A DNA stretch of 47,430 nucleotides from Candidatus Gastranaerophilales bacterium (GTDB lineage: Bacteria; Cyanobacteriota; Vampirovibrionia; Gastranaerophilales; Gastranaerophilaceae), in NCBI GenBank assembly GCA_947625495.1, contig CANQOQ010000013.1, positions 1 to 47,430 of the forward strand. Reading direction: 5' to 3'. This document shows, in pieces, positions 1-47,430 of the stretch. A model generated the notes under the pieces. That model had not been told where the DNA came from. It ran no database searches and saw only the letters and a list, made by a program, of their open reading frames with translations. The translations under genes and the position numbers were made by a program. Each line of letters starts with the position of its first letter. Within the stretch, counting starts at the first letter, position 1.

Positions 1-156
1 ATTTTGTCCGTTTCATTTTTTCAAAATCAACAGGTATTTATCGTTTTCAGCTATTCTGTTTTCAATGTTCTATTTCTTTATTTAAAGTCAGCAAAATCTA
101 ACTGTTTGTCTATTCCGCATTCCTCTAAATTTCAGTCGCTCATTTTTGCGACATCT
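1..156 (-). other. Probable rRNA-operon leader (rRNA gene outside the window)
   Basis: Read on the minus strand this non-coding stretch has the composition of an rRNA leader. A short hairpin (GTCGC...GCGAC, 135-152) is followed by a boxA-like stretch (TGCTGACTTTAAA, 81-93 on the complement) and a GAACATTGAAAACAGAATA-type segment (52-70) of the kind found just before 16S genes in many low-GC bacteria. No rRNA sequence is visible inside the window, so the gene would start beyond position 1. The plus-strand ORF over this segment is low-complexity and has no ribosome site. The identification is inference from motif resemblance. Confidence 0.5.
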
Positions 157-225
157 CTTATATTATCACCTCAATTTTTGTTGTCAACAACTTTTTTAAA
201 ATTATTTTTAAACTTTTTTTGAGGT
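157..225 (-). promoter_or_regulatory. Strong promoter with UP-like A/T tract, reading leftwards
   Basis: The minus strand carries TTGACA (182-187) and a -10 region (TAATAT/TATAAG, 157-165) with about 16-19 nt between them, depending on the hexamer chosen. It is preceded by an A-rich tract (188-225) typical of an UP element. A perfect -35 plus UP tract in front of a long non-coding leader fits a stable-RNA operon. Confidence 0.6.
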
Positions 226-380
226 TGTTAATTAAGTTTCTTAGTCTCTGATTTCGCACTCTTATGTGCTTTTTCATTTCGCTTCAAGCTTATCTTCTAA
301 ATTCGTCAGGCTCTCAGGCTTTCCGCCCAATCACCGCCATTCCCTCAGCTCTCAGCTCCGTGGCAACTTCCACGTTTATT
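226..380. other. Non-coding, GC-enriched spacer between two leftward promoters
   Basis: The part around 290-375 is clearly richer in GC than its surroundings and contains a small inverted repeat (CGTGG/CCACG, 359-374). All frames are broken by stops or lack a credible start. If the upstream promoter at 381-409 is real, this would be the transcribed part between tandem rRNA promoters. I see no recognisable RNA gene. Confidence 0.3.
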
Positions 381-409
381 AATTTATTCCAAACATTTTT
401 TTTCGTCAA
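381..409 (-). promoter_or_regulatory. Tentative second upstream promoter of the leftward operon
   Basis: The minus strand shows TTGACG (404-409), 17 nt, then TAAATT (381-386). The -35 and spacing are good and the -10 is poor. Tandem promoters are common for rRNA operons, which makes this plausible but unproven. Confidence 0.3.
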
Positions 410-581
410 CCCTTATTTTCTATCTTTTTTTATATTTATTTTATTATTTCTCTTATAATCCCCCTAAACGTCAATGTTTTCAATAATTATAGCTATTTAC
501 AAAAGTTAATAATTTGCATTATTTTACTTTATATATTATTATTTATTAATTATATTTATAGATTTTTAAGGAATTTTTTAT

Positions 582-752
582 ATGGCCAGAATCGTTAGAC
601 CCACTTGGGCAATCAGATGTGTTCAATCAGGATGTAAATGTTTATTTGAAGTCGCTAAACTTGAAGACGGAAAACAGCAGGAAGTTGTATGCCCAAACTG
701 CGGTGAACACTACGTATATCCCGCTAATGATGATTCATCAAATCAAGAGTAA
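582..752 (+). CDS. Small zinc-ribbon protein (56 aa)
   Basis: A 56-residue ORF starts ATG 8 nt after AAGGAA (568-573). It has cysteines in CVQSGCKC (residues 13-20) and CPNCGEHY (residues 39-46), the spacing of a zinc ribbon, and an acidic/polar tail. Its stop codon overlaps the ATG of the next gene (TAATG at 750-754), so the two are probably translationally coupled. Tiny zinc-ribbon proteins often bind RNA or support modification enzymes. Coupling to a radical-SAM gene of the tRNA-modification type is suggestive, but no function can be assigned from sequence. Confidence 0.75.
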   Translation: MARIVRPTWAIRCVQSGCKCLFEVAKLEDGKQQEVVCPNCGEHYVYPANDDSSNQE

Positions 753-1675
753 TGTTCTTTAATAACACCAATAAAAGATATAACAGATTTAGCGACCACC
801 TCAGAAATCTTTACGGCGTTAAAGTATATAAAGTTACGCTTGATGCCGGTTTTACTTGCCCTAATCGTGACGGAACTATCTCTAATGAAGGCTGTATCTT
901 CTGTGACGGAGGAGGAAGTTTTTCTCAGCTTTATCCTAACAATATTTCCATTAAAGAACAGCTTGATTTGGGAATTGCTTTATCTAAAGAAAAATATAAA
1001 GCCCAGAAATTCTTAGCTTATTTTCAAGCTTATACCAATACCTATAAACCCGTTGATGAACTCGAAAATATTTATAATCAAGCACTTTCGCATGAGGATG
1101 TTATCGGCATGTCTATTGGTACACGCCCTGACTGTGTCGACAGTGAAAAACTCGACCTGATTGCCTCTTATACAAAAAATCATTACGTTTGGCTTGAATA
1201 CGGGCTTCAAAGTATTCATGAAAAATCTTTAAAATTTATCAATCGGGGCCACTCTTTTGAAACTTTTTGCAATGCTCTTAAGGAAACACAAAAAAGAAAT
1301 ATTAATGTCTGCGCACATGTAATTTTAGGGCTCCCGAATGAAACAAAAAAAGACATGCTTGAAACCGCTAAAGTTCTTGGCGATTTAGGTGTTAACGGTG
1401 TTAAAATCCACCTTTTATGCGTACTAAATAATACAAGGCTCGTAAAACTATATTATCAGGGCAAAATCCCGATGATGGAAGAAGATGAATATGTCGAAAC
1501 AGCGTGCGATTTTTTAGAAATGCTTCCGCCTTCCGTTACTATCCACCGCTTAGCCGGCAACGGCTTAAAACCTAACATGCTTGCCCCTGCTTGGCTCAGC
1601 AAAAAATTTGTTGTTTTAAATAAAATTGATAAACTGCTTGAAGACAGAAATTCTTATCAGGGTGCTAAACTATAA
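752..1675 (+). CDS. TIGR01212/YhcC-YtqA family radical SAM protein
   Basis: The 307-residue protein has the family's characteristic cysteine layout: C36, C48 and C51 in FTCPNRDGT...GCIFC, binding the [4Fe-4S] cluster that cleaves S-adenosylmethionine. It continues with a radical-SAM barrel (GMSIGTRPDCV, WLEYGLQS, HVILGLPNE, KIHLL). Length matches E. coli YhcC and B. subtilis YtqA (about 310 aa). YtqA has been linked to tRNA wobble-uridine modification; carrying that role over to this gene is inference. It overlaps the small zinc-ribbon gene upstream by one base and the convergent aldolase gene downstream by 6 bases. Confidence 0.85.
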   Translation: MFFNNTNKRYNRFSDHLRNLYGVKVYKVTLDAGFTCPNRDGTISNEGCIFCDGGGSFSQLYPNNISIKEQLDLGIALSKEKYKAQKFLAYFQAYTNTYKPVDELENIYNQALSHEDVIGMSIGTRPDCVDSEKLDLIASYTKNHYVWLEYGLQSIHEKSLKFINRGHSFETFCNALKETQKRNINVCAHVILGLPNETKKDMLETAKVLGDLGVNGVKIHLLCVLNNTRLVKLYYQGKIPMMEEDEYVETACDFLEMLPPSVTIHRLAGNGLKPNMLAPAWLSKKFVVLNKIDKLLEDRNSYQGAKL

Positions 1676-2287
1676 ATTTGATTTTTTTAAATTTATCAAA
1701 TCTTTAACGTCCTTTTTTGAAAGTTTTTTTGCTCCGCCCAAAAGCATGGTATTTAGCATTACCTGTGCATAATATTCTGCAGTTTCAAGTTTAAAAAACG
1801 CTTGCTTTAAATCTTTTGCAATTGCAACCGCCCCGTGGTTCGCCATCAGAACAACATCTCTGTCTTTTAAATATTTTACCGTATTTTCTACTAGTTCCAT
1901 ACTTGAAGGCATTGCATAAGGAGCAACGGGTATATCTTCAAAATATAATATATTTTCAGACATAATGGGGTCATTTAACGGCAGATTGCATGCAGCAAAT
2001 GATGTCAAATATAAAGGGTGTACATGTATTATGGCATTAACATCTTTTCTTCTTTTATATATTTCTATATGCAGCATTTTTTCTGATGAAGCTTTTTTAT
2101 TTTCCTGTTCTTTTCCTGTTTCATCCGTCATAACTATATCATTTTTATCAAGGAATCCCAATGCTGAACCTGATGCAGTTATTAAAATACCTTTTTTTGT
2201 CCTGATACTTATATTCCCCGACGTCGAAAAGGTTAAATTTTTTTTATAAAGCAATTCACCGATATTTATTATATCTTCTTCTTTCAT
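1670..2287 (-). CDS. Class II aldolase/adducin-family protein (FucA/Ald2-like)
   Basis: The 205-residue protein has the class II aldolase fold signatures: STSGNISIR near the start (phosphate binding), ASGSALGFL, SSEKMLHIEIY, the metal-binding HVHP pair near residue 93 and a third metal histidine in MANHGAVAI. Family members cleave sugar 1-phosphates to DHAP plus an aldehyde using a divalent metal; the fold also covers MtnB dehydratases. Because mtnA lies 10 kb away, a role in salvaging 5'-deoxyadenosine or methylthioadenosine carbon (DHAP shunt, Ald2) is worth considering beside fuculose-type aldolase. RBS is a plausible AGGAGAAAA just upstream of the ATG. Confidence 0.8.
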   Translation of the reverse strand: MKEEDIINIGELLYKKNLTFSTSGNISIRTKKGILITASGSALGFLDKNDIVMTDETGKEQENKKASSEKMLHIEIYKRRKDVNAIIHVHPLYLTSFAACNLPLNDPIMSENILYFEDIPVAPYAMPSSMELVENTVKYLKDRDVVLMANHGAVAIAKDLKQAFFKLETAEYYAQVMLNTMLLGGAKKLSKKDVKDLINLKKSNL

Positions 2288-2313
2288 ATTTTCTCCTTAA
2301 TTTAATATTTATA

Positions 2314-2350
2314 TTAACAGATTTTATATATTTTTTGCTATAATTTTCTT
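2314..2350 (+). promoter_or_regulatory. recF promoter predicting a leaderless mRNA
   Basis: A perfect TATAAT (2339-2344) ends exactly 6 nt before the recF ATG, so transcription would start at or next to the A of the start codon. No Shine-Dalgarno sequence is present. The -35 is only approximate (TTAACA 2314-2319, spacer 19). Confidence 0.55.
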
Positions 2351-3490
2351 ATGTTCATTAAGAAATTAGGGATAAAAAATTTCAGAAATTATTCTGATAT
2401 TGAGCTTGAATTAAACTCAAATAAGGTTCTTTTTATAGGTAAAAACGCTCAAGGAAAGACTAATTTACTTGAAGCTGTTTATTATCTTTCTTCTTTAGAT
2501 TCTCTAAGAGCAAAAGCGGACAGTGAATTAATAAAATGGGGTGAAGATTTTTGCAGTATTAAAGCTGAAATTAAAAAATTTGATATTGATACTGCTCTAG
2601 AAGTATTAATAAATCCTCCAAACCGCAAAAAATTAAAAGTAAACGGCATAAATAAAAACAAATCTTCAGAGTTTATAAGTAATATTTCTGCAGTTTGCTT
2701 CACAGTCAACGATTTATTATTATTAAGAGGAACACCCGATGACAGACGTAAATGGCTTGATAATGCCATAAGCCAAATTTTTCCAGCTTATATTGACAGA
2801 CTCAATAAATATAATAAAATCAAAACTCAAAAAAATAATTATTTAAAAAATTTAAAGGGCAATTTATCAGCCGATACTTCCGTTTTGGACATTTGGAACG
2901 AACAACTCGCAATCACTGGAAGCAATCTGACATTTATAAGAATTAATTTCCTTTATGAACTTCAAAGAATTGCAAAAGAGAAGCATTTTAAAATCTCTAA
3001 AACCGAAAATCTGGAATCAGTTTATAATTCAACAATAATTGGTGATATAAATTCCAAAGAAAAATTTGAGTTTAATAATGAATATATTTTAGAAAATTTT
3101 AAAAACAAGCTTGAAGAAAAGAAACCCGAAGAAATAATAAGAGCGCAATCGGTTGTTGGTGCGCACAGGGACGATGTTTCTTTCTTTATAAACAATAATG
3201 AAGCAAAAAAATATGCTTCTCAAGGTCAGCAAAGAACCATTGTACTATCTTTAAAACTGGCGGAACTTGAACTCATAAAAGAGAAAATAAACACTAATGC
3301 AATTTTGCTTCTTGATGATGTTTTAGCAGAACTGGATGATTTAAGGCAAAATTTCCTTTTAGATGCAATAGGAGATGAAACTCAAACAATTATTACATCC
3401 GTAGACACTCTGCATTTTAAGGAAGAATACTTAAAAAATGTTGAAATTTTTGAGATTAAGGACAATCAGGTAATAAGAAAAACAACTTAA
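2351..3490 (+). CDS. recF: DNA replication and repair protein RecF
   Basis: RecF is an SMC-like ATPase that loads RecA at gaps with RecO/RecR. The 379-residue protein begins with the family motif MFIKKLGIKNFRNY, has Walker A GKNAQGKT (residues 30-37), RGTPDDRRKWLD, the ABC signature SQGQQRT and a Walker B LLLDDVLAELD near the C-terminus. Length is normal. The gene stands apart from dnaA (35768) and no dnaN is visible, unlike the classical dnaA-dnaN-recF cluster but as in cyanobacteria. It converges on the R3H ATPase gene with a 4-base overlap. Its mRNA is probably leaderless. Confidence 0.95.
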   Translation: MFIKKLGIKNFRNYSDIELELNSNKVLFIGKNAQGKTNLLEAVYYLSSLDSLRAKADSELIKWGEDFCSIKAEIKKFDIDTALEVLINPPNRKKLKVNGINKNKSSEFISNISAVCFTVNDLLLLRGTPDDRRKWLDNAISQIFPAYIDRLNKYNKIKTQKNNYLKNLKGNLSADTSVLDIWNEQLAITGSNLTFIRINFLYELQRIAKEKHFKISKTENLESVYNSTIIGDINSKEKFEFNNEYILENFKNKLEEKKPEEIIRAQSVVGAHRDDVSFFINNNEAKKYASQGQQRTIVLSLKLAELELIKEKINTNAILLLDDVLAELDDLRQNFLLDAIGDETQTIITSVDTLHFKEEYLKNVEIFEIKDNQVIRKTT

Positions 3491-5085
3491 CCCGCATTTT
3501 TAAAATCGCTGCCGCCAACGATTCTTAAGCGTCTTTCACTGCCTTCACCTATACTTTCGCTTGAGAGATTATGCTGTTCAACGAGTTCATGCTGAAGTTT
3601 TCTTATCTGCTGGTTTTGAGGATGAAGTTCAACATTATCGGCACCTGCCAAAATCTTTTGTATTGCAGCTTTTGCTTCATCAAGCGCACGTTCCGCATCA
3701 TCATAATAACCCTGCAAAGTTTCTGAATCCGTTATATGAAGCGCTTCTTTTACAACCTTCTGCACCTGCGACATTGAATTTGAACGTACATAATATATCG
3801 GCAGTTTATAATCATTTGCAATACTCAAAATTTTTGTTCCGCCTTTTGCAAAAGCCTTATGAACTATAACTATATCGGCTTCTTCTATGTTTCTTGTAAT
3901 TTCCGCCTGCAGGTTTAAACGCTCCAAGACTTTATCCAAAACAGTTCTGGAAACCGCATAAATATATATTTTTTTAAAATCTTTAACCTGTTTTACATAC
4001 TCTTGGCGGGAGAAACTAAATTTTAATTTCTGGCTTGCAAGAGTTTCTTCTTCCTGCTGAACTTTTTCCTGAACTATTTCTTCTTCATCTTTTGTTTTAT
4101 TTTCATAAACCTGATCGACTTTTCTTATTTCAGGTCTTATAGGCCAGCCTCTTAATATGTAGTCAACAGCTTCCGCCGTATTTTTATACACGGCAAGAGT
4201 ATTTCTGTCAATAATTTCAATAACTATATCAAAAGTCGGTTGTTTTTCTCTTTCAAGAACCGTTTTTTGTGAGCCTCTGCGCTTAGCTTCATCGTCACCT
4301 AAGGTAACAGAACTTACTCCGCCGACTAAATCCGACAACGTAGGATTTTTAATAAGGTTATCAAGAGTATTTCCGTGTGCCGTTGCAATAAGCATTACTC
4401 CTCGTTCGGCTATTGTTCTTGCCGCCTGAGCTTCTTCTTCCGTACCTATTTCATCGACGACAATTACTTCAGGTGTGTGGTTTTCAACAGCCTCTATCAT
4501 AATATCCTTTTGATATATCGGCTGCGAAACCTGCATCCTTCTTGCTCTGCCTATTGCAGGATGCGGAGTATCACCGTCACCTGCTATTTCGTTTGAAGTA
4601 TCAACAATTACAACTCTTTTACCCAAATCATCCGCTATAAGCCTTGATATTTCCCTTAATTTAGTTGTTTTACCAACTCCGGGACGTCCCAAAAATAATA
4701 TACTTTTATTTTGAAGCACAAAATCCTTTATACACGCAATTGTTCCCGTTACGACACGTCCTATTCTGCATGTCAACCCTACAACTTTGCCTTGTCTGTT
4801 TTTTATGGCACTTATTCTGTGAAGTGTTCCCGCAATTCCCGAACGATTATCACTTGTAAACGGCTGTATCCTTGATGTGATATATTCTATATCTTCTTCA
4901 GTTATAGTATCACTGCCGATAAAATCTGTCCTTTTATCCGAATAACGTATTTCCCCGACTCTGCCTAAATCAAGCACCAATTCTATTGCATCATCCAAAT
5001 TGTACGGCTTTAGTGCTTCCACTATCTTTGGCGGTAAAATTTCAATTAACCTTCTCAGGTCATTGTGAAATTGTATCTTATCCAT
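3487..5085 (-). CDS. R3H-domain AAA ATPase (Ycf45/SpoIIIAA-like)
   Basis: The 532-residue protein has an N-terminal SpoIIIAA-like region, an ATPase core with Walker A GRPGVGKT (133-140) and Walker B VIVVDEIG (207-214), a charged linker (about 335-365, EEEIVQEKVQQEEE), and a C-terminal R3H nucleic-acid-binding motif (R495-x3-H499 followed by HNLSSES and RRLRI). This architecture is the cyanobacterial/plastid Ycf45 type, proposed to bind single-stranded nucleic acid; its cellular role is not established. A structured leader with possible RBS masking precedes the gene. The family supports the cyanobacteria-related placement. Confidence 0.85.
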   Translation of the reverse strand: MDKIQFHNDLRRLIEILPPKIVEALKPYNLDDAIELVLDLGRVGEIRYSDKRTDFIGSDTITEEDIEYITSRIQPFTSDNRSGIAGTLHRISAIKNRQGKVVGLTCRIGRVVTGTIACIKDFVLQNKSILFLGRPGVGKTTKLREISRLIADDLGKRVVIVDTSNEIAGDGDTPHPAIGRARRMQVSQPIYQKDIMIEAVENHTPEVIVVDEIGTEEEAQAARTIAERGVMLIATAHGNTLDNLIKNPTLSDLVGGVSSVTLGDDEAKRRGSQKTVLEREKQPTFDIVIEIIDRNTLAVYKNTAEAVDYILRGWPIRPEIRKVDQVYENKTKDEEEIVQEKVQQEEETLASQKLKFSFSRQEYVKQVKDFKKIYIYAVSRTVLDKVLERLNLQAEITRNIEEADIVIVHKAFAKGGTKILSIANDYKLPIYYVRSNSMSQVQKVVKEALHITDSETLQGYYDDAERALDEAKAAIQKILAGADNVELHPQNQQIRKLQHELVEQHNLSSESIGEGSERRLRIVGGSDFKNAG

Positions 5086-5173
5086 TATGTCCCTTTCGCT
5101 AATGTACGCGCTCAGGTGATTTTTACTTGTACCCGACTAAGGACATTCCCGCCCTTTTATCGGGGCTACCTAC
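5086..5173 (-). promoter_or_regulatory. Structured 5' leader of the R3H ATPase gene
   Basis: The predicted transcript start (about 5173) leaves a leader of about 88 nt, GC-richer than its surroundings. GTAGCCCCGA (5169-5160 on the complement) can pair with TCGGGTAC (5136-5129). The Shine-Dalgarno region GGGACAT (5093-5087) is exactly complementary over six bases to ATGTCC at 5146-5141, so the ribosome site could be masked. I recognise no known riboswitch class. The rest of this gene-free stretch (5210-5397) is AT-rich with nothing clear beyond the RBS of the next gene. Confidence 0.4.
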
Positions 5174-5179
5174 ACTTAT

Positions 5180-5209
5180 ATTATACCACTTTTTTATTTT
5201 CTTTCTCAA
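5180..5209 (-). promoter_or_regulatory. Promoter of the R3H ATPase gene
   Basis: The minus strand reads TTGAGA (5204-5209), 18 nt, TATAAT (5180-5185). This is a near-consensus vegetative promoter pointing into the structured leader. Confidence 0.6.
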
Positions 5210-5397
5210 TTTATATTACTATATTTGTAGTAATATTACTTTCCTTAACATTTCTAATTTTTATTCTTTTAATATTTCTTAATATATTTTTCATAAAAGT
5301 AAATTCCTAAAATCAAAATTACTTTATTAATATATAAAACAATTCGGAAATATTTAAAAAAACTTGTTATATCGGAGTGTAAGTAAAGGAGAAAACT

Positions 5398-5820
5398 ATG
5401 ACAATCGCTTTTTATGGCATTGAGCCAAACTTGAATCCCTGCAACGGCAAAGATTCATCCAAAGTTAACACAAATATATTTTATGAAATTCGTGAAATAC
5501 CCCAATATCCTAAGGATATTTTGGAATTTTCATCAAAAGAATCATCAAAACCGCAGGTTAATTTAAAATTAAGAAACATTTTATTCAGTAGATTCAATGA
5601 TAAACAAATAAATCAAATTAATGCTGCGGGGGAACTGCCTGATAACGCCAAAATTACAGATTTGAATAAAATTGTATGGAACAAATTTAATATTACAAAA
5701 GGAAGTCATAAAATTCCTCAAGGCTATGAATTGAAAAATGACATTTTAGGATTCACACATGTTGTAAGAAAAGATTCTAAAGCGTGGTACTTAAAAGAGA
5801 CAAAACCTGCAAATTCATAA
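5398..5820 (+). CDS. Hypothetical protein (140 aa)
   Basis: The start is supported by AAAGGAG just before the ATG. The 140-residue product has no signal peptide or membrane segment and no family I recognise. The N-terminal half is polar and Ser/Lys-rich; the C-terminal part (about 95-135, KGSHKIPQGYELKNDILG) looks like a small folded domain. The stop codon lies in the loop of an 8-bp hairpin (5805-5812/5821-5828), followed at once by a strong terminator, so it is a single-gene transcript. Function unknown. Confidence 0.7.
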   Translation: MTIAFYGIEPNLNPCNGKDSSKVNTNIFYEIREIPQYPKDILEFSSKESSKPQVNLKLRNILFSRFNDKQINQINAAGELPDNAKITDLNKIVWNKFNITKGSHKIPQGYELKNDILGFTHVVRKDSKAWYLKETKPANS

Positions 5821-5833
5821 TTGCAGGTAAAAA

Positions 5834-5860
5834 AGACAGGTGCATAACAAGCACCTGTCT
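5834..5860. terminator. Bidirectional intrinsic terminator
   Basis: A perfect 10-bp stem AGACAGGTGC/GCACCTGTCT with a 7-nt loop has a T-rich tail on both strands. It terminates the 140-aa gene from the left and fusA from the right. Confidence 0.9.
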
Positions 5861-5882
5861 TTTATTTTATTATTTTGTTATT

Positions 5883-7967
5883 CTATGCGTTTGCACCGGC
5901 TTTTGAAATAATTTCTTCCTGAACATTCATAGGAACTTGTTCATATTTCAAAAATTCCATAGAGAATGTGCCTCTGCCTTGAGTATTAGAACGTAAATCA
6001 GTTGCATAACCGAACATATTTCCTAAAGGAACAGTCGCTCTTACAATTACGTTACCGGTATTACCCAAAGGTTCCTGACCTTCTACACGTCCTCTTCTTC
6101 TTGAAATATCACCAATAATTGTACCTGTGTATTCATCAGGAATCTCGATTTCAACTTTCATCATAGGTTCAAGTATGCAGGGTCTTGCTTTCTTACATCC
6201 GTCTTTAATAGCCATGGAACCTGCGATTTTGAATGCCATTTCAGATGAGTCAACTTCGTGATAAGAACCGTCATAAAGTTCAACTTTAACGTCTATCATA
6301 GGATATCCTGCCAGTATACCGCCTTCAAGAGCTTCCTCCATACCTTTTCTTGCGGGTTCAATATATTCTTTAGGAATAGCACCGCCGACAATTTTGTTTT
6401 CAAATACGAAGCCTTCATTTTCGCCTGCTGGTGAAATTCTGATTTTAACGTGTCCGTATTGACCTTTACCGCCTGACTGACGAATAAATTTAGAGTCTTG
6501 ATCAGCGTTGCCTAAAATAGTTTCACGATATGCAACCTGTGGTTTACCAACGTTAGCATCAACTTTAAATTCTCTTAACAGACGGTCTACAATAATATCT
6601 AAGTGAAGTTCTCCCATACCTGATATGATTGTTTGTCCTGTTTCGGTATCTGACTTAACTCTGAATGAAGGATCTTCTTCTGCAAGTTTTTGAAGTGCAA
6701 TACCCATTTTATCCTGGTCTGCTTTTGTTTTAGGTTCAATAGCAACCGATATAACGGGGTCGGGGAATTCCATTTTTTCTAAGATAATAGGTGCGTTTTC
6801 ATCACAAAGCGTATCACCTGTTGTTGTATCTTTTAAACCGACTGCCGCACAGATGTCGCCTGCATATACTTCAGTTATTTCGTTTCTCTGATCTGCATAC
6901 ATTTGTACTAAACGTGAGATACGTTCTTTATTCCCGTTTGTAGCGTTTAATACATAAGAACCTGCGGTTAATTTACCCGAATATACTCTTAAGAATGTTA
7001 AACGTCCTACATAAGGGTCTGTCATAATCTTAAATGCCAATGCTGAAAAAGGTTCTGCTTCAGATGAATGTCTTGCAACTTTTGTTCCGTCCTCTAGTTC
7101 ACCTTCAATAGCCTTTACATCAACGGGTGACGGCATATAATCCATAACAGCGTCAAGAAGTAATTGAACACCTTTATTTTTAAATGCAGTACCGCAAGTA
7201 ACGGGAACTATTTTGTTTTCGCATACAGCTTTTCTCAATACCTTTTTGAGTTCTTCTATTGTCGGTTCTTCACCTTCCATAAATTTCATCATTAAGTCAT
7301 CATCAAATTCAGAGATTGCTTCAACGAGTGCTGCATGATATTCTTTTGCTTTATCCATCATATCTGCTGGAATATCTTCTTCTCTGATATCCGTACCTAA
7401 ATCATTTGTATAGATTTCGGCTTTCATGCGCATAAGGTCGATTAAGCCCGTAAATTTATCTTCCGCTCCGATTGGTAATTGGATTGGAACGGCATTTGCG
7501 TTTAATCTGTTCTTAATTTGGTCAACAACTCTGTAAAAGTTTGCACCTGTTCTGTCCATTTTATTTACGAATACCATTCTCGGTACTTCATATCTGTTAG
7601 CTTGTCTCCAAACTGTTTCTGATTGAGATTGAACACCGCCTACTGCACAAAATACAGCAACAACACCGTCTAATACACGAAGTGAACGTTCAACTTCAAT
7701 AGTAAAGTCAACGTGCCCGGGGGTATCAATGATGTTAAATTGGTGATTTTTCCACATTGCAGTTACTGCAGCGGATTGAATTGTAATACCTCTTTCTCTT
7801 TCCTGATCCATAAAGTCGGTTACTGCTGCACCATCGTGTACTTCACCGATTTTATGTGTTTTACCTGTGTAGAATAAGATACGTTCCGTGGTAGTTGTCT
7901 TACCTGCATCAATGTGAGCTGCAATACCAAAGTTTCTTACTCTCTCTAAGGGAACTTGTCTTGCCAT
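5883..7967 (-). CDS. fusA: Elongation factor G
   Basis: EF-G drives ribosome translocation with GTP hydrolysis. The 694-residue protein has G1 AHIDAGKTT (17-25), DTPGH, NKMD, the domain II-V blocks, [12 protein letters not shown] and [10 protein letters not shown]-type switch regions, all at normal positions, and normal length. RBS AAAGGAAAAAG lies just upstream. It is a stand-alone gene here, not in the usual rpsL-rpsG-fusA-tuf string, so it may be either the only EF-G or a second paralogue; the motifs look like those of canonical EF-G. Confidence 0.95.
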
Positions 7968-8175
7968 TTTCTTTTTCCTTTATTTATCTTTACGTTTATT
8001 AATTACTAGCTGTTCGCTATCATTCTTAATCTTTACATAAAAATAATTTTTTTTAAAGAATATGGTTAATATTCTGTTAATTATGAAGAAAACTTAATAT
8101 ACAAACATTTTTACTAAAGTTTTTTTATCTGACTTCCGAACTATATTTTATCCGTTTTTTTTAAAGGAGAGTTAT

Positions 8176-8382
8176 ATGGATAATTATAATTACAAAAATA
8201 TATTTGGCGACACGGAAAAAACAATTGACGCCATACAAAAATTCCTTGAAAAAGGAAAACAAGATGAAGAAAATCTCAATAAATCTGAAGAATCTTCCGA
8301 ACTCTCCATAAACAGAATTTTAGATTCTGTTGTCGATAAAGAAGTTAATGAAGCTATAAAACAAATTATTGATAAAATTTAA
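8176..8382 (+). CDS. Small acidic hypothetical protein (68 aa)
   Basis: A 68-residue, highly charged, mostly helical-looking protein with a very good RBS (AAAGGAGAG, 6 nt before the ATG). There are no cysteines, membrane segments or recognised motifs. It lies 47 nt before the SGNH-like gene but a separate promoter-like TATACT sits between them, so operon membership is uncertain. Function unknown. Confidence 0.6.
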   Translation: MDNYNYKNIFGDTEKTIDAIQKFLEKGKQDEENLNKSEESSELSINRILDSVVDKEVNEAIKQIIDKI

Positions 8383-8429
8383 ATCATTTTTATAGTATAC
8401 TTTCTTTATATTTCAAAGAAAGTTTTACT

Positions 8430-9419
8430 ATGAAAAAAATAATCGTTAATTTATTTGTTTTCATATTAATTATATTCTTAATTGATATATGTTCCAGTTA
8501 TTTTGATTATAAAAAAATAGATAATTATAGAAAATATTTGGCTGTCCAAAATGGATTTAAGACTGAAACTTTTGATGATTTCAAGAATAATTTTAATTAT
8601 TCGTTAAGATTAATGCCTTTTAAAGATTTTTTTAAAAAAGAATTTAAACGTGAAGGAATTGCAAATTATCGAAATGTTGATAAAGAAAATAAAAAAAATG
8701 AATCCATAATTATTTTTGGATGTTCATATGCTGAAGGAACATCTTTAGATAATGATAATAAACCTACAGATGTATTCGCTAAAATTACAACAATGCCTGC
8801 ATATAATCGTGCATGGGGCGGACTTGGTTTAGCTACTATGTTATGGCAGGCAAGAAGTAAAGATTTTTGGGATGGAATAAAATATCCGCCTAAATTTATT
8901 ATTCATGTTTTTATTCCTTATCAGGTAGATCGTTTAGTTTCGGATAAATATGGCATGTCTAGTCTGTTACCAATTTATATAGGTTATAATATTAAAGATA
9001 ATACTTTAGTAGAAAATAAATTACCTTTTAGATTTTTGCTTAGACTTAAATTTCTTAGAAAAATTGTATATGGCTATTATGAAAGAAAATTTTATAGTCC
9101 GGAAAATCAGGCACTTATATTTGATTTAATCAAGCTTCATTACATAGAATCACGAAAAGCAATAATTGAGAAATACCCAAACATAAAATTTATTATTATC
9201 AAACATCCTATTAGTAAAGAAATTATTCGGGATGATTATATTTATAATACAAAACGATGGAAAGAACTTGAAAAAGAAGGGTTTATTATATATGATTTGG
9301 CTAAAGATATAGATGTAGATATTACAACTAAAGAATATTTACTTCCGGACATGCATCCTAATAAAAAGACTTGGCAGGTTGTGATTCCTAAGTTAGTAAA
9401 AGATTTACAAATACAATAA
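8430..9419 (+). CDS. Membrane-anchored SGNH/GDSL-hydrolase-like protein
   Basis: The 329-residue protein has one N-terminal hydrophobic segment (about 4-22), then a soluble domain. FGCSYAEG (96-103) resembles block I of SGNH hydrolases with S99 as nucleophile, and PDMHPN (306-311) resembles block V with D307/H309. The middle, NRAWGGLGLATMLW and PPKFIIHVFIP, fits blocks II-III. Such proteins often add or remove acetyl groups on surface glycans. Blocks are only weakly conserved, so a non-catalytic member is possible. Base composition is more AT-rich than in the housekeeping neighbours. Confidence 0.55.
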   Translation: MKKIIVNLFVFILIIFLIDICSSYFDYKKIDNYRKYLAVQNGFKTETFDDFKNNFNYSLRLMPFKDFFKKEFKREGIANYRNVDKENKKNESIIIFGCSYAEGTSLDNDNKPTDVFAKITTMPAYNRAWGGLGLATMLWQARSKDFWDGIKYPPKFIIHVFIPYQVDRLVSDKYGMSSLLPIYIGYNIKDNTLVENKLPFRFLLRLKFLRKIVYGYYERKFYSPENQALIFDLIKLHYIESRKAIIEKYPNIKFIIIKHPISKEIIRDDYIYNTKRWKELEKEGFIIYDLAKDIDVDITTKEYLLPDMHPNKKTWQVVIPKLVKDLQIQ

Positions 9420-9477
9420 CTTCTATTTAATTAATTAATGTGATAAAATTAAGCCGTATAGTATTTAAGGGGTTAAT

Positions 9478-10761
9478 ATGAAAAAAATTTGGATACGTGA
9501 TATTAAAGACTATGAAGGACAAACCGTTACACTTCAAGCATGGCTTTATAATAAACGCTCTAGCGGTAAATTACATTTTCTTCAATTAAGAGACGGTACG
9601 GCAGAAATTCAAGCTGTTGTTTTTAAGGGCAATGTATCTGATGAAGTTTTTGATTTGGCAGACAAAATTCCGCAGGAAAGCTCCGTAGAAGTAACAGGAA
9701 CAGTAAAAAAACATGACCGCTCAAAAATAGGTTTTGAACTTGATGCAGCTGATGTTAAAGTCATGTCAATTGCTAATGACTATCCTATTACTCCAAAAGA
9801 ACACGGAACACACTTTTTAATGGAACATCGCCACTTGTGGCTGCGTTCTTTAAAACAAAAAGCTATTTTAAATATACGTCACAGAATTATTAAATCTGTT
9901 CGTGACTTTTTTGATTCACACGGGTTTACTCTGGTTGATGCCCCTATATTTACTCCAAACGCTTGTGAAGGAACTACCAACCTGTTTGAAACCGATTACT
10001 TTGATACAAAAGCGTATCTGACACAATCAGGACAGTTATATATGGAAGCTGCAGCAATGGCTGTCGGTAAAGCATACTGTTTTGGTCCTACCTTTAGGGC
10101 TGAAAAATCCAAAACACGCAGACATTTAACCGAGTTCTGGATGGTTGAACCCGAAGTCGCTTTTGCAGACATCTATGATGATATGGATTTGGCTGAAGAG
10201 TTCGTTGAATATATAGTTCAGCAAGTTTTAGAACATAATAGGGCAGACCTTGAAACTCTTGAACGTGATATTTCCAAACTTGAAAATATAAAACGTCCGT
10301 TCCCAAGAATTTCCTATGATGAAGCTATTGAAATTCTTCATAAAAAAGGAAATGACACCCCATGGGGCGAAGATTTCGGCGGTGATGAAGAAACTTTAAT
10401 CTCCGAAGAATTTGACAGACCTGTCATGATTCACCACTATCCTATGGCAGTGAAAGCATTCTATATGAAACAAGACGGAAATAAAGCCGCCTGCGTTGAT
10501 GTTATAGCACCTGAAGGCTACGGAGAAATGATTGGCGGCGGTCAAAGAGAAGAAGACCTTGATAAACTGCTTGCTAAAATTAAAGAACAAGGACTTCCTG
10601 AAGAAGTTTTCGATTGGTATTTAGATTTAAGGAAATATGGTTCCGTCCCGCATGCCGGTTTCGGACTCGGTATAGAAAGAACCGTTGCTTGGATTTGCGG
10701 GCTTCCTCACGTTCGTGAAACAATTCCGTTCCCAAGATTAATGGATAGAATAAGACCTTAA
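9478..10761 (+). CDS. asnS: Asparaginyl-tRNA synthetase
   Basis: A class IIb synthetase charging tRNA-Asn. The 427-residue protein has an N-terminal OB-fold anticodon domain ([20 protein letters not shown]), motif 2 [17 protein letters not shown], motif 3 [12 protein letters not shown] and the AsnRS-type ending [15 protein letters not shown]. It is slightly shorter than the usual 430-465. A separate bacterial aspS (33974) is present, so this is AsnRS and not a second AspRS. RBS is AAGGGG; the gene appears monocistronic. Confidence 0.93.
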
Positions 10762-10806
10762 TAAATATCCTGCGCTGCAGCCTTCGGCAAAGATTATTAC
10801 TGCATA

Positions 10807-11502
10807 TTATGAATTTATTAATCCTTCAACCACATTCATAAATGCAGCATTAATTGTTGTGGATAAAATATCAACATTGCCGTCTTTATCATAATAAGTT
10901 ATATTAGATTCGGTACATACAGCATCTTTATAATTTTGCTTCATTTCATAAGTTTCTTCCAGCTCTCTGTATGAACCGTCTTTACTATAATATGTTTTTT
11001 TTAATTCGGATTTATATCCCAAATCTTGATTATCAGTATTTTTAATAACTACTTTCTTTTCAATAGAACCGTCTTTATTATATTTACTTATTTCACAAGT
11101 ACCGTCTTTTTTATAATATGTTTTTTTGGTTAATTCATTATTTTTATTATATTCCTCGATTATTTTTTCAGATTTATCACCAGTTATTATATTACATGCA
11201 GTTTTCGCAAGACTTGAAGTTTGTTCTTTTATAATAATAGTTTTTCCACTCCAGCCCGTATGTTTTGCACATAAAAAATCATTTTCTTTATATGTTTTAT
11301 TCCATAAATATATATAATCGTTGCATGGTTCCAAACCATCAATAATTAGATTGATTTGAACACTTGAATTAACCTGTTGAGAATAATTAGCGGACTTTGC
11401 ATCATCTTGCATTTTATTTATTCCGCCGGAATCAGCATTATTTATCGATGTCCCCGTCTGAATTGAATTATTCGTATACATTAAATTATCAGATACAAAC
11501 AA
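10807..11502 (-). CDS. Hypothetical protein with YYxKDG-type repeats (231 aa)
   Basis: No signal peptide. The first 60 residues are Ser/Asn/Gln-rich. The rest contains imperfect repeats around KKTYYKKDGTCE, KYNKDGSIEKK, KKTYYSKDGSYRE and ITYYDKDGNVD (about residues 125-215), resembling the beta-hairpin repeats of YwqK-like/MORN-variant proteins. It could bind a partner or the envelope; no catalytic motif is visible. The gene is alone, convergent with asnS and divergent from ruvC. Confidence 0.6.
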   Translation of the reverse strand: MFVSDNLMYTNNSIQTGTSINNADSGGINKMQDDAKSANYSQQVNSSVQINLIIDGLEPCNDYIYLWNKTYKENDFLCAKHTGWSGKTIIIKEQTSSLAKTACNIITGDKSEKIIEEYNKNNELTKKTYYKKDGTCEISKYNKDGSIEKKVVIKNTDNQDLGYKSELKKTYYSKDGSYRELEETYEMKQNYKDAVCTESNITYYDKDGNVDILSTTINAAFMNVVEGLINS

Positions 11503-11622
11503 ATTAATAATCTCCTCGTATCTATATTAAAAGTTTTAATAAAAGATAATTGACAATAAACCGGTTATAATAATCAATATCTGTAACATAACTTAAAAAG
11601 TGGTATTTAAATAAAGCCGATT

Positions 11623-11634
11623 TATAATAAAAGA
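11623..11634 (+). promoter_or_regulatory. ruvC -10 element predicting a leaderless mRNA
   Basis: TATAAT (11623-11628) ends exactly 6 nt before the ruvC ATG, which is the same geometry as at recF. There is no Shine-Dalgarno sequence. I see no good -35. Confidence 0.5.
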
Positions 11635-12111
11635 ATGAGAATATTAGGAATAGATCCGGGGCTTGCTATTGTAGGCTACTCTATATTAGATATCAATAAA
11701 GATGAAACAATGCTTGTTTCATCAGGTTCTATACAAACCGATAAAAATAAATCAGACGCCTCAAGATTATATGAGATTCAAAGAGATTTGATAACAATTA
11801 TAGAAAAATATAAACCACAAGCAGCCGGTATCGAAAAACTTTTTTATTTCAAAAATCAAAAAACGGTTATTCCTGTAGCTGAAGCACGAGGAGTAATACT
11901 TTCTGTCCTTGAATCTCTATCTGTTCCGATTTATGAATATACTCCGATAGAAGTAAAACAAATGATTACAGGATACGGCAGAGCTTCAAAAGATGAAGTA
12001 GCTAAAATTGTTGAAATGTCAATAAAATATAAAAAACTTCCGAAACTAGATGATACTTTAGACTCAATTGCTATTGCACTTTGTTGTTCACGAACCAATA
12101 ATATGAATTAA
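11635..12111 (+). CDS. ruvC: Holliday junction resolvase RuvC
   Basis: RuvC is the dimeric nuclease that resolves Holliday junctions with RuvAB. The 158-residue protein has the RNase H-like core with catalytic acids in GIDPG (D7), AGIEKLFYFKNQKT (Glu) and the C-terminal DTLDSIAIALC (Asp pair), plus the substrate-binding YTPIEVKQMITGYGRASK segment. Length is normal. It is followed 12 nt later by a membrane-protein gene with its own RBS, so the two are probably cotranscribed with mtnA. Confidence 0.93.
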   Translation: MRILGIDPGLAIVGYSILDINKDETMLVSSGSIQTDKNKSDASRLYEIQRDLITIIEKYKPQAAGIEKLFYFKNQKTVIPVAEARGVILSVLESLSVPIYEYTPIEVKQMITGYGRASKDEVAKIVEMSIKYKKLPKLDDTLDSIAIALCCSRTNNMN

Positions 12112-12123
12112 AAAGAGAGAATT

Positions 12124-12558
12124 ATGGAACAAAAATCATTATTAAAAATAATAAGTATAGTATCATTATTAACAGGAGCTATCGCAGGTGTGGTTTCTGT
12201 TATACCGTTTTTATCTTTTCTTTTAATGATAACGGTAATGTTTTTTATGGCGCCTTTTATAATTATTTATCTGAAACATCTGAATATAATACAAGATACA
12301 CAAATTGATAAAAGCATGATTTATGGTGCGATGTCAGGTTTTACAGGTTTTATCGGATATTCTTTAACCTTTTTCCCAATTGCATTTGTAATTGACAGTA
12401 TCTTTAAAACCCAAACTTTTTTCTGGGTTAAAATTGTATGTCAGAACTTTTTATTTACTTTAACACTCATATTTTTTACTTCATTACTTTGTGCAATGTT
12501 TAATGCTTTTTCCGGCTTTTTAACTTCATATACAATACAAAATATAAATAAGAGGTAA
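12124..12558 (+). CDS. Predicted four-helix membrane protein (144 aa)
   Basis: Four hydrophobic segments are visible (about 8-30, 32-52, 75-96, 108-135) separated by short polar loops, with a basic C-terminus. No motif identifies a substrate. RBS AGAGAG precedes the ATG. It sits between ruvC (12 nt) and mtnA (2 nt), so it is almost surely in the same transcript; the neighbours do not point to a common pathway. Confidence 0.7.
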   Translation: MEQKSLLKIISIVSLLTGAIAGVVSVIPFLSFLLMITVMFFMAPFIIIYLKHLNIIQDTQIDKSMIYGAMSGFTGFIGYSLTFFPIAFVIDSIFKTQTFFWVKIVCQNFLFTLTLIFFTSLLCAMFNAFSGFLTSYTIQNINKR

Positions 12559-12560
12559 AC

Positions 12561-13616
12561 ATGACTTTTAAATCAAAGATAAAAACAATTGAATGGATAG
12601 ATAATTGTTCAAAAATGATAGATCAGACAATTCTTCCGAATGAGTTTAAAACAGTAAATATAAAAACGTCGGATGAAATGTATTCGGCAATAAAAAATAT
12701 GATAGTAAGAGGAGCACCTGCTATCGGTATAGCAGGCGCACACGGTATGGCATTGGCTGCAATTGAACTTGAAAAAAACACTTCCAAAAAAGAAGAATTT
12801 ATAAGAAAATTAGCAGAAAGAGCAGATTTTATAAAATCATCCCGTCCTACTGCCGTCAATCTTATGTGGGCTGTTGATAAACAAATGAAGCTGGCAAAAG
12901 AAATTCAAGGTAGTACTAAAGAAATAACCCAAGCACTTATTGAAAACGGTATAAAACTTGAAAATGAAGATATAGAAATAAATAAAAAAATGGGAGATTT
13001 TGGAGCTGAGGTTGTACCGAAAGGAGCAGGAATATTAACACATTGTAATGCAGGAGCATTGGCAACTGTAGGATATGGCACGGCACTTGGAGTTATTAGA
13101 AGTGCTTTTGCAAAAGACCCTTCAATAAAAGTATTTGCCGATGAAACAAGACCAAGACAGCAAGGTGCAAGACTTACAACTTGGGAGCTTACACAAGACG
13201 GTATTCCCACTACTTTAATTACGGACGGCATGTGTTCTTATTTTATGTCAAAAGGCTTAATTAATATGGTTGTAGTCGGGGCTGACAGAATTGCAGCAAA
13301 TGGTGATACCGCTAATAAAATCGGAACATATACCGTAGCTATTGCTGCAAAATACCATAATATACCATTCTATATAGCAGCACCTCTATCAACTATTGAT
13401 ATATCAATTAAAACCGGAAAAGAAATTCCAATAGAAGAACGCTCGCATGATGAAGTTACACATATCAACGGTGATTGGATTTGTGCTAAAAATGTTAATA
13501 TTATTAACCCCGGATTTGACGTTACTCCAAATGAACTGATTACGGGAATAATAACAGAAAAGGGAATATTAAAACCAAACTTTACTGATTCAATAAAAAA
13601 AGTTTTTGAAAAATAA
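12561..13616 (+). CDS. mtnA: Methylthioribose-1-phosphate isomerase
   Basis: MtnA converts methylthioribose (or 5-deoxyribose) 1-phosphate to the ribulose form in methionine or 5'-deoxynucleoside salvage. The 351-residue protein shows the MtnA blocks IVRGAPAIGIAGAHG, HCNAGALATVGYGTALG (catalytic Cys), ADETRPRQQGARLT and GADRIAANGDTANKIGTY (catalytic Asp), distinguishing it from eIF2B-like relatives. RBS AAGAGG. No mtnK, mtnP, mtnC or mtnD is visible nearby; a class II aldolase at 1670-2287 could act after it. Confidence 0.93.
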   Translation: MTFKSKIKTIEWIDNCSKMIDQTILPNEFKTVNIKTSDEMYSAIKNMIVRGAPAIGIAGAHGMALAAIELEKNTSKKEEFIRKLAERADFIKSSRPTAVNLMWAVDKQMKLAKEIQGSTKEITQALIENGIKLENEDIEINKKMGDFGAEVVPKGAGILTHCNAGALATVGYGTALGVIRSAFAKDPSIKVFADETRPRQQGARLTTWELTQDGIPTTLITDGMCSYFMSKGLINMVVVGADRIAANGDTANKIGTYTVAIAAKYHNIPFYIAAPLSTIDISIKTGKEIPIEERSHDEVTHINGDWICAKNVNIINPGFDVTPNELITGIITEKGILKPNFTDSIKKVFEK

Positions 13617-13682
13617 ACTACAGGTTATTTGAAAAGAATAAAGAAAAATGTTATAATTTGCTTAACGTAAAAGGAGACAAAT

Positions 13683-14159
13683 ATGAAAAATAATTTAAAA
13701 GTATTAACGGTTGCAATCGCTGCATTTGCTGTAGGTCTTGCAGCAGGAAATTATGCTATATCCGCAGTTCCTGCAACAACACCAAACTTTAAAGTTGCAG
13801 TTGTAAATGTTCCTCTGTTAGTTGAATCTTCAGCTCAAGTTAAAGCTTTAAAAGCTCAAAATGAAAGAAATCTTCAAGAACTTAAAAAATTAAGCGATAC
13901 TGCTACAAAAGCAATCCAAGCTGAAAAAGATAAAACTAAACAAAAAGCTTTACAAGATAAATATCAAAAAGAATTTAACACAAAGAGAACAACTATGGCT
14001 AAAAGCTATGAAACTAAACTTGTTGAAATAGATAAAAGTATCTCAGCTATAATTAATACACAAGCAAAAGCAAAAGGTTATGATTTAGTTTTAGCTAAAG
14101 GGGCAGTATTATCAGGCGGAACTGATATTACAAATGAAATTGCCAAACAAGTTAAATAA
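13683..14159 (+). CDS. OmpH/Skp-family periplasmic chaperone-like protein (copy 1)
   Basis: The N-terminus has a signal-peptide-like hydrophobic run (about 6-30, ending near SAVPA). The mature part is the OmpH/Skp pattern: VAVVNVPLLVESSAQVKALK, a long Lys/Gln/Glu coiled coil (about 58-115), then LAKGAVLSGGTDITNEIAKQ. Skp holds unfolded outer-membrane proteins in the periplasm. RBS AAGGAG. A similar protein at 15330 shares the closing GG-x-D-[IV]-TN motif, so the two are paralogues flanking aroF. A strong terminator follows. Confidence 0.8.
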   Translation: MKNNLKVLTVAIAAFAVGLAAGNYAISAVPATTPNFKVAVVNVPLLVESSAQVKALKAQNERNLQELKKLSDTATKAIQAEKDKTKQKALQDKYQKEFNTKRTTMAKSYETKLVEIDKSISAIINTQAKAKGYDLVLAKGAVLSGGTDITNEIAKQVK

Positions 14160-14179
14160 ATAGAAATCAATATAAAAAA

Positions 14180-14200
14180 AGAAAGGCTTAAAGCCTTTCT
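14180..14200. terminator. Intrinsic terminator between copy 1 of ompH-like and aroF
   Basis: An 8-bp stem AGAAAGGC/GCCTTTCT with loop TTAAA has a T run to the right and A run to the left, so it serves both convergent genes. Confidence 0.85.
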
Positions 14201-14206
14201 TTTTTG

Positions 14207-15217
14207 TTAGAATTTTTTCTTAACCACTTCAGCGAGTGCTTTTAAATCTTTAAATAAATTTGCGAAATCATCGGGATAAAGCGACTGAGCGCCGTCACAA
14301 AGAGCACAATCAGGATTATTGTGAACTTCTATAATAAGTCCGTCACAGCCTGCAGCAACAGCAGCTTTTGACATTGGAGCTACTTTATCTCTCAATCCCG
14401 TAGCATGACTTGGATCCACAATAATAGGCAAATGGCTTATTTTCTGTACAACAGGAATAGCTGAAATATCCAATGTATTTCTTGTCATACTTTCAAATGT
14501 TCTTATTCCCCTTTCACAGAGTATTACATCTCTATTTCCGCCCGACATAATATACTCAGCCGACATAAGCCATTCTTCAATTGTTGCGCTTAATCCTCTT
14601 TTTAACATTATCGGCTTTCTTATTTCACCTAAACTCTTTAAAAGGTTAAAATTTTGCATATTTCTTGCACCAACCTGCAAAATATCAACATATTTAAGGA
14701 ACATAGGTATTTGAGAAACTTCCATTACTTCTGACGTTACTGCCATGTTATATTTATCAGCTACTTTTCGTATAATTTTAAGACCTTCTTCGCCAAGCCC
14801 TTGAAAAGCATAAGGTGAAGTTCTTGGCTTAAATGCACCGCCCCTTAAAATTTTAACACCGCAATCATGGAGTTTTCTTGCAGTTTCATCCACCTGTTCA
14901 TAAGTCTCAATACTGCATGGCCCTGCTATCATCCCAATATTCCCGCCGCCAAATTTAACTCCGTTAACATTAATTACTGTATCTTCCGGTTTAAATACTC
15001 TGCTGACAAGTTTATACGGAGAAGTTATCCTTATAACCTCTTCTACTCCTTCAAGCAGTTCTATATCACGTTTATCAATAACTTTTCTTCCGACACATCC
15101 GATTACTGTATGGTCTTCACCTTTTGATACATGTGCATCAAAACCTTTTTGTTTTATATAATCAATAACTTTATTTATCTTTGCTTCATCAGCCTGATGC
15201 TGCATTACGATAAGCAT
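14207..15217 (-). CDS. aroF: DAHP synthase (3-deoxy-7-phosphoheptulonate synthase)
   Basis: It catalyses the first step of the shikimate pathway, from PEP and erythrose 4-phosphate. The 336-residue protein has the N-terminal ferredoxin-like regulatory domain (about 1-75) followed by the KDO8P-synthase-like barrel, with GMIAGPCSIET, GAFKPRTSPYAFQGLG, LKRGLSATIEEW, CERGIRTFE and IVDPSHATG. This matches the type I-beta enzymes of Thermotoga and Bacillus in length and layout; the N-terminal domain mediates aromatic-amino-acid feedback in relatives. RBS AGGAGAG. It stands alone between two ompH-like genes. Confidence 0.93.
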   Translation of the reverse strand: MLIVMQHQADEAKINKVIDYIKQKGFDAHVSKGEDHTVIGCVGRKVIDKRDIELLEGVEEVIRITSPYKLVSRVFKPEDTVINVNGVKFGGGNIGMIAGPCSIETYEQVDETARKLHDCGVKILRGGAFKPRTSPYAFQGLGEEGLKIIRKVADKYNMAVTSEVMEVSQIPMFLKYVDILQVGARNMQNFNLLKSLGEIRKPIMLKRGLSATIEEWLMSAEYIMSGGNRDVILCERGIRTFESMTRNTLDISAIPVVQKISHLPIIVDPSHATGLRDKVAPMSKAAVAAGCDGLIIEVHNNPDCALCDGAQSLYPDDFANLFKDLKALAEVVKKKF

Positions 15218-15329
15218 ATTCTTAACTCTCCTTTGTATTTTGATTATATTACAGACATAAAAAATTTGAATGTTAAACTTGTCTTTATTATTTTACTTTG
15301 TTAAAATTGTATTAATAAAGGAGGATATA

Positions 15330-15782
15330 ATGAAAAAGTTTAAATTAATTTTAGCCGCATTAATAATAATGTTTACAGTTTCATTAACAGCTAATGCATA
15401 TACTATCGGTTATGCCGATTTCCAAAAAGTTCTCTCAGAATACAGTCTTGCTAAAAATACCTATAAAGACTTAGACAATAAAATTCTCGAACTTCAACAA
15501 TATTCAATTGATAAAGATAAACAATACAAGACAATTGAATCACCAATACAAAGAAAAACTTTTGAAGATCAGGTAAAAAAAGAACTTGAAACAAAAGAAG
15601 AAAGAATATACAACTTAAAAGTAAGTAAAGAAAATGAAATAAGAAATAATATTCTTGCTGCATCAAAAGCCGTTGCCGCTAATAAAAAATTAGATGTAAT
15701 TTTAGATTACGGAGTTGTTTATGCAGGCGGTGTTGATGTTACTAACGATATTATTCAATATTTAAATTCGCAAAAGAAATAA
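15330..15782 (+). CDS. OmpH/Skp-family periplasmic chaperone-like protein (copy 2)
   Basis: I chose the ATG at 15330 because a near-perfect AAAGGAGG lies just before it and the product then begins MKKFKLILAALIIMF, a clean signal peptide ending near ANA (150 aa). The upstream in-frame extension lacks an RBS. The mature protein has TIGYADFQKVLSEY, a charged coiled coil (about 45-110) and ends DYGVVYAGGVDVTNDI, like copy 1. Role as for Skp: periplasmic holding of outer-membrane proteins. A terminator follows. Confidence 0.8.
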   Translation: MKKFKLILAALIIMFTVSLTANAYTIGYADFQKVLSEYSLAKNTYKDLDNKILELQQYSIDKDKQYKTIESPIQRKTFEDQVKKELETKEERIYNLKVSKENEIRNNILAASKAVAANKKLDVILDYGVVYAGGVDVTNDIIQYLNSQKK

Positions 15783-15803
15783 GATTAATTAAACTAATAT
15801 AAA

Positions 15804-15830
15804 AGAAGCCCGAAACTGTTTAAGGCTTCT
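15804..15830 (+). terminator. Intrinsic terminator after copy 2 of ompH-like
   Basis: A 7-bp stem AGAAGCC/GGCTTCT with a 13-nt loop is followed by TTTTATTTATT. It lies 25 nt before the next start codon, so it separates the chaperone gene from the phosphorylase. Confidence 0.75.
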
Positions 15831-15855
15831 TTTTATTTATTTTTTAGGAGTTTGT

Positions 15856-17157
15856 ATGAAAATTATTGATATTATTGAAAGAAAAAAACTTGGTTTTGAA
15901 CTTAGTGAGGACGAAATAAGATTTTTTATTAACGGGATAATGGATAATACCATAGAGGATTATCAAACAAGCGCACTGTTAATGGCAATATATTTTAAAG
16001 GTATGACGCTTGATGAAACGGCTTTTCTCACAAAATATATGGTAGAATCCGGAGAAACTCTCAATTTATCGGATATTTCGAATAATATCATAGACAAACA
16101 CTCAACAGGCGGAGTAGGGGATAAAATAACATTAATTTTCCTTCCTTTAATGGCAGCAAGCGGAATGTATACGGCTAAATTATCAGGGAGAGGTCTCGGG
16201 CATACAGGTGGAACAATTGATAAACTTGAATCAATCCCCGGTTTTAGAACAGATTTATCCATAGAAGAATTTAAAGAAAAAGTCAAAAAATATAAAACTG
16301 CCATAGCTGCACAGACTCTGTCTTTAGCACCTGCCGACGGTAAATTATATGCCTTAAGAGATGTTACTTCGACCGTTGATATTATTCCATTAATAGCTTC
16401 ATCAGTAGTATCAAAGAAAATTGCTTCAGGTGCCAATCATATAATATTGGATGTAAAATACGGTTCAGGAGCTTTTATCAAAACTCCTCAAGATGCAGTT
16501 AAACTGTCTGATATTATGGTGCAAGTCGGCAAACGTCTAAACAGGAATATTTGCGCTGTTATAAGCTCCATGAATCAGCCTCTCGGAAGAGCTATAGGTA
16601 ATTCTGTAGAAATTCAGGAAGTCATTGAATTTTTAAAAGGCAATATAGAAGATGATTTAAAAGAAATTACATATACACTTTGCCACTGTGCTTTTGAAAA
16701 AGCAGGTAAATTTAAAACAAAAGAAGATTCTTTCAAATATCTTGATGACTTAATTTCAAGCGGAAAAGCTCTTGAAAAATTTAAAGAAATTATAATTTCC
16801 CAAAATGGAGACCCTGATATTATTGATGATTATTTAAAACTTCCTCAAGCCTCAATTAAATATGAAATAAAATCCGAAAAAGACGGATTTATCAAAAATA
16901 TTGACGCACTTAAAATAGCAAAAGCTTGCAAAAATTTAGGCGCAGGACGAGAAAAGAAATCGGATTCAATAGACTACAGTGCAGGGATTTATTTAACACA
17001 AAAGCAATCTGAACCGGTTAAACAAGGTGAAACTATTGCCGTTTTATACACCAATAAAAAATCGGCAATTAAAGAAGCAGAAAAACTGGTTCTCTCTGCT
17101 TATGAAATTACCGATAAACAATATAAAAAATCTTCTCTGATATATAAAATTATTTAG
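15856..17157 (+). CDS. pdp: Pyrimidine-nucleoside (thymidine) phosphorylase
   Basis: It splits thymidine/uridine with phosphate in nucleoside salvage. The 433-residue protein carries the family signature SGRGLGHTGGTIDKLES, the phosphate-binding KHSTGGVGDK, ALRDVTSTVD, GSGAF and the C-terminal domain (about 340-433) with GAGREKKSD and an ending motif AYEITD. Length equals that of Bacillus Pdp (433). RBS TAGGAG. The C-terminus converges on the next gene with an 8-base overlap. Together with mtnA and the aldolase it suggests active nucleoside-carbon salvage. Confidence 0.92.
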   Translation: MKIIDIIERKKLGFELSEDEIRFFINGIMDNTIEDYQTSALLMAIYFKGMTLDETAFLTKYMVESGETLNLSDISNNIIDKHSTGGVGDKITLIFLPLMAASGMYTAKLSGRGLGHTGGTIDKLESIPGFRTDLSIEEFKEKVKKYKTAIAAQTLSLAPADGKLYALRDVTSTVDIIPLIASSVVSKKIASGANHIILDVKYGSGAFIKTPQDAVKLSDIMVQVGKRLNRNICAVISSMNQPLGRAIGNSVEIQEVIEFLKGNIEDDLKEITYTLCHCAFEKAGKFKTKEDSFKYLDDLISSGKALEKFKEIIISQNGDPDIIDDYLKLPQASIKYEIKSEKDGFIKNIDALKIAKACKNLGAGREKKSDSIDYSAGIYLTQKQSEPVKQGETIAVLYTNKKSAIKEAEKLVLSAYEITDKQYKKSSLIYKII

Positions 17158-17572
17158 CACTTATAGTTTTGGCATTATTGGCAACAAGTAACTCTTCAAG
17201 GATATCACAACACTCGGAAACCAATAAAGAACAATGATGTCGTCTGTCTTTTGAATGAAAATCACTATAACCGCTGCTTAAAACTTTACAACATGTAACT
17301 TTATGTCTTTGAATAAATTTTTCATAAAATTCTTTAGCAAGTGCTCTTGCTTTTTTCCCGTCACGGCTGTCATTTCTGCCGAACATCGCACCTAAAACCA
17401 TTTGTGAACCTGCTACTGCACCGCATAAACATCTTACGCCCATACCGCCTGAAAATGATGTTGCTATACTAACAGCCTCCTCTGATATATATCCTTCATC
17501 AGCTGCCGCTTTTACTATCGACTCCGAACATGAATAGCCCTCCATAAAATATTTTACTGCTTTCTCTTTCAT
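17150..17572 (-). CDS. C-GCAxxG-C-C family redox protein
   Basis: The 140-residue protein follows the TIGR01909/C_GCAxxG_C_C pattern: GYSCSES (C15), CLCGAVAG in the middle, CCKVL and a C-terminal SECCDIL. These small cysteine-rich proteins are thought to bind a metal or cluster and occur near redox enzymes; no activity has been established. The usual GCAxxG is CGAVAG here, a minor variant. Ends in an 8-base overlap with pdp. Confidence 0.85.
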   Translation of the reverse strand: MKEKAVKYFMEGYSCSESIVKAAADEGYISEEAVSIATSFSGGMGVRCLCGAVAGSQMVLGAMFGRNDSRDGKKARALAKEFYEKFIQRHKVTCCKVLSSGYSDFHSKDRRHHCSLLVSECCDILEELLVANNAKTISAK

Positions 17573-17716
17573 GTTTTCCTCCCATCTTGTTTATTCGGTA
17601 TCGTAAATTTTTATTCGTACAATTTATATTTTACTTATTTTTTCTTTATAAAACAACTATAACGCTTGAAATTTCATGAAAAATATGTTACAATTGTAGT
17701 ATAAGGAAACATTAAT

Positions 17717-18940
17717 ATGTACGCATTGGCTCAGGAACAAAATATTTGTTTCGAGAAAATGGCAGGCAGACTGGGACTGATTATTTTGGCACTAGCTGTT
17801 TTCTCCGGAGGAGGTATGCAGTTAAATGCGGGAGAAAGCACTATAAATTACTATATTCAAAATGAAATTAAACAAAAAGAGCAGACTAATGCTCTTTTTT
17901 TATTGAAAAAACAGTGGAACAGCGAAATTAAACAAAAATATAAATTACATAAAGTAAGAGAAATATCTGACGGAATAGTATACGTTGGAATAACAAAAAA
18001 TATCAAATCAAGAAAAATAAAAATAAATGTAGCGGAAATCAACAGAAATATAAATCCGAATATAGAAATAGCACCCAAAATGGCTTCAAATAAACTGCAT
18101 GCCAGAAGTAAGATAAACAACATAGCAGGTAACACAAAAATTGCGGTAAACGGAACATATTTCAAGCAGGATACGGGAACTCCATTAGGAACGCTTGTAA
18201 TTAATAATAAAATAATAACGGGACCTATATATGAAAGAGTAGGACTTGGAATAGGAAAAAACGGGTTTAAAACATCAAGAATAGCATTCACGGGTAAAAT
18301 TAAAAAAGGTGAAAGAGAAATAAAGATTAACAATATTAATCAGCCGAGAATGTTATTTTCACAAGTATTATTATACACAAACGTATGGGGCGAAAAATCA
18401 CCGTTAACAAAAGCACAAACAAAGCATATTGCGGTTAAAGGAGGTATAATAACGGCAATATCAAATAATCCTGTATTAATACCTAAAAACGGGTATGTTA
18501 TTTCCGCACCGAAAGAAAAAGTTCAAGGTTTAAAACTCGGAGACAAAATAGAGATAACGTACGGAATTACTCCAAAATGGAAAGGAATAAACCACATAAT
18601 AAGCGGCGGACCTTATTTAGTAAAGGACGGTCAAATATATATTGATGTCAAAAGTGAGAAATTTTCTTCCATAACAGGCAGAAACCCTAGAACCGCAATA
18701 GGATATACAAAGAATAATGTATTGATAATGGTAACCGTTGACGGAAGAAAAGAAGGAACAACTGGTGTTACATTAACCGAACTGGCAAGTATAATGAAAC
18801 ATTTAGGCTGTTATGAAGCAATTAATTTAGACGGCGGAAGCTCGACAGTGATGTACGTTGACGGCAATGTTATATCAGGCAGCAATATTAAAAATTCCGC
18901 TGCAATAAGTAATGCGCTTACCGTAAGAGTTAAAGCTTAA
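17717..18940 (+). CDS. Phosphodiester glycosidase (NAGPA) domain protein
   Basis: The 407-residue protein has an N-terminal hydrophobic segment (about 18-38, probable signal anchor) and a C-terminal NAGPA/DUF2233 domain: VNGTYFKQDTGTPLG, ISGGPYLVKDG, GRNPRTAIGYTKNN, VDGRKEGTTGVTLTELA and INLDGGSSTVMYVDG. Family members remove N-acetylglucosamine-1-phosphate-type caps or act on surface polysaccharides; the envelope location fits. RBS AAGGAA. Base composition is normal. Monocistronic. Confidence 0.85.
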   Translation: MYALAQEQNICFEKMAGRLGLIILALAVFSGGGMQLNAGESTINYYIQNEIKQKEQTNALFLLKKQWNSEIKQKYKLHKVREISDGIVYVGITKNIKSRKIKINVAEINRNINPNIEIAPKMASNKLHARSKINNIAGNTKIAVNGTYFKQDTGTPLGTLVINNKIITGPIYERVGLGIGKNGFKTSRIAFTGKIKKGEREIKINNINQPRMLFSQVLLYTNVWGEKSPLTKAQTKHIAVKGGIITAISNNPVLIPKNGYVISAPKEKVQGLKLGDKIEITYGITPKWKGINHIISGGPYLVKDGQIYIDVKSEKFSSITGRNPRTAIGYTKNNVLIMVTVDGRKEGTTGVTLTELASIMKHLGCYEAINLDGGSSTVMYVDGNVISGSNIKNSAAISNALTVRVKA

Positions 18941-18987
18941 TCCACTGTCTTAGCCCACTGCGTCGTGTGAAAATTTTCTCGGACAGC

Positions 18988-19473
18988 CTAGAAGAAATTA
19001 GCTTCTTTATATTTTCTGTATTCTGATAATTTTGCATAAAAATCGGGCCACCAAACTTTAATAAGTCCGTCTATAATACCTACATCATCATAATATCTTG
19101 GCGCATCTTCGCCTCGGGGATTAATATATCTTGAATTAAAATTATCCATCATCATAGGAGTCATGGCGGTACCTCTTAAAGCAACTTTTGTACTTTCAAG
19201 CCTCAATGTATTAAGTCTTTGGGTAGGACTGCCTTTTTGAATAGAATCAAACAAGTCTAATTCTAATCTTTCAATCCTGTCCATTGTATTATCATTGTAA
19301 TAAGAATGGTTATAAATTCTTTTTTCAATCGTATCAAGCGACCTGAATTGCTGGGGAGTAAGATTAACCAATCTGGGATTATCGGCAGTATTTTCAAACT
19401 CCGAACAAAAGGCGCTAATCGGAAAAAACAATATAATAAAACAGACAAAGATATTTTTCGGCAATTTGCCCAT
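18988..19473 (-). CDS. Secreted hypothetical protein (161 aa)
   Basis: I chose the ATG at 19473, not one 12 codons upstream, because GGAAG lies 6 nt before it and the product then starts with a clean signal peptide (MGKLPKNIFVCFIILFF...SAFC). The mature protein has a short motif IEKRIYNHSYYNDNTMDRIERLE (two adjacent helices) and an acidic/aromatic C-terminus (KVWWPDFYAKL). There is no true lipobox. Family not recognised. A TATAGT-like -10 sits upstream. It runs in the same direction as the POTRA gene 128 nt upstream. Confidence 0.6.
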   Translation of the reverse strand: MGKLPKNIFVCFIILFFPISAFCSEFENTADNPRLVNLTPQQFRSLDTIEKRIYNHSYYNDNTMDRIERLELDLFDSIQKGSPTQRLNTLRLESTKVALRGTAMTPMMMDNFNSRYINPRGEDAPRYYDDVGIIDGLIKVWWPDFYAKLSEYRKYKEANFF

Positions 19474-19600
19474 AACACACTTCCCGCAAACTATAATTAA
19501 TTCATACAAAACATTCTTTTTCAGTTTACGGTTATTTTATGTCTTTTTAATTATCCGATTGGCTGTTTAAACGGTATAATATAAACTTTAATAAAATTAC

Positions 19601-20065
19601 TTACTCAACAGTAATAGAGTTTCTGCCGCCTTCTTGAATATCAAAAATAAGCTCACCCGAAGATATATTTGAAGTATTGGGGAAGGCAACAGCGGAATAA
19701 AATCCTCTGTTTTGATAAAATCTGATGATTTTTTTTCTCAGCTCCGCAATATTTTCTTCCGTAGCAGGTTCATTTAACTTATAATCTACAACCTTTAATA
19801 AATCTTTTTCGGAGAAAGATTTATTATTAACAAATTTAATAGATTTGATATTAGAAGCAGTTTCAACAACAGTAGCAGGTTCTTGAGACTTGTTAATAAT
19901 AGCATTATCATTCTTATATTTACTACGGGTAACCATTTCATGCATTCTTAAATCTCTTGAATATTGGCTGTTTAACGCTCCTGCATCATATCCTCCGAAA
20001 GCAGACGCCATTACGGTATTTGCCGTTAATGAAATAATACACATTATAATAAACAATTTTTTCAT
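19601..20065 (-). CDS. Secreted single-POTRA-domain protein
   Basis: The ATG at 20065 has GAGGG 5 nt upstream and gives a signal peptide (MKKLFIIMCIISLTANTVMA); the in-frame GTG four codons earlier would spoil it. After a linker, residues about 76-150 form one POTRA-like unit: SIKFVNNKSFSEKDLLKVV, TEENIAELRKKIIRFYQNRG, YSAVAFP, GELIFDIQEG. This is the POTRA of the ShlB/BamA type that normally precedes a beta-barrel, yet the protein ends right after it. It may be a soluble periplasmic partner of the outer-membrane assembly machinery. Confidence 0.65.
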   Translation of the reverse strand: MKKLFIIMCIISLTANTVMASAFGGYDAGALNSQYSRDLRMHEMVTRSKYKNDNAIINKSQEPATVVETASNIKSIKFVNNKSFSEKDLLKVVDYKLNEPATEENIAELRKKIIRFYQNRGFYSAVAFPNTSNISSGELIFDIQEGGRNSITVE

Positions 20066-20089
20066 AAAAACCCTCACTTCTTAGTTAAA

Positions 20090-20095
20090 ATTATA
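20090..20095 (-). promoter_or_regulatory. -10 element of the POTRA gene
   Basis: TATAAT on the minus strand, 24 nt before the chosen start; this gives a short leader containing the GAGGG ribosome site and supports the ATG at 20065. Confidence 0.5.
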
Positions 20096-20157
20096 CCACA
20101 ACAGGATATAATCACCAGTACATATTTTATAGAAAGTACTCTAAATTGTCTATTTTA

Positions 20158-20185
20158 CTTGAAAGAATTATATTTGTGTTATAAT
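20158..20185 (+). promoter_or_regulatory. Promoter of the tig-clpP-clpX operon
   Basis: CTTGAA (20158-20163), 16 nt, TATAAT (20180-20185) gives a leader of about 67 nt before tig. The promoter is divergent from that of the POTRA gene. Confidence 0.5.
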
Positions 20186-20258
20186 CTTATCTGTAGTAGA
20201 ATAGTCATTCTATAATAATGGGCATGTGTATAAATCGAATAATTAGAAAAGGTGAAAA

Positions 20259-21560
20259 ATGACAGTTACAATTGAAAAATTAGACAACAACGAAGTAAAA
20301 TTAAATATCGAAATTGAACCATCGGTTACTCAATGGGAATATGACAAGGCATGTAAAAGATTAGCGCAGAGAGTTAATGTACCGGGATTCAGACAAGGTA
20401 AAGCACCAAAATTAATCCTTGAAAAGTATGTAGGTATAGCGGCACTTCAAAGAGAAGTTCTGGAAAGCCTTCTTCCTACTATATTTGAATCAACAATAGA
20501 AGAAAATAATTTTGATATAATAATAGCTCCAAATGTTGAATCTTATGAGTTTGCAGATGATAAATCACTAAAAGTTGTTGCTAAACTTGAACTTAAACCC
20601 GAAGTAAATCTTTGTGAATATAAAGGCATGGAAGTTGAAGTTGAAGAATTTAAAAACGCTGATGATGCTATAGATAAAGAATTAAAAGCACTGCAAGAGA
20701 GATATTCAACTTTAAATGATATAACAGACAGAAAATCAACAAATACAGACCTTGTAAATATAGATTTTGACGGTTATGTTGACGGTGAAGAAATAAAAGG
20801 CGGAAGCGCTAAAGGATATTTACTTGATTTAGCTCATTCTAATTTTATTCCGGGATTTGCAGAACAACTCGTTGATAAAGCCACAGGTGAAGAATTTAAA
20901 ATAAATGTTAAATTCCCTGATGAATACCACGATGAAAAACTTAAAGGTAAAGACGCAGAATTTAACATAAAAATTAATGCAATAAAAGAAAAAGTTCTTC
21001 CCGAAATTAATGATGAATTTGCTAAAAAAATAAACTCGAAATTTGAAACACTCGATTTATTAAAAGAAGATATTCAAAAATATCTTGATAACAGTGCAAA
21101 AAATGAAAATGAAAAAAGAACAGCCGAAAAAATATATGATACATTGTTTGAAAAAATTAATATAGAAATACAAGAAACAATGATAAACAGAGAAATTCAG
21201 GCATTAATGGGCGAGTTTAAACAAAGAGTTAACATGCAAGGCGGCAACTTCGATAAAATGCTTGAACAGGAAGGTCATCAAAAGATTTATGACCAAATGA
21301 AAGAAGAAGCCGTTAAAAGAATTAAAACTTCTTTAATCATTGGTAAAATAGCACAAACAGAAAAAATCAACGTAACACAAGAAGATATTCAGGCAAAAAT
21401 AGGCGGTTTAGCACAAGTGTACCGTACAACCGCAGATAACATTGTTGCTGAAATACAGAAAAATCCTAATATTTTACAGCAGTTAAATCAACAGGTAATA
21501 TCAGAAAAAGTTACGAAATTACTTCTTGATAATGCAAAAGTAAAATTTATAAGTAAATAA
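20259..21560 (+). CDS. tig: Trigger factor
   Basis: A ribosome-bound chaperone and prolyl isomerase. The 433-residue protein has the N-terminal ribosome-binding domain with the signature [12 protein letters not shown] (about 38-49), an FKBP domain (about 155-245; [27 protein letters not shown]) and the helical C-terminal chaperone domain. Length is normal. RBS AAAAGGTG. First gene of a tight operon with clpP (23 nt later) and clpX (3 nt later), the classical order. Confidence 0.95.
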
Positions 21561-21583
21561 CTCTTATTAGAAAGGGAAAAGAG

Positions 21584-22192
21584 ATGAGTTTTGTACCGGT
21601 AGTTATAGAACAATCATCAAGAGGCGAAAGGTCATTTGATATTTTCTCAAGATTATTGAGAGAAAGAATCATCTTTTTAGGCACTCCGATTGATGATATG
21701 GTAGCAAACCTGATAGTTGCTCAATTGCTTTTATTAGACAGCGAAAACCCCGAAAAAGATATTATGTTATATATCAATTCACCCGGAGGAAGCGTTACTG
21801 CAGGTTTTGCAATATATGATACAATGCAGCACATTAGAGCTGACGTATCAACAATATGTTTAGGTCAGGCTGCTTCAATGGGGGCATTCTTACTTTCATC
21901 AGGTACTAAAGGAAAGAGAATGGCATTGCCTCATTCAAGAGTATTAATCCACCAGCCTTTAGGCGGAGCTCAAGGTCAGGCTACCGATATTGAAATTCAA
22001 GCAGCTGAAATTATCAGAATTAAAAAATCTTTAAATGAAATTTTAGCTAAAAACACGGGTCAATCAATTAAAAAGATTGAAAAAGATACCGACAGAGACT
22101 ATATCATGACACCTGAAGAAGCTTTAGAATACGGTATGATTGATAAAGTTGTTACAGTAAATACAACGCCAAAACCAAGTCAGGAGATATAA
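21584..22192 (+). CDS. clpP: ATP-dependent Clp protease proteolytic subunit
   Basis: A serine protease that forms the tetradecameric chamber with ClpX. The 202-residue protein has S98 in [10 protein letters not shown]123 in LIHQPLGG and the Asp in DTDRDY (D172), with [10 protein letters not shown] for substrate positioning. A short propeptide may be removed near the N-terminus. RBS GAAAGGGAAAAG. Middle gene of the tig-clpP-clpX operon. Confidence 0.96.
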
Positions 22193-22195
22193 TTA

Positions 22196-23521
22196 ATGGC
22201 AGCACATGATGACAGTCAGTTAAAATGTTCTTTCTGCGGAAAAACTCAGGAGCAGGTAAAAAAGCTTATAGCCGGCCCTGATGTCTATATTTGCGACGAA
22301 TGCGTAGAATTATGCAACGAAATATTAGACGAAGAATTTCTTGAAAATAAAGAAAAACAACCGACAGAAGCAGAAGTTAAAGAAACGGATTTAACCAAAC
22401 TGCCAAAACCGCATGAAATAAAAAAATATCTTGATGAATACATTATTGGTCAGGACGATGCAAAAAAAGTACTTTCGGTAGCGGTTTATAACCACTATAA
22501 GAGGATTGCACACAATGCTTCCATAGATGAAAAACAGGTTGAAATCCAAAAAAGTAATATTCTGCTCGTAGGACCTACGGGAAGCGGTAAGACATTGCTC
22601 GCTCAAACACTTGCAAAAATGCTTGACGTACCGTTTGCAATTGCAGACGCTACAACATTAACGGAAGCAGGATACGTCGGTGATGATGTTGAAAACATTT
22701 TGTTAAGACTTTATCAAAACGCTGATTTTGACGCTCAAAAAGCTGAAAAGGGTATTATCTACATTGATGAAATAGATAAAATCTCAAGAAAATCGGAAAA
22801 TACAAGTATAACAAGAGACGTATCGGGTGAAGGCGTTCAGCAGGCGCTATTAAAGATGATAGAAGGCACTGTTGCAAATGTTCCGCCGCAAGGGGGAAGG
22901 AAGCATCCTCATCAGGAATTTATACAAATTAATACCGCAAATATTTTATTTATTGTCGGCGGTGCGTTTGTAGGACTTGATAAGATTGTTGAAAGACGTG
23001 CGGGAGATTCCGCTACAATAGGGTTTGGTGCTTCAGCGCCTAAAACTCAAGCCGAAAAAGAAATTGAAGCTGCAAAAATGCTTAAAAAACTGCAGCCCGA
23101 AGACCTTTTAAAGTTCGGTTTAATACCTGAATTTATCGGCAGAGTACCTGTTTATGCAGTATTAGACCCGTTAGACGAAAGCACGCTTAAAAATATTTTA
23201 ACTCAGCCCAAGAATGCTCTGTTAAAACAGTATCAATGCTTATTAAATATGGACGGTGTAGAGCTTAAGTTTGAACCCGATGCCGTTGATTTGATTGCGG
23301 AAGAAGCGATAAAACGTAAAACGGGCGCAAGAGCTTTAAGGTCTATTGTTGAAGAAATAATGCTTGATATTATGTATGCACTGCCCGAACAAAAAGACGT
23401 TAAAGAATTTGTTGTAACGGCAGATATGGTTAAGAAAAAAGAAGGCGGTGCGGAATTAATAAAACTGCCGACTAAAACGGAAAATACCATAAACCCTGTT
23501 AATAACGAAGAAATAGCTTAA
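22196..23521 (+). CDS. clpX: ATP-dependent Clp protease ATP-binding subunit ClpX
   Basis: The AAA+ unfoldase that feeds ClpP. The 441-residue protein has the N-terminal zinc domain with C11, C14, C33, C36, Walker A GPTGSGKT (126-133), Walker [11 protein letters not shown], the RKHPHQEF pore-region segment, the ClpP-binding IGF loop (TIGFGA) and sensor-2 TGARALRS. Length is slightly above the usual 420-430 because of a short C-terminal tail. RBS AGGAGAT overlaps the clpP 3' end. Last gene of the operon; a terminator follows at once. Confidence 0.97.
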
Positions 23522-23523
23522 TA

Positions 23524-23549
23524 AAAAAGACCTCAAAAGAGGTCTTTTT
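23524..23549. terminator. Bidirectional intrinsic terminator after clpX
   Basis: A perfect 11-bp stem AAAAAGACCTC/GAGGTCTTTTT with loop AAAA. It also lies just past the end of the convergent HNH gene. Confidence 0.9.
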
Positions 23550-23562
23550 ATTTAATCTAGTG

Positions 23563-24105
23563 TCACACTCCGCTTTGCTTCGGATACAGACTTAAAATGT
23601 TCGCTTTGTAATTATGATTAACCTTATTATGTATACTTCTCGGCAGATAAACCATATTTTCAACTCTGTTATCACCATAATTGTATATGTGATGTACAAC
23701 AAAGGTTTCTTCTGGATATATTAGCTGAAGCTTATCGTATTCATTTTTCATACATGCAAATGCAACAAAATTATAAACTTTCGTATATTTTGCTAAATTT
23801 TTATAATTAGTTGTATCTAAATATATATTGTTTAAGTCTTCATTATTAAAATTACCTTTTTTCTGAGGAATTATATCTCCGTCTTGATTTATTCTTACGT
23901 TTCCCCAATTACTTGCATAATAAAAATCTTTTGTTTTTCCTATTTTCCAAGCTTTATTATATTTTTCTTCATCTTTTGAGGATTTTTCAAATTCTTTAGC
24001 AAGTTTTTTATCATTTAAACTGTTATTTAATAATTCAATTAATTTTTTTTCGTCCTTTTTTTCCAATAATTGAATAATTTTTTCCTTTACTGCTTTTAAA
24101 GTCAT
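23563..24105 (-). CDS. NUMOD4/HNH-type endonuclease-like protein
   Basis: The 180-residue protein has a charged N-terminal helix region (about 1-50), then YYASNWGNVRINQDG (NUMOD4-like DNA-contact segment) and a C-terminal HNH-like block with VVHHIYNYGDNRVENM, LPRSIHNKVNH. Phage- or intron-related HNH nucleases have this layout and act as free-standing homing endonucleases or in defence. It stands alone with its own promoter (TATAAT complement at 24132-24137) and RBS GAGGGG. It lies 0.8 kb from the transposon insertion, so the region may be an accessory hot spot. Confidence 0.65.
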   Translation of the reverse strand: MTLKAVKEKIIQLLEKKDEKKLIELLNNSLNDKKLAKEFEKSSKDEEKYNKAWKIGKTKDFYYASNWGNVRINQDGDIIPQKKGNFNNEDLNNIYLDTTNYKNLAKYTKVYNFVAFACMKNEYDKLQLIYPEETFVVHHIYNYGDNRVENMVYLPRSIHNKVNHNYKANILSLYPKQSGV

Positions 24106-24131
24106 AACCCCTCACTCTTGTAAACAAAGTA

Positions 24132-24137
24132 ATTATA
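24132..24137 (-). promoter_or_regulatory. -10 element of the HNH gene
   Basis: TATAAT on the minus strand, 26 nt before the start codon; no clear -35. Confidence 0.45.
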
Positions 24138-24323
24138 CCACATTTACCCAACAAAAAGCGCAAATTCGGGAAGGAAGCAGAATGTAACAAAATCTTAGTA
24201 TACACGTTTAAAATTTAAAAAAAACGGGAATATTATAATTAAGCCAAACTACGGACAATTTTATATAAATTAAATACGAATATAATATATAAATTTTATA
24301 AAAAACTAAGAATATTTAAAAAC

Positions 24324-24430
24324 TGCATTAAAAATGCGGTATAGATATTTTTGCCCCCAAAAATGCGGTTAAAATCAAAATTTTTAACCCCAAAATAGTT
24401 ACGACGCCACAATTGACGCCAATATTTTGG
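24324..24430. repeat. String of four small inverted repeats and a GACGCCA direct repeat
   Basis: In the gene-free stretch 24106-24457 four hairpin-capable dyads follow each other: GCATT/AATGC (24324-24336), ATTTTTG/CAAAAAT (24347-24364), GGTTAAAA/TTTTAACC (24367-24389) and CCAAAATA/TATTTTGG (24390-24430). The last encloses two GACGCCA copies 12 nt apart (24403, 24415). AAAAATGCGGT also occurs twice (24330, 24359). They lie directly upstream of the interrupted gene. The rest of the stretch is AT-rich with nothing recognised. Confidence 0.6.
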
Positions 24431-24457
24431 TGCAAAAAAACAGAAAGGACTTTTATT

Positions 24458-24907
24458 ATGGAACAGAATAAATTTTTAAATGAAAACCCGGAACAAGTTG
24501 TAATATTCCCTACCCCAAGGCAAATTATAATACATAGAGCAATACCAGAAAGAGCATACGGACTGTTTGACTCTGAAACAGGCAAACAAGCGGGAGATTT
24601 TAAGAAAGGTACAGACGGACAAGTTGAATTTACCAACTTAGACCCAAGTAAGCACTATGATGTCGGAGCTATTGAAGGCATGGGAGATGAAAAGCCTCAA
24701 TTTAGAATAAATTGGACCAAAAAAATGCGTGATAACACAGACACTATACTAAATAATTCCGATAACCTGCCTGTAGAATATCCTTGCAACTACTACATAA
24801 TAGATAACGGAAACAATAATGTATTTGATTTAGTAGATAATAAAGGTGATAAGGTAGGACAAGTTGCAAAATTAACACCAACGGGCGATAAACCTAAAAT
24901 AAATTAG
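24458..24907 (+). pseudogene. Host gene interrupted by the transposon (5' part)
   Basis: The ATG at 24458 follows AAAGGAC and is preferred to an in-frame ATG 15 codons upstream without RBS. The 149-residue product includes AYGLFDSETGKQAGDF...VEFTNLDPSKHYDVG, resembling a small Cna-B/prealbumin-like beta-sandwich; no signal peptide. The stop codon TAG (24905-24907) is made from two host bases and the first G of the transposon. Removing the element and one 8-bp repeat joins this frame to 30157 onwards and adds 13 codons before TAA at 30196-30198, so only a short C-terminal tail was lost and the protein may still work. Function unknown. Confidence 0.7.
24899..24906 (+). repeat. 8-bp target-site duplication, left copy (ATAAATTA)
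   Basis: Identical to 30151-30158 and directly outside the inverted repeat. An 8-bp duplication is the hallmark of IS1595-family transposition. Confidence 0.9.
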
Positions 24908-24931
24908 GTAACTATATACAATGTTACAGTA
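24907..24931 (+). repeat. Left terminal inverted repeat (25 bp)
   Basis: Matches the reverse complement of 30126-30150 at all 25 positions, then diverges on both sides. It begins GGTAACTATATAC and contains an inner dyad GTAAC (24908-24912)/GTTAC (24923-24927), a likely transposase contact. Confidence 0.95.
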
Positions 24932-24937
24932 AACACC

Positions 24938-24968
24938 GCTAAAGTAGTTTATTTATAACTATTTTAGC
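24938..24968 (+). terminator. Intrinsic terminator just inside the left transposon end
   Basis: A 12-bp stem GCTAAAGTAGTT/AACTATTTTAGC (one G-U pair), 7-nt loop, followed by TATTTTTTT. It would stop transcripts entering from the interrupted host gene. The remaining left-end spacer (24969-25087) is AT-rich with no other clear feature. Confidence 0.8.
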
Positions 24969-25101
24969 TATTTTTTTGTGTTCATATACACAATTTTAAC
25001 AACTTAATATATTCTCTCTCCGCCCCTATTTTAAATTCTAAATTTTTATATTAAAATATGGATATATTATTAAAGCAACTTATTTTTAGGGAGTGTAGAG
25101 G

Positions 25102-25194
25102 ATGTTCAAAAAGCCTGATATTATGCAAATTGTCGGGGGGGGGGTACCGCCTAAAAGATTTTCTATTAACAACTTTCGTAAAGGAGGTTGTTAA
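25102..25194 (+). CDS. 30-codon ORF containing a G10 run, overlapping the restriction-modification start
   Basis: ATG at 25102 is preceded by AGGGAG (25088-25093, spacer 8). The peptide is MFKKPDIMQIVGGG...NNFRKGGC, of no known family. Its TAA (25192-25194) shares one base with the ATG of the next gene (TAATG). With ten G the frame ends exactly there; with 11 it stops at TAA in GCCTAA about 20 nt later, and with 9 it runs 10 nt past the downstream ATG. It therefore looks like a leader ORF whose coupling to the enzyme gene depends on the G count. Whether it is translated is unproven. Confidence 0.5.
   Translation: MFKKPDIMQIVGGGVPPKRFSINNFRKGGC
25135..25144 (+). repeat. Poly-G tract (10 G)
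   Basis: A run of ten G in DNA of about 30% GC. Such tracts change length by slipped-strand mispairing and are classic phase-variation sites. It lies in the 30-codon ORF 49 nt before the restriction-modification start. Confidence 0.9.
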
Positions 25195-27524
25195 TGGATT
25201 ATAAGAGTGAAGACATTGTAAGAGATGAAGCCAGAGAAATATTAGGCTTAAAAAATTCAGAGGATGTTCTTTCTAATGTAGGTCAATTAACAACTTTTAA
25301 CAGATTAGGCTTTGATAAAACAAAAGACAGACCCGATGGTTGGTATTTGCCAAATAATGTAAATGAAGTTGCAATAATTTTGGAGACAAAAAATTCCGAA
25401 GAAAGTGTTTATGAAGAAAAATGGATAAACGAGTTAAAGAAAAACATAAAAATTACAAATACAAAATATAAAAGAGTTATTGGAATTTTATATAATGGGT
25501 ACGATGTACTTGTTTTTAAGAATAACGAACTAGCCATTACAAGTGATAAATTATTTAATAAATCTTACTATTTAAAACTTTATAACATAAATACAGTTGA
25601 CAAAAATTTAATATATAATTTAACAAAAAAAATAAATGACAACTTGCATTATAATTTTGGAATTGATAATTTGAATCATAGAATGGTGTTTACGGCTTGT
25701 GCATTGGTCGCAAAAAGATATGGGGCTGTTTTAGTTAAGGAAATGAATTGGAATACACTACATAGCTCGATACTTTCAACACTTGAAAATTCTTACGAAG
25801 AGGCTAAAATTAAAAATACCAAATTAGATATATTATCGGATGAATATAAAACAATAAGATTTAATTATACAGAAAATCAGACTGCAATTAACGATTTTAT
25901 AGAATGTGTTACTAAAATTTCCGACAACATAAATTCTGATTATTGGAACGGGGAAGACGTAATGGGTATTTTCTTTAATGAATTTACTCGTTATAAAGGT
26001 AAATCAGAACAAGGTCAAGTATTTACTCCTGATCATATTACTTCTTTTATGTATCGTATTACCGGAACATCTTATAAAGACAAGGTTCTAGATGCTTGTT
26101 GTGGTAGTGGTGCGTTTCTAACAAAAGCCATGAGTAACATGATACAGGAAGTAGGTGGTGTTAATAACGAAACAGAGGTTCAAAAAATTAAAGAAGAACA
26201 CTTATATGGTGTTGAATTCAACAAAAGTATATTTGCATTGGCTTGTGCTAATATGCTCATTCATAAAGATGGAAAAACAAATATAATTCAAGAAGATTCC
26301 AAAGGGAAAAAGGTCTCAAATTGGATTAAATCAAACAATATAACGAAAGTATTAATGAATCCGCCTTATGAAAAGAAATGCGGTTGTTTAAAGATTGTTG
26401 AAAATGTATTAGAAAATGTAGATAATGGTGCGATATGTGCGTTTATTTTACCTGATACAAAACTAAAGGTTAATAAGAATATCGTTATAAAATGGCTAAC
26501 AAAACATACACTGCAAAAAATAATAAAACTTCCGGATGTATTTTCTGGTATGGCTAATGTTAGGACATCAATCTTTATTTTTAAAGCACATGAACCACAA
26601 ATTATACAAACTGTTGAGAATAATCAACGAGTTCTAAAATCGAAGAAAGATATTTTTTCTTGTTGGATACAAGATGATGGTTTAGAAACCGTAAAAAATC
26701 AAGGACGTCATGATGTTAACAATGTATGGAAAGCAAAAGAAGACTACTGGGTGGATGTCATTTATAAGCAATCAGGAGATGAAACAATACAATGGTTGAA
26801 TCCATTAGAACATCTAAGCTATCAAATATCTAAACCTGATTTTATAATATCAAACAAAGATATAAACAAAGTGTCATTAAATTATATACTTTTCAAGAAA
26901 AATATAAATGAAGACGAATTTGATAAAATCGTTAAGAATTATTATTTATATGGCGAAGATAATGTGCTATTAACTGATAAATTATTGACTTACTTAGGAA
27001 ATAACAAGAAAATAGGCTACATAGATACAACCGGTTGGAAACGATTTAAACTTGATATTCCTAATTTTTCAATTGGAACCGGAGCCTATATTAATAAACA
27101 AGTCTTTAAAGAGGGAAATACCCCAAGAATAACAGTAAAAGGGAAAAACAACGGTATTTTTGCCAAATATACAGATGTTGAAAACAGAAATTACAGAACT
27201 TTTGAAAATTTTATCTCTTATTCTTTTCTTGGAACCAGTTTTTATCATCCATATAAAGCAAGTTTGGATATGAAAGTCCATGCTATACAAACCTTAAAAT
27301 ACAAATTAAATCATTATAGTGGTTTGTTTCTAGTTTTAGTTTTATTAAAAACTTTTGCTCAAGATTTTGATGATCAAACATCTAGCACTGATTTAAAAGA
27401 ATCAGAAATATATTTACCTGCAAAGACTATAAATTTTGACGATGATATATATGAACCCGATTGGGCTAAAATGGAAAATTATGTTAAACCTATATATGAT
27501 GAAATAGAACAAGCATTTTTATAG
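25194..27524 (+). CDS. Single-chain restriction-modification enzyme (type IIG-like N6-adenine methylase)
   Basis: The ATG at 25194 follows AAAGGAGG; a TTG two codons earlier is less likely. The 776-residue protein has an N-terminal nuclease-like domain with P47-D48 and E64-T-K66 in IILETKNS (a PD-(D/E)XK pattern), a helical linker, and an N6-adenine methylase with GQVFTP (274-279), motif I DACCGSGAF (300-308) and catalytic NPPY (389-392). The C-terminal part (about 590-740) resembles a specificity domain (GWKRFKLD, KEGNTPRITV). It would both methylate and cut its site without separate subunits. No separate HsdR or HsdS is present in the element. Nuclease activity is inferred. Confidence 0.8.
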   Translation: MDYKSEDIVRDEAREILGLKNSEDVLSNVGQLTTFNRLGFDKTKDRPDGWYLPNNVNEVAIILETKNSEESVYEEKWINELKKNIKITNTKYKRVIGILYNGYDVLVFKNNELAITSDKLFNKSYYLKLYNINTVDKNLIYNLTKKINDNLHYNFGIDNLNHRMVFTACALVAKRYGAVLVKEMNWNTLHSSILSTLENSYEEAKIKNTKLDILSDEYKTIRFNYTENQTAINDFIECVTKISDNINSDYWNGEDVMGIFFNEFTRYKGKSEQGQVFTPDHITSFMYRITGTSYKDKVLDACCGSGAFLTKAMSNMIQEVGGVNNETEVQKIKEEHLYGVEFNKSIFALACANMLIHKDGKTNIIQEDSKGKKVSNWIKSNNITKVLMNPPYEKKCGCLKIVENVLENVDNGAICAFILPDTKLKVNKNIVIKWLTKHTLQKIIKLPDVFSGMANVRTSIFIFKAHEPQIIQTVENNQRVLKSKKDIFSCWIQDDGLETVKNQGRHDVNNVWKAKEDYWVDVIYKQSGDETIQWLNPLEHLSYQISKPDFIISNKDINKVSLNYILFKKNINEDEFDKIVKNYYLYGEDNVLLTDKLLTYLGNNKKIGYIDTTGWKRFKLDIPNFSIGTGAYINKQVFKEGNTPRITVKGKNNGIFAKYTDVENRNYRTFENFISYSFLGTSFYHPYKASLDMKVHAIQTLKYKLNHYSGLFLVLVLLKTFAQDFDDQTSSTDLKESEIYLPAKTINFDDDIYEPDWAKMENYVKPIYDEIEQAFL

Positions 27525-27591
27525 AATAGTTATTTATTGTTACCATGTTTTTGCTTTTATATGATTTAACATAAAGCACATTAACCTTTAG

Positions 27592-27597
27592 TATAAT
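27592..27597 (+). promoter_or_regulatory. -10 element for the transposase transcript
   Basis: TATAAT in the spacer after the restriction-modification gene; the nearest -35-like TTAACA (27566-27571) is 20 nt away, so the promoter would be weak. Confidence 0.4.
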
Positions 27598-27636
27598 AAA
27601 TTAGATGCACCAATTGTTAAGTTTTGCTGCGAAAAT

Positions 27637-27708
27637 ATGGTTATAGCTCAAGCGGGACTTCATGTACGACCATGTTTGACACAACAAACCGTTATACTGA
27701 AGGTATGA
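27637..27708 (+). CDS. Possible 23-codon upstream ORF overlapping the transposase start
   Basis: ATG at 27637 opens a short ORF ending TGA at 27706-27708, giving an ATGA overlap with the chosen transposase ATG (27705). The peptide has no recognisable feature. The arrangement could couple or limit transposase translation, but there is no good RBS for either start. Confidence 0.25.
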   Translation: MVIAQAGLHVRPCLTQQTVILKV

Positions 27709-28649
27709 GAAACGATAAATTACTTAAAACCTTTAATAAATTTAGTTCTTTATACGATTTGCATAAAGCATTCCCTACTGAAAAATCTTGCATTAAGTTT
27801 TTAGAAATAATCAGATGGAATGGTAATATAATAAGTCCTTTTGATAAAAATTCTAAAGTATATAAATGTAAGAATAACAGATATTACTGTAAAAATACAA
27901 ATAAATACTTTAATGTAAGGACTAAAACCTTATTTGAATCATCTAACATAGAATTAAGAAAATGGTTTATGTCTATTTATCTTATAACCTCTCATAAAAA
28001 AGGTATATCATCTCTGCAATTATCTAAAGATTTACATGTTACACAAAAAACAGCTTGGTTTATGCTTCAAAGAATTAGAAAATGTTTTGAAGTTGAAAAT
28101 AATAATATCCTTAATAACCATGTAGAAGTAGATGAAACATATATAGGCGGTAAAAATAAAAACAGACATAAAAATAAAAAAGTTGAAAACTCTCAAGGAA
28201 GAAGTACAAAAGATAAAACACCAGTTCTTGGTATGATAGAAAGAAACGGAAAAGTAAATGCTAAAGTAATTGATAATGTAAAATCAGATACCTTAACAAG
28301 AGAAATAATAAAATGTGTAAGAGATTCAGCTAATCTATATACAGATGAATTTTTAGGATACAACGGTATTTCTCAATTCTATATACATGCAATAGTAAGA
28401 CATAAATTAAGCCAATATGTAGACGGAAATGCTTTTACAAATAATATAGAAGGATTTTGGAGTATAGTAAAAAGAGGATTGCTTGGTATTTATCATTTTA
28501 CAAGTAAAAAACACTTACAAAAATACTTAGATGAATTTGTATTCAGATTTAATACAAGAGAATACACAGAGACAGACAGATTTACAAAACTTCTAACCAA
28601 CATGACAGTAAGAACAAGGTACAGAGATTTAGTGACTGCTGCTGCATAA
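27705..28649 (+). CDS. IS1595-family transposase
   Basis: The protein (314 aa from this start) has a degenerate N-terminal zinc-ribbon region (IIRWNGNIISPFDKN...YKCKNNRYYCKNTNKYF, first CxxC replaced), a helix-turn-helix-like segment (SLQLSKDLHVTQKTAWFML) and the DDE core: VEVDETYIGG (Asp), LYTDEFLGY (Asp) and NNIEGFWSIVKRG (Asn/Glu), ending FRFNTRE. The start is uncertain: in-frame ATG at 27672 or TTG at 27624 would extend it, and none has a strong RBS. Together with matching ends it should mobilise the whole element. Confidence 0.9.
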   Translation: MRNDKLLKTFNKFSSLYDLHKAFPTEKSCIKFLEIIRWNGNIISPFDKNSKVYKCKNNRYYCKNTNKYFNVRTKTLFESSNIELRKWFMSIYLITSHKKGISSLQLSKDLHVTQKTAWFMLQRIRKCFEVENNNILNNHVEVDETYIGGKNKNRHKNKKVENSQGRSTKDKTPVLGMIERNGKVNAKVIDNVKSDTLTREIIKCVRDSANLYTDEFLGYNGISQFYIHAIVRHKLSQYVDGNAFTNNIEGFWSIVKRGLLGIYHFTSKKHLQKYLDEFVFRFNTREYTETDRFTKLLTNMTVRTRYRDLVTAAA

Positions 28650-28781
28650 AAATCCTTATATTTTTTAATTAAAATAGAAAAAACAAATTTTAATAAATTT
28701 CATTAAATAAACTTTTTAATATATTGGATATTTTATAAATAACATTTATAATTATATAAATAGTTAAATAGGTTGTTCAAA

Positions 28782-29276
28782 ATGGATAATGAAAGAATAT
28801 TATATATAATTAATTCTCCTAAAATAATTACCAAACAACCTAAAAAGAAAACATCATTAATTAATGGTTCATATAGAAATGACTTTGAAGTAGCACTAAT
28901 TGCAGATAAAAATGTAAAATTAAATGTTCATTTTAGAAAGAATGAAAAATTCTCTGAAAATTTTTCTATAATTTTAGAATATAACAATCAAGAATTGCAG
29001 AAAAGAATAATTTTGCTAAGATATAATGGAGCACATGGGTATCATAAAAATAAAATTATAGATGATAATGAATTTGAATCATTTCATATACATCGTGCAA
29101 CAAATGAAGCTATTAAACAAGGGTATAATCCCGAATGCTGGGCGTATGCAACAAAGGACTATACAACATTTGAAGAAGCAGCAACCAAATTTTGGCAGGA
29201 TATAAAAATACAAGATGATATTGATAAATTTTTTAAAGATTATAAAGCAGTTCAATTATTTCTATTTAATAATTAG
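28782..29276 (+). CDS. Small unknown protein, partner of the DUF1828-like gene
   Basis: I take the ATG at 28782; the in-frame TTG three codons earlier is less likely. The 164-residue protein has a beta-rich N-terminal part (VALIADKNVKLNVHFRKN, IILEYNNQELQKRIILLRYNG) and a helical C-terminal part with HIHRATNEAIKQG and TTFEEAATKFW. It resembles small proteins of unknown function (possibly the DUF6978 group) next to DUF1828 genes; this is from memory and weak. The next gene follows after 8 nt. A toxin-antitoxin or defence pair is possible but unproven. Confidence 0.55.
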   Translation: MDNERILYIINSPKIITKQPKKKTSLINGSYRNDFEVALIADKNVKLNVHFRKNEKFSENFSIILEYNNQELQKRIILLRYNGAHGYHKNKIIDDNEFESFHIHRATNEAIKQGYNPECWAYATKDYTTFEEAATKFWQDIKIQDDIDKFFKDYKAVQLFLFNN

Positions 29277-29284
29277 GAGTTAGA

Positions 29285-30043
29285 ATGATTGCAGTAGAAG
29301 AAATAAAAAAGTATATAAATATAGATATTAAAATAAAAGAAAAAAGACCCCACATATATCAAATATTTGCTCCATTTTTTCATGAAGATGGAGATATGGT
29401 TGAAATGTTTTTAGAACAAACAATAAATGGTACATTAAGATTTTGTGACTTTGGATTAACAGCAATGAAATTGTCATATTATCTTGAAAATTTAAATAAT
29501 ACAAATAAAAAGGTTTATAATGATATTTTAAAAGAAAATTCTTTAGATGAAGAAGATGGAAATATATTTTTAGAAACAAATTTAACTAATTTAAATACTA
29601 ATTTTCTTCATTTTGCAGAAACATTGAGTAAAATATCGAGTTTAAAATATTTTGATTCGCACAGACAAAAAAACATATTTTATGATGTTTTATCAGATAT
29701 GATTAAAGAAACATTCCAAAATACAAATGTTAAAAAAGATTATGTTCCTATAAAAGAATATCCTGAAAATAAGGTTGACTATGCTTTTAAGGGTAAAGGG
29801 AGAGATTTATATTTATTTGGGGTAAAAGATAATGTTAAAGCATTACAAGTTGTTACTTCATGTTTAGAATTTAAACAAATGGGGTCTAAACATCAAAGTA
29901 TTGTCGTTTATGACGACTTTTCAAATCTAAATTTAAGTAAAGGTACAGTGTCAAAATTATTGAGGAATACTGATAAGCAATTTATGGATTTAAATCAATT
30001 TAGAGAAGAGGGACAAAATTATATTAGCGAAATGATTGCTTAA
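29285..30043 (+). CDS. DUF1828-like protein
   Basis: RBS TTAGGAG precedes the ATG. The 252-residue protein begins with a DUF1828-like module (about 20-75): FAPFFHEDGDMVEMFLEQ...TLRFCDFGLTAMKLSYYLE, in which a nucleic-acid or ligand-binding role has been guessed. The C-terminal half (about 140-245; VDYAFKGKGRDLYLFGVKDN, QSIVVYDDFSNLN) resembles the DUF1829-type partner domain. Genes of this kind occur on mobile elements and phages. Last cargo gene, 82 nt before the right inverted repeat. Function unknown. Confidence 0.6.
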   Translation: MIAVEEIKKYINIDIKIKEKRPHIYQIFAPFFHEDGDMVEMFLEQTINGTLRFCDFGLTAMKLSYYLENLNNTNKKVYNDILKENSLDEEDGNIFLETNLTNLNTNFLHFAETLSKISSLKYFDSHRQKNIFYDVLSDMIKETFQNTNVKKDYVPIKEYPENKVDYAFKGKGRDLYLFGVKDNVKALQVVTSCLEFKQMGSKHQSIVVYDDFSNLNLSKGTVSKLLRNTDKQFMDLNQFREEGQNYISEMIA

Positions 30044-30125
30044 AATTCTGTTTAGGTATAAACCATTTTGGTAAAATATTTAGTAATAAGTCTACTATTA
30101 TTTTGTATTTTTTTAATTTTTTATA

Positions 30126-30150
30126 TACTGTAACATTGTATATAGTTACC
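30126..30150 (-). repeat. Right terminal inverted repeat (25 bp)
   Basis: Perfect reverse complement of 24907-24931; ends ...GTATATAGTTACC on the plus strand. Confidence 0.95.
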
Positions 30151-30158
30151 ATAAATTA
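30151..30158 (+). repeat. 8-bp target-site duplication, right copy (ATAAATTA)
   Basis: Identical to 24899-24906 and directly adjacent to the right inverted repeat. Confidence 0.9.
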
Positions 30159-30198
30159 TATTTGGTCCTTAAAAGTAAAAGACGACACACAAAAATAA
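30151..30198 (+). pseudogene. 3' remnant of the interrupted host gene
   Basis: From the duplicated bases the original frame reads on as NYIWSLKVKDDTQK and stops at TAA 30196-30198. With the 5' part at 24458 this rebuilds a protein of about 162 residues. Between here and 30282 the sequence is AT-rich and shows no gene. Confidence 0.65.
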
Positions 30199-30282
30199 AA
30201 GGCTAGACACAAAGCTGATAAGAAACTCCCCTCCCCAATGTAAATTATTAGGTTAATAAAATTTAATACACAACTTGACATA

Positions 30283-30312
30283 TTGAAATCGAGCATGCCT
30301 ACATGATATAAT
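30283..30312 (+). promoter_or_regulatory. Promoter of a small RNA upstream of atpD
   Basis: TTGAAA (30283-30288), 18 nt, TATAAT (30307-30312); predicted start about 30319. A TTGACA at 30275-30280 is too far from this -10. Confidence 0.5.
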
Positions 30313-30318
30313 ATAATT

Positions 30319-30374
30319 AATGGGCTGGGCATATGCTCTCGGTCCACCACAAGCGAGGGTACTCCTCGCTTTTT
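30319..30374 (+). ncRNA. Candidate small RNA of about 56 nt
   Basis: A good promoter is followed within about 55 nt by a strong terminator, with no ORF or RBS in between. The body (GGGCTGGGCATATGCTC...GGTCCACCAC) is GC-rich in this AT-rich setting. No known RNA family recognised; it is not a tRNA despite the CCACCA-like string. It may be a stand-alone RNA or an attenuated leader ahead of atpD, which also has its own promoter. Confidence 0.4.
30351..30374 (+). terminator. Intrinsic terminator of the small RNA
   Basis: Perfect 8-bp stem AAGCGAGG/CCTCGCTT, 5-nt loop, then T run. Confidence 0.85.
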
Positions 30375-30461
30375 AATTTGAGAAATTAAAGGTTTAAAGT
30401 GAAAGAGCTTACTTTCCTAAATAAAATTGTAATAATCATAATAAAATTAACCGATACGCCT

Positions 30462-30490
30462 TTTACAAAAAAGATTTATAATTGTATAAT
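30462..30490 (+). promoter_or_regulatory. Promoter of atpD-atpC
   Basis: TTTACA (30462-30467), 17 nt, TATAAT (30485-30490); leader of about 25 nt containing AAGGTG before the ATG. Confidence 0.6.
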
Positions 30491-30502
30491 AAACGAAGGT
30501 AG

Positions 30503-31927
<1,425 letters not shown>

Positions 31928-31935
31928 GCAAATTT

Positions 31936-32343
31936 ATGGCAGATAAGACCATCCATTTTAAATTAATTACACCTGAAAAAATTGTTTTTGAAGACGATGT
32001 TGACGCCGTTTATGCAATGGGGCAAAAAGGCAGTTTCGGAATACTTCCCAATCACATCCCTTTTATGTCCTCGCTCGCCGTTGATACCGCAAAAGTAGTT
32101 AAAAACAATGAAGAAATATATTTTTCAATTATAGGCGGTGCCTTCCAGTTCAAAAATAATGAAGCTATTATCCTTACGGAAGTAGCAGAATGCGGAAATG
32201 ATATTGATACAACAAGAGCTAAACTCGCTAAAGAAAGAGCGGAAGCAAAAATTATGACAGCCGAAACTCAAAGAGATTTGAAACTTGCAAATGAAGCGCT
32301 TCAAAGAGCAATGGCAAGATTAAAAGCAGCTTCTAAGCAGTAA
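31936..32343 (+). CDS. atpC: ATP synthase F1 subunit epsilon
   Basis: The 135-residue protein has the beta-sandwich N-terminal domain (HFKLITPEKIVFEDDVDAV, GSFGILPNHIPFMSSLA, IGGAFQFKNNEAIILTEVAE) and a two-helix C-terminal domain (about 90-135) that inhibits ATP hydrolysis in relatives. It follows atpD after 8 nt and overlaps the convergent DUF1796 gene by 11 nt. Confidence 0.93.
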   Translation: MADKTIHFKLITPEKIVFEDDVDAVYAMGQKGSFGILPNHIPFMSSLAVDTAKVVKNNEEIYFSIIGGAFQFKNNEAIILTEVAECGNDIDTTRAKLAKERAEAKIMTAETQRDLKLANEALQRAMARLKAASKQ

Positions 32344-32959
32344 TTTCATCCGTTATTTTTCGGCAAAATTCCGCAATTTTTCTTTCAAAATTAACACCCT
32401 CCCGTGTTGTATAATATTCCTTTTTCCACCAATTTTTTTTGTAATCATAAGAAGGGTATTCTATTTTTAAAATATCAATGCCATTATGGGCTTTTGTAAT
32501 ATTTTGAGTATCAATGACGGCAAATCTGAAAGGATTTTCACCCCTTAAGTCCGATAAAACCTGATATAAATTATTTGTATCATCACAGTCGCCCAAAATT
32601 TGCACAAATAATAGCGGCTCCGATGATTTCATAACACTTCTGAAATTCTCTATTCGTTTTAAATACTTATCAATAAGTTTTGCTTTATCATTTTCCCTGA
32701 AACATTTTTCATGAACAAATTCAATACAATCAGGCTCTTTTGCCCATATTTTTGAATCTTCTCTATAATTAATATTAAAAAAGAATTCACTAAAATCGGT
32801 TTTAATACTTTTTGTAATCTCTCTTGTCTCAAATACCGCAAGGTCAAAAGGGAAGGTAAATTCACCGAATAATTTTTTCGGTTTGACTTTCCATCTTGTT
32901 AAAATAGTCCTTGGCATGCAATTTTGACCCAGAGGAATTATTTCTACTTTCTTTTTCAT
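32333..32959 (-). CDS. DUF1796 family protein (putative papain-like cysteine peptidase)
   Basis: I start at the ATG at 32959, giving MKKKVEIIPLGQNC, because the family's conserved GxNC lies at the very N-terminus and a promoter sits exactly upstream; an earlier in-frame ATG would place the promoter inside the gene. The 208-residue protein contains GQNC (C14), FGEFTFPFDLAV and PLLFVQILGD. Relatives are annotated as putative peptidases on structural grounds only. Leaderless by prediction, and divergent from yitT. Confidence 0.75.
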   Translation of the reverse strand: MKKKVEIIPLGQNCMPRTILTRWKVKPKKLFGEFTFPFDLAVFETREITKSIKTDFSEFFFNINYREDSKIWAKEPDCIEFVHEKCFRENDKAKLIDKYLKRIENFRSVMKSSEPLLFVQILGDCDDTNNLYQVLSDLRGENPFRFAVIDTQNITKAHNGIDILKIEYPSYDYKKNWWKKEYYTTREGVNFERKIAEFCRKITDEITA

Positions 32960-32965
32960 ATTTTT

Positions 32966-33025
32966 ATAATAAATAATTTTATCTTTTTTATCAATTTGAT
33001 TATAAACATATATTTTTTGTATAAT
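32966..33025. promoter_or_regulatory. Back-to-back divergent promoters (DUF1796 and yitT)
   Basis: Minus strand: TTGATA (32989-32994), 17 nt, TATTAT (32966-32971), ending 6 nt before the DUF1796 ATG. Plus strand: TTGATT (32996-33001), 18 nt, TATAAT (33020-33025). The -35 boxes are one base apart, so the two promoters should compete for polymerase. Confidence 0.6.
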
Positions 33026-33042
33026 TTTAAAAGAGGTTGAAA

Positions 33043-33894
33043 ATGAAAACATATATAAAAGATTATTTTTTTCTTACACTTGGCGCTTTGATATACGCAT
33101 TTGCAATTGAAGGATTTTTAGTTCCGAGTGCAATAATAGACGGCGGCGTTACAGGTATATCAATGATATTAAATACATTGACAAAACAGCCTTTGGGTAT
33201 TTTTATCGTATTTATAAACTTGCCGTTTATAATACTTGCACTGCAAAAACTCGGGAAAAGATTTGTTTTTTCAACGCTGTTTTCAATTTTGGTATTTGCG
33301 GGCGGAGTAACATTTTTCTCTCAATTATTCCATGGTCACTGCGTTATAGAAAATCTTGAACTTTTCCTTGCCGCAATATTTGGCGGATTAATATTGGGAA
33401 CGGGAGTCGGATTTATAATTAGAAACGGTGCTTCTGTCGACGGAACAGAGATTCTCGCCATTTATGTGACTAAAAAGATAAGTTTTTCAGTCGGCGAAAT
33501 TATAATGTTTATCAATGTTTTCATTTTTACAATAGCAGGCTTCATCTATGATTGGCAGCATGCACTTTATTCTATAATCACTTATTTTGTTGCCTATAAA
33601 ACAATGGATGTAGTTATTGAAGGTTTAAACGAGTCAAAATCGGTATTTATAATAACCGACTATTCACAGGAAATCGGAAAAGATATAATGGAGCACATGG
33701 ATGTAAGTGTTACTTATGTTGATGCTCAAGGCGGGTATTCGGGAATAAACAAAAGAATTGTTTATTGTGTAATATCTCGTCTTCAAGTTCAAAAGCTCAA
33801 AGAAATAGCCAAAAACATTGACCCCAGAGCTTTTATCGCTATCGAAAATGTTTATGAAGTTGAAGGCGTACGTGTAAAAAAGAGAAAAATTTAA
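33043..33894 (+). CDS. YitT family membrane protein
   Basis: ATG at 33043 follows GAGGTTG; an in-frame TTG two codons earlier is less likely. The 283-residue protein has five to six hydrophobic segments (about 8-28, 45-70, 73-95, 103-127, 145-180) with the family motif IDGGVTGISMIL and GTGVGFIIRNGASVDGTEIL, then a cytosolic DUF2179 domain (about 200-280; SVTYVDAQGGYSG, PRAFIAI). Transport role suspected; substrate unknown. Confidence 0.85.
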   Translation: MKTYIKDYFFLTLGALIYAFAIEGFLVPSAIIDGGVTGISMILNTLTKQPLGIFIVFINLPFIILALQKLGKRFVFSTLFSILVFAGGVTFFSQLFHGHCVIENLELFLAAIFGGLILGTGVGFIIRNGASVDGTEILAIYVTKKISFSVGEIIMFINVFIFTIAGFIYDWQHALYSIITYFVAYKTMDVVIEGLNESKSVFIITDYSQEIGKDIMEHMDVSVTYVDAQGGYSGINKRIVYCVISRLQVQKLKEIAKNIDPRAFIAIENVYEVEGVRVKKRKI

Positions 33895-33973
33895 AATTGT
33901 TTTTGAAAATTTAGTATATTTGAGTTAAATTTAAATAAGAATTTAATGACTAGTGAGATAACAGGAAATAAAT

Positions 33974-35752
33974 ATGATAACGACAACATCAATGAAAACG
34001 CATGGGTGCGGAGAAATAACTAAAAATGAAGTAGGAAAAGAAGTCACGGTTGCAGGATGGGTTAGTGCCGTAAGAGATTTGGGCGGAATTATTTTCGTTG
34101 AAGTAAGAGACCGTTCAGGTCTGTTTCAGCTTGTTTCTGACCCGAAGAAAAACCCCGAAGTTTATGATGTTTTCCAAAAATTAAGAGATGAATATGTTAT
34201 AAAAGCAAGCGGGATTGTTTCTATAAGACCCGATGAAACATACAATGATAAACTTCCTACGGGCGAAATAGAAGTTTATCCTAAATCTATTGAGATTCTT
34301 TCGACTTCACAAGTTCTTCCCTTCCCTCTAAACGCTGATGATGTTAATGAAGATATCAGATTAAAGTACCGTTATCTTGATTTAAGACAGGAAAAAGTTC
34401 TAAACTGTTTAAAATTAAGACACAAAATTGTTACAACCATAAGGAATTATTTAAACAGCCAAAACTTTATGGAAGTTGAAACACCTATATTAATTAAAAC
34501 AACACCCGAAGGGGCGAGGGATTACCTTGTACCAAGCCGTGTACAACCGGGGAAATTTTATGCACTTCCTCAATCACCTCAAATATTTAAACAGCTTTTA
34601 ATGGTCGGCGGAATTGAGCGTTATTATCAAATAGCAAAATGCTTCCGTGATGAAGACTTAAGAGCCGACAGACAGCCTGAATTTACTCAGGTTGATATGG
34701 AAATGTCATTTGTTGAACAGCAAGACATTATGAATATGGTTGAAGGGTTATTGAGGGATGTATTTAAACTTGTAGGCTATGATACACCCGAAAAATTACC
34801 CGTAATTACATATAAAGAAGCCATGGATAAATACGGTTCAGATAGACCCGACCTGCGTTTCGGGCTGGAGCTGTTTGATATCGGCGATATTATTATGGAA
34901 TCTGATTTTGAAATAATTAAAGATACACTTAAAGCCGGCGGTATAGTCAAAGCAATCAAAATCCCCGGTATTGCAAACTATTCAAGAAAAGAAATAGACG
35001 ATTTAACTAAACTTGCAATTTCTTACGGGGCAAAAGCACTTGCTAATATTATGTACTTAGAAGACGGCACGGCTAAATCTCCGGTTCTTAAGTTCTTAAC
35101 GGAAGAACAAGCTCAAAGAATAAAAGAAAGAGCAAATGCTCAAGCAGGTGATGTTATTTTCTTCGTTGCCGATAAACCAAAAGTTACTTATGATGTTATG
35201 GGCAGATTCAGATTATACTTCGGCGAAAAACTCGGATTAATCGACCCCGATGCGCATGCTCTTTTATGGGTGGTTGATTTCCCGATGTTTGAATTTTCGG
35301 AAGAAGACAACAGATACGTATCAGTTCACCATCCGTTTACAATGCCGAATCTGGAAGACATTGATAAAATGGAAACAGACCCTGCTAATTGCCGTTCTAT
35401 AGCTTATGATATCGTTTATAACGGTACGGAATTAGGCGGCGGAAGCGTCAGAATCCACTCCGCTGAAATACAGCAAAGAGTATTTAAGGCACTCGGATTA
35501 AGCGACGAAGAAACAAAAGAAAAATTCGGATTTATGATAAATGCCTTTAAGTACGGAACTCCGCCTCATGCCGGTTTAGCATTAGGATTAGACAGAGTTG
35601 TTGCTCTGTTAGCTAAGACAAACTCTATAAGAGACGTCATTGCATTCCCTAAAAACTCAAATGCTAAATGTCTTATGACCGATGCGCCCGCTATGGCTAC
35701 GGAAGATCAGCTTAGAGAATTGCATTTAAGACTTACAACAAAAGTTAACTAA
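33974..35752 (+). CDS. aspS: Aspartyl-tRNA synthetase
   Basis: The 592-residue bacterial-type AspRS has the N-terminal OB-fold (VTVAGWVSAVRDLGGIIFVEVRDRSG), motif 1, motif 2 CFRDEDLRADRQPEFTQVD, the bacterial GAD insertion (about 300-420) and motif 3 HAGLALGLDRVVALL. RBS is a modest AGGAAAT. dnaA begins 15 nt after its stop and ogt 2 nt after dnaA, so the three are likely one transcript. Whether it is discriminating or also makes Asp-tRNA-Asn cannot be told; an AsnRS is present anyway. Confidence 0.96.
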   Translation: MITTTSMKTHGCGEITKNEVGKEVTVAGWVSAVRDLGGIIFVEVRDRSGLFQLVSDPKKNPEVYDVFQKLRDEYVIKASGIVSIRPDETYNDKLPTGEIEVYPKSIEILSTSQVLPFPLNADDVNEDIRLKYRYLDLRQEKVLNCLKLRHKIVTTIRNYLNSQNFMEVETPILIKTTPEGARDYLVPSRVQPGKFYALPQSPQIFKQLLMVGGIERYYQIAKCFRDEDLRADRQPEFTQVDMEMSFVEQQDIMNMVEGLLRDVFKLVGYDTPEKLPVITYKEAMDKYGSDRPDLRFGLELFDIGDIIMESDFEIIKDTLKAGGIVKAIKIPGIANYSRKEIDDLTKLAISYGAKALANIMYLEDGTAKSPVLKFLTEEQAQRIKERANAQAGDVIFFVADKPKVTYDVMGRFRLYFGEKLGLIDPDAHALLWVVDFPMFEFSEEDNRYVSVHHPFTMPNLEDIDKMETDPANCRSIAYDIVYNGTELGGGSVRIHSAEIQQRVFKALGLSDEETKEKFGFMINAFKYGTPPHAGLALGLDRVVALLAKTNSIRDVIAFPKNSNAKCLMTDAPAMATEDQLRELHLRLTTKVN

Positions 35753-35767
35753 CCTTTTTTAAAAGTA

Positions 35768-37180
35768 ATGGAAGACTCATTAATTAAAAAAATATGGGAC
35801 GATGTCCTTGTTATATTAAAGGATACTATTGTAGCTACAACCTATGAAACATGGATTGTACCATTGGTTCCGCATTCGTTTGAAGATAACTGCTTCTGCG
35901 CTTTATCGGGGCAGAACTTGGCTGTGCAGATTCTGCAAAAGAACAAAAAAGAAATATCTAAAGCGCTTTCTCAAGTTACGGGACAGGACGTAAATTTTAA
36001 AGTTATTTATGACGAAGATTTACATAAACAGCTTGAAAAAGAAAAACAAAAGGCTAAAAAAGAAGAAGAAAAAGAGTTTATAAAAAATCTTGAAAACAGA
36101 ATAACGTCTTCAAAATATGACGGCTTAAAACAAATGCAGTCCTCCTGCAACTTAAATTTAAAATATAAATTTGATAATTTTGTTGTGGGAAGCAACAATA
36201 AATTTGCTCACGCAGTAGCTGTTGCGGTTGCAAAAGACCCCGGAAAACAATATAACCCTTTGTTCATATATGGAGGCTCTGGGCTGGGTAAAACTCATCT
36301 GCTTCAAGCAATCGGGCATGATATCCTTTTTAACAAACCAAAATTAAAAGTAAAATATGTTAAAGCGGAAGAATTTATTAATGACCTTGTTAATTCCTTA
36401 GCTAAAGGCATGGATAAGGCAGGGGATAAAAATAAAAAAATGAATGAGTTCAGAAATAAATACAGAACGGTTGATGTACTTTTAATTGATGATATTCAGC
36501 TTATAGAAGGCAAGGCAAGAACGGAAGAAGAAATGTTCAATACATTTGAAAGCCTGCATAATTCGGGAAAACAAATCGTATTTACATCAGACCGTTCGCC
36601 CGATAAATTTGAAAATACTCCCGACCGTTTAAAAACAAGATTTCAGATGGGATTATTAGCGGATATTCAAGTGCCTGACATTGAAACAAGAATGGCTATA
36701 TTAACAAAACTCGCAAATGATAACAATATAAAAATGCCCTCGGATGTCATAGAATTTTTGGCTTCCGTCTATAATAAAAATATAAGAGAACTTGAAGGGG
36801 CTTTTAATACGGTTAGTGCTTATACTTCAATTAATGAAATACCGTTAAATATTGATAATGTAAAGAAAATAATAGGTTACAGCGAAAAGCGCAAGAACGT
36901 TACCGTTGAAGGAATTATAGATATTGTGGCAAGTTTTTATAATGTATCGGTTGATGATATAAAAAGTACAAACAGAGCTGCAAAAACTGCCTTTGCCCGT
37001 CAAACCGCAATTTATCTGGCTAAAGAAATGACAAATGAGAGCTTTCCTTATATAGGCAGCTGCTTTAACAGAAAACATACAACAATTATGTATTCCCACC
37101 AGAAAGTTAAAACTGATATCAATATTGATAAACATTTGGCTGACGATATTAAAACTTTAACCGAAAAAATAAATATGTAA
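35768..37180 (+). CDS. dnaA: Chromosomal replication initiator DnaA
   Basis: The 470-residue protein has domain I (about 1-80), a Lys/Glu-rich linker (about 85-115), AAA+ domain with Walker A GGSGLGKT (169-176) and Walker B VLLIDDIQ, and the C-terminal DnaA-box-binding domain ending with CFNRKHTTIMYSHQKV. RBS is weak, perhaps relying on coupling to aspS (15-nt gap). dnaN and recF are not adjacent. No cluster of DnaA boxes is visible around the gene, so this is not obviously the origin. Confidence 0.97.
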   Translation: MEDSLIKKIWDDVLVILKDTIVATTYETWIVPLVPHSFEDNCFCALSGQNLAVQILQKNKKEISKALSQVTGQDVNFKVIYDEDLHKQLEKEKQKAKKEEEKEFIKNLENRITSSKYDGLKQMQSSCNLNLKYKFDNFVVGSNNKFAHAVAVAVAKDPGKQYNPLFIYGGSGLGKTHLLQAIGHDILFNKPKLKVKYVKAEEFINDLVNSLAKGMDKAGDKNKKMNEFRNKYRTVDVLLIDDIQLIEGKARTEEEMFNTFESLHNSGKQIVFTSDRSPDKFENTPDRLKTRFQMGLLADIQVPDIETRMAILTKLANDNNIKMPSDVIEFLASVYNKNIRELEGAFNTVSAYTSINEIPLNIDNVKKIIGYSEKRKNVTVEGIIDIVASFYNVSVDDIKSTNRAAKTAFARQTAIYLAKEMTNESFPYIGSCFNRKHTTIMYSHQKVKTDINIDKHLADDIKTLTEKINM

Positions 37181-37182
37181 TT

Positions 37183-37644
37183 ATGGAATATAAGTGTATT
37201 TATAAAAGTAAAATCGGTGATATTACCATAACGGCTGATGAAAATGCGCTTTTATCACTTCAATTTGGTGCTGAAAATACGGATTTTGCAATAAATCCCG
37301 TAATAAAAGAAACAATAAAACAGCTGGATGAATATTTTTCATTAAAAAGAAAAAACTTTGACTTACCTTTAAACCCAAAAGGAACAGAGTTTCAAAAAAG
37401 AGTATGGAAGGAATTAACAAAAATACCATACGGCGAAACAAGGACATATAAGCAAACTGCACTGGCAATAGGAAATCCTAATGCTTCAAGAGCAATAGGA
37501 AACGCCAATAACAAAAATCCGATTGCAATAATAATTCCCTGCCACAGAGTAATAGGCTCAGACGGTAGCTTGACGGGCTATGCCGCAGGACTTAATATAA
37601 AAGAGTTTTTATTAAAACTTGAACAACAAAAAAAAGAATCCTGA
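37183..37644 (+). CDS. ogt: Methylated-DNA-protein cysteine methyltransferase
   Basis: It removes O6-alkyl groups from guanine in a suicide reaction. The 153-residue protein has the C-terminal winged-helix domain with GTEFQKRVWKEL, IPYGETRTYKQTALAIG and the active-site IIPCHRVIGSDGSL (C120). It starts 2 nt after dnaA and its TGA is in the loop of a strong terminator. Confidence 0.93.
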   Translation: MEYKCIYKSKIGDITITADENALLSLQFGAENTDFAINPVIKETIKQLDEYFSLKRKNFDLPLNPKGTEFQKRVWKELTKIPYGETRTYKQTALAIGNPNASRAIGNANNKNPIAIIIPCHRVIGSDGSLTGYAAGLNIKEFLLKLEQQKKES

Positions 37645-37656
37645 CGGATTCTTTTT
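37631..37656. terminator. Bidirectional intrinsic terminator between ogt and accB
   Basis: A perfect 11-bp stem AAAAAGAATCC/GGATTCTTTTT with loop TGAC (the ogt stop codon). It also ends the leftward efp-accB unit. Confidence 0.9.
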
Positions 37657-37674
37657 TATAATGTATTTATTAAT

Positions 37675-38127
37675 TTATTCAACATACATTAGGACTTGAC
37701 CGAATTCAACGCTGTCACCGTTTTTAACGCAAATTTCGGTTATTTTACCTGAAGCCTCAGCTTCAATTTCGTTCATAAGTTTCATAGCTTCAATTATACA
37801 AACGACCTGACCTATCGCAATATTATCGCCAACGGCAACAAACGGTTTTTCGTCAGGCGACGGAGATGAATAGAATGTTCCCACCATCGGTGAAGTTATA
37901 GGAGTTCCTTTATGTTCATTGGATTTTGTTTCCTGAGGTTTACTCGGAGAGGAAATAACCTGTGATGTGACCGTAGTCGGCATCACGTTTGAAAAAGGAA
38001 CCGCCTGAACGGGTTTTTCTCTTTTTAAACTTACTGCCTGTTCTTCATTTTCAAGCGATATTTCAGAAAGGTCATTTTCATATACTATATTAGCTAACTT
38101 TTCTAAATATTCTAAATCAAAATTCAT
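37675..38127 (-). CDS. accB: Biotin carboxyl carrier protein of acetyl-CoA carboxylase
   Basis: I use the ATG at 38127 with AAGGATT upstream, giving [11 protein letters not shown]; an in-frame ATG 16 codons earlier overlaps efp. The 150-residue protein has an N-terminal helix pair, a Pro/Ser/Thr-rich linker (about 40-80) and the biotinyl domain with EAMKLMNE (K116 is the biotinylated lysine). It follows efp by 10 nt, the order typical of cyanobacteria. accC is not present downstream. Confidence 0.95.
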
Positions 38128-38137
38128 TATTAAATCC

Positions 38138-38695
38138 TTAGACTCTGTCGAGATACTCGTTTGTTCTGGTATCAACTCTTATAACGGTACCGTTTGTAAC
38201 AAAGAAAGGAACGTTAACAACAGCACCCGTTTCAAGAGTTGCAGGTTTCGTACCGCCTTGAGCAGTGTTGCCCTTTTCAGCAGGCGGAGTATCAACAACT
38301 TCCAGTTCTACGAAGTTTGGTATATCAATACCTATAATATTTTTATCGTGGAATAAAATTGCGACATTCATATTTTCTTTTAAATATTTAACGCCGTCAC
38401 CGATTCTGTCAGCAGGAACCGTTAATTGTTCGTATGTTTCAAGATCCATCATAACAAAATCGTTGCCTTCTTTATAAAGATACTGCATATCTCTTTTATC
38501 CAAAGTAGCTTTAGCAACTTTTTCGCCGGCTCTGAATGTTTTTTCAACAACATTGCCCGTTTCTGCATTTTTAAGTTTTGTTCTGACAAATGCAGCACCT
38601 TTACCCGGTTTTACGTGCATAAATTCAACAACGTTCCAGAGCCCGCCGTCTATTTCAAGTGTTAAGCCTGTTTTTAAATCGTTTACAGAAATCAT
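38138..38695 (-). CDS. efp: Elongation factor P
   Basis: EF-P relieves ribosome stalling at polyproline. The 185-residue protein has KOW-like domain I with [15 protein letters not shown] (K32 at the modification-loop tip), domain II/III with [31 protein letters not shown] and the end motif [14 protein letters not shown]. The lysine tip would need a modifying enzyme, none of which is nearby. RBS AAAGGAA. Upstream of accB in one unit. Confidence 0.96.
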
Positions 38696-38772
38696 TTATT
38701 TTTCCTTTTTTTAAATCTCATTTCAAATATACCATAAAAGTCTAATTTTTCCTAAATTATTAATTACAATCG

Positions 38773-39408
38773 TTAATATTCACATGCCAGATAGTCGAAA
38801 ACAGGTTCGTTTATCTTCCATAGTGTTTCATCAGATTCATCTTCAGGCAGTTCAAGGGTAATTGTCGGGATATTTCTTTCAATTCCTGCGTAGTTACCGA
38901 AGCTTCCGGGGGTAGGATAGCCTATATCCGCTTGAACGGGATAGTGCGTGATTTCAGAAATCTTCTCGGCAAGCTCTTTAGCAGGTCCGTCATAATTAAC
39001 AATCTTAAAAGGAGCGTGAATTGTCAATATCGCATCTATTTTATAATCATTAAGAATTTCGGTAATAAATTTTGTTTCAATCTCACTTTCAGGCTTATCC
39101 CCGCCAAAATATTCTTTATTTTCGGTAACTTTCCAATTGCGGGTCGGGAAATTTCTATTTAAATCCACTCCGTTTGCATTTTGTCTTTTGTTTAATGCTT
39201 TGCCGTCAGGATTTAAACAAGGAACTATTAAAAGCCTGTTTTTTATCTTTGATAAATCTTTTTTAAGATACTCATTTATGAGGTATTCCCCTTGAGGTTC
39301 TTCTCCGTGGAATACCCCTATAATGAGTATAGTCTTATCATAGTTTTGATTATTAATTTCAATAAGATTTATTTTATTATTGTTTTTTGTAATAGCTGTT
39401 TTAATCAT
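38773..39408 (-). CDS. M14-family zinc carboxypeptidase (MpaA-like)
   Basis: The 211-residue protein has metal ligands in GVFHGEEPQG (H34, E37), VPCLNPDGKALNKRQNANGVDLNRNFP, a third ligand in LTIHAPF, and the catalytic Glu in ITLELPEDES. This is the short M14 type related to murein peptide amidase MpaA (releases diaminopimelate from murein peptides) and related amidases. No signal peptide, so it acts in the cytosol, fitting peptide recycling. It starts in a TAATG overlap with pepA upstream. Confidence 0.8.
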   Translation of the reverse strand: MIKTAITKNNNKINLIEINNQNYDKTILIIGVFHGEEPQGEYLINEYLKKDLSKIKNRLLIVPCLNPDGKALNKRQNANGVDLNRNFPTRNWKVTENKEYFGGDKPESEIETKFITEILNDYKIDAILTIHAPFKIVNYDGPAKELAEKISEITHYPVQADIGYPTPGSFGNYAGIERNIPTITLELPEDESDETLWKINEPVFDYLACEY

Positions 39409-40883
39409 TATGCCGTTAAAAACTCAATTAAACTTCTAACGCCGATACCTTGAGCACCTTTAATACCTTCTGAACCTGCATTATCAAGAAAAGCTGTTCC
39501 CGCAATATCTAAATGCACCCATGGTGTTTTTTCAACAAACTTAGATAAGAAAATTCCCGCAGCGGAAGCACCGCCATTTCTTCCGCCCGTATTTTTTGTA
39601 TCGGCTATATCACTCTTTAAAGAATCGCCATATTCTTCATACATAGGAAGCTGCCAGAATCTTTCTCCCGCTTTTTCGGCATTTTCAATAAATTCTTTTA
39701 TTTTCTTATCATTATTTCCCATAATACCGCTTGCAACAGTACCTAATGCCACCATGCAAGCACCTGTCAGAGTTGCTATATCTATTATTTCATCAACCTT
39801 AAGTTCCTCCGCATAGCATAGCGCATCAGCTAAAGTAACTCTGCCCTCCGCATCGGTATTATCTATTTCTATACTCTTTCCGTTTTTTGCTATAATTACG
39901 TCCCCCGGTTTATAACTGCTGCCTGATGGCATATTTTCGCAAGCCGCAACAAGTGCGTGGACTTCTATATCAGGTTTTAATATTGAAATAGCTCTCATAG
40001 TTTCAATAACAGCAGCGGCACCTGACATATCATCTCTCATTGTAAGCATTGATGACGGTGGTTTTAAGTCAAGTCCGCCCGCATCAAATGTAATACCTTT
40101 ACCGATTATGGCAATTTTCTTTTTTGCTTTTTCACTTTTATATTCCATGTGAATGAATTTAGGTTCATGTACACTGCCTTGACCCACTGCAAGAAATGCG
40201 TTCATACCCATTTTTTTAACTTGAGCTTTATTATAAACGGTTGTTTTTACCCCCGAATTTTTAACGGCATAATCTGCAAGCGTTTCAGGGTAAATATATT
40301 GAGCAGAATCATTAATTAAATCTCTAGCCCTGTTTACAGCTTCACCAATGACTAATGCCTTTTCAACACCTTTTTTCGCCTTTTTATATTTTTCTTTATC
40401 GGTTTCAGCTATTATAAATTCTTTAACTTTATTTTCGCTTTTTTCTGACTTATACTTATCAAAATCATAAATTCCTGATAAAACGCCTTCCGTAATCATT
40501 TTTGCACATCCTTCGGGACAAAGACCTGCTATACCTGCACCGTGAAGTATAGATACTACAGTTTTTGCGTTGTCATCTGATTTTAAAGACTTTATTATTT
40601 TAGCATTTAAGTTTCTTAATTTAACATAGTCAAAAGACTTTTGTTCTCCAAGACCTGCTATTATTATCTTTTTGCCTTCGGCAGTTATGGGAAGTTTATA
40701 TATTTCGCCGTATTTACCCGTAAATTTTTCTTTTTTTATTACAAAATCGGAAATAACCCCCTTATATGCTTTATCGACAATACCCGTAACACCTGCGGGA
40801 ACTTTAACCCCTTCAAAGAGGTTTACAATAATCACATCTGCCTTAACATCAAGTATTGATACGTTTTTAACTTCTACCTTCAT
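39408..40883 (-). CDS. pepA: Cytosol (leucyl) aminopeptidase, M17
   Basis: The 491-residue protein has the M17 metal ligands and signature NTDAEGRVTLADAL, GKGITFDAGGLDLKP, MRDDMSGAAAV and GAQGIGVRSLIEFL. It releases N-terminal residues from peptides as a hexamer. The N-terminal domain (about 1-160) is more divergent. RBS GGAGACA. Downstream it is coupled to the M14 gene by a one-base overlap; upstream the REC-GGDEF-REC gene ends 10 nt before. Together they suggest peptide recycling attached to the envelope-stress cluster. Confidence 0.94.
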   Translation of the reverse strand: MKVEVKNVSILDVKADVIIVNLFEGVKVPAGVTGIVDKAYKGVISDFVIKKEKFTGKYGEIYKLPITAEGKKIIIAGLGEQKSFDYVKLRNLNAKIIKSLKSDDNAKTVVSILHGAGIAGLCPEGCAKMITEGVLSGIYDFDKYKSEKSENKVKEFIIAETDKEKYKKAKKGVEKALVIGEAVNRARDLINDSAQYIYPETLADYAVKNSGVKTTVYNKAQVKKMGMNAFLAVGQGSVHEPKFIHMEYKSEKAKKKIAIIGKGITFDAGGLDLKPPSSMLTMRDDMSGAAAVIETMRAISILKPDIEVHALVAACENMPSGSSYKPGDVIIAKNGKSIEIDNTDAEGRVTLADALCYAEELKVDEIIDIATLTGACMVALGTVASGIMGNNDKKIKEFIENAEKAGERFWQLPMYEEYGDSLKSDIADTKNTGGRNGGASAAGIFLSKFVEKTPWVHLDIAGTAFLDNAGSEGIKGAQGIGVRSLIEFLTA

Positions 40884-40893
40884 TTTATGTCTC

Positions 40894-42207
40894 CTATCCG
40901 TTATAGTGTTCTTTAAATTTTCTTATCCAGCCAAACATTACCGAAAGTTCATAAGGCTTAGGCAGGTATAAATCCGCCCCTGCATTTAATACCATTTCTT
41001 TATCATGAACCGTCGTTGTAAATATAATATTCGCATTGGTATTTTTTAATTCATATTTAATTTTTTTACATATTTCAAGTCCTTTAAGGGTTTCAGCATT
41101 ACCCGCATCAAGCACAATAACAGCGGGATTAAAAGACTCAATAACTTTAAATATATCATTAAATTCACTGACTACTTTAACATTATACCCCTGCATTAAA
41201 GCCGTTGCCTCTAAAAGTAATGATAGAGCGTCATCAGGCTCCATAATTATTATGTTTTTATTCTCTTCTTTTTGTTCTACGGCATTATCCGCACTAATTT
41301 CAGGACGCTCCATTACATAATTAGAACCTGTATTATATTTTGCAAGCTTATGAGTTGATATTAAAGAACTTATAACCTGTTTAATATCAGTGTATTTTTT
41401 ATATTGATTCGTTATAATACCTATACTTGTTGAAACAAGATTGATTTTATTTTCCGCTTCATCATCACCGTGCATAAAAATGAATCCTCGTTTTGCATCG
41501 GTTTCGGAGTAAAATTTCTCTGCCACGGTATTAAAGGCATAAGTGAGGTAATTAGCTATTTTTTCTGCCTTATCAGGGTGCGTAATCACTATAAAATCAT
41601 CTTCCGAAAACTGCCCTATATAATCAATCGGCTCAATTGAAGATTTTATAATGGCAGAATACGTTTGAAGCAGTTTATCTGTTGCAAGTTCACCGTAGAT
41701 TTCTTTATAAAAGCTTAAATTATCAATATCTATAAGCATTATTGCCCATTGTTTATTTTCATTTAAAGCTCGTTTTATCATTTTATATGATACCTTTGAA
41801 TCAAACAAAAGAGTTTTTTCGGAAAAATTACTTTCAAAATTGCGTCTTAAATGAGCATTAATTCTGGATTTAAATTCATCGGAATTAACAGGCTCACTTA
41901 TAAAATCATCAGCACCTGAATCAAGACAATCTATTTTATCCTGTATGTGATTTGATTTTGATACCACCGCAATAGCGGGGCGAATATTGTATGTTAATAC
42001 TCTTATTTGTTCTATGGCTTTTTTTAAGTCAAGCTCTATGCTGTCGGAAATAATTATCATATCAGGCTCAAAAGAATTTATAATATTAAGAGCCTGCGAA
42101 AAATCAACGGCGGTAAAAACGGTTATTTCAGCCGCTTCAAGCAATTTTTTATATTTTATTGATTGTTCTTTTCTCTTATCTATTAATAAAACAGCTTTTA
42201 CTAACAT
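40894..42207 (-). CDS. REC - degenerate GGDEF - REC response regulator
   Basis: The 437-residue protein starts with a receiver-like domain (about 3-120; SDSIELD with D55, PAIAVVSKSN, GADDFISEPV), then a GGDEF-like domain (about 140-300; AIMLIDIDNLSFYKEIYG) whose active-site loop reads GQFSEDDF instead of GGDEF, so cyclase activity is doubtful. A second receiver follows (about 312-430; IIIMEPDD, VIVLDAG, ADLYLPKPYE). It is probably the partner of the adjacent kinase (2-nt gap). A regulatory or scaffold role is more likely than c-di-GMP synthesis. Confidence 0.8.
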   Translation of the reverse strand: MLVKAVLLIDKRKEQSIKYKKLLEAAEITVFTAVDFSQALNIINSFEPDMIIISDSIELDLKKAIEQIRVLTYNIRPAIAVVSKSNHIQDKIDCLDSGADDFISEPVNSDEFKSRINAHLRRNFESNFSEKTLLFDSKVSYKMIKRALNENKQWAIMLIDIDNLSFYKEIYGELATDKLLQTYSAIIKSSIEPIDYIGQFSEDDFIVITHPDKAEKIANYLTYAFNTVAEKFYSETDAKRGFIFMHGDDEAENKINLVSTSIGIITNQYKKYTDIKQVISSLISTHKLAKYNTGSNYVMERPEISADNAVEQKEENKNIIIMEPDDALSLLLEATALMQGYNVKVVSEFNDIFKVIESFNPAVIVLDAGNAETLKGLEICKKIKYELKNTNANIIFTTTVHDKEMVLNAGADLYLPKPYELSVMFGWIRKFKEHYNG

Positions 42208-42209
42208 AT

Positions 42210-42965
42210 CTACTCTTTTATCTTCTTTATACCGCTATCTTCAGGGGTTGCCGCTTTAAAACATACCGTAAAACAGCTTCCATTATTGTCACTCTCAACA
42301 CTTATTTTCCCGTTCATCTTTTCAACAAGTGTTTTTGTAATATATAATCCGAGTCCGTTTCCGTATATTTTTCTTGTTAACGGTGAATCAATTCTGGAAA
42401 ATTTATTAAATATCTTTCCTATATCTTCCTTACTTATCCCTATTCCGTTATCCTGTACGGATATTGATACGGTATTTTCATCAAAATTTTGTTTAACATC
42501 AATTTTTACTTTACTTCCCTCGGGCGAATATTTTGAAGCATTATCAATAATATTCAAAAGTATCTGCTGAAATTTATCCGTATCAACAAGTATTTTAGGC
42601 AGATTTTTAGCAAAATTGCACTCATAATTATGTGTTTTATACTTAAGCTTAATCATCTGCACTACAGAATCCACAAAAGAAGGAACATCTACGGATTTGT
42701 AAATTAACAAATCCTTATCCGACTGCATTTTTGAAACAGTTAAAAGATTTTCCACAAGTTTAATAAGCCTGTTAGATTGGTCTTTTATGATATGTAGAAA
42801 CTTTTCTCTCTGCTCGGGTGAAAGTTTATCGTAAGATGAAAGTAAGGTATCCGCAAACCCTCTTATACTGGTTAAAGGCGTCCTTAACTCGTGACTTACC
42901 GTTGAAATAAAATCAAGTTGAGCTTGTTCTAACTTATTTAACTGTTCTTCTTTTATATCTGCCAT
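42210..42965 (-). CDS. Sensorless histidine kinase
   Basis: The 251-residue protein has HisKA with H25 in STVSHELRTPLTS and a complete HATPase (N-box IIDNASKYSPEG, G1 VQDNGIGI, G2 GNGLGLYITK) but only about 20 residues before the H-box: no membrane segment, PAS or other sensor. It must receive its signal from a partner or act in the cytosol. RBS is poor; its own promoter and a palindrome lie directly upstream. Next gene is a multi-receiver protein, 2 nt away. Confidence 0.88.
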   Translation of the reverse strand: MADIKEEQLNKLEQAQLDFISTVSHELRTPLTSIRGFADTLLSSYDKLSPEQREKFLHIIKDQSNRLIKLVENLLTVSKMQSDKDLLIYKSVDVPSFVDSVVQMIKLKYKTHNYECNFAKNLPKILVDTDKFQQILLNIIDNASKYSPEGSKVKIDVKQNFDENTVSISVQDNGIGISKEDIGKIFNKFSRIDSPLTRKIYGNGLGLYITKTLVEKMNGKISVESDNNGSCFTVCFKAATPEDSGIKKIKE

Positions 42966-43004
42966 GGTTATATTTATTATATAACCGTTTTCAATTTACA
43001 GCAA
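42966..43004 (-). promoter_or_regulatory. Internal promoter with perfect palindrome before the kinase gene
   Basis: Minus strand: TTGCTG (42999-43004), 17 nt, TATAAT (42976-42981), giving a leader of only a few nt. A perfect dyad GGTTATAT-5-ATATAACC (42966-42986) covers the -10 and the start site and abuts the ATG, as an operator would. Confidence 0.5.
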
Positions 43005-44660
43005 ATCAACTTCAGAAGATTTTAAAGGTGAACCCATTAATTTTTCAAGGTTAGCAGCCGATACATGGTAATTCAAAAGAGTATTATAATATTCAAGCTG
43101 TGAATTTCTGTATTCTGTTTCCGCATCTTTAAGCTCAATAGCGTCACCTAAGCCTACTTTATATCTGCCGGAAGCTTGGTCATACTGTTCTTTTGCCTGA
43201 TCCATAGATAATTTTGCAACCACAATACTGTCTTGAGCATTGGTCAAATTTAAGTATGCCTGTTTTACCTGAAAATATATGTTTTGTTTTGTATTTTCGT
43301 AGTCTGCTAAATCTCTTTGATATGTTGCTTTAGCTTCATCCACCTGCTTTTTGAGTAATAAAAGGTTTACAGTTGAATAGTTTAATTGAGCGCCGATTTG
43401 ATAACCATGGTCGGTATCATATTTTTTTCCGCCTCTTGAGTATGATGCAAAACCTGATATATTAGGAGTAAATGCTCTTTTTGAAGCTCTGACAAGCAGT
43501 TTTGACGCATCAGCTTTCTTTTTGGAAGCCAACAGTTCAGGGCTTGTTGAAAGTGCCGTTTCTACCGCATTATCAACAGTTATATCATAAGCTTTTGTAG
43601 TAAGATTATCAGTAACATCATAATCCGAATACTCAGGCATACCCATTGCATTACTTAATTGGACATAAGCAATCTTTAAAGTATTTTGAGCCTGCAATAA
43701 ACTCAATTTAGCCCTTCCCAAATTATGTTCTGCCGTCAACACATCTATTTTTGCTTTTGTCCCTATTCTGTAATATGCTTTTGCCTGTTCTAAATGAAGG
43801 GTATAATCTTTTACAGTATCTTCATATACTTTTACCTGCTGCTGAGCAAATAACAAATTATAATATGCCTGTTTTACCGTAAAAATAACTGAGTTAATAC
43901 TGTTTTGCAATTGAAATTTAGAAGATTCATAAGTTCTTTTAGCCAAATCAGCTTGAGCTTTTGTTTTCCCAAAGTCAAACAGCAGTAAATTACCCGAAAC
44001 AGTAGGAGTATAGAACATATCATACTCTTGTATAGGAAATGCAAAGTTTGACATCTGCATATCATTTCTTGAATAACTGATACCTGCAGATAACGTGGGG
44101 AAATAATTTGACCATGCCTGAGCTATTTTGCTTTTGTAAATATCGGCATTACTCATAGCTAAGTGTATCAAAGGATGTTTTTCCAATGCGATTTTAACAC
44201 ACTCATCCACTTTAATAATTTTATTTGTATTAACGCTTCCTTGGTAAGCGGTATTTGTTAAGACCTTATTTTCTTCATCATTTGAATTAACGGCAGGAAC
44301 TTCCTCACTTGATAGTTCTTCTATTGAAGTTTCCTGAACATTTTCAGCAGTATCTTGCAGCTCTTGAGTATTTTTTTCAGACTCTTTCTGAGCTTTTTTA
44401 GCAGCTTTTTCGGCTTCTTTTTGAGCTTTCTTTTCAGCTTTTTTTTCAGCCTTTTGCTGTTTTTCAAATTCTTTCAGTTTTTTCTTTTGTTCTTTTTCTG
44501 ATATTTTATCCTGTTCTTGTTCAACTTTTGTAATATCAACGTGATTTTGTCCTAATGATTGGAAAAGTTCAGTTCTTATATCGGAATCCGACTGAACATC
44601 CTCTGCAAATACAGGAGATATCATAATTAAAAACATTAATACAAATAATTTTTTATTCAT
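42996..44660 (-). CDS. TolC-family outer-membrane efflux protein
   Basis: The 554-residue protein has a signal peptide (MNKKLFVLMFLIMISPVFA) and then an unusual Lys/Glu/Ala-rich stretch (about 45-100, repeats such as KKAEKKAQKEAEKAAKKAQ) before the mature TolC fold. The two OEP repeats follow (VDECVKIALEKHPLIHLAMSNAD; TVDNAVETALSTSPELL) with the usual coiled coils (AKAYYRIGTKAKIDVLTAE; ASGRYKVGLGDAIELKDAE). It would form the trimeric exit duct for the adjacent RND pump, 22 nt upstream. The charged extension is absent from typical TolC. Confidence 0.9.
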   Translation of the reverse strand: MNKKLFVLMFLIMISPVFAEDVQSDSDIRTELFQSLGQNHVDITKVEQEQDKISEKEQKKKLKEFEKQQKAEKKAEKKAQKEAEKAAKKAQKESEKNTQELQDTAENVQETSIEELSSEEVPAVNSNDEENKVLTNTAYQGSVNTNKIIKVDECVKIALEKHPLIHLAMSNADIYKSKIAQAWSNYFPTLSAGISYSRNDMQMSNFAFPIQEYDMFYTPTVSGNLLLFDFGKTKAQADLAKRTYESSKFQLQNSINSVIFTVKQAYYNLLFAQQQVKVYEDTVKDYTLHLEQAKAYYRIGTKAKIDVLTAEHNLGRAKLSLLQAQNTLKIAYVQLSNAMGMPEYSDYDVTDNLTTKAYDITVDNAVETALSTSPELLASKKKADASKLLVRASKRAFTPNISGFASYSRGGKKYDTDHGYQIGAQLNYSTVNLLLLKKQVDEAKATYQRDLADYENTKQNIYFQVKQAYLNLTNAQDSIVVAKLSMDQAKEQYDQASGRYKVGLGDAIELKDAETEYRNSQLEYYNTLLNYHVSAANLEKLMGSPLKSSEVDLL

Positions 44661-44682
44661 TTTTCCACTCTACTCTTTTTTT

Positions 44683-47430
44683 TTAAACTGTCGGTTCTTT
44701 CTTTTTCTTAGCCATATTTTCAACTAAAGATTGAACCAAAACATAAAATACCGGTGTTAATATTGTACCAATAGTTGCTGCTGCCGTCATACCTCCAAAT
44801 ACAGTAGATCCTACCGAAATTCTGCTCTGAGCACCAGCACCGGTTGCAAATACCATCGGAAGTACTCCGAATACGAATGCAAGTGCCGTCATCATAATAG
44901 CTCTAAATCTTATTCTTGCAGCTTCTATAGCAGCTTCTTCTATTGATAAACCTTTATTTTCGTGAAGGTCTTTAGCAAATTCAACAATCAATATTGACTG
45001 TTTTGCGGCAATACCGATTAAGGCTATCATACCAACCTGCGAATATAGGTCAAAAGACTGACCGAGCATCATTTGGAACACCAAAGCTCCGAGTGCCGCT
45101 ACAGGTGCTATTAAAAGTACCGCAACAGGTATTGACCAGCTTTCATACAGTGCAACCAGGAACAAATATACGAATGTTAATGCCAAAGCTATAACAATAC
45201 CTGTTTGCCCCGAAGATTCTCTTTCCTGCAAAGAAGTCCCCGACCAGTCATAACCTACATCTTTAGGCAGAGTTTTTGTTGCTACCTGCTCCATTGATTT
45301 CATAGCTTCACCCGAGCTCTTGCCTGCAGCACCCTGACCTGAGAATTGAACGCTTCTATATTGGTTAAATCTTGTAATTGAAGCAGCACCTACAGTTTGT
45401 TCAATATTTATCATCGTCATTAACGGTACCATTTGCCCGTGCATATTTTTAACATATATTTTCTGTAAATCCGTTGCCTTGTTTCTAAAATCATCTTCTG
45501 CCTGCATTTGAACCTTAAATACACGCCCTAACTTGTTAAAGTCATTTATATAATATGAACCTAAAGTTGAAGCTAAGGTGGAATAAAGCTCTTGTATGCT
45601 TACATTTTGTGCTAATACTTTTTCATAATCAATATTTAATCTGTATTGCGGTACATTTGCCTGATAAGTAGTATATACACTGCTTAAACCTTTATCTTGG
45701 TTAGCTGCAACAGTTAATTGATTTGCAAATTTTTCAATATCTTGAAGTGAATGTTCGCCTTTAGAGAGCATTTGGAACTCAAAACCGCCTAACATACTCA
45801 TACCTGATATTGCAGGCGGAGAAAATGCCGCAATAGAAGCTTCATTTATTTTAGCTGCTCTCGCTCTTAACTCTTTCAGTATTCCGTTATGTGATAAATC
45901 CGTAGGTTTACCTTGAATTTTTCTTATAACCCAATTCCAAGGATATATTTTTCTTTCATCCCATTCCTTTAGAGGAACAATACAAAATGCTTGGTTTGTA
46001 GGTCCCATACCTGCAAATGTAATAATTCTTTCAGGTACTACACCATCTATCTGTTTAACTTCATCAGTTAATTTTAAAAGGACTTCTTGTGTTTTATTCA
46101 ATGCAGAACCCGGCGGAAGTACAATTTGAGCCATAACAACCGCTTGGTCTTCGTCGGGAATAAACCCTGTCGGAATTACTTTAAATAAAAATCCCATTAA
46201 TGCAATAAAACCTAAATATAAACATATTGTAAGTTTTCTGTTATATACGAATTTTTTAACAACATCCAAATACCAATGAGTTGCCATATCAAATTTTTCA
46301 TCAAATGCCGTAAATACTTTTTTAATAAAAGCAGTAAAAAAATTAGACGGTTTTCTGTTAGGATCTTCAGGTCTTAAAATTATTGAACACATTGCAGGTG
46401 ACAGAGTCAAAGCGCAAATTGCGGATAATGCAATTGATACCGCAATACAAACCGCGAATTGTCTGTACATTAAACCTGATAAACCCGATACAAAAGATAC
46501 AGGAACAAATACTGCCATAAGTACCATAGCCATTGCAACCAATGCACCGCCAACTTCCTGCATTGTTAACTGCGTAGCTTCCACTGGGGTTTTACCGTCC
46601 TCCAAGTGCCTTTTTACGTTTTCTATAACAACAATAGCATCATCGACTACTACCGCAACCGCCAAAACCATAGCAAACAACGTCAAAAGGTTTATTGACA
46701 TTCCGAATACAGGCAAGGCTGCGAATGTACCTATCAAAGATACAGGGATTGTTACACAAGGTACTAACGTTGCTCTCCAGTCGCCTAAGAACACAAATAT
46801 TACCATAATTACTATTAATGATGTCATAATAATCGTGAATAATACTTCTTTCATTGATTCACGAATAAATTTAGAATCATCGTGCATCATCTTAATTTCA
46901 AGTGATTTGGGAAGCGTTTTATTAATTTCCGCTATCTTTTTATTAACTAAATTTACGATATTAATAGTATTAGCACCCGGCAGAGGTACAACCTGAATAA
47001 CAGCTACGGGTTTTCCGCCTATTAAACCGAGTCTGTCATAGCTGTATGCACCAAGTTCAACTCTTGCTATATCTTTAATTCTTATACTTGAACCGTCTGT
47101 ATTTGAGCGTACTATAATATTTTCAAATTCTTCAGGTTCTATCAAACGTCCTTTTGTCATAAGAGTCATTCTTAAAGTCTGATTTGCTTTACTCGGCAGT
47201 GAACCTAAGGCACCCGATGAAACCTGTACGTTTTGAGTTTGAATGGCAGCCTGCACTTCACTGACAGAAACATTTAAGTTAGCCATTTTTTGGGGGTCAA
47301 GCCATATTCTCATACTATAATCGCCTGCCCCGAATACATTTACTTCTCCGACTCCGTCTAAACGTTTTATTTCATCTTTAATATAAATATTTCCGTAGTT
47401 TGTTAAATCTAACTGGCTCCAAGACCCGTC
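44683..47430 (-). CDS. RND (HAE1/AcrB-type) efflux transporter, N-terminus outside the window
   Basis: The frame is open to the window edge; 915 residues are present, and the ATG at 47313 is internal because upstream codons continue the AcrB-like [16 protein letters not shown] segment. About 140 N-terminal residues are missing. Visible are the membrane helices with the proton-relay DD in [15 protein letters not shown], the second porter region, [15 protein letters not shown] and the repeat-two helix set with [17 protein letters not shown]. It should export hydrophobic compounds with the TolC protein next to it; the adaptor subunit would be upstream, outside the window. Confidence 0.93.

What the first reader, a model, noticed from the sequence alone, without database searches (positions are those of the whole stretch)
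25102..25194. G10 run in a leader ORF coupled to the restriction-modification gene: possible phase-variable switch
A run of ten G in AT-rich DNA lies in a 30-codon ORF with its own RBS (AGGGAG), whose stop overlaps the enzyme's start (TAATG). With ten G the ORF ends exactly at that start; nine or eleven G move the stop 10 nt past it or about 40 nt before it. Poly-G tracts controlling type IIG enzymes are established in Campylobacter, usually inside the coding sequence; here the tract is in an upstream coupled ORF, which would tune translation rather than break the enzyme.
Basis: partly seen in the sequence, partly recalled or inferred. Interest (0 to 1): 0.72.

Follow-up and report, generated by a model that had tools for sequence, protein, structure and literature searches.

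The report
Poly-G translational switch for restriction enzyme
In an uncultured gut bacterium, a slippery run of ten G's sits in a tiny gene just before a DNA-cutting defence enzyme; its length decides whether ribosomes can open an RNA hairpin that hides the enzyme's start, so random slips should switch the enzyme on and off, and the switch travels on a transposon.

Summary
The coupling interpretation holds and is strengthened. (1) The enzyme's Shine-Dalgarno sequence (SD) and AUG lie in a 16-bp hairpin (-21.5 kcal/mol; 0 of 500 shuffles as stable; most stable of 62 gene starts). (2) Five homologous leaders carry a G10/G11 tract, one in the same genome; they precede other methyltransferase genes and a sugar-operon gene. 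In all six, one frame stops 21-42 nt before the start and two stop within -2 to +10. (3) Two unrelated hairpins bury the SD in the two main tail types. (4) Near-identical loci differ as G10 and G11. (5) The genome has 40 tracts of G8-G10. So length probably gives two open frames and one shut frame; that it changes expression is inferred. Closest precedent: the phase-variable pil1 leader of Streptococcus gallolyticus, where the hairpin is a terminator. The switch lies at the left end of a 5.2-kb IS1595-type transposon (25-bp inverted repeats, 8-bp target duplication). Lineage: Gastranaerophilales. New variant of a known kind.

The parts
24899..24906 (.). left copy of an 8-bp target site duplication, ATAAATTA (right copy 30151-30158)
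   Evidence: read directly
24907..24931 (+). left terminal inverted repeat GGTAACTATATACAATGTTACAGTA of the transposon
   Evidence: 100% complementary to 30126-30150; 18 copies in 9 of 41 genomes of the genus, 0 in the reversed-pattern control
24938..24968 (+). terminator-like hairpin between the transposon end and the leader promoter
25030..25057 (+). candidate promoter (TTTAAA-16-TAAAAT) in the most conserved stretch upstream of the leader
   Evidence: consensus match only
25088..25093 (+). Shine-Dalgarno sequence of the leader, AGGGAG
   Evidence: sequence; same six bases in four of the six homologues
25102..25194 (+). leader ORF, 30 codons with ten G; stop TAA overlaps the enzyme ATG
   Evidence: homologues
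25135..25144 (+). G10 tract, the presumed phase-variable element
   Evidence: G11 in the near-identical locus of G028 against G10 in the paralogue
25152..25154 (+). TAA that ends the leader when the tract is G8 or G11 (shut frame); a stop at this place is kept in all six leaders (GCCTAA, GCCTAG, GACTAA)
25162..25198 (+). 16-bp hairpin (25162-25177 with 25183-25198) burying the enzyme's SD and AUG
   Evidence: -21.5 kcal/mol, z -4.4, 0 of 500 shuffles; lowest of 62 gene starts; pair count against G009
25180..25187 (+). Shine-Dalgarno sequence of the enzyme, AAAGGAGG, its GGAGG core paired in the hairpin
25194..27524 (+). type IIG-like restriction-methylation enzyme, 776 aa: N-terminal PD..LETK motif, N6 methylase (259-395), C-terminal specificity domain (613-764)
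   Evidence: Pfam N6_Mtase 1.8e-21; PADLOC REase_MTase_IIG 8.9e-35 and Specificity_II 5.7e-12; nuclease motif read by eye
27624..28649 (+). IS1595-family transposase of the same element
   Evidence: Pfam DDE_Tnp_IS1595 1e-42, NCBIfam transpos_IS1595 1.3e-60; no close-fitting repeats of its own
28773..29276 (+). cargo gene, 167 aa, unknown
   Evidence: no family hit; a 167-aa gene lies in the same place at a matching transposon end in G024
29285..30043 (+). cargo gene, 252 aa, DUF1828
   Evidence: Pfam DUF1828 1.8e-15; same arrangement in G024
30126..30150 (-). right terminal inverted repeat, followed by the second target duplication 30151-30158

Best explanation
A phase-variable translational switch. 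Transcription starts upstream of 25102 (inferred). Ribosomes load on the leader. The enzyme's own strong SD and start codon are locked in a 16-bp hairpin. With ten G (3n+1) the leader runs to a stop that overlaps the enzyme start, so the terminating ribosome melts the hairpin and can reinitiate there: on. With nine or twelve G (3n) the ribosome also crosses the hairpin and stops 8 nt past the start: on or partly on. With eight or eleven G (3n+2) it stops at a conserved stop 42 nt before the start and the hairpin stays shut: off. Slips of the G tract during replication move cells between states, so restriction and methylation are gained or lost together while the enzyme sequence stays intact. 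Shown: sequence, hairpin prediction, frame table, homologues, tract-length difference. Inferred: transcription, slippage rate, dependence of expression on leader translation.
For: Hairpin: 25162-25198, -21.5 kcal/mol against a shuffle mean of -10.2, 0 of 500 as low; AUG unpaired probability 0.00; most stable of 62 gene starts with an SD. With a ribosome footprint placed at the leader stop, the SD core goes from fully paired to 0.00 for G10 and about 0.12 for G9/G12, and stays 1.00 for G8/G11. The same pattern holds for C23, G039 and G009; in G028 the shut-frame SD core is 0.63-0.67 paired. Stop offsets over the three frames: C13 -42/-2/+8, C23 and G028 -33/+1/+5, G039 -33/+1/+5, G009 -42/-2/+5, G025 -21/+5/+10; chance that two frames stop this close is 0.013 for C13 and 0.076-0.23 for the others. 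C23, G028 and G039 use a different hairpin in which the SD pairs with codons 4-6 of the gene (AGC CTC), kept in G039 although the rest of that gene is unrelated. C13 and G009 share tail and hairpin in front of different enzymes, with one two-sided change (C-G to A-U) and one one-sided change. Near-identical loci (98% and 95% flanks) read G10 and G11; native states are 4 open-frame, 2 shut. 40 poly-G tracts genome-wide.
Against: No reads, expression or methylation data. The genomes are assemblies, one per species, so within-population variation is unseen. Covariation is too thin to count (two and three sequences; shuffles reach the observed value). A strong SD with a hairpin is not proof of dependence on the leader. 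Four open frames of six does not differ from chance. The C23 methyltransferase gene carries an internal frameshift, so not every copy is functional. G025 has no clear SD2 or hairpin and its gene runs off the contig.
Confidence: 0.74

Rival explanations
1. The G tract is in the mRNA leader but acts as a target for a C-rich small RNA or through RNA structure, giving graded control by length rather than by reading frame, as RepG does on the tlpB leader of Helicobacter pylori.
For: The tract lies in a probable 5' leader; RepG/tlpB is an experimentally shown case of graded control by a leader poly-G (PMC8295292).
Against: It does not explain the conserved ORF, the stop at the enzyme start, the conserved shut-frame stop, or the buried SD, which recur in homologues with different tails. 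No candidate small RNA was sought or found.
Confidence: 0.1
2. The leader and tract are a passive relic: the enzyme is translated constitutively from its own strong SD and tract length is neutral.
For: The enzyme has a near-perfect SD with good spacing; no expression data exist.
Against: SD and AUG are fully paired in the predicted fold; the cassette is kept in front of several genes with stop placement intact; a G10 in AT-rich DNA should decay without selection.
Confidence: 0.12
3. Leader-peptide attenuation by stalling at the GGG glycine codons, sensing glycine-tRNA supply or translation stress, with the tract not chiefly a switch.
For: Three to four consecutive GGG codons in an AT-rich genome; regulatory leader ORFs are known in bacteria (PMC12121999, abstract listed).
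Against: A stall in the tract would leave the ribosome well short of the second SD, with the hairpin shut, so stalling alone cannot open it; it does not explain the third-frame stop.
Confidence: 0.04

Closest known systems
pil1 (and pil3) phase-variable leader peptide of Streptococcus gallolyticus (PMC3894217)
   Same: A slippery repeat inside a short leader ORF; one frame ends 39-49 bp before a hairpin (low expression), the other two end at or inside it; the ribosome melts the hairpin. The same two-open, one-shut logic.
   Different: There the repeat is GCAGA and the hairpin is an intrinsic transcription terminator. Here the repeat is poly-G, the hairpin has no T run and is not scored as a terminator, and it buries the SD and AUG of the next gene, whose start overlaps the leader stop.
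Campylobacter jejuni Cj0031, phase-variable type IIG enzyme (PMC4889913)
   Same: Poly-G control of a single-chain restriction-methylation enzyme; restriction and methylation switch together.
   Different: Its G9 lies inside the coding sequence and slips truncate the enzyme; here the enzyme reading frame is never broken.
Campylobacter jejuni cj0045/cj0044 (PMC8355987)
   Same: A poly-G ORF whose full-length stop overlaps the next gene's start; coupling was proposed.
   Different: cj0045 is a full gene with its tract at the 3' end; the effect on cj0044 is only suspected; the review read here mentions no portable leader cassette or RBS hairpin.
RepG/tlpB, Helicobacter pylori (PMC8295292)
   Same: Variable poly-G in an mRNA leader controlling a downstream gene.
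   Different: Works by small-RNA pairing, graded, without a leader ORF.
lex2A-lex2B, Haemophilus influenzae (arrangement from memory; the papers read give only the repeat GCAA and its on/off counts)
   Same: A repeat-bearing upstream ORF said to control a downstream glycosyltransferase gene.
   Different: Tetranucleotide repeat; arrangement not checked here.
IS1595-family transposons with passenger genes (Siguier 2009, cited in PMC3942029; features from memory)
   Same: IS1595 transposase, terminal inverted repeats starting with GG, 8-bp target duplication.
   Different: Cargo is a restriction enzyme with a phase-variable leader; the C23 copy lacks a transposase.

Membership tests
simple-sequence-repeat phase-variable locus | repeat tract longer than chance in a place where slips alter a gene | tested here: met
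   G10, sole run of 6 or more in the window; 40 tracts in the genome
simple-sequence-repeat phase-variable locus | tract length differs between otherwise near-identical copies | tested here: met
   C23 G10 against G028 G11 with 98% and 95% identical flanks, same insertion site
simple-sequence-repeat phase-variable locus | reversible switching of expression within a population | not testable with these tools
   needs reads, reporters or methylation data
translational coupling by reinitiation | upstream stop within a few nt of the downstream start | tested here: met
   TAATG overlap in C13 and G009, ATGA overlap in C23
translational coupling by reinitiation | downstream RBS occluded until the upstream ORF is translated | tested here: met
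   by prediction only: SD core 1.00 paired, 0.00 with the ribosome at the G10 stop
pil1-type phase-variable leader attenuator | repeat-bearing leader ORF whose frame sets the distance to a hairpin | tested here: met
pil1-type phase-variable leader attenuator | hairpin is an intrinsic transcription terminator | tested here: not met
   no T run after the hairpin; the scan lists only 24938-24968 on the plus strand
type IIG restriction-modification enzyme | methylase, nuclease and target recognition in one chain | tested here: inconclusive
   methylase and specificity regions matched; nuclease motif PD..LETK by eye only
IS1595-family transposon | IS1595 transposase | tested here: met
IS1595-family transposon | terminal inverted repeats and 8-bp target duplication | tested here: met
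   window ATAAATTA, C23 TAAAATTT; the family's 8 bp is from memory
RepG-type small-RNA target | a C-rich small RNA that pairs with the tract | not tested
   no small-RNA search was made

The most novel reading that the evidence does not exclude
A portable switch cassette (promoter, poly-G leader, RBS hairpin with overlapping start) forms the constant left end of a mobile element and imposes phase-variable translation on whatever gene follows it, having been placed in front of at least three different methyltransferase genes and one sugar-operon gene. It would be a phase-variable reinitiation switch acting on an RBS hairpin, in a group (Gastranaerophilales) where the searches made here found no report of phase variation.
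Probability: 0.45. Interest if true: 0.76.

Novelty: new variant of a known kind. Interest (0 to 1): 0.62.

Why it matters
Most known poly-G switches break the protein or the promoter. This one would leave the enzyme and promoter intact and switch translation through a separable leader, with two of three lengths open, which biases a population towards on. It shows a defence enzyme arriving on a transposon with its switch already attached, and it points to a large phase-variable repertoire (20 to 121 poly-G tracts in many genomes of this genus) in uncultured gut relatives of cyanobacteria. The mechanism can be tested directly in Escherichia coli reporters.

Tried and rejected
Fusion of leader and enzyme in some frame: rejected, since the enzyme frame meets a conserved TAA/TAG just after the tract in the copies read. 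Poly-G in the promoter spacer, as in several other tracts of this genome: rejected here, because the conserved upstream promoter-like stretch lies about 80 bp before the tract. Hairpin as transcription terminator: no T run. Matches of GGGGGGGGN{0,6}GCCTARA in other genera: almost all are 5' ends of prepilin-like genes, and about as many genomes match the reversed-pattern control, so not counted as the same cassette. The tail CGTAAAGGAGGTTGTTAATG outside G000 and G009: chance level. Weak profile hits (G007, G018, G021, G037, G038): E 4.6e-4 or worse, not used. Loss of MutL as the cause of the many tracts: MutL is present in the own genome and in 37 of 41. Viral contigs: no match.

Full report
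What is there. The window is contig C13 of a 1.88-Mb, 51-contig genome. A near relative in the same genus, G028, was matched to a named record by a contig of the same length (27,870 bp) and the same leader: a Candidatus Gastranaerophilales MAG, Lapin-005__bin11. So the host belongs to the non-photosynthetic gut relatives of cyanobacteria.

The gene. ORF 25194-27524 encodes 776 aa with an N6-methylase domain (Pfam 1.8e-21), matches to type IIG models (PADLOC 8.9e-35) and a C-terminal specificity region (613-764, 5.7e-12). An N-terminal PD..LETK motif is read by eye. PDB relatives are type I methylase subunits. An orthologue 55% identical in G075 starts at the same residue and has no leader or tract; a separate specificity-like gene follows it. 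So the leader was most likely added to this gene in the window's lineage.

The hairpin. The stretch 25162-25198 folds into a 16-bp stem, UCUAUUAACAACUUUC with GGAGGUUGUUAAUGGA around the loop GUAAA. It covers the GGAGG of the SD and the whole AUG; the local fold is -21.5 kcal/mol, below all 500 dinucleotide shuffles. Among 62 gene starts with an SD in the window and fetched stretches of the same genome it is the most stable. It has no T run and is not a terminator by the scan.

The homologues. DNA and profile searches of 41 genomes of the genus find six leaders: C13 and C23 in the own genome, and one each in G028, G039, G009 and G025. The upstream part (promoter-like stretch, SD, first codons) is conserved; downstream genes differ. 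C13 precedes the type IIG enzyme. C23 and G028 precede a protein with methylase motifs DPCAGVGN and NPPY by eye, without a Pfam hit. G009 precedes an N6 methylase of 776 aa (Pfam 2.2e-27). G039 precedes a protein that looks like a glycerophosphodiesterase by eye (no Pfam hit), followed by genes that look like a sugar-nucleotide operon. C13 and G009 share one tail and hairpin. C23, G028 and G039 share another, in which the SD pairs with codons 4-6 of the gene; G039 keeps those first codons although the rest of its gene is unrelated.

Frame logic. In all six leaders one frame stops 21-42 nt before the start, at a stop just after the tract, and the other two stop between -2 and +10. Shuffling the tails gives two frames this close in 1.3% (C13) to 23% (G025) of cases; the tails fall into about three independent groups, so the joint chance is small but not tiny. 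With a ribosome footprint at the stop, the SD core of C13 is freed for G10 and nearly freed for G9 and G12, and stays paired for G8 and G11; C23, G039 and G009 behave alike, and G028 is partly open even in the shut frame. Native tracts: C13, C23, G009 and G025 are in open frames; G028 (G11) and G039 (G10) are in the shut frame.

Length variation. C23 and the G028 locus are the same insertion (same target duplication) with flanks 98% and 95% identical, and read G10 and G11. Of seven tract pairs shared by the two genomes, three differ in length. Population-level variation could not be examined.

The genome. It holds 40 tracts of G8-G10, in coding sequences (acyl- and glycosyltransferase-like genes among them, by eye), in promoter spacers such as TTGACA-G9-TATATT, and in two leaders. 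Across the genus, counts of G8 or longer run from 0 to 121 per genome. MutL is present in the own genome and in 37 of 41, so loss of MutL is not the general cause.

The transposon. The island 24907-30150 has perfect 25-bp terminal inverted repeats and 8-bp target duplications (ATAAATTA), and carries an IS1595-family transposase without close-fitting repeats of its own. The C23 leader lies in a second such element (TIRs at C23:12056-12080 and 16698-16722, duplication TAAAATTT) without transposase. In both, the leader lies within about 200 bp of one end. The 25-bp end occurs 18 times in 9 of 41 genomes, with none for the reversed control; one copy in G031 is followed by what looks like a type III restriction-modification pair, by eye. 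G009 and G039 show no such ends in the stretches read.

Comparison. Streptococcus gallolyticus pil1 is the closest known case: a phase-variable leader peptide with two frames ending at a hairpin and one ending 39-49 bp short, shown by mutants to control a terminator (PMC3894217). The present case differs in hairpin function (RBS and start, not terminator), in the overlapping start codon, in the repeat, and in being transposon-borne. Cj0031 has poly-G inside a type IIG gene (PMC4889913). cj0045/cj0044 is a suspected coupling case (PMC8355987). RepG/tlpB is the main mechanistic rival (PMC8295292). Two searches for phase variation with Melainabacteria or Gastranaerophilales found no paper; a broader search listed none on the subject by title.

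Verdict. What is shown is sequence, predicted structure and comparison; that tract length changes enzyme level is inferred.

Noticed in passing
window 24899-30158; L063 3049-7731 (C23): Two mobile elements with 25-bp inverted ends and 8-bp target duplications carry methyltransferase genes behind the poly-G leader; the window one has an IS1595-family transposase, the C23 one has none.
   Followed up: yes
own genome, e.g. L049 minus 2701, L052 minus 3202, L065 plus 2845: Poly-G tracts in promoter spacers between TTGACA or TTGCAA and TATAAT-like boxes, upstream of several genes; a second class of likely phase-variable loci.
   Followed up: partly
L081-L100 (G107, G115, G177, G238, G313, G062): In other genera of the family, poly-G followed by CAGCCTAAA lies in the 5' coding end of prepilin-like genes (FTLAEVLI), often with a CTCC or CCTC just after the tract that could pair with the gene's own SD.
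   Followed up: partly
41 genomes of the genus: Poly-G tract number is split: many genomes have 0-5 tracts, others 20-121; MutL presence does not explain it, though G017 (121 tracts) lacks a MutL match.
   Followed up: partly
L063 6608-7483 minus against L070 404-2824 minus: The C23 methyltransferase gene is broken by an internal frameshift (291 aa, then another frame) where the G028 copy is intact at 806 aa.
   Followed up: no
L193 444-5511 (G031:C3): The same 25-bp transposon end is followed by what looks like a type III restriction-modification pair (by eye).
   Followed up: no
L054 minus 4863 and 5849: Poly-G tracts eight bases from the 3' end of two related genes, so slips would change only the C-terminus or reach towards the next gene.
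   Followed up: no
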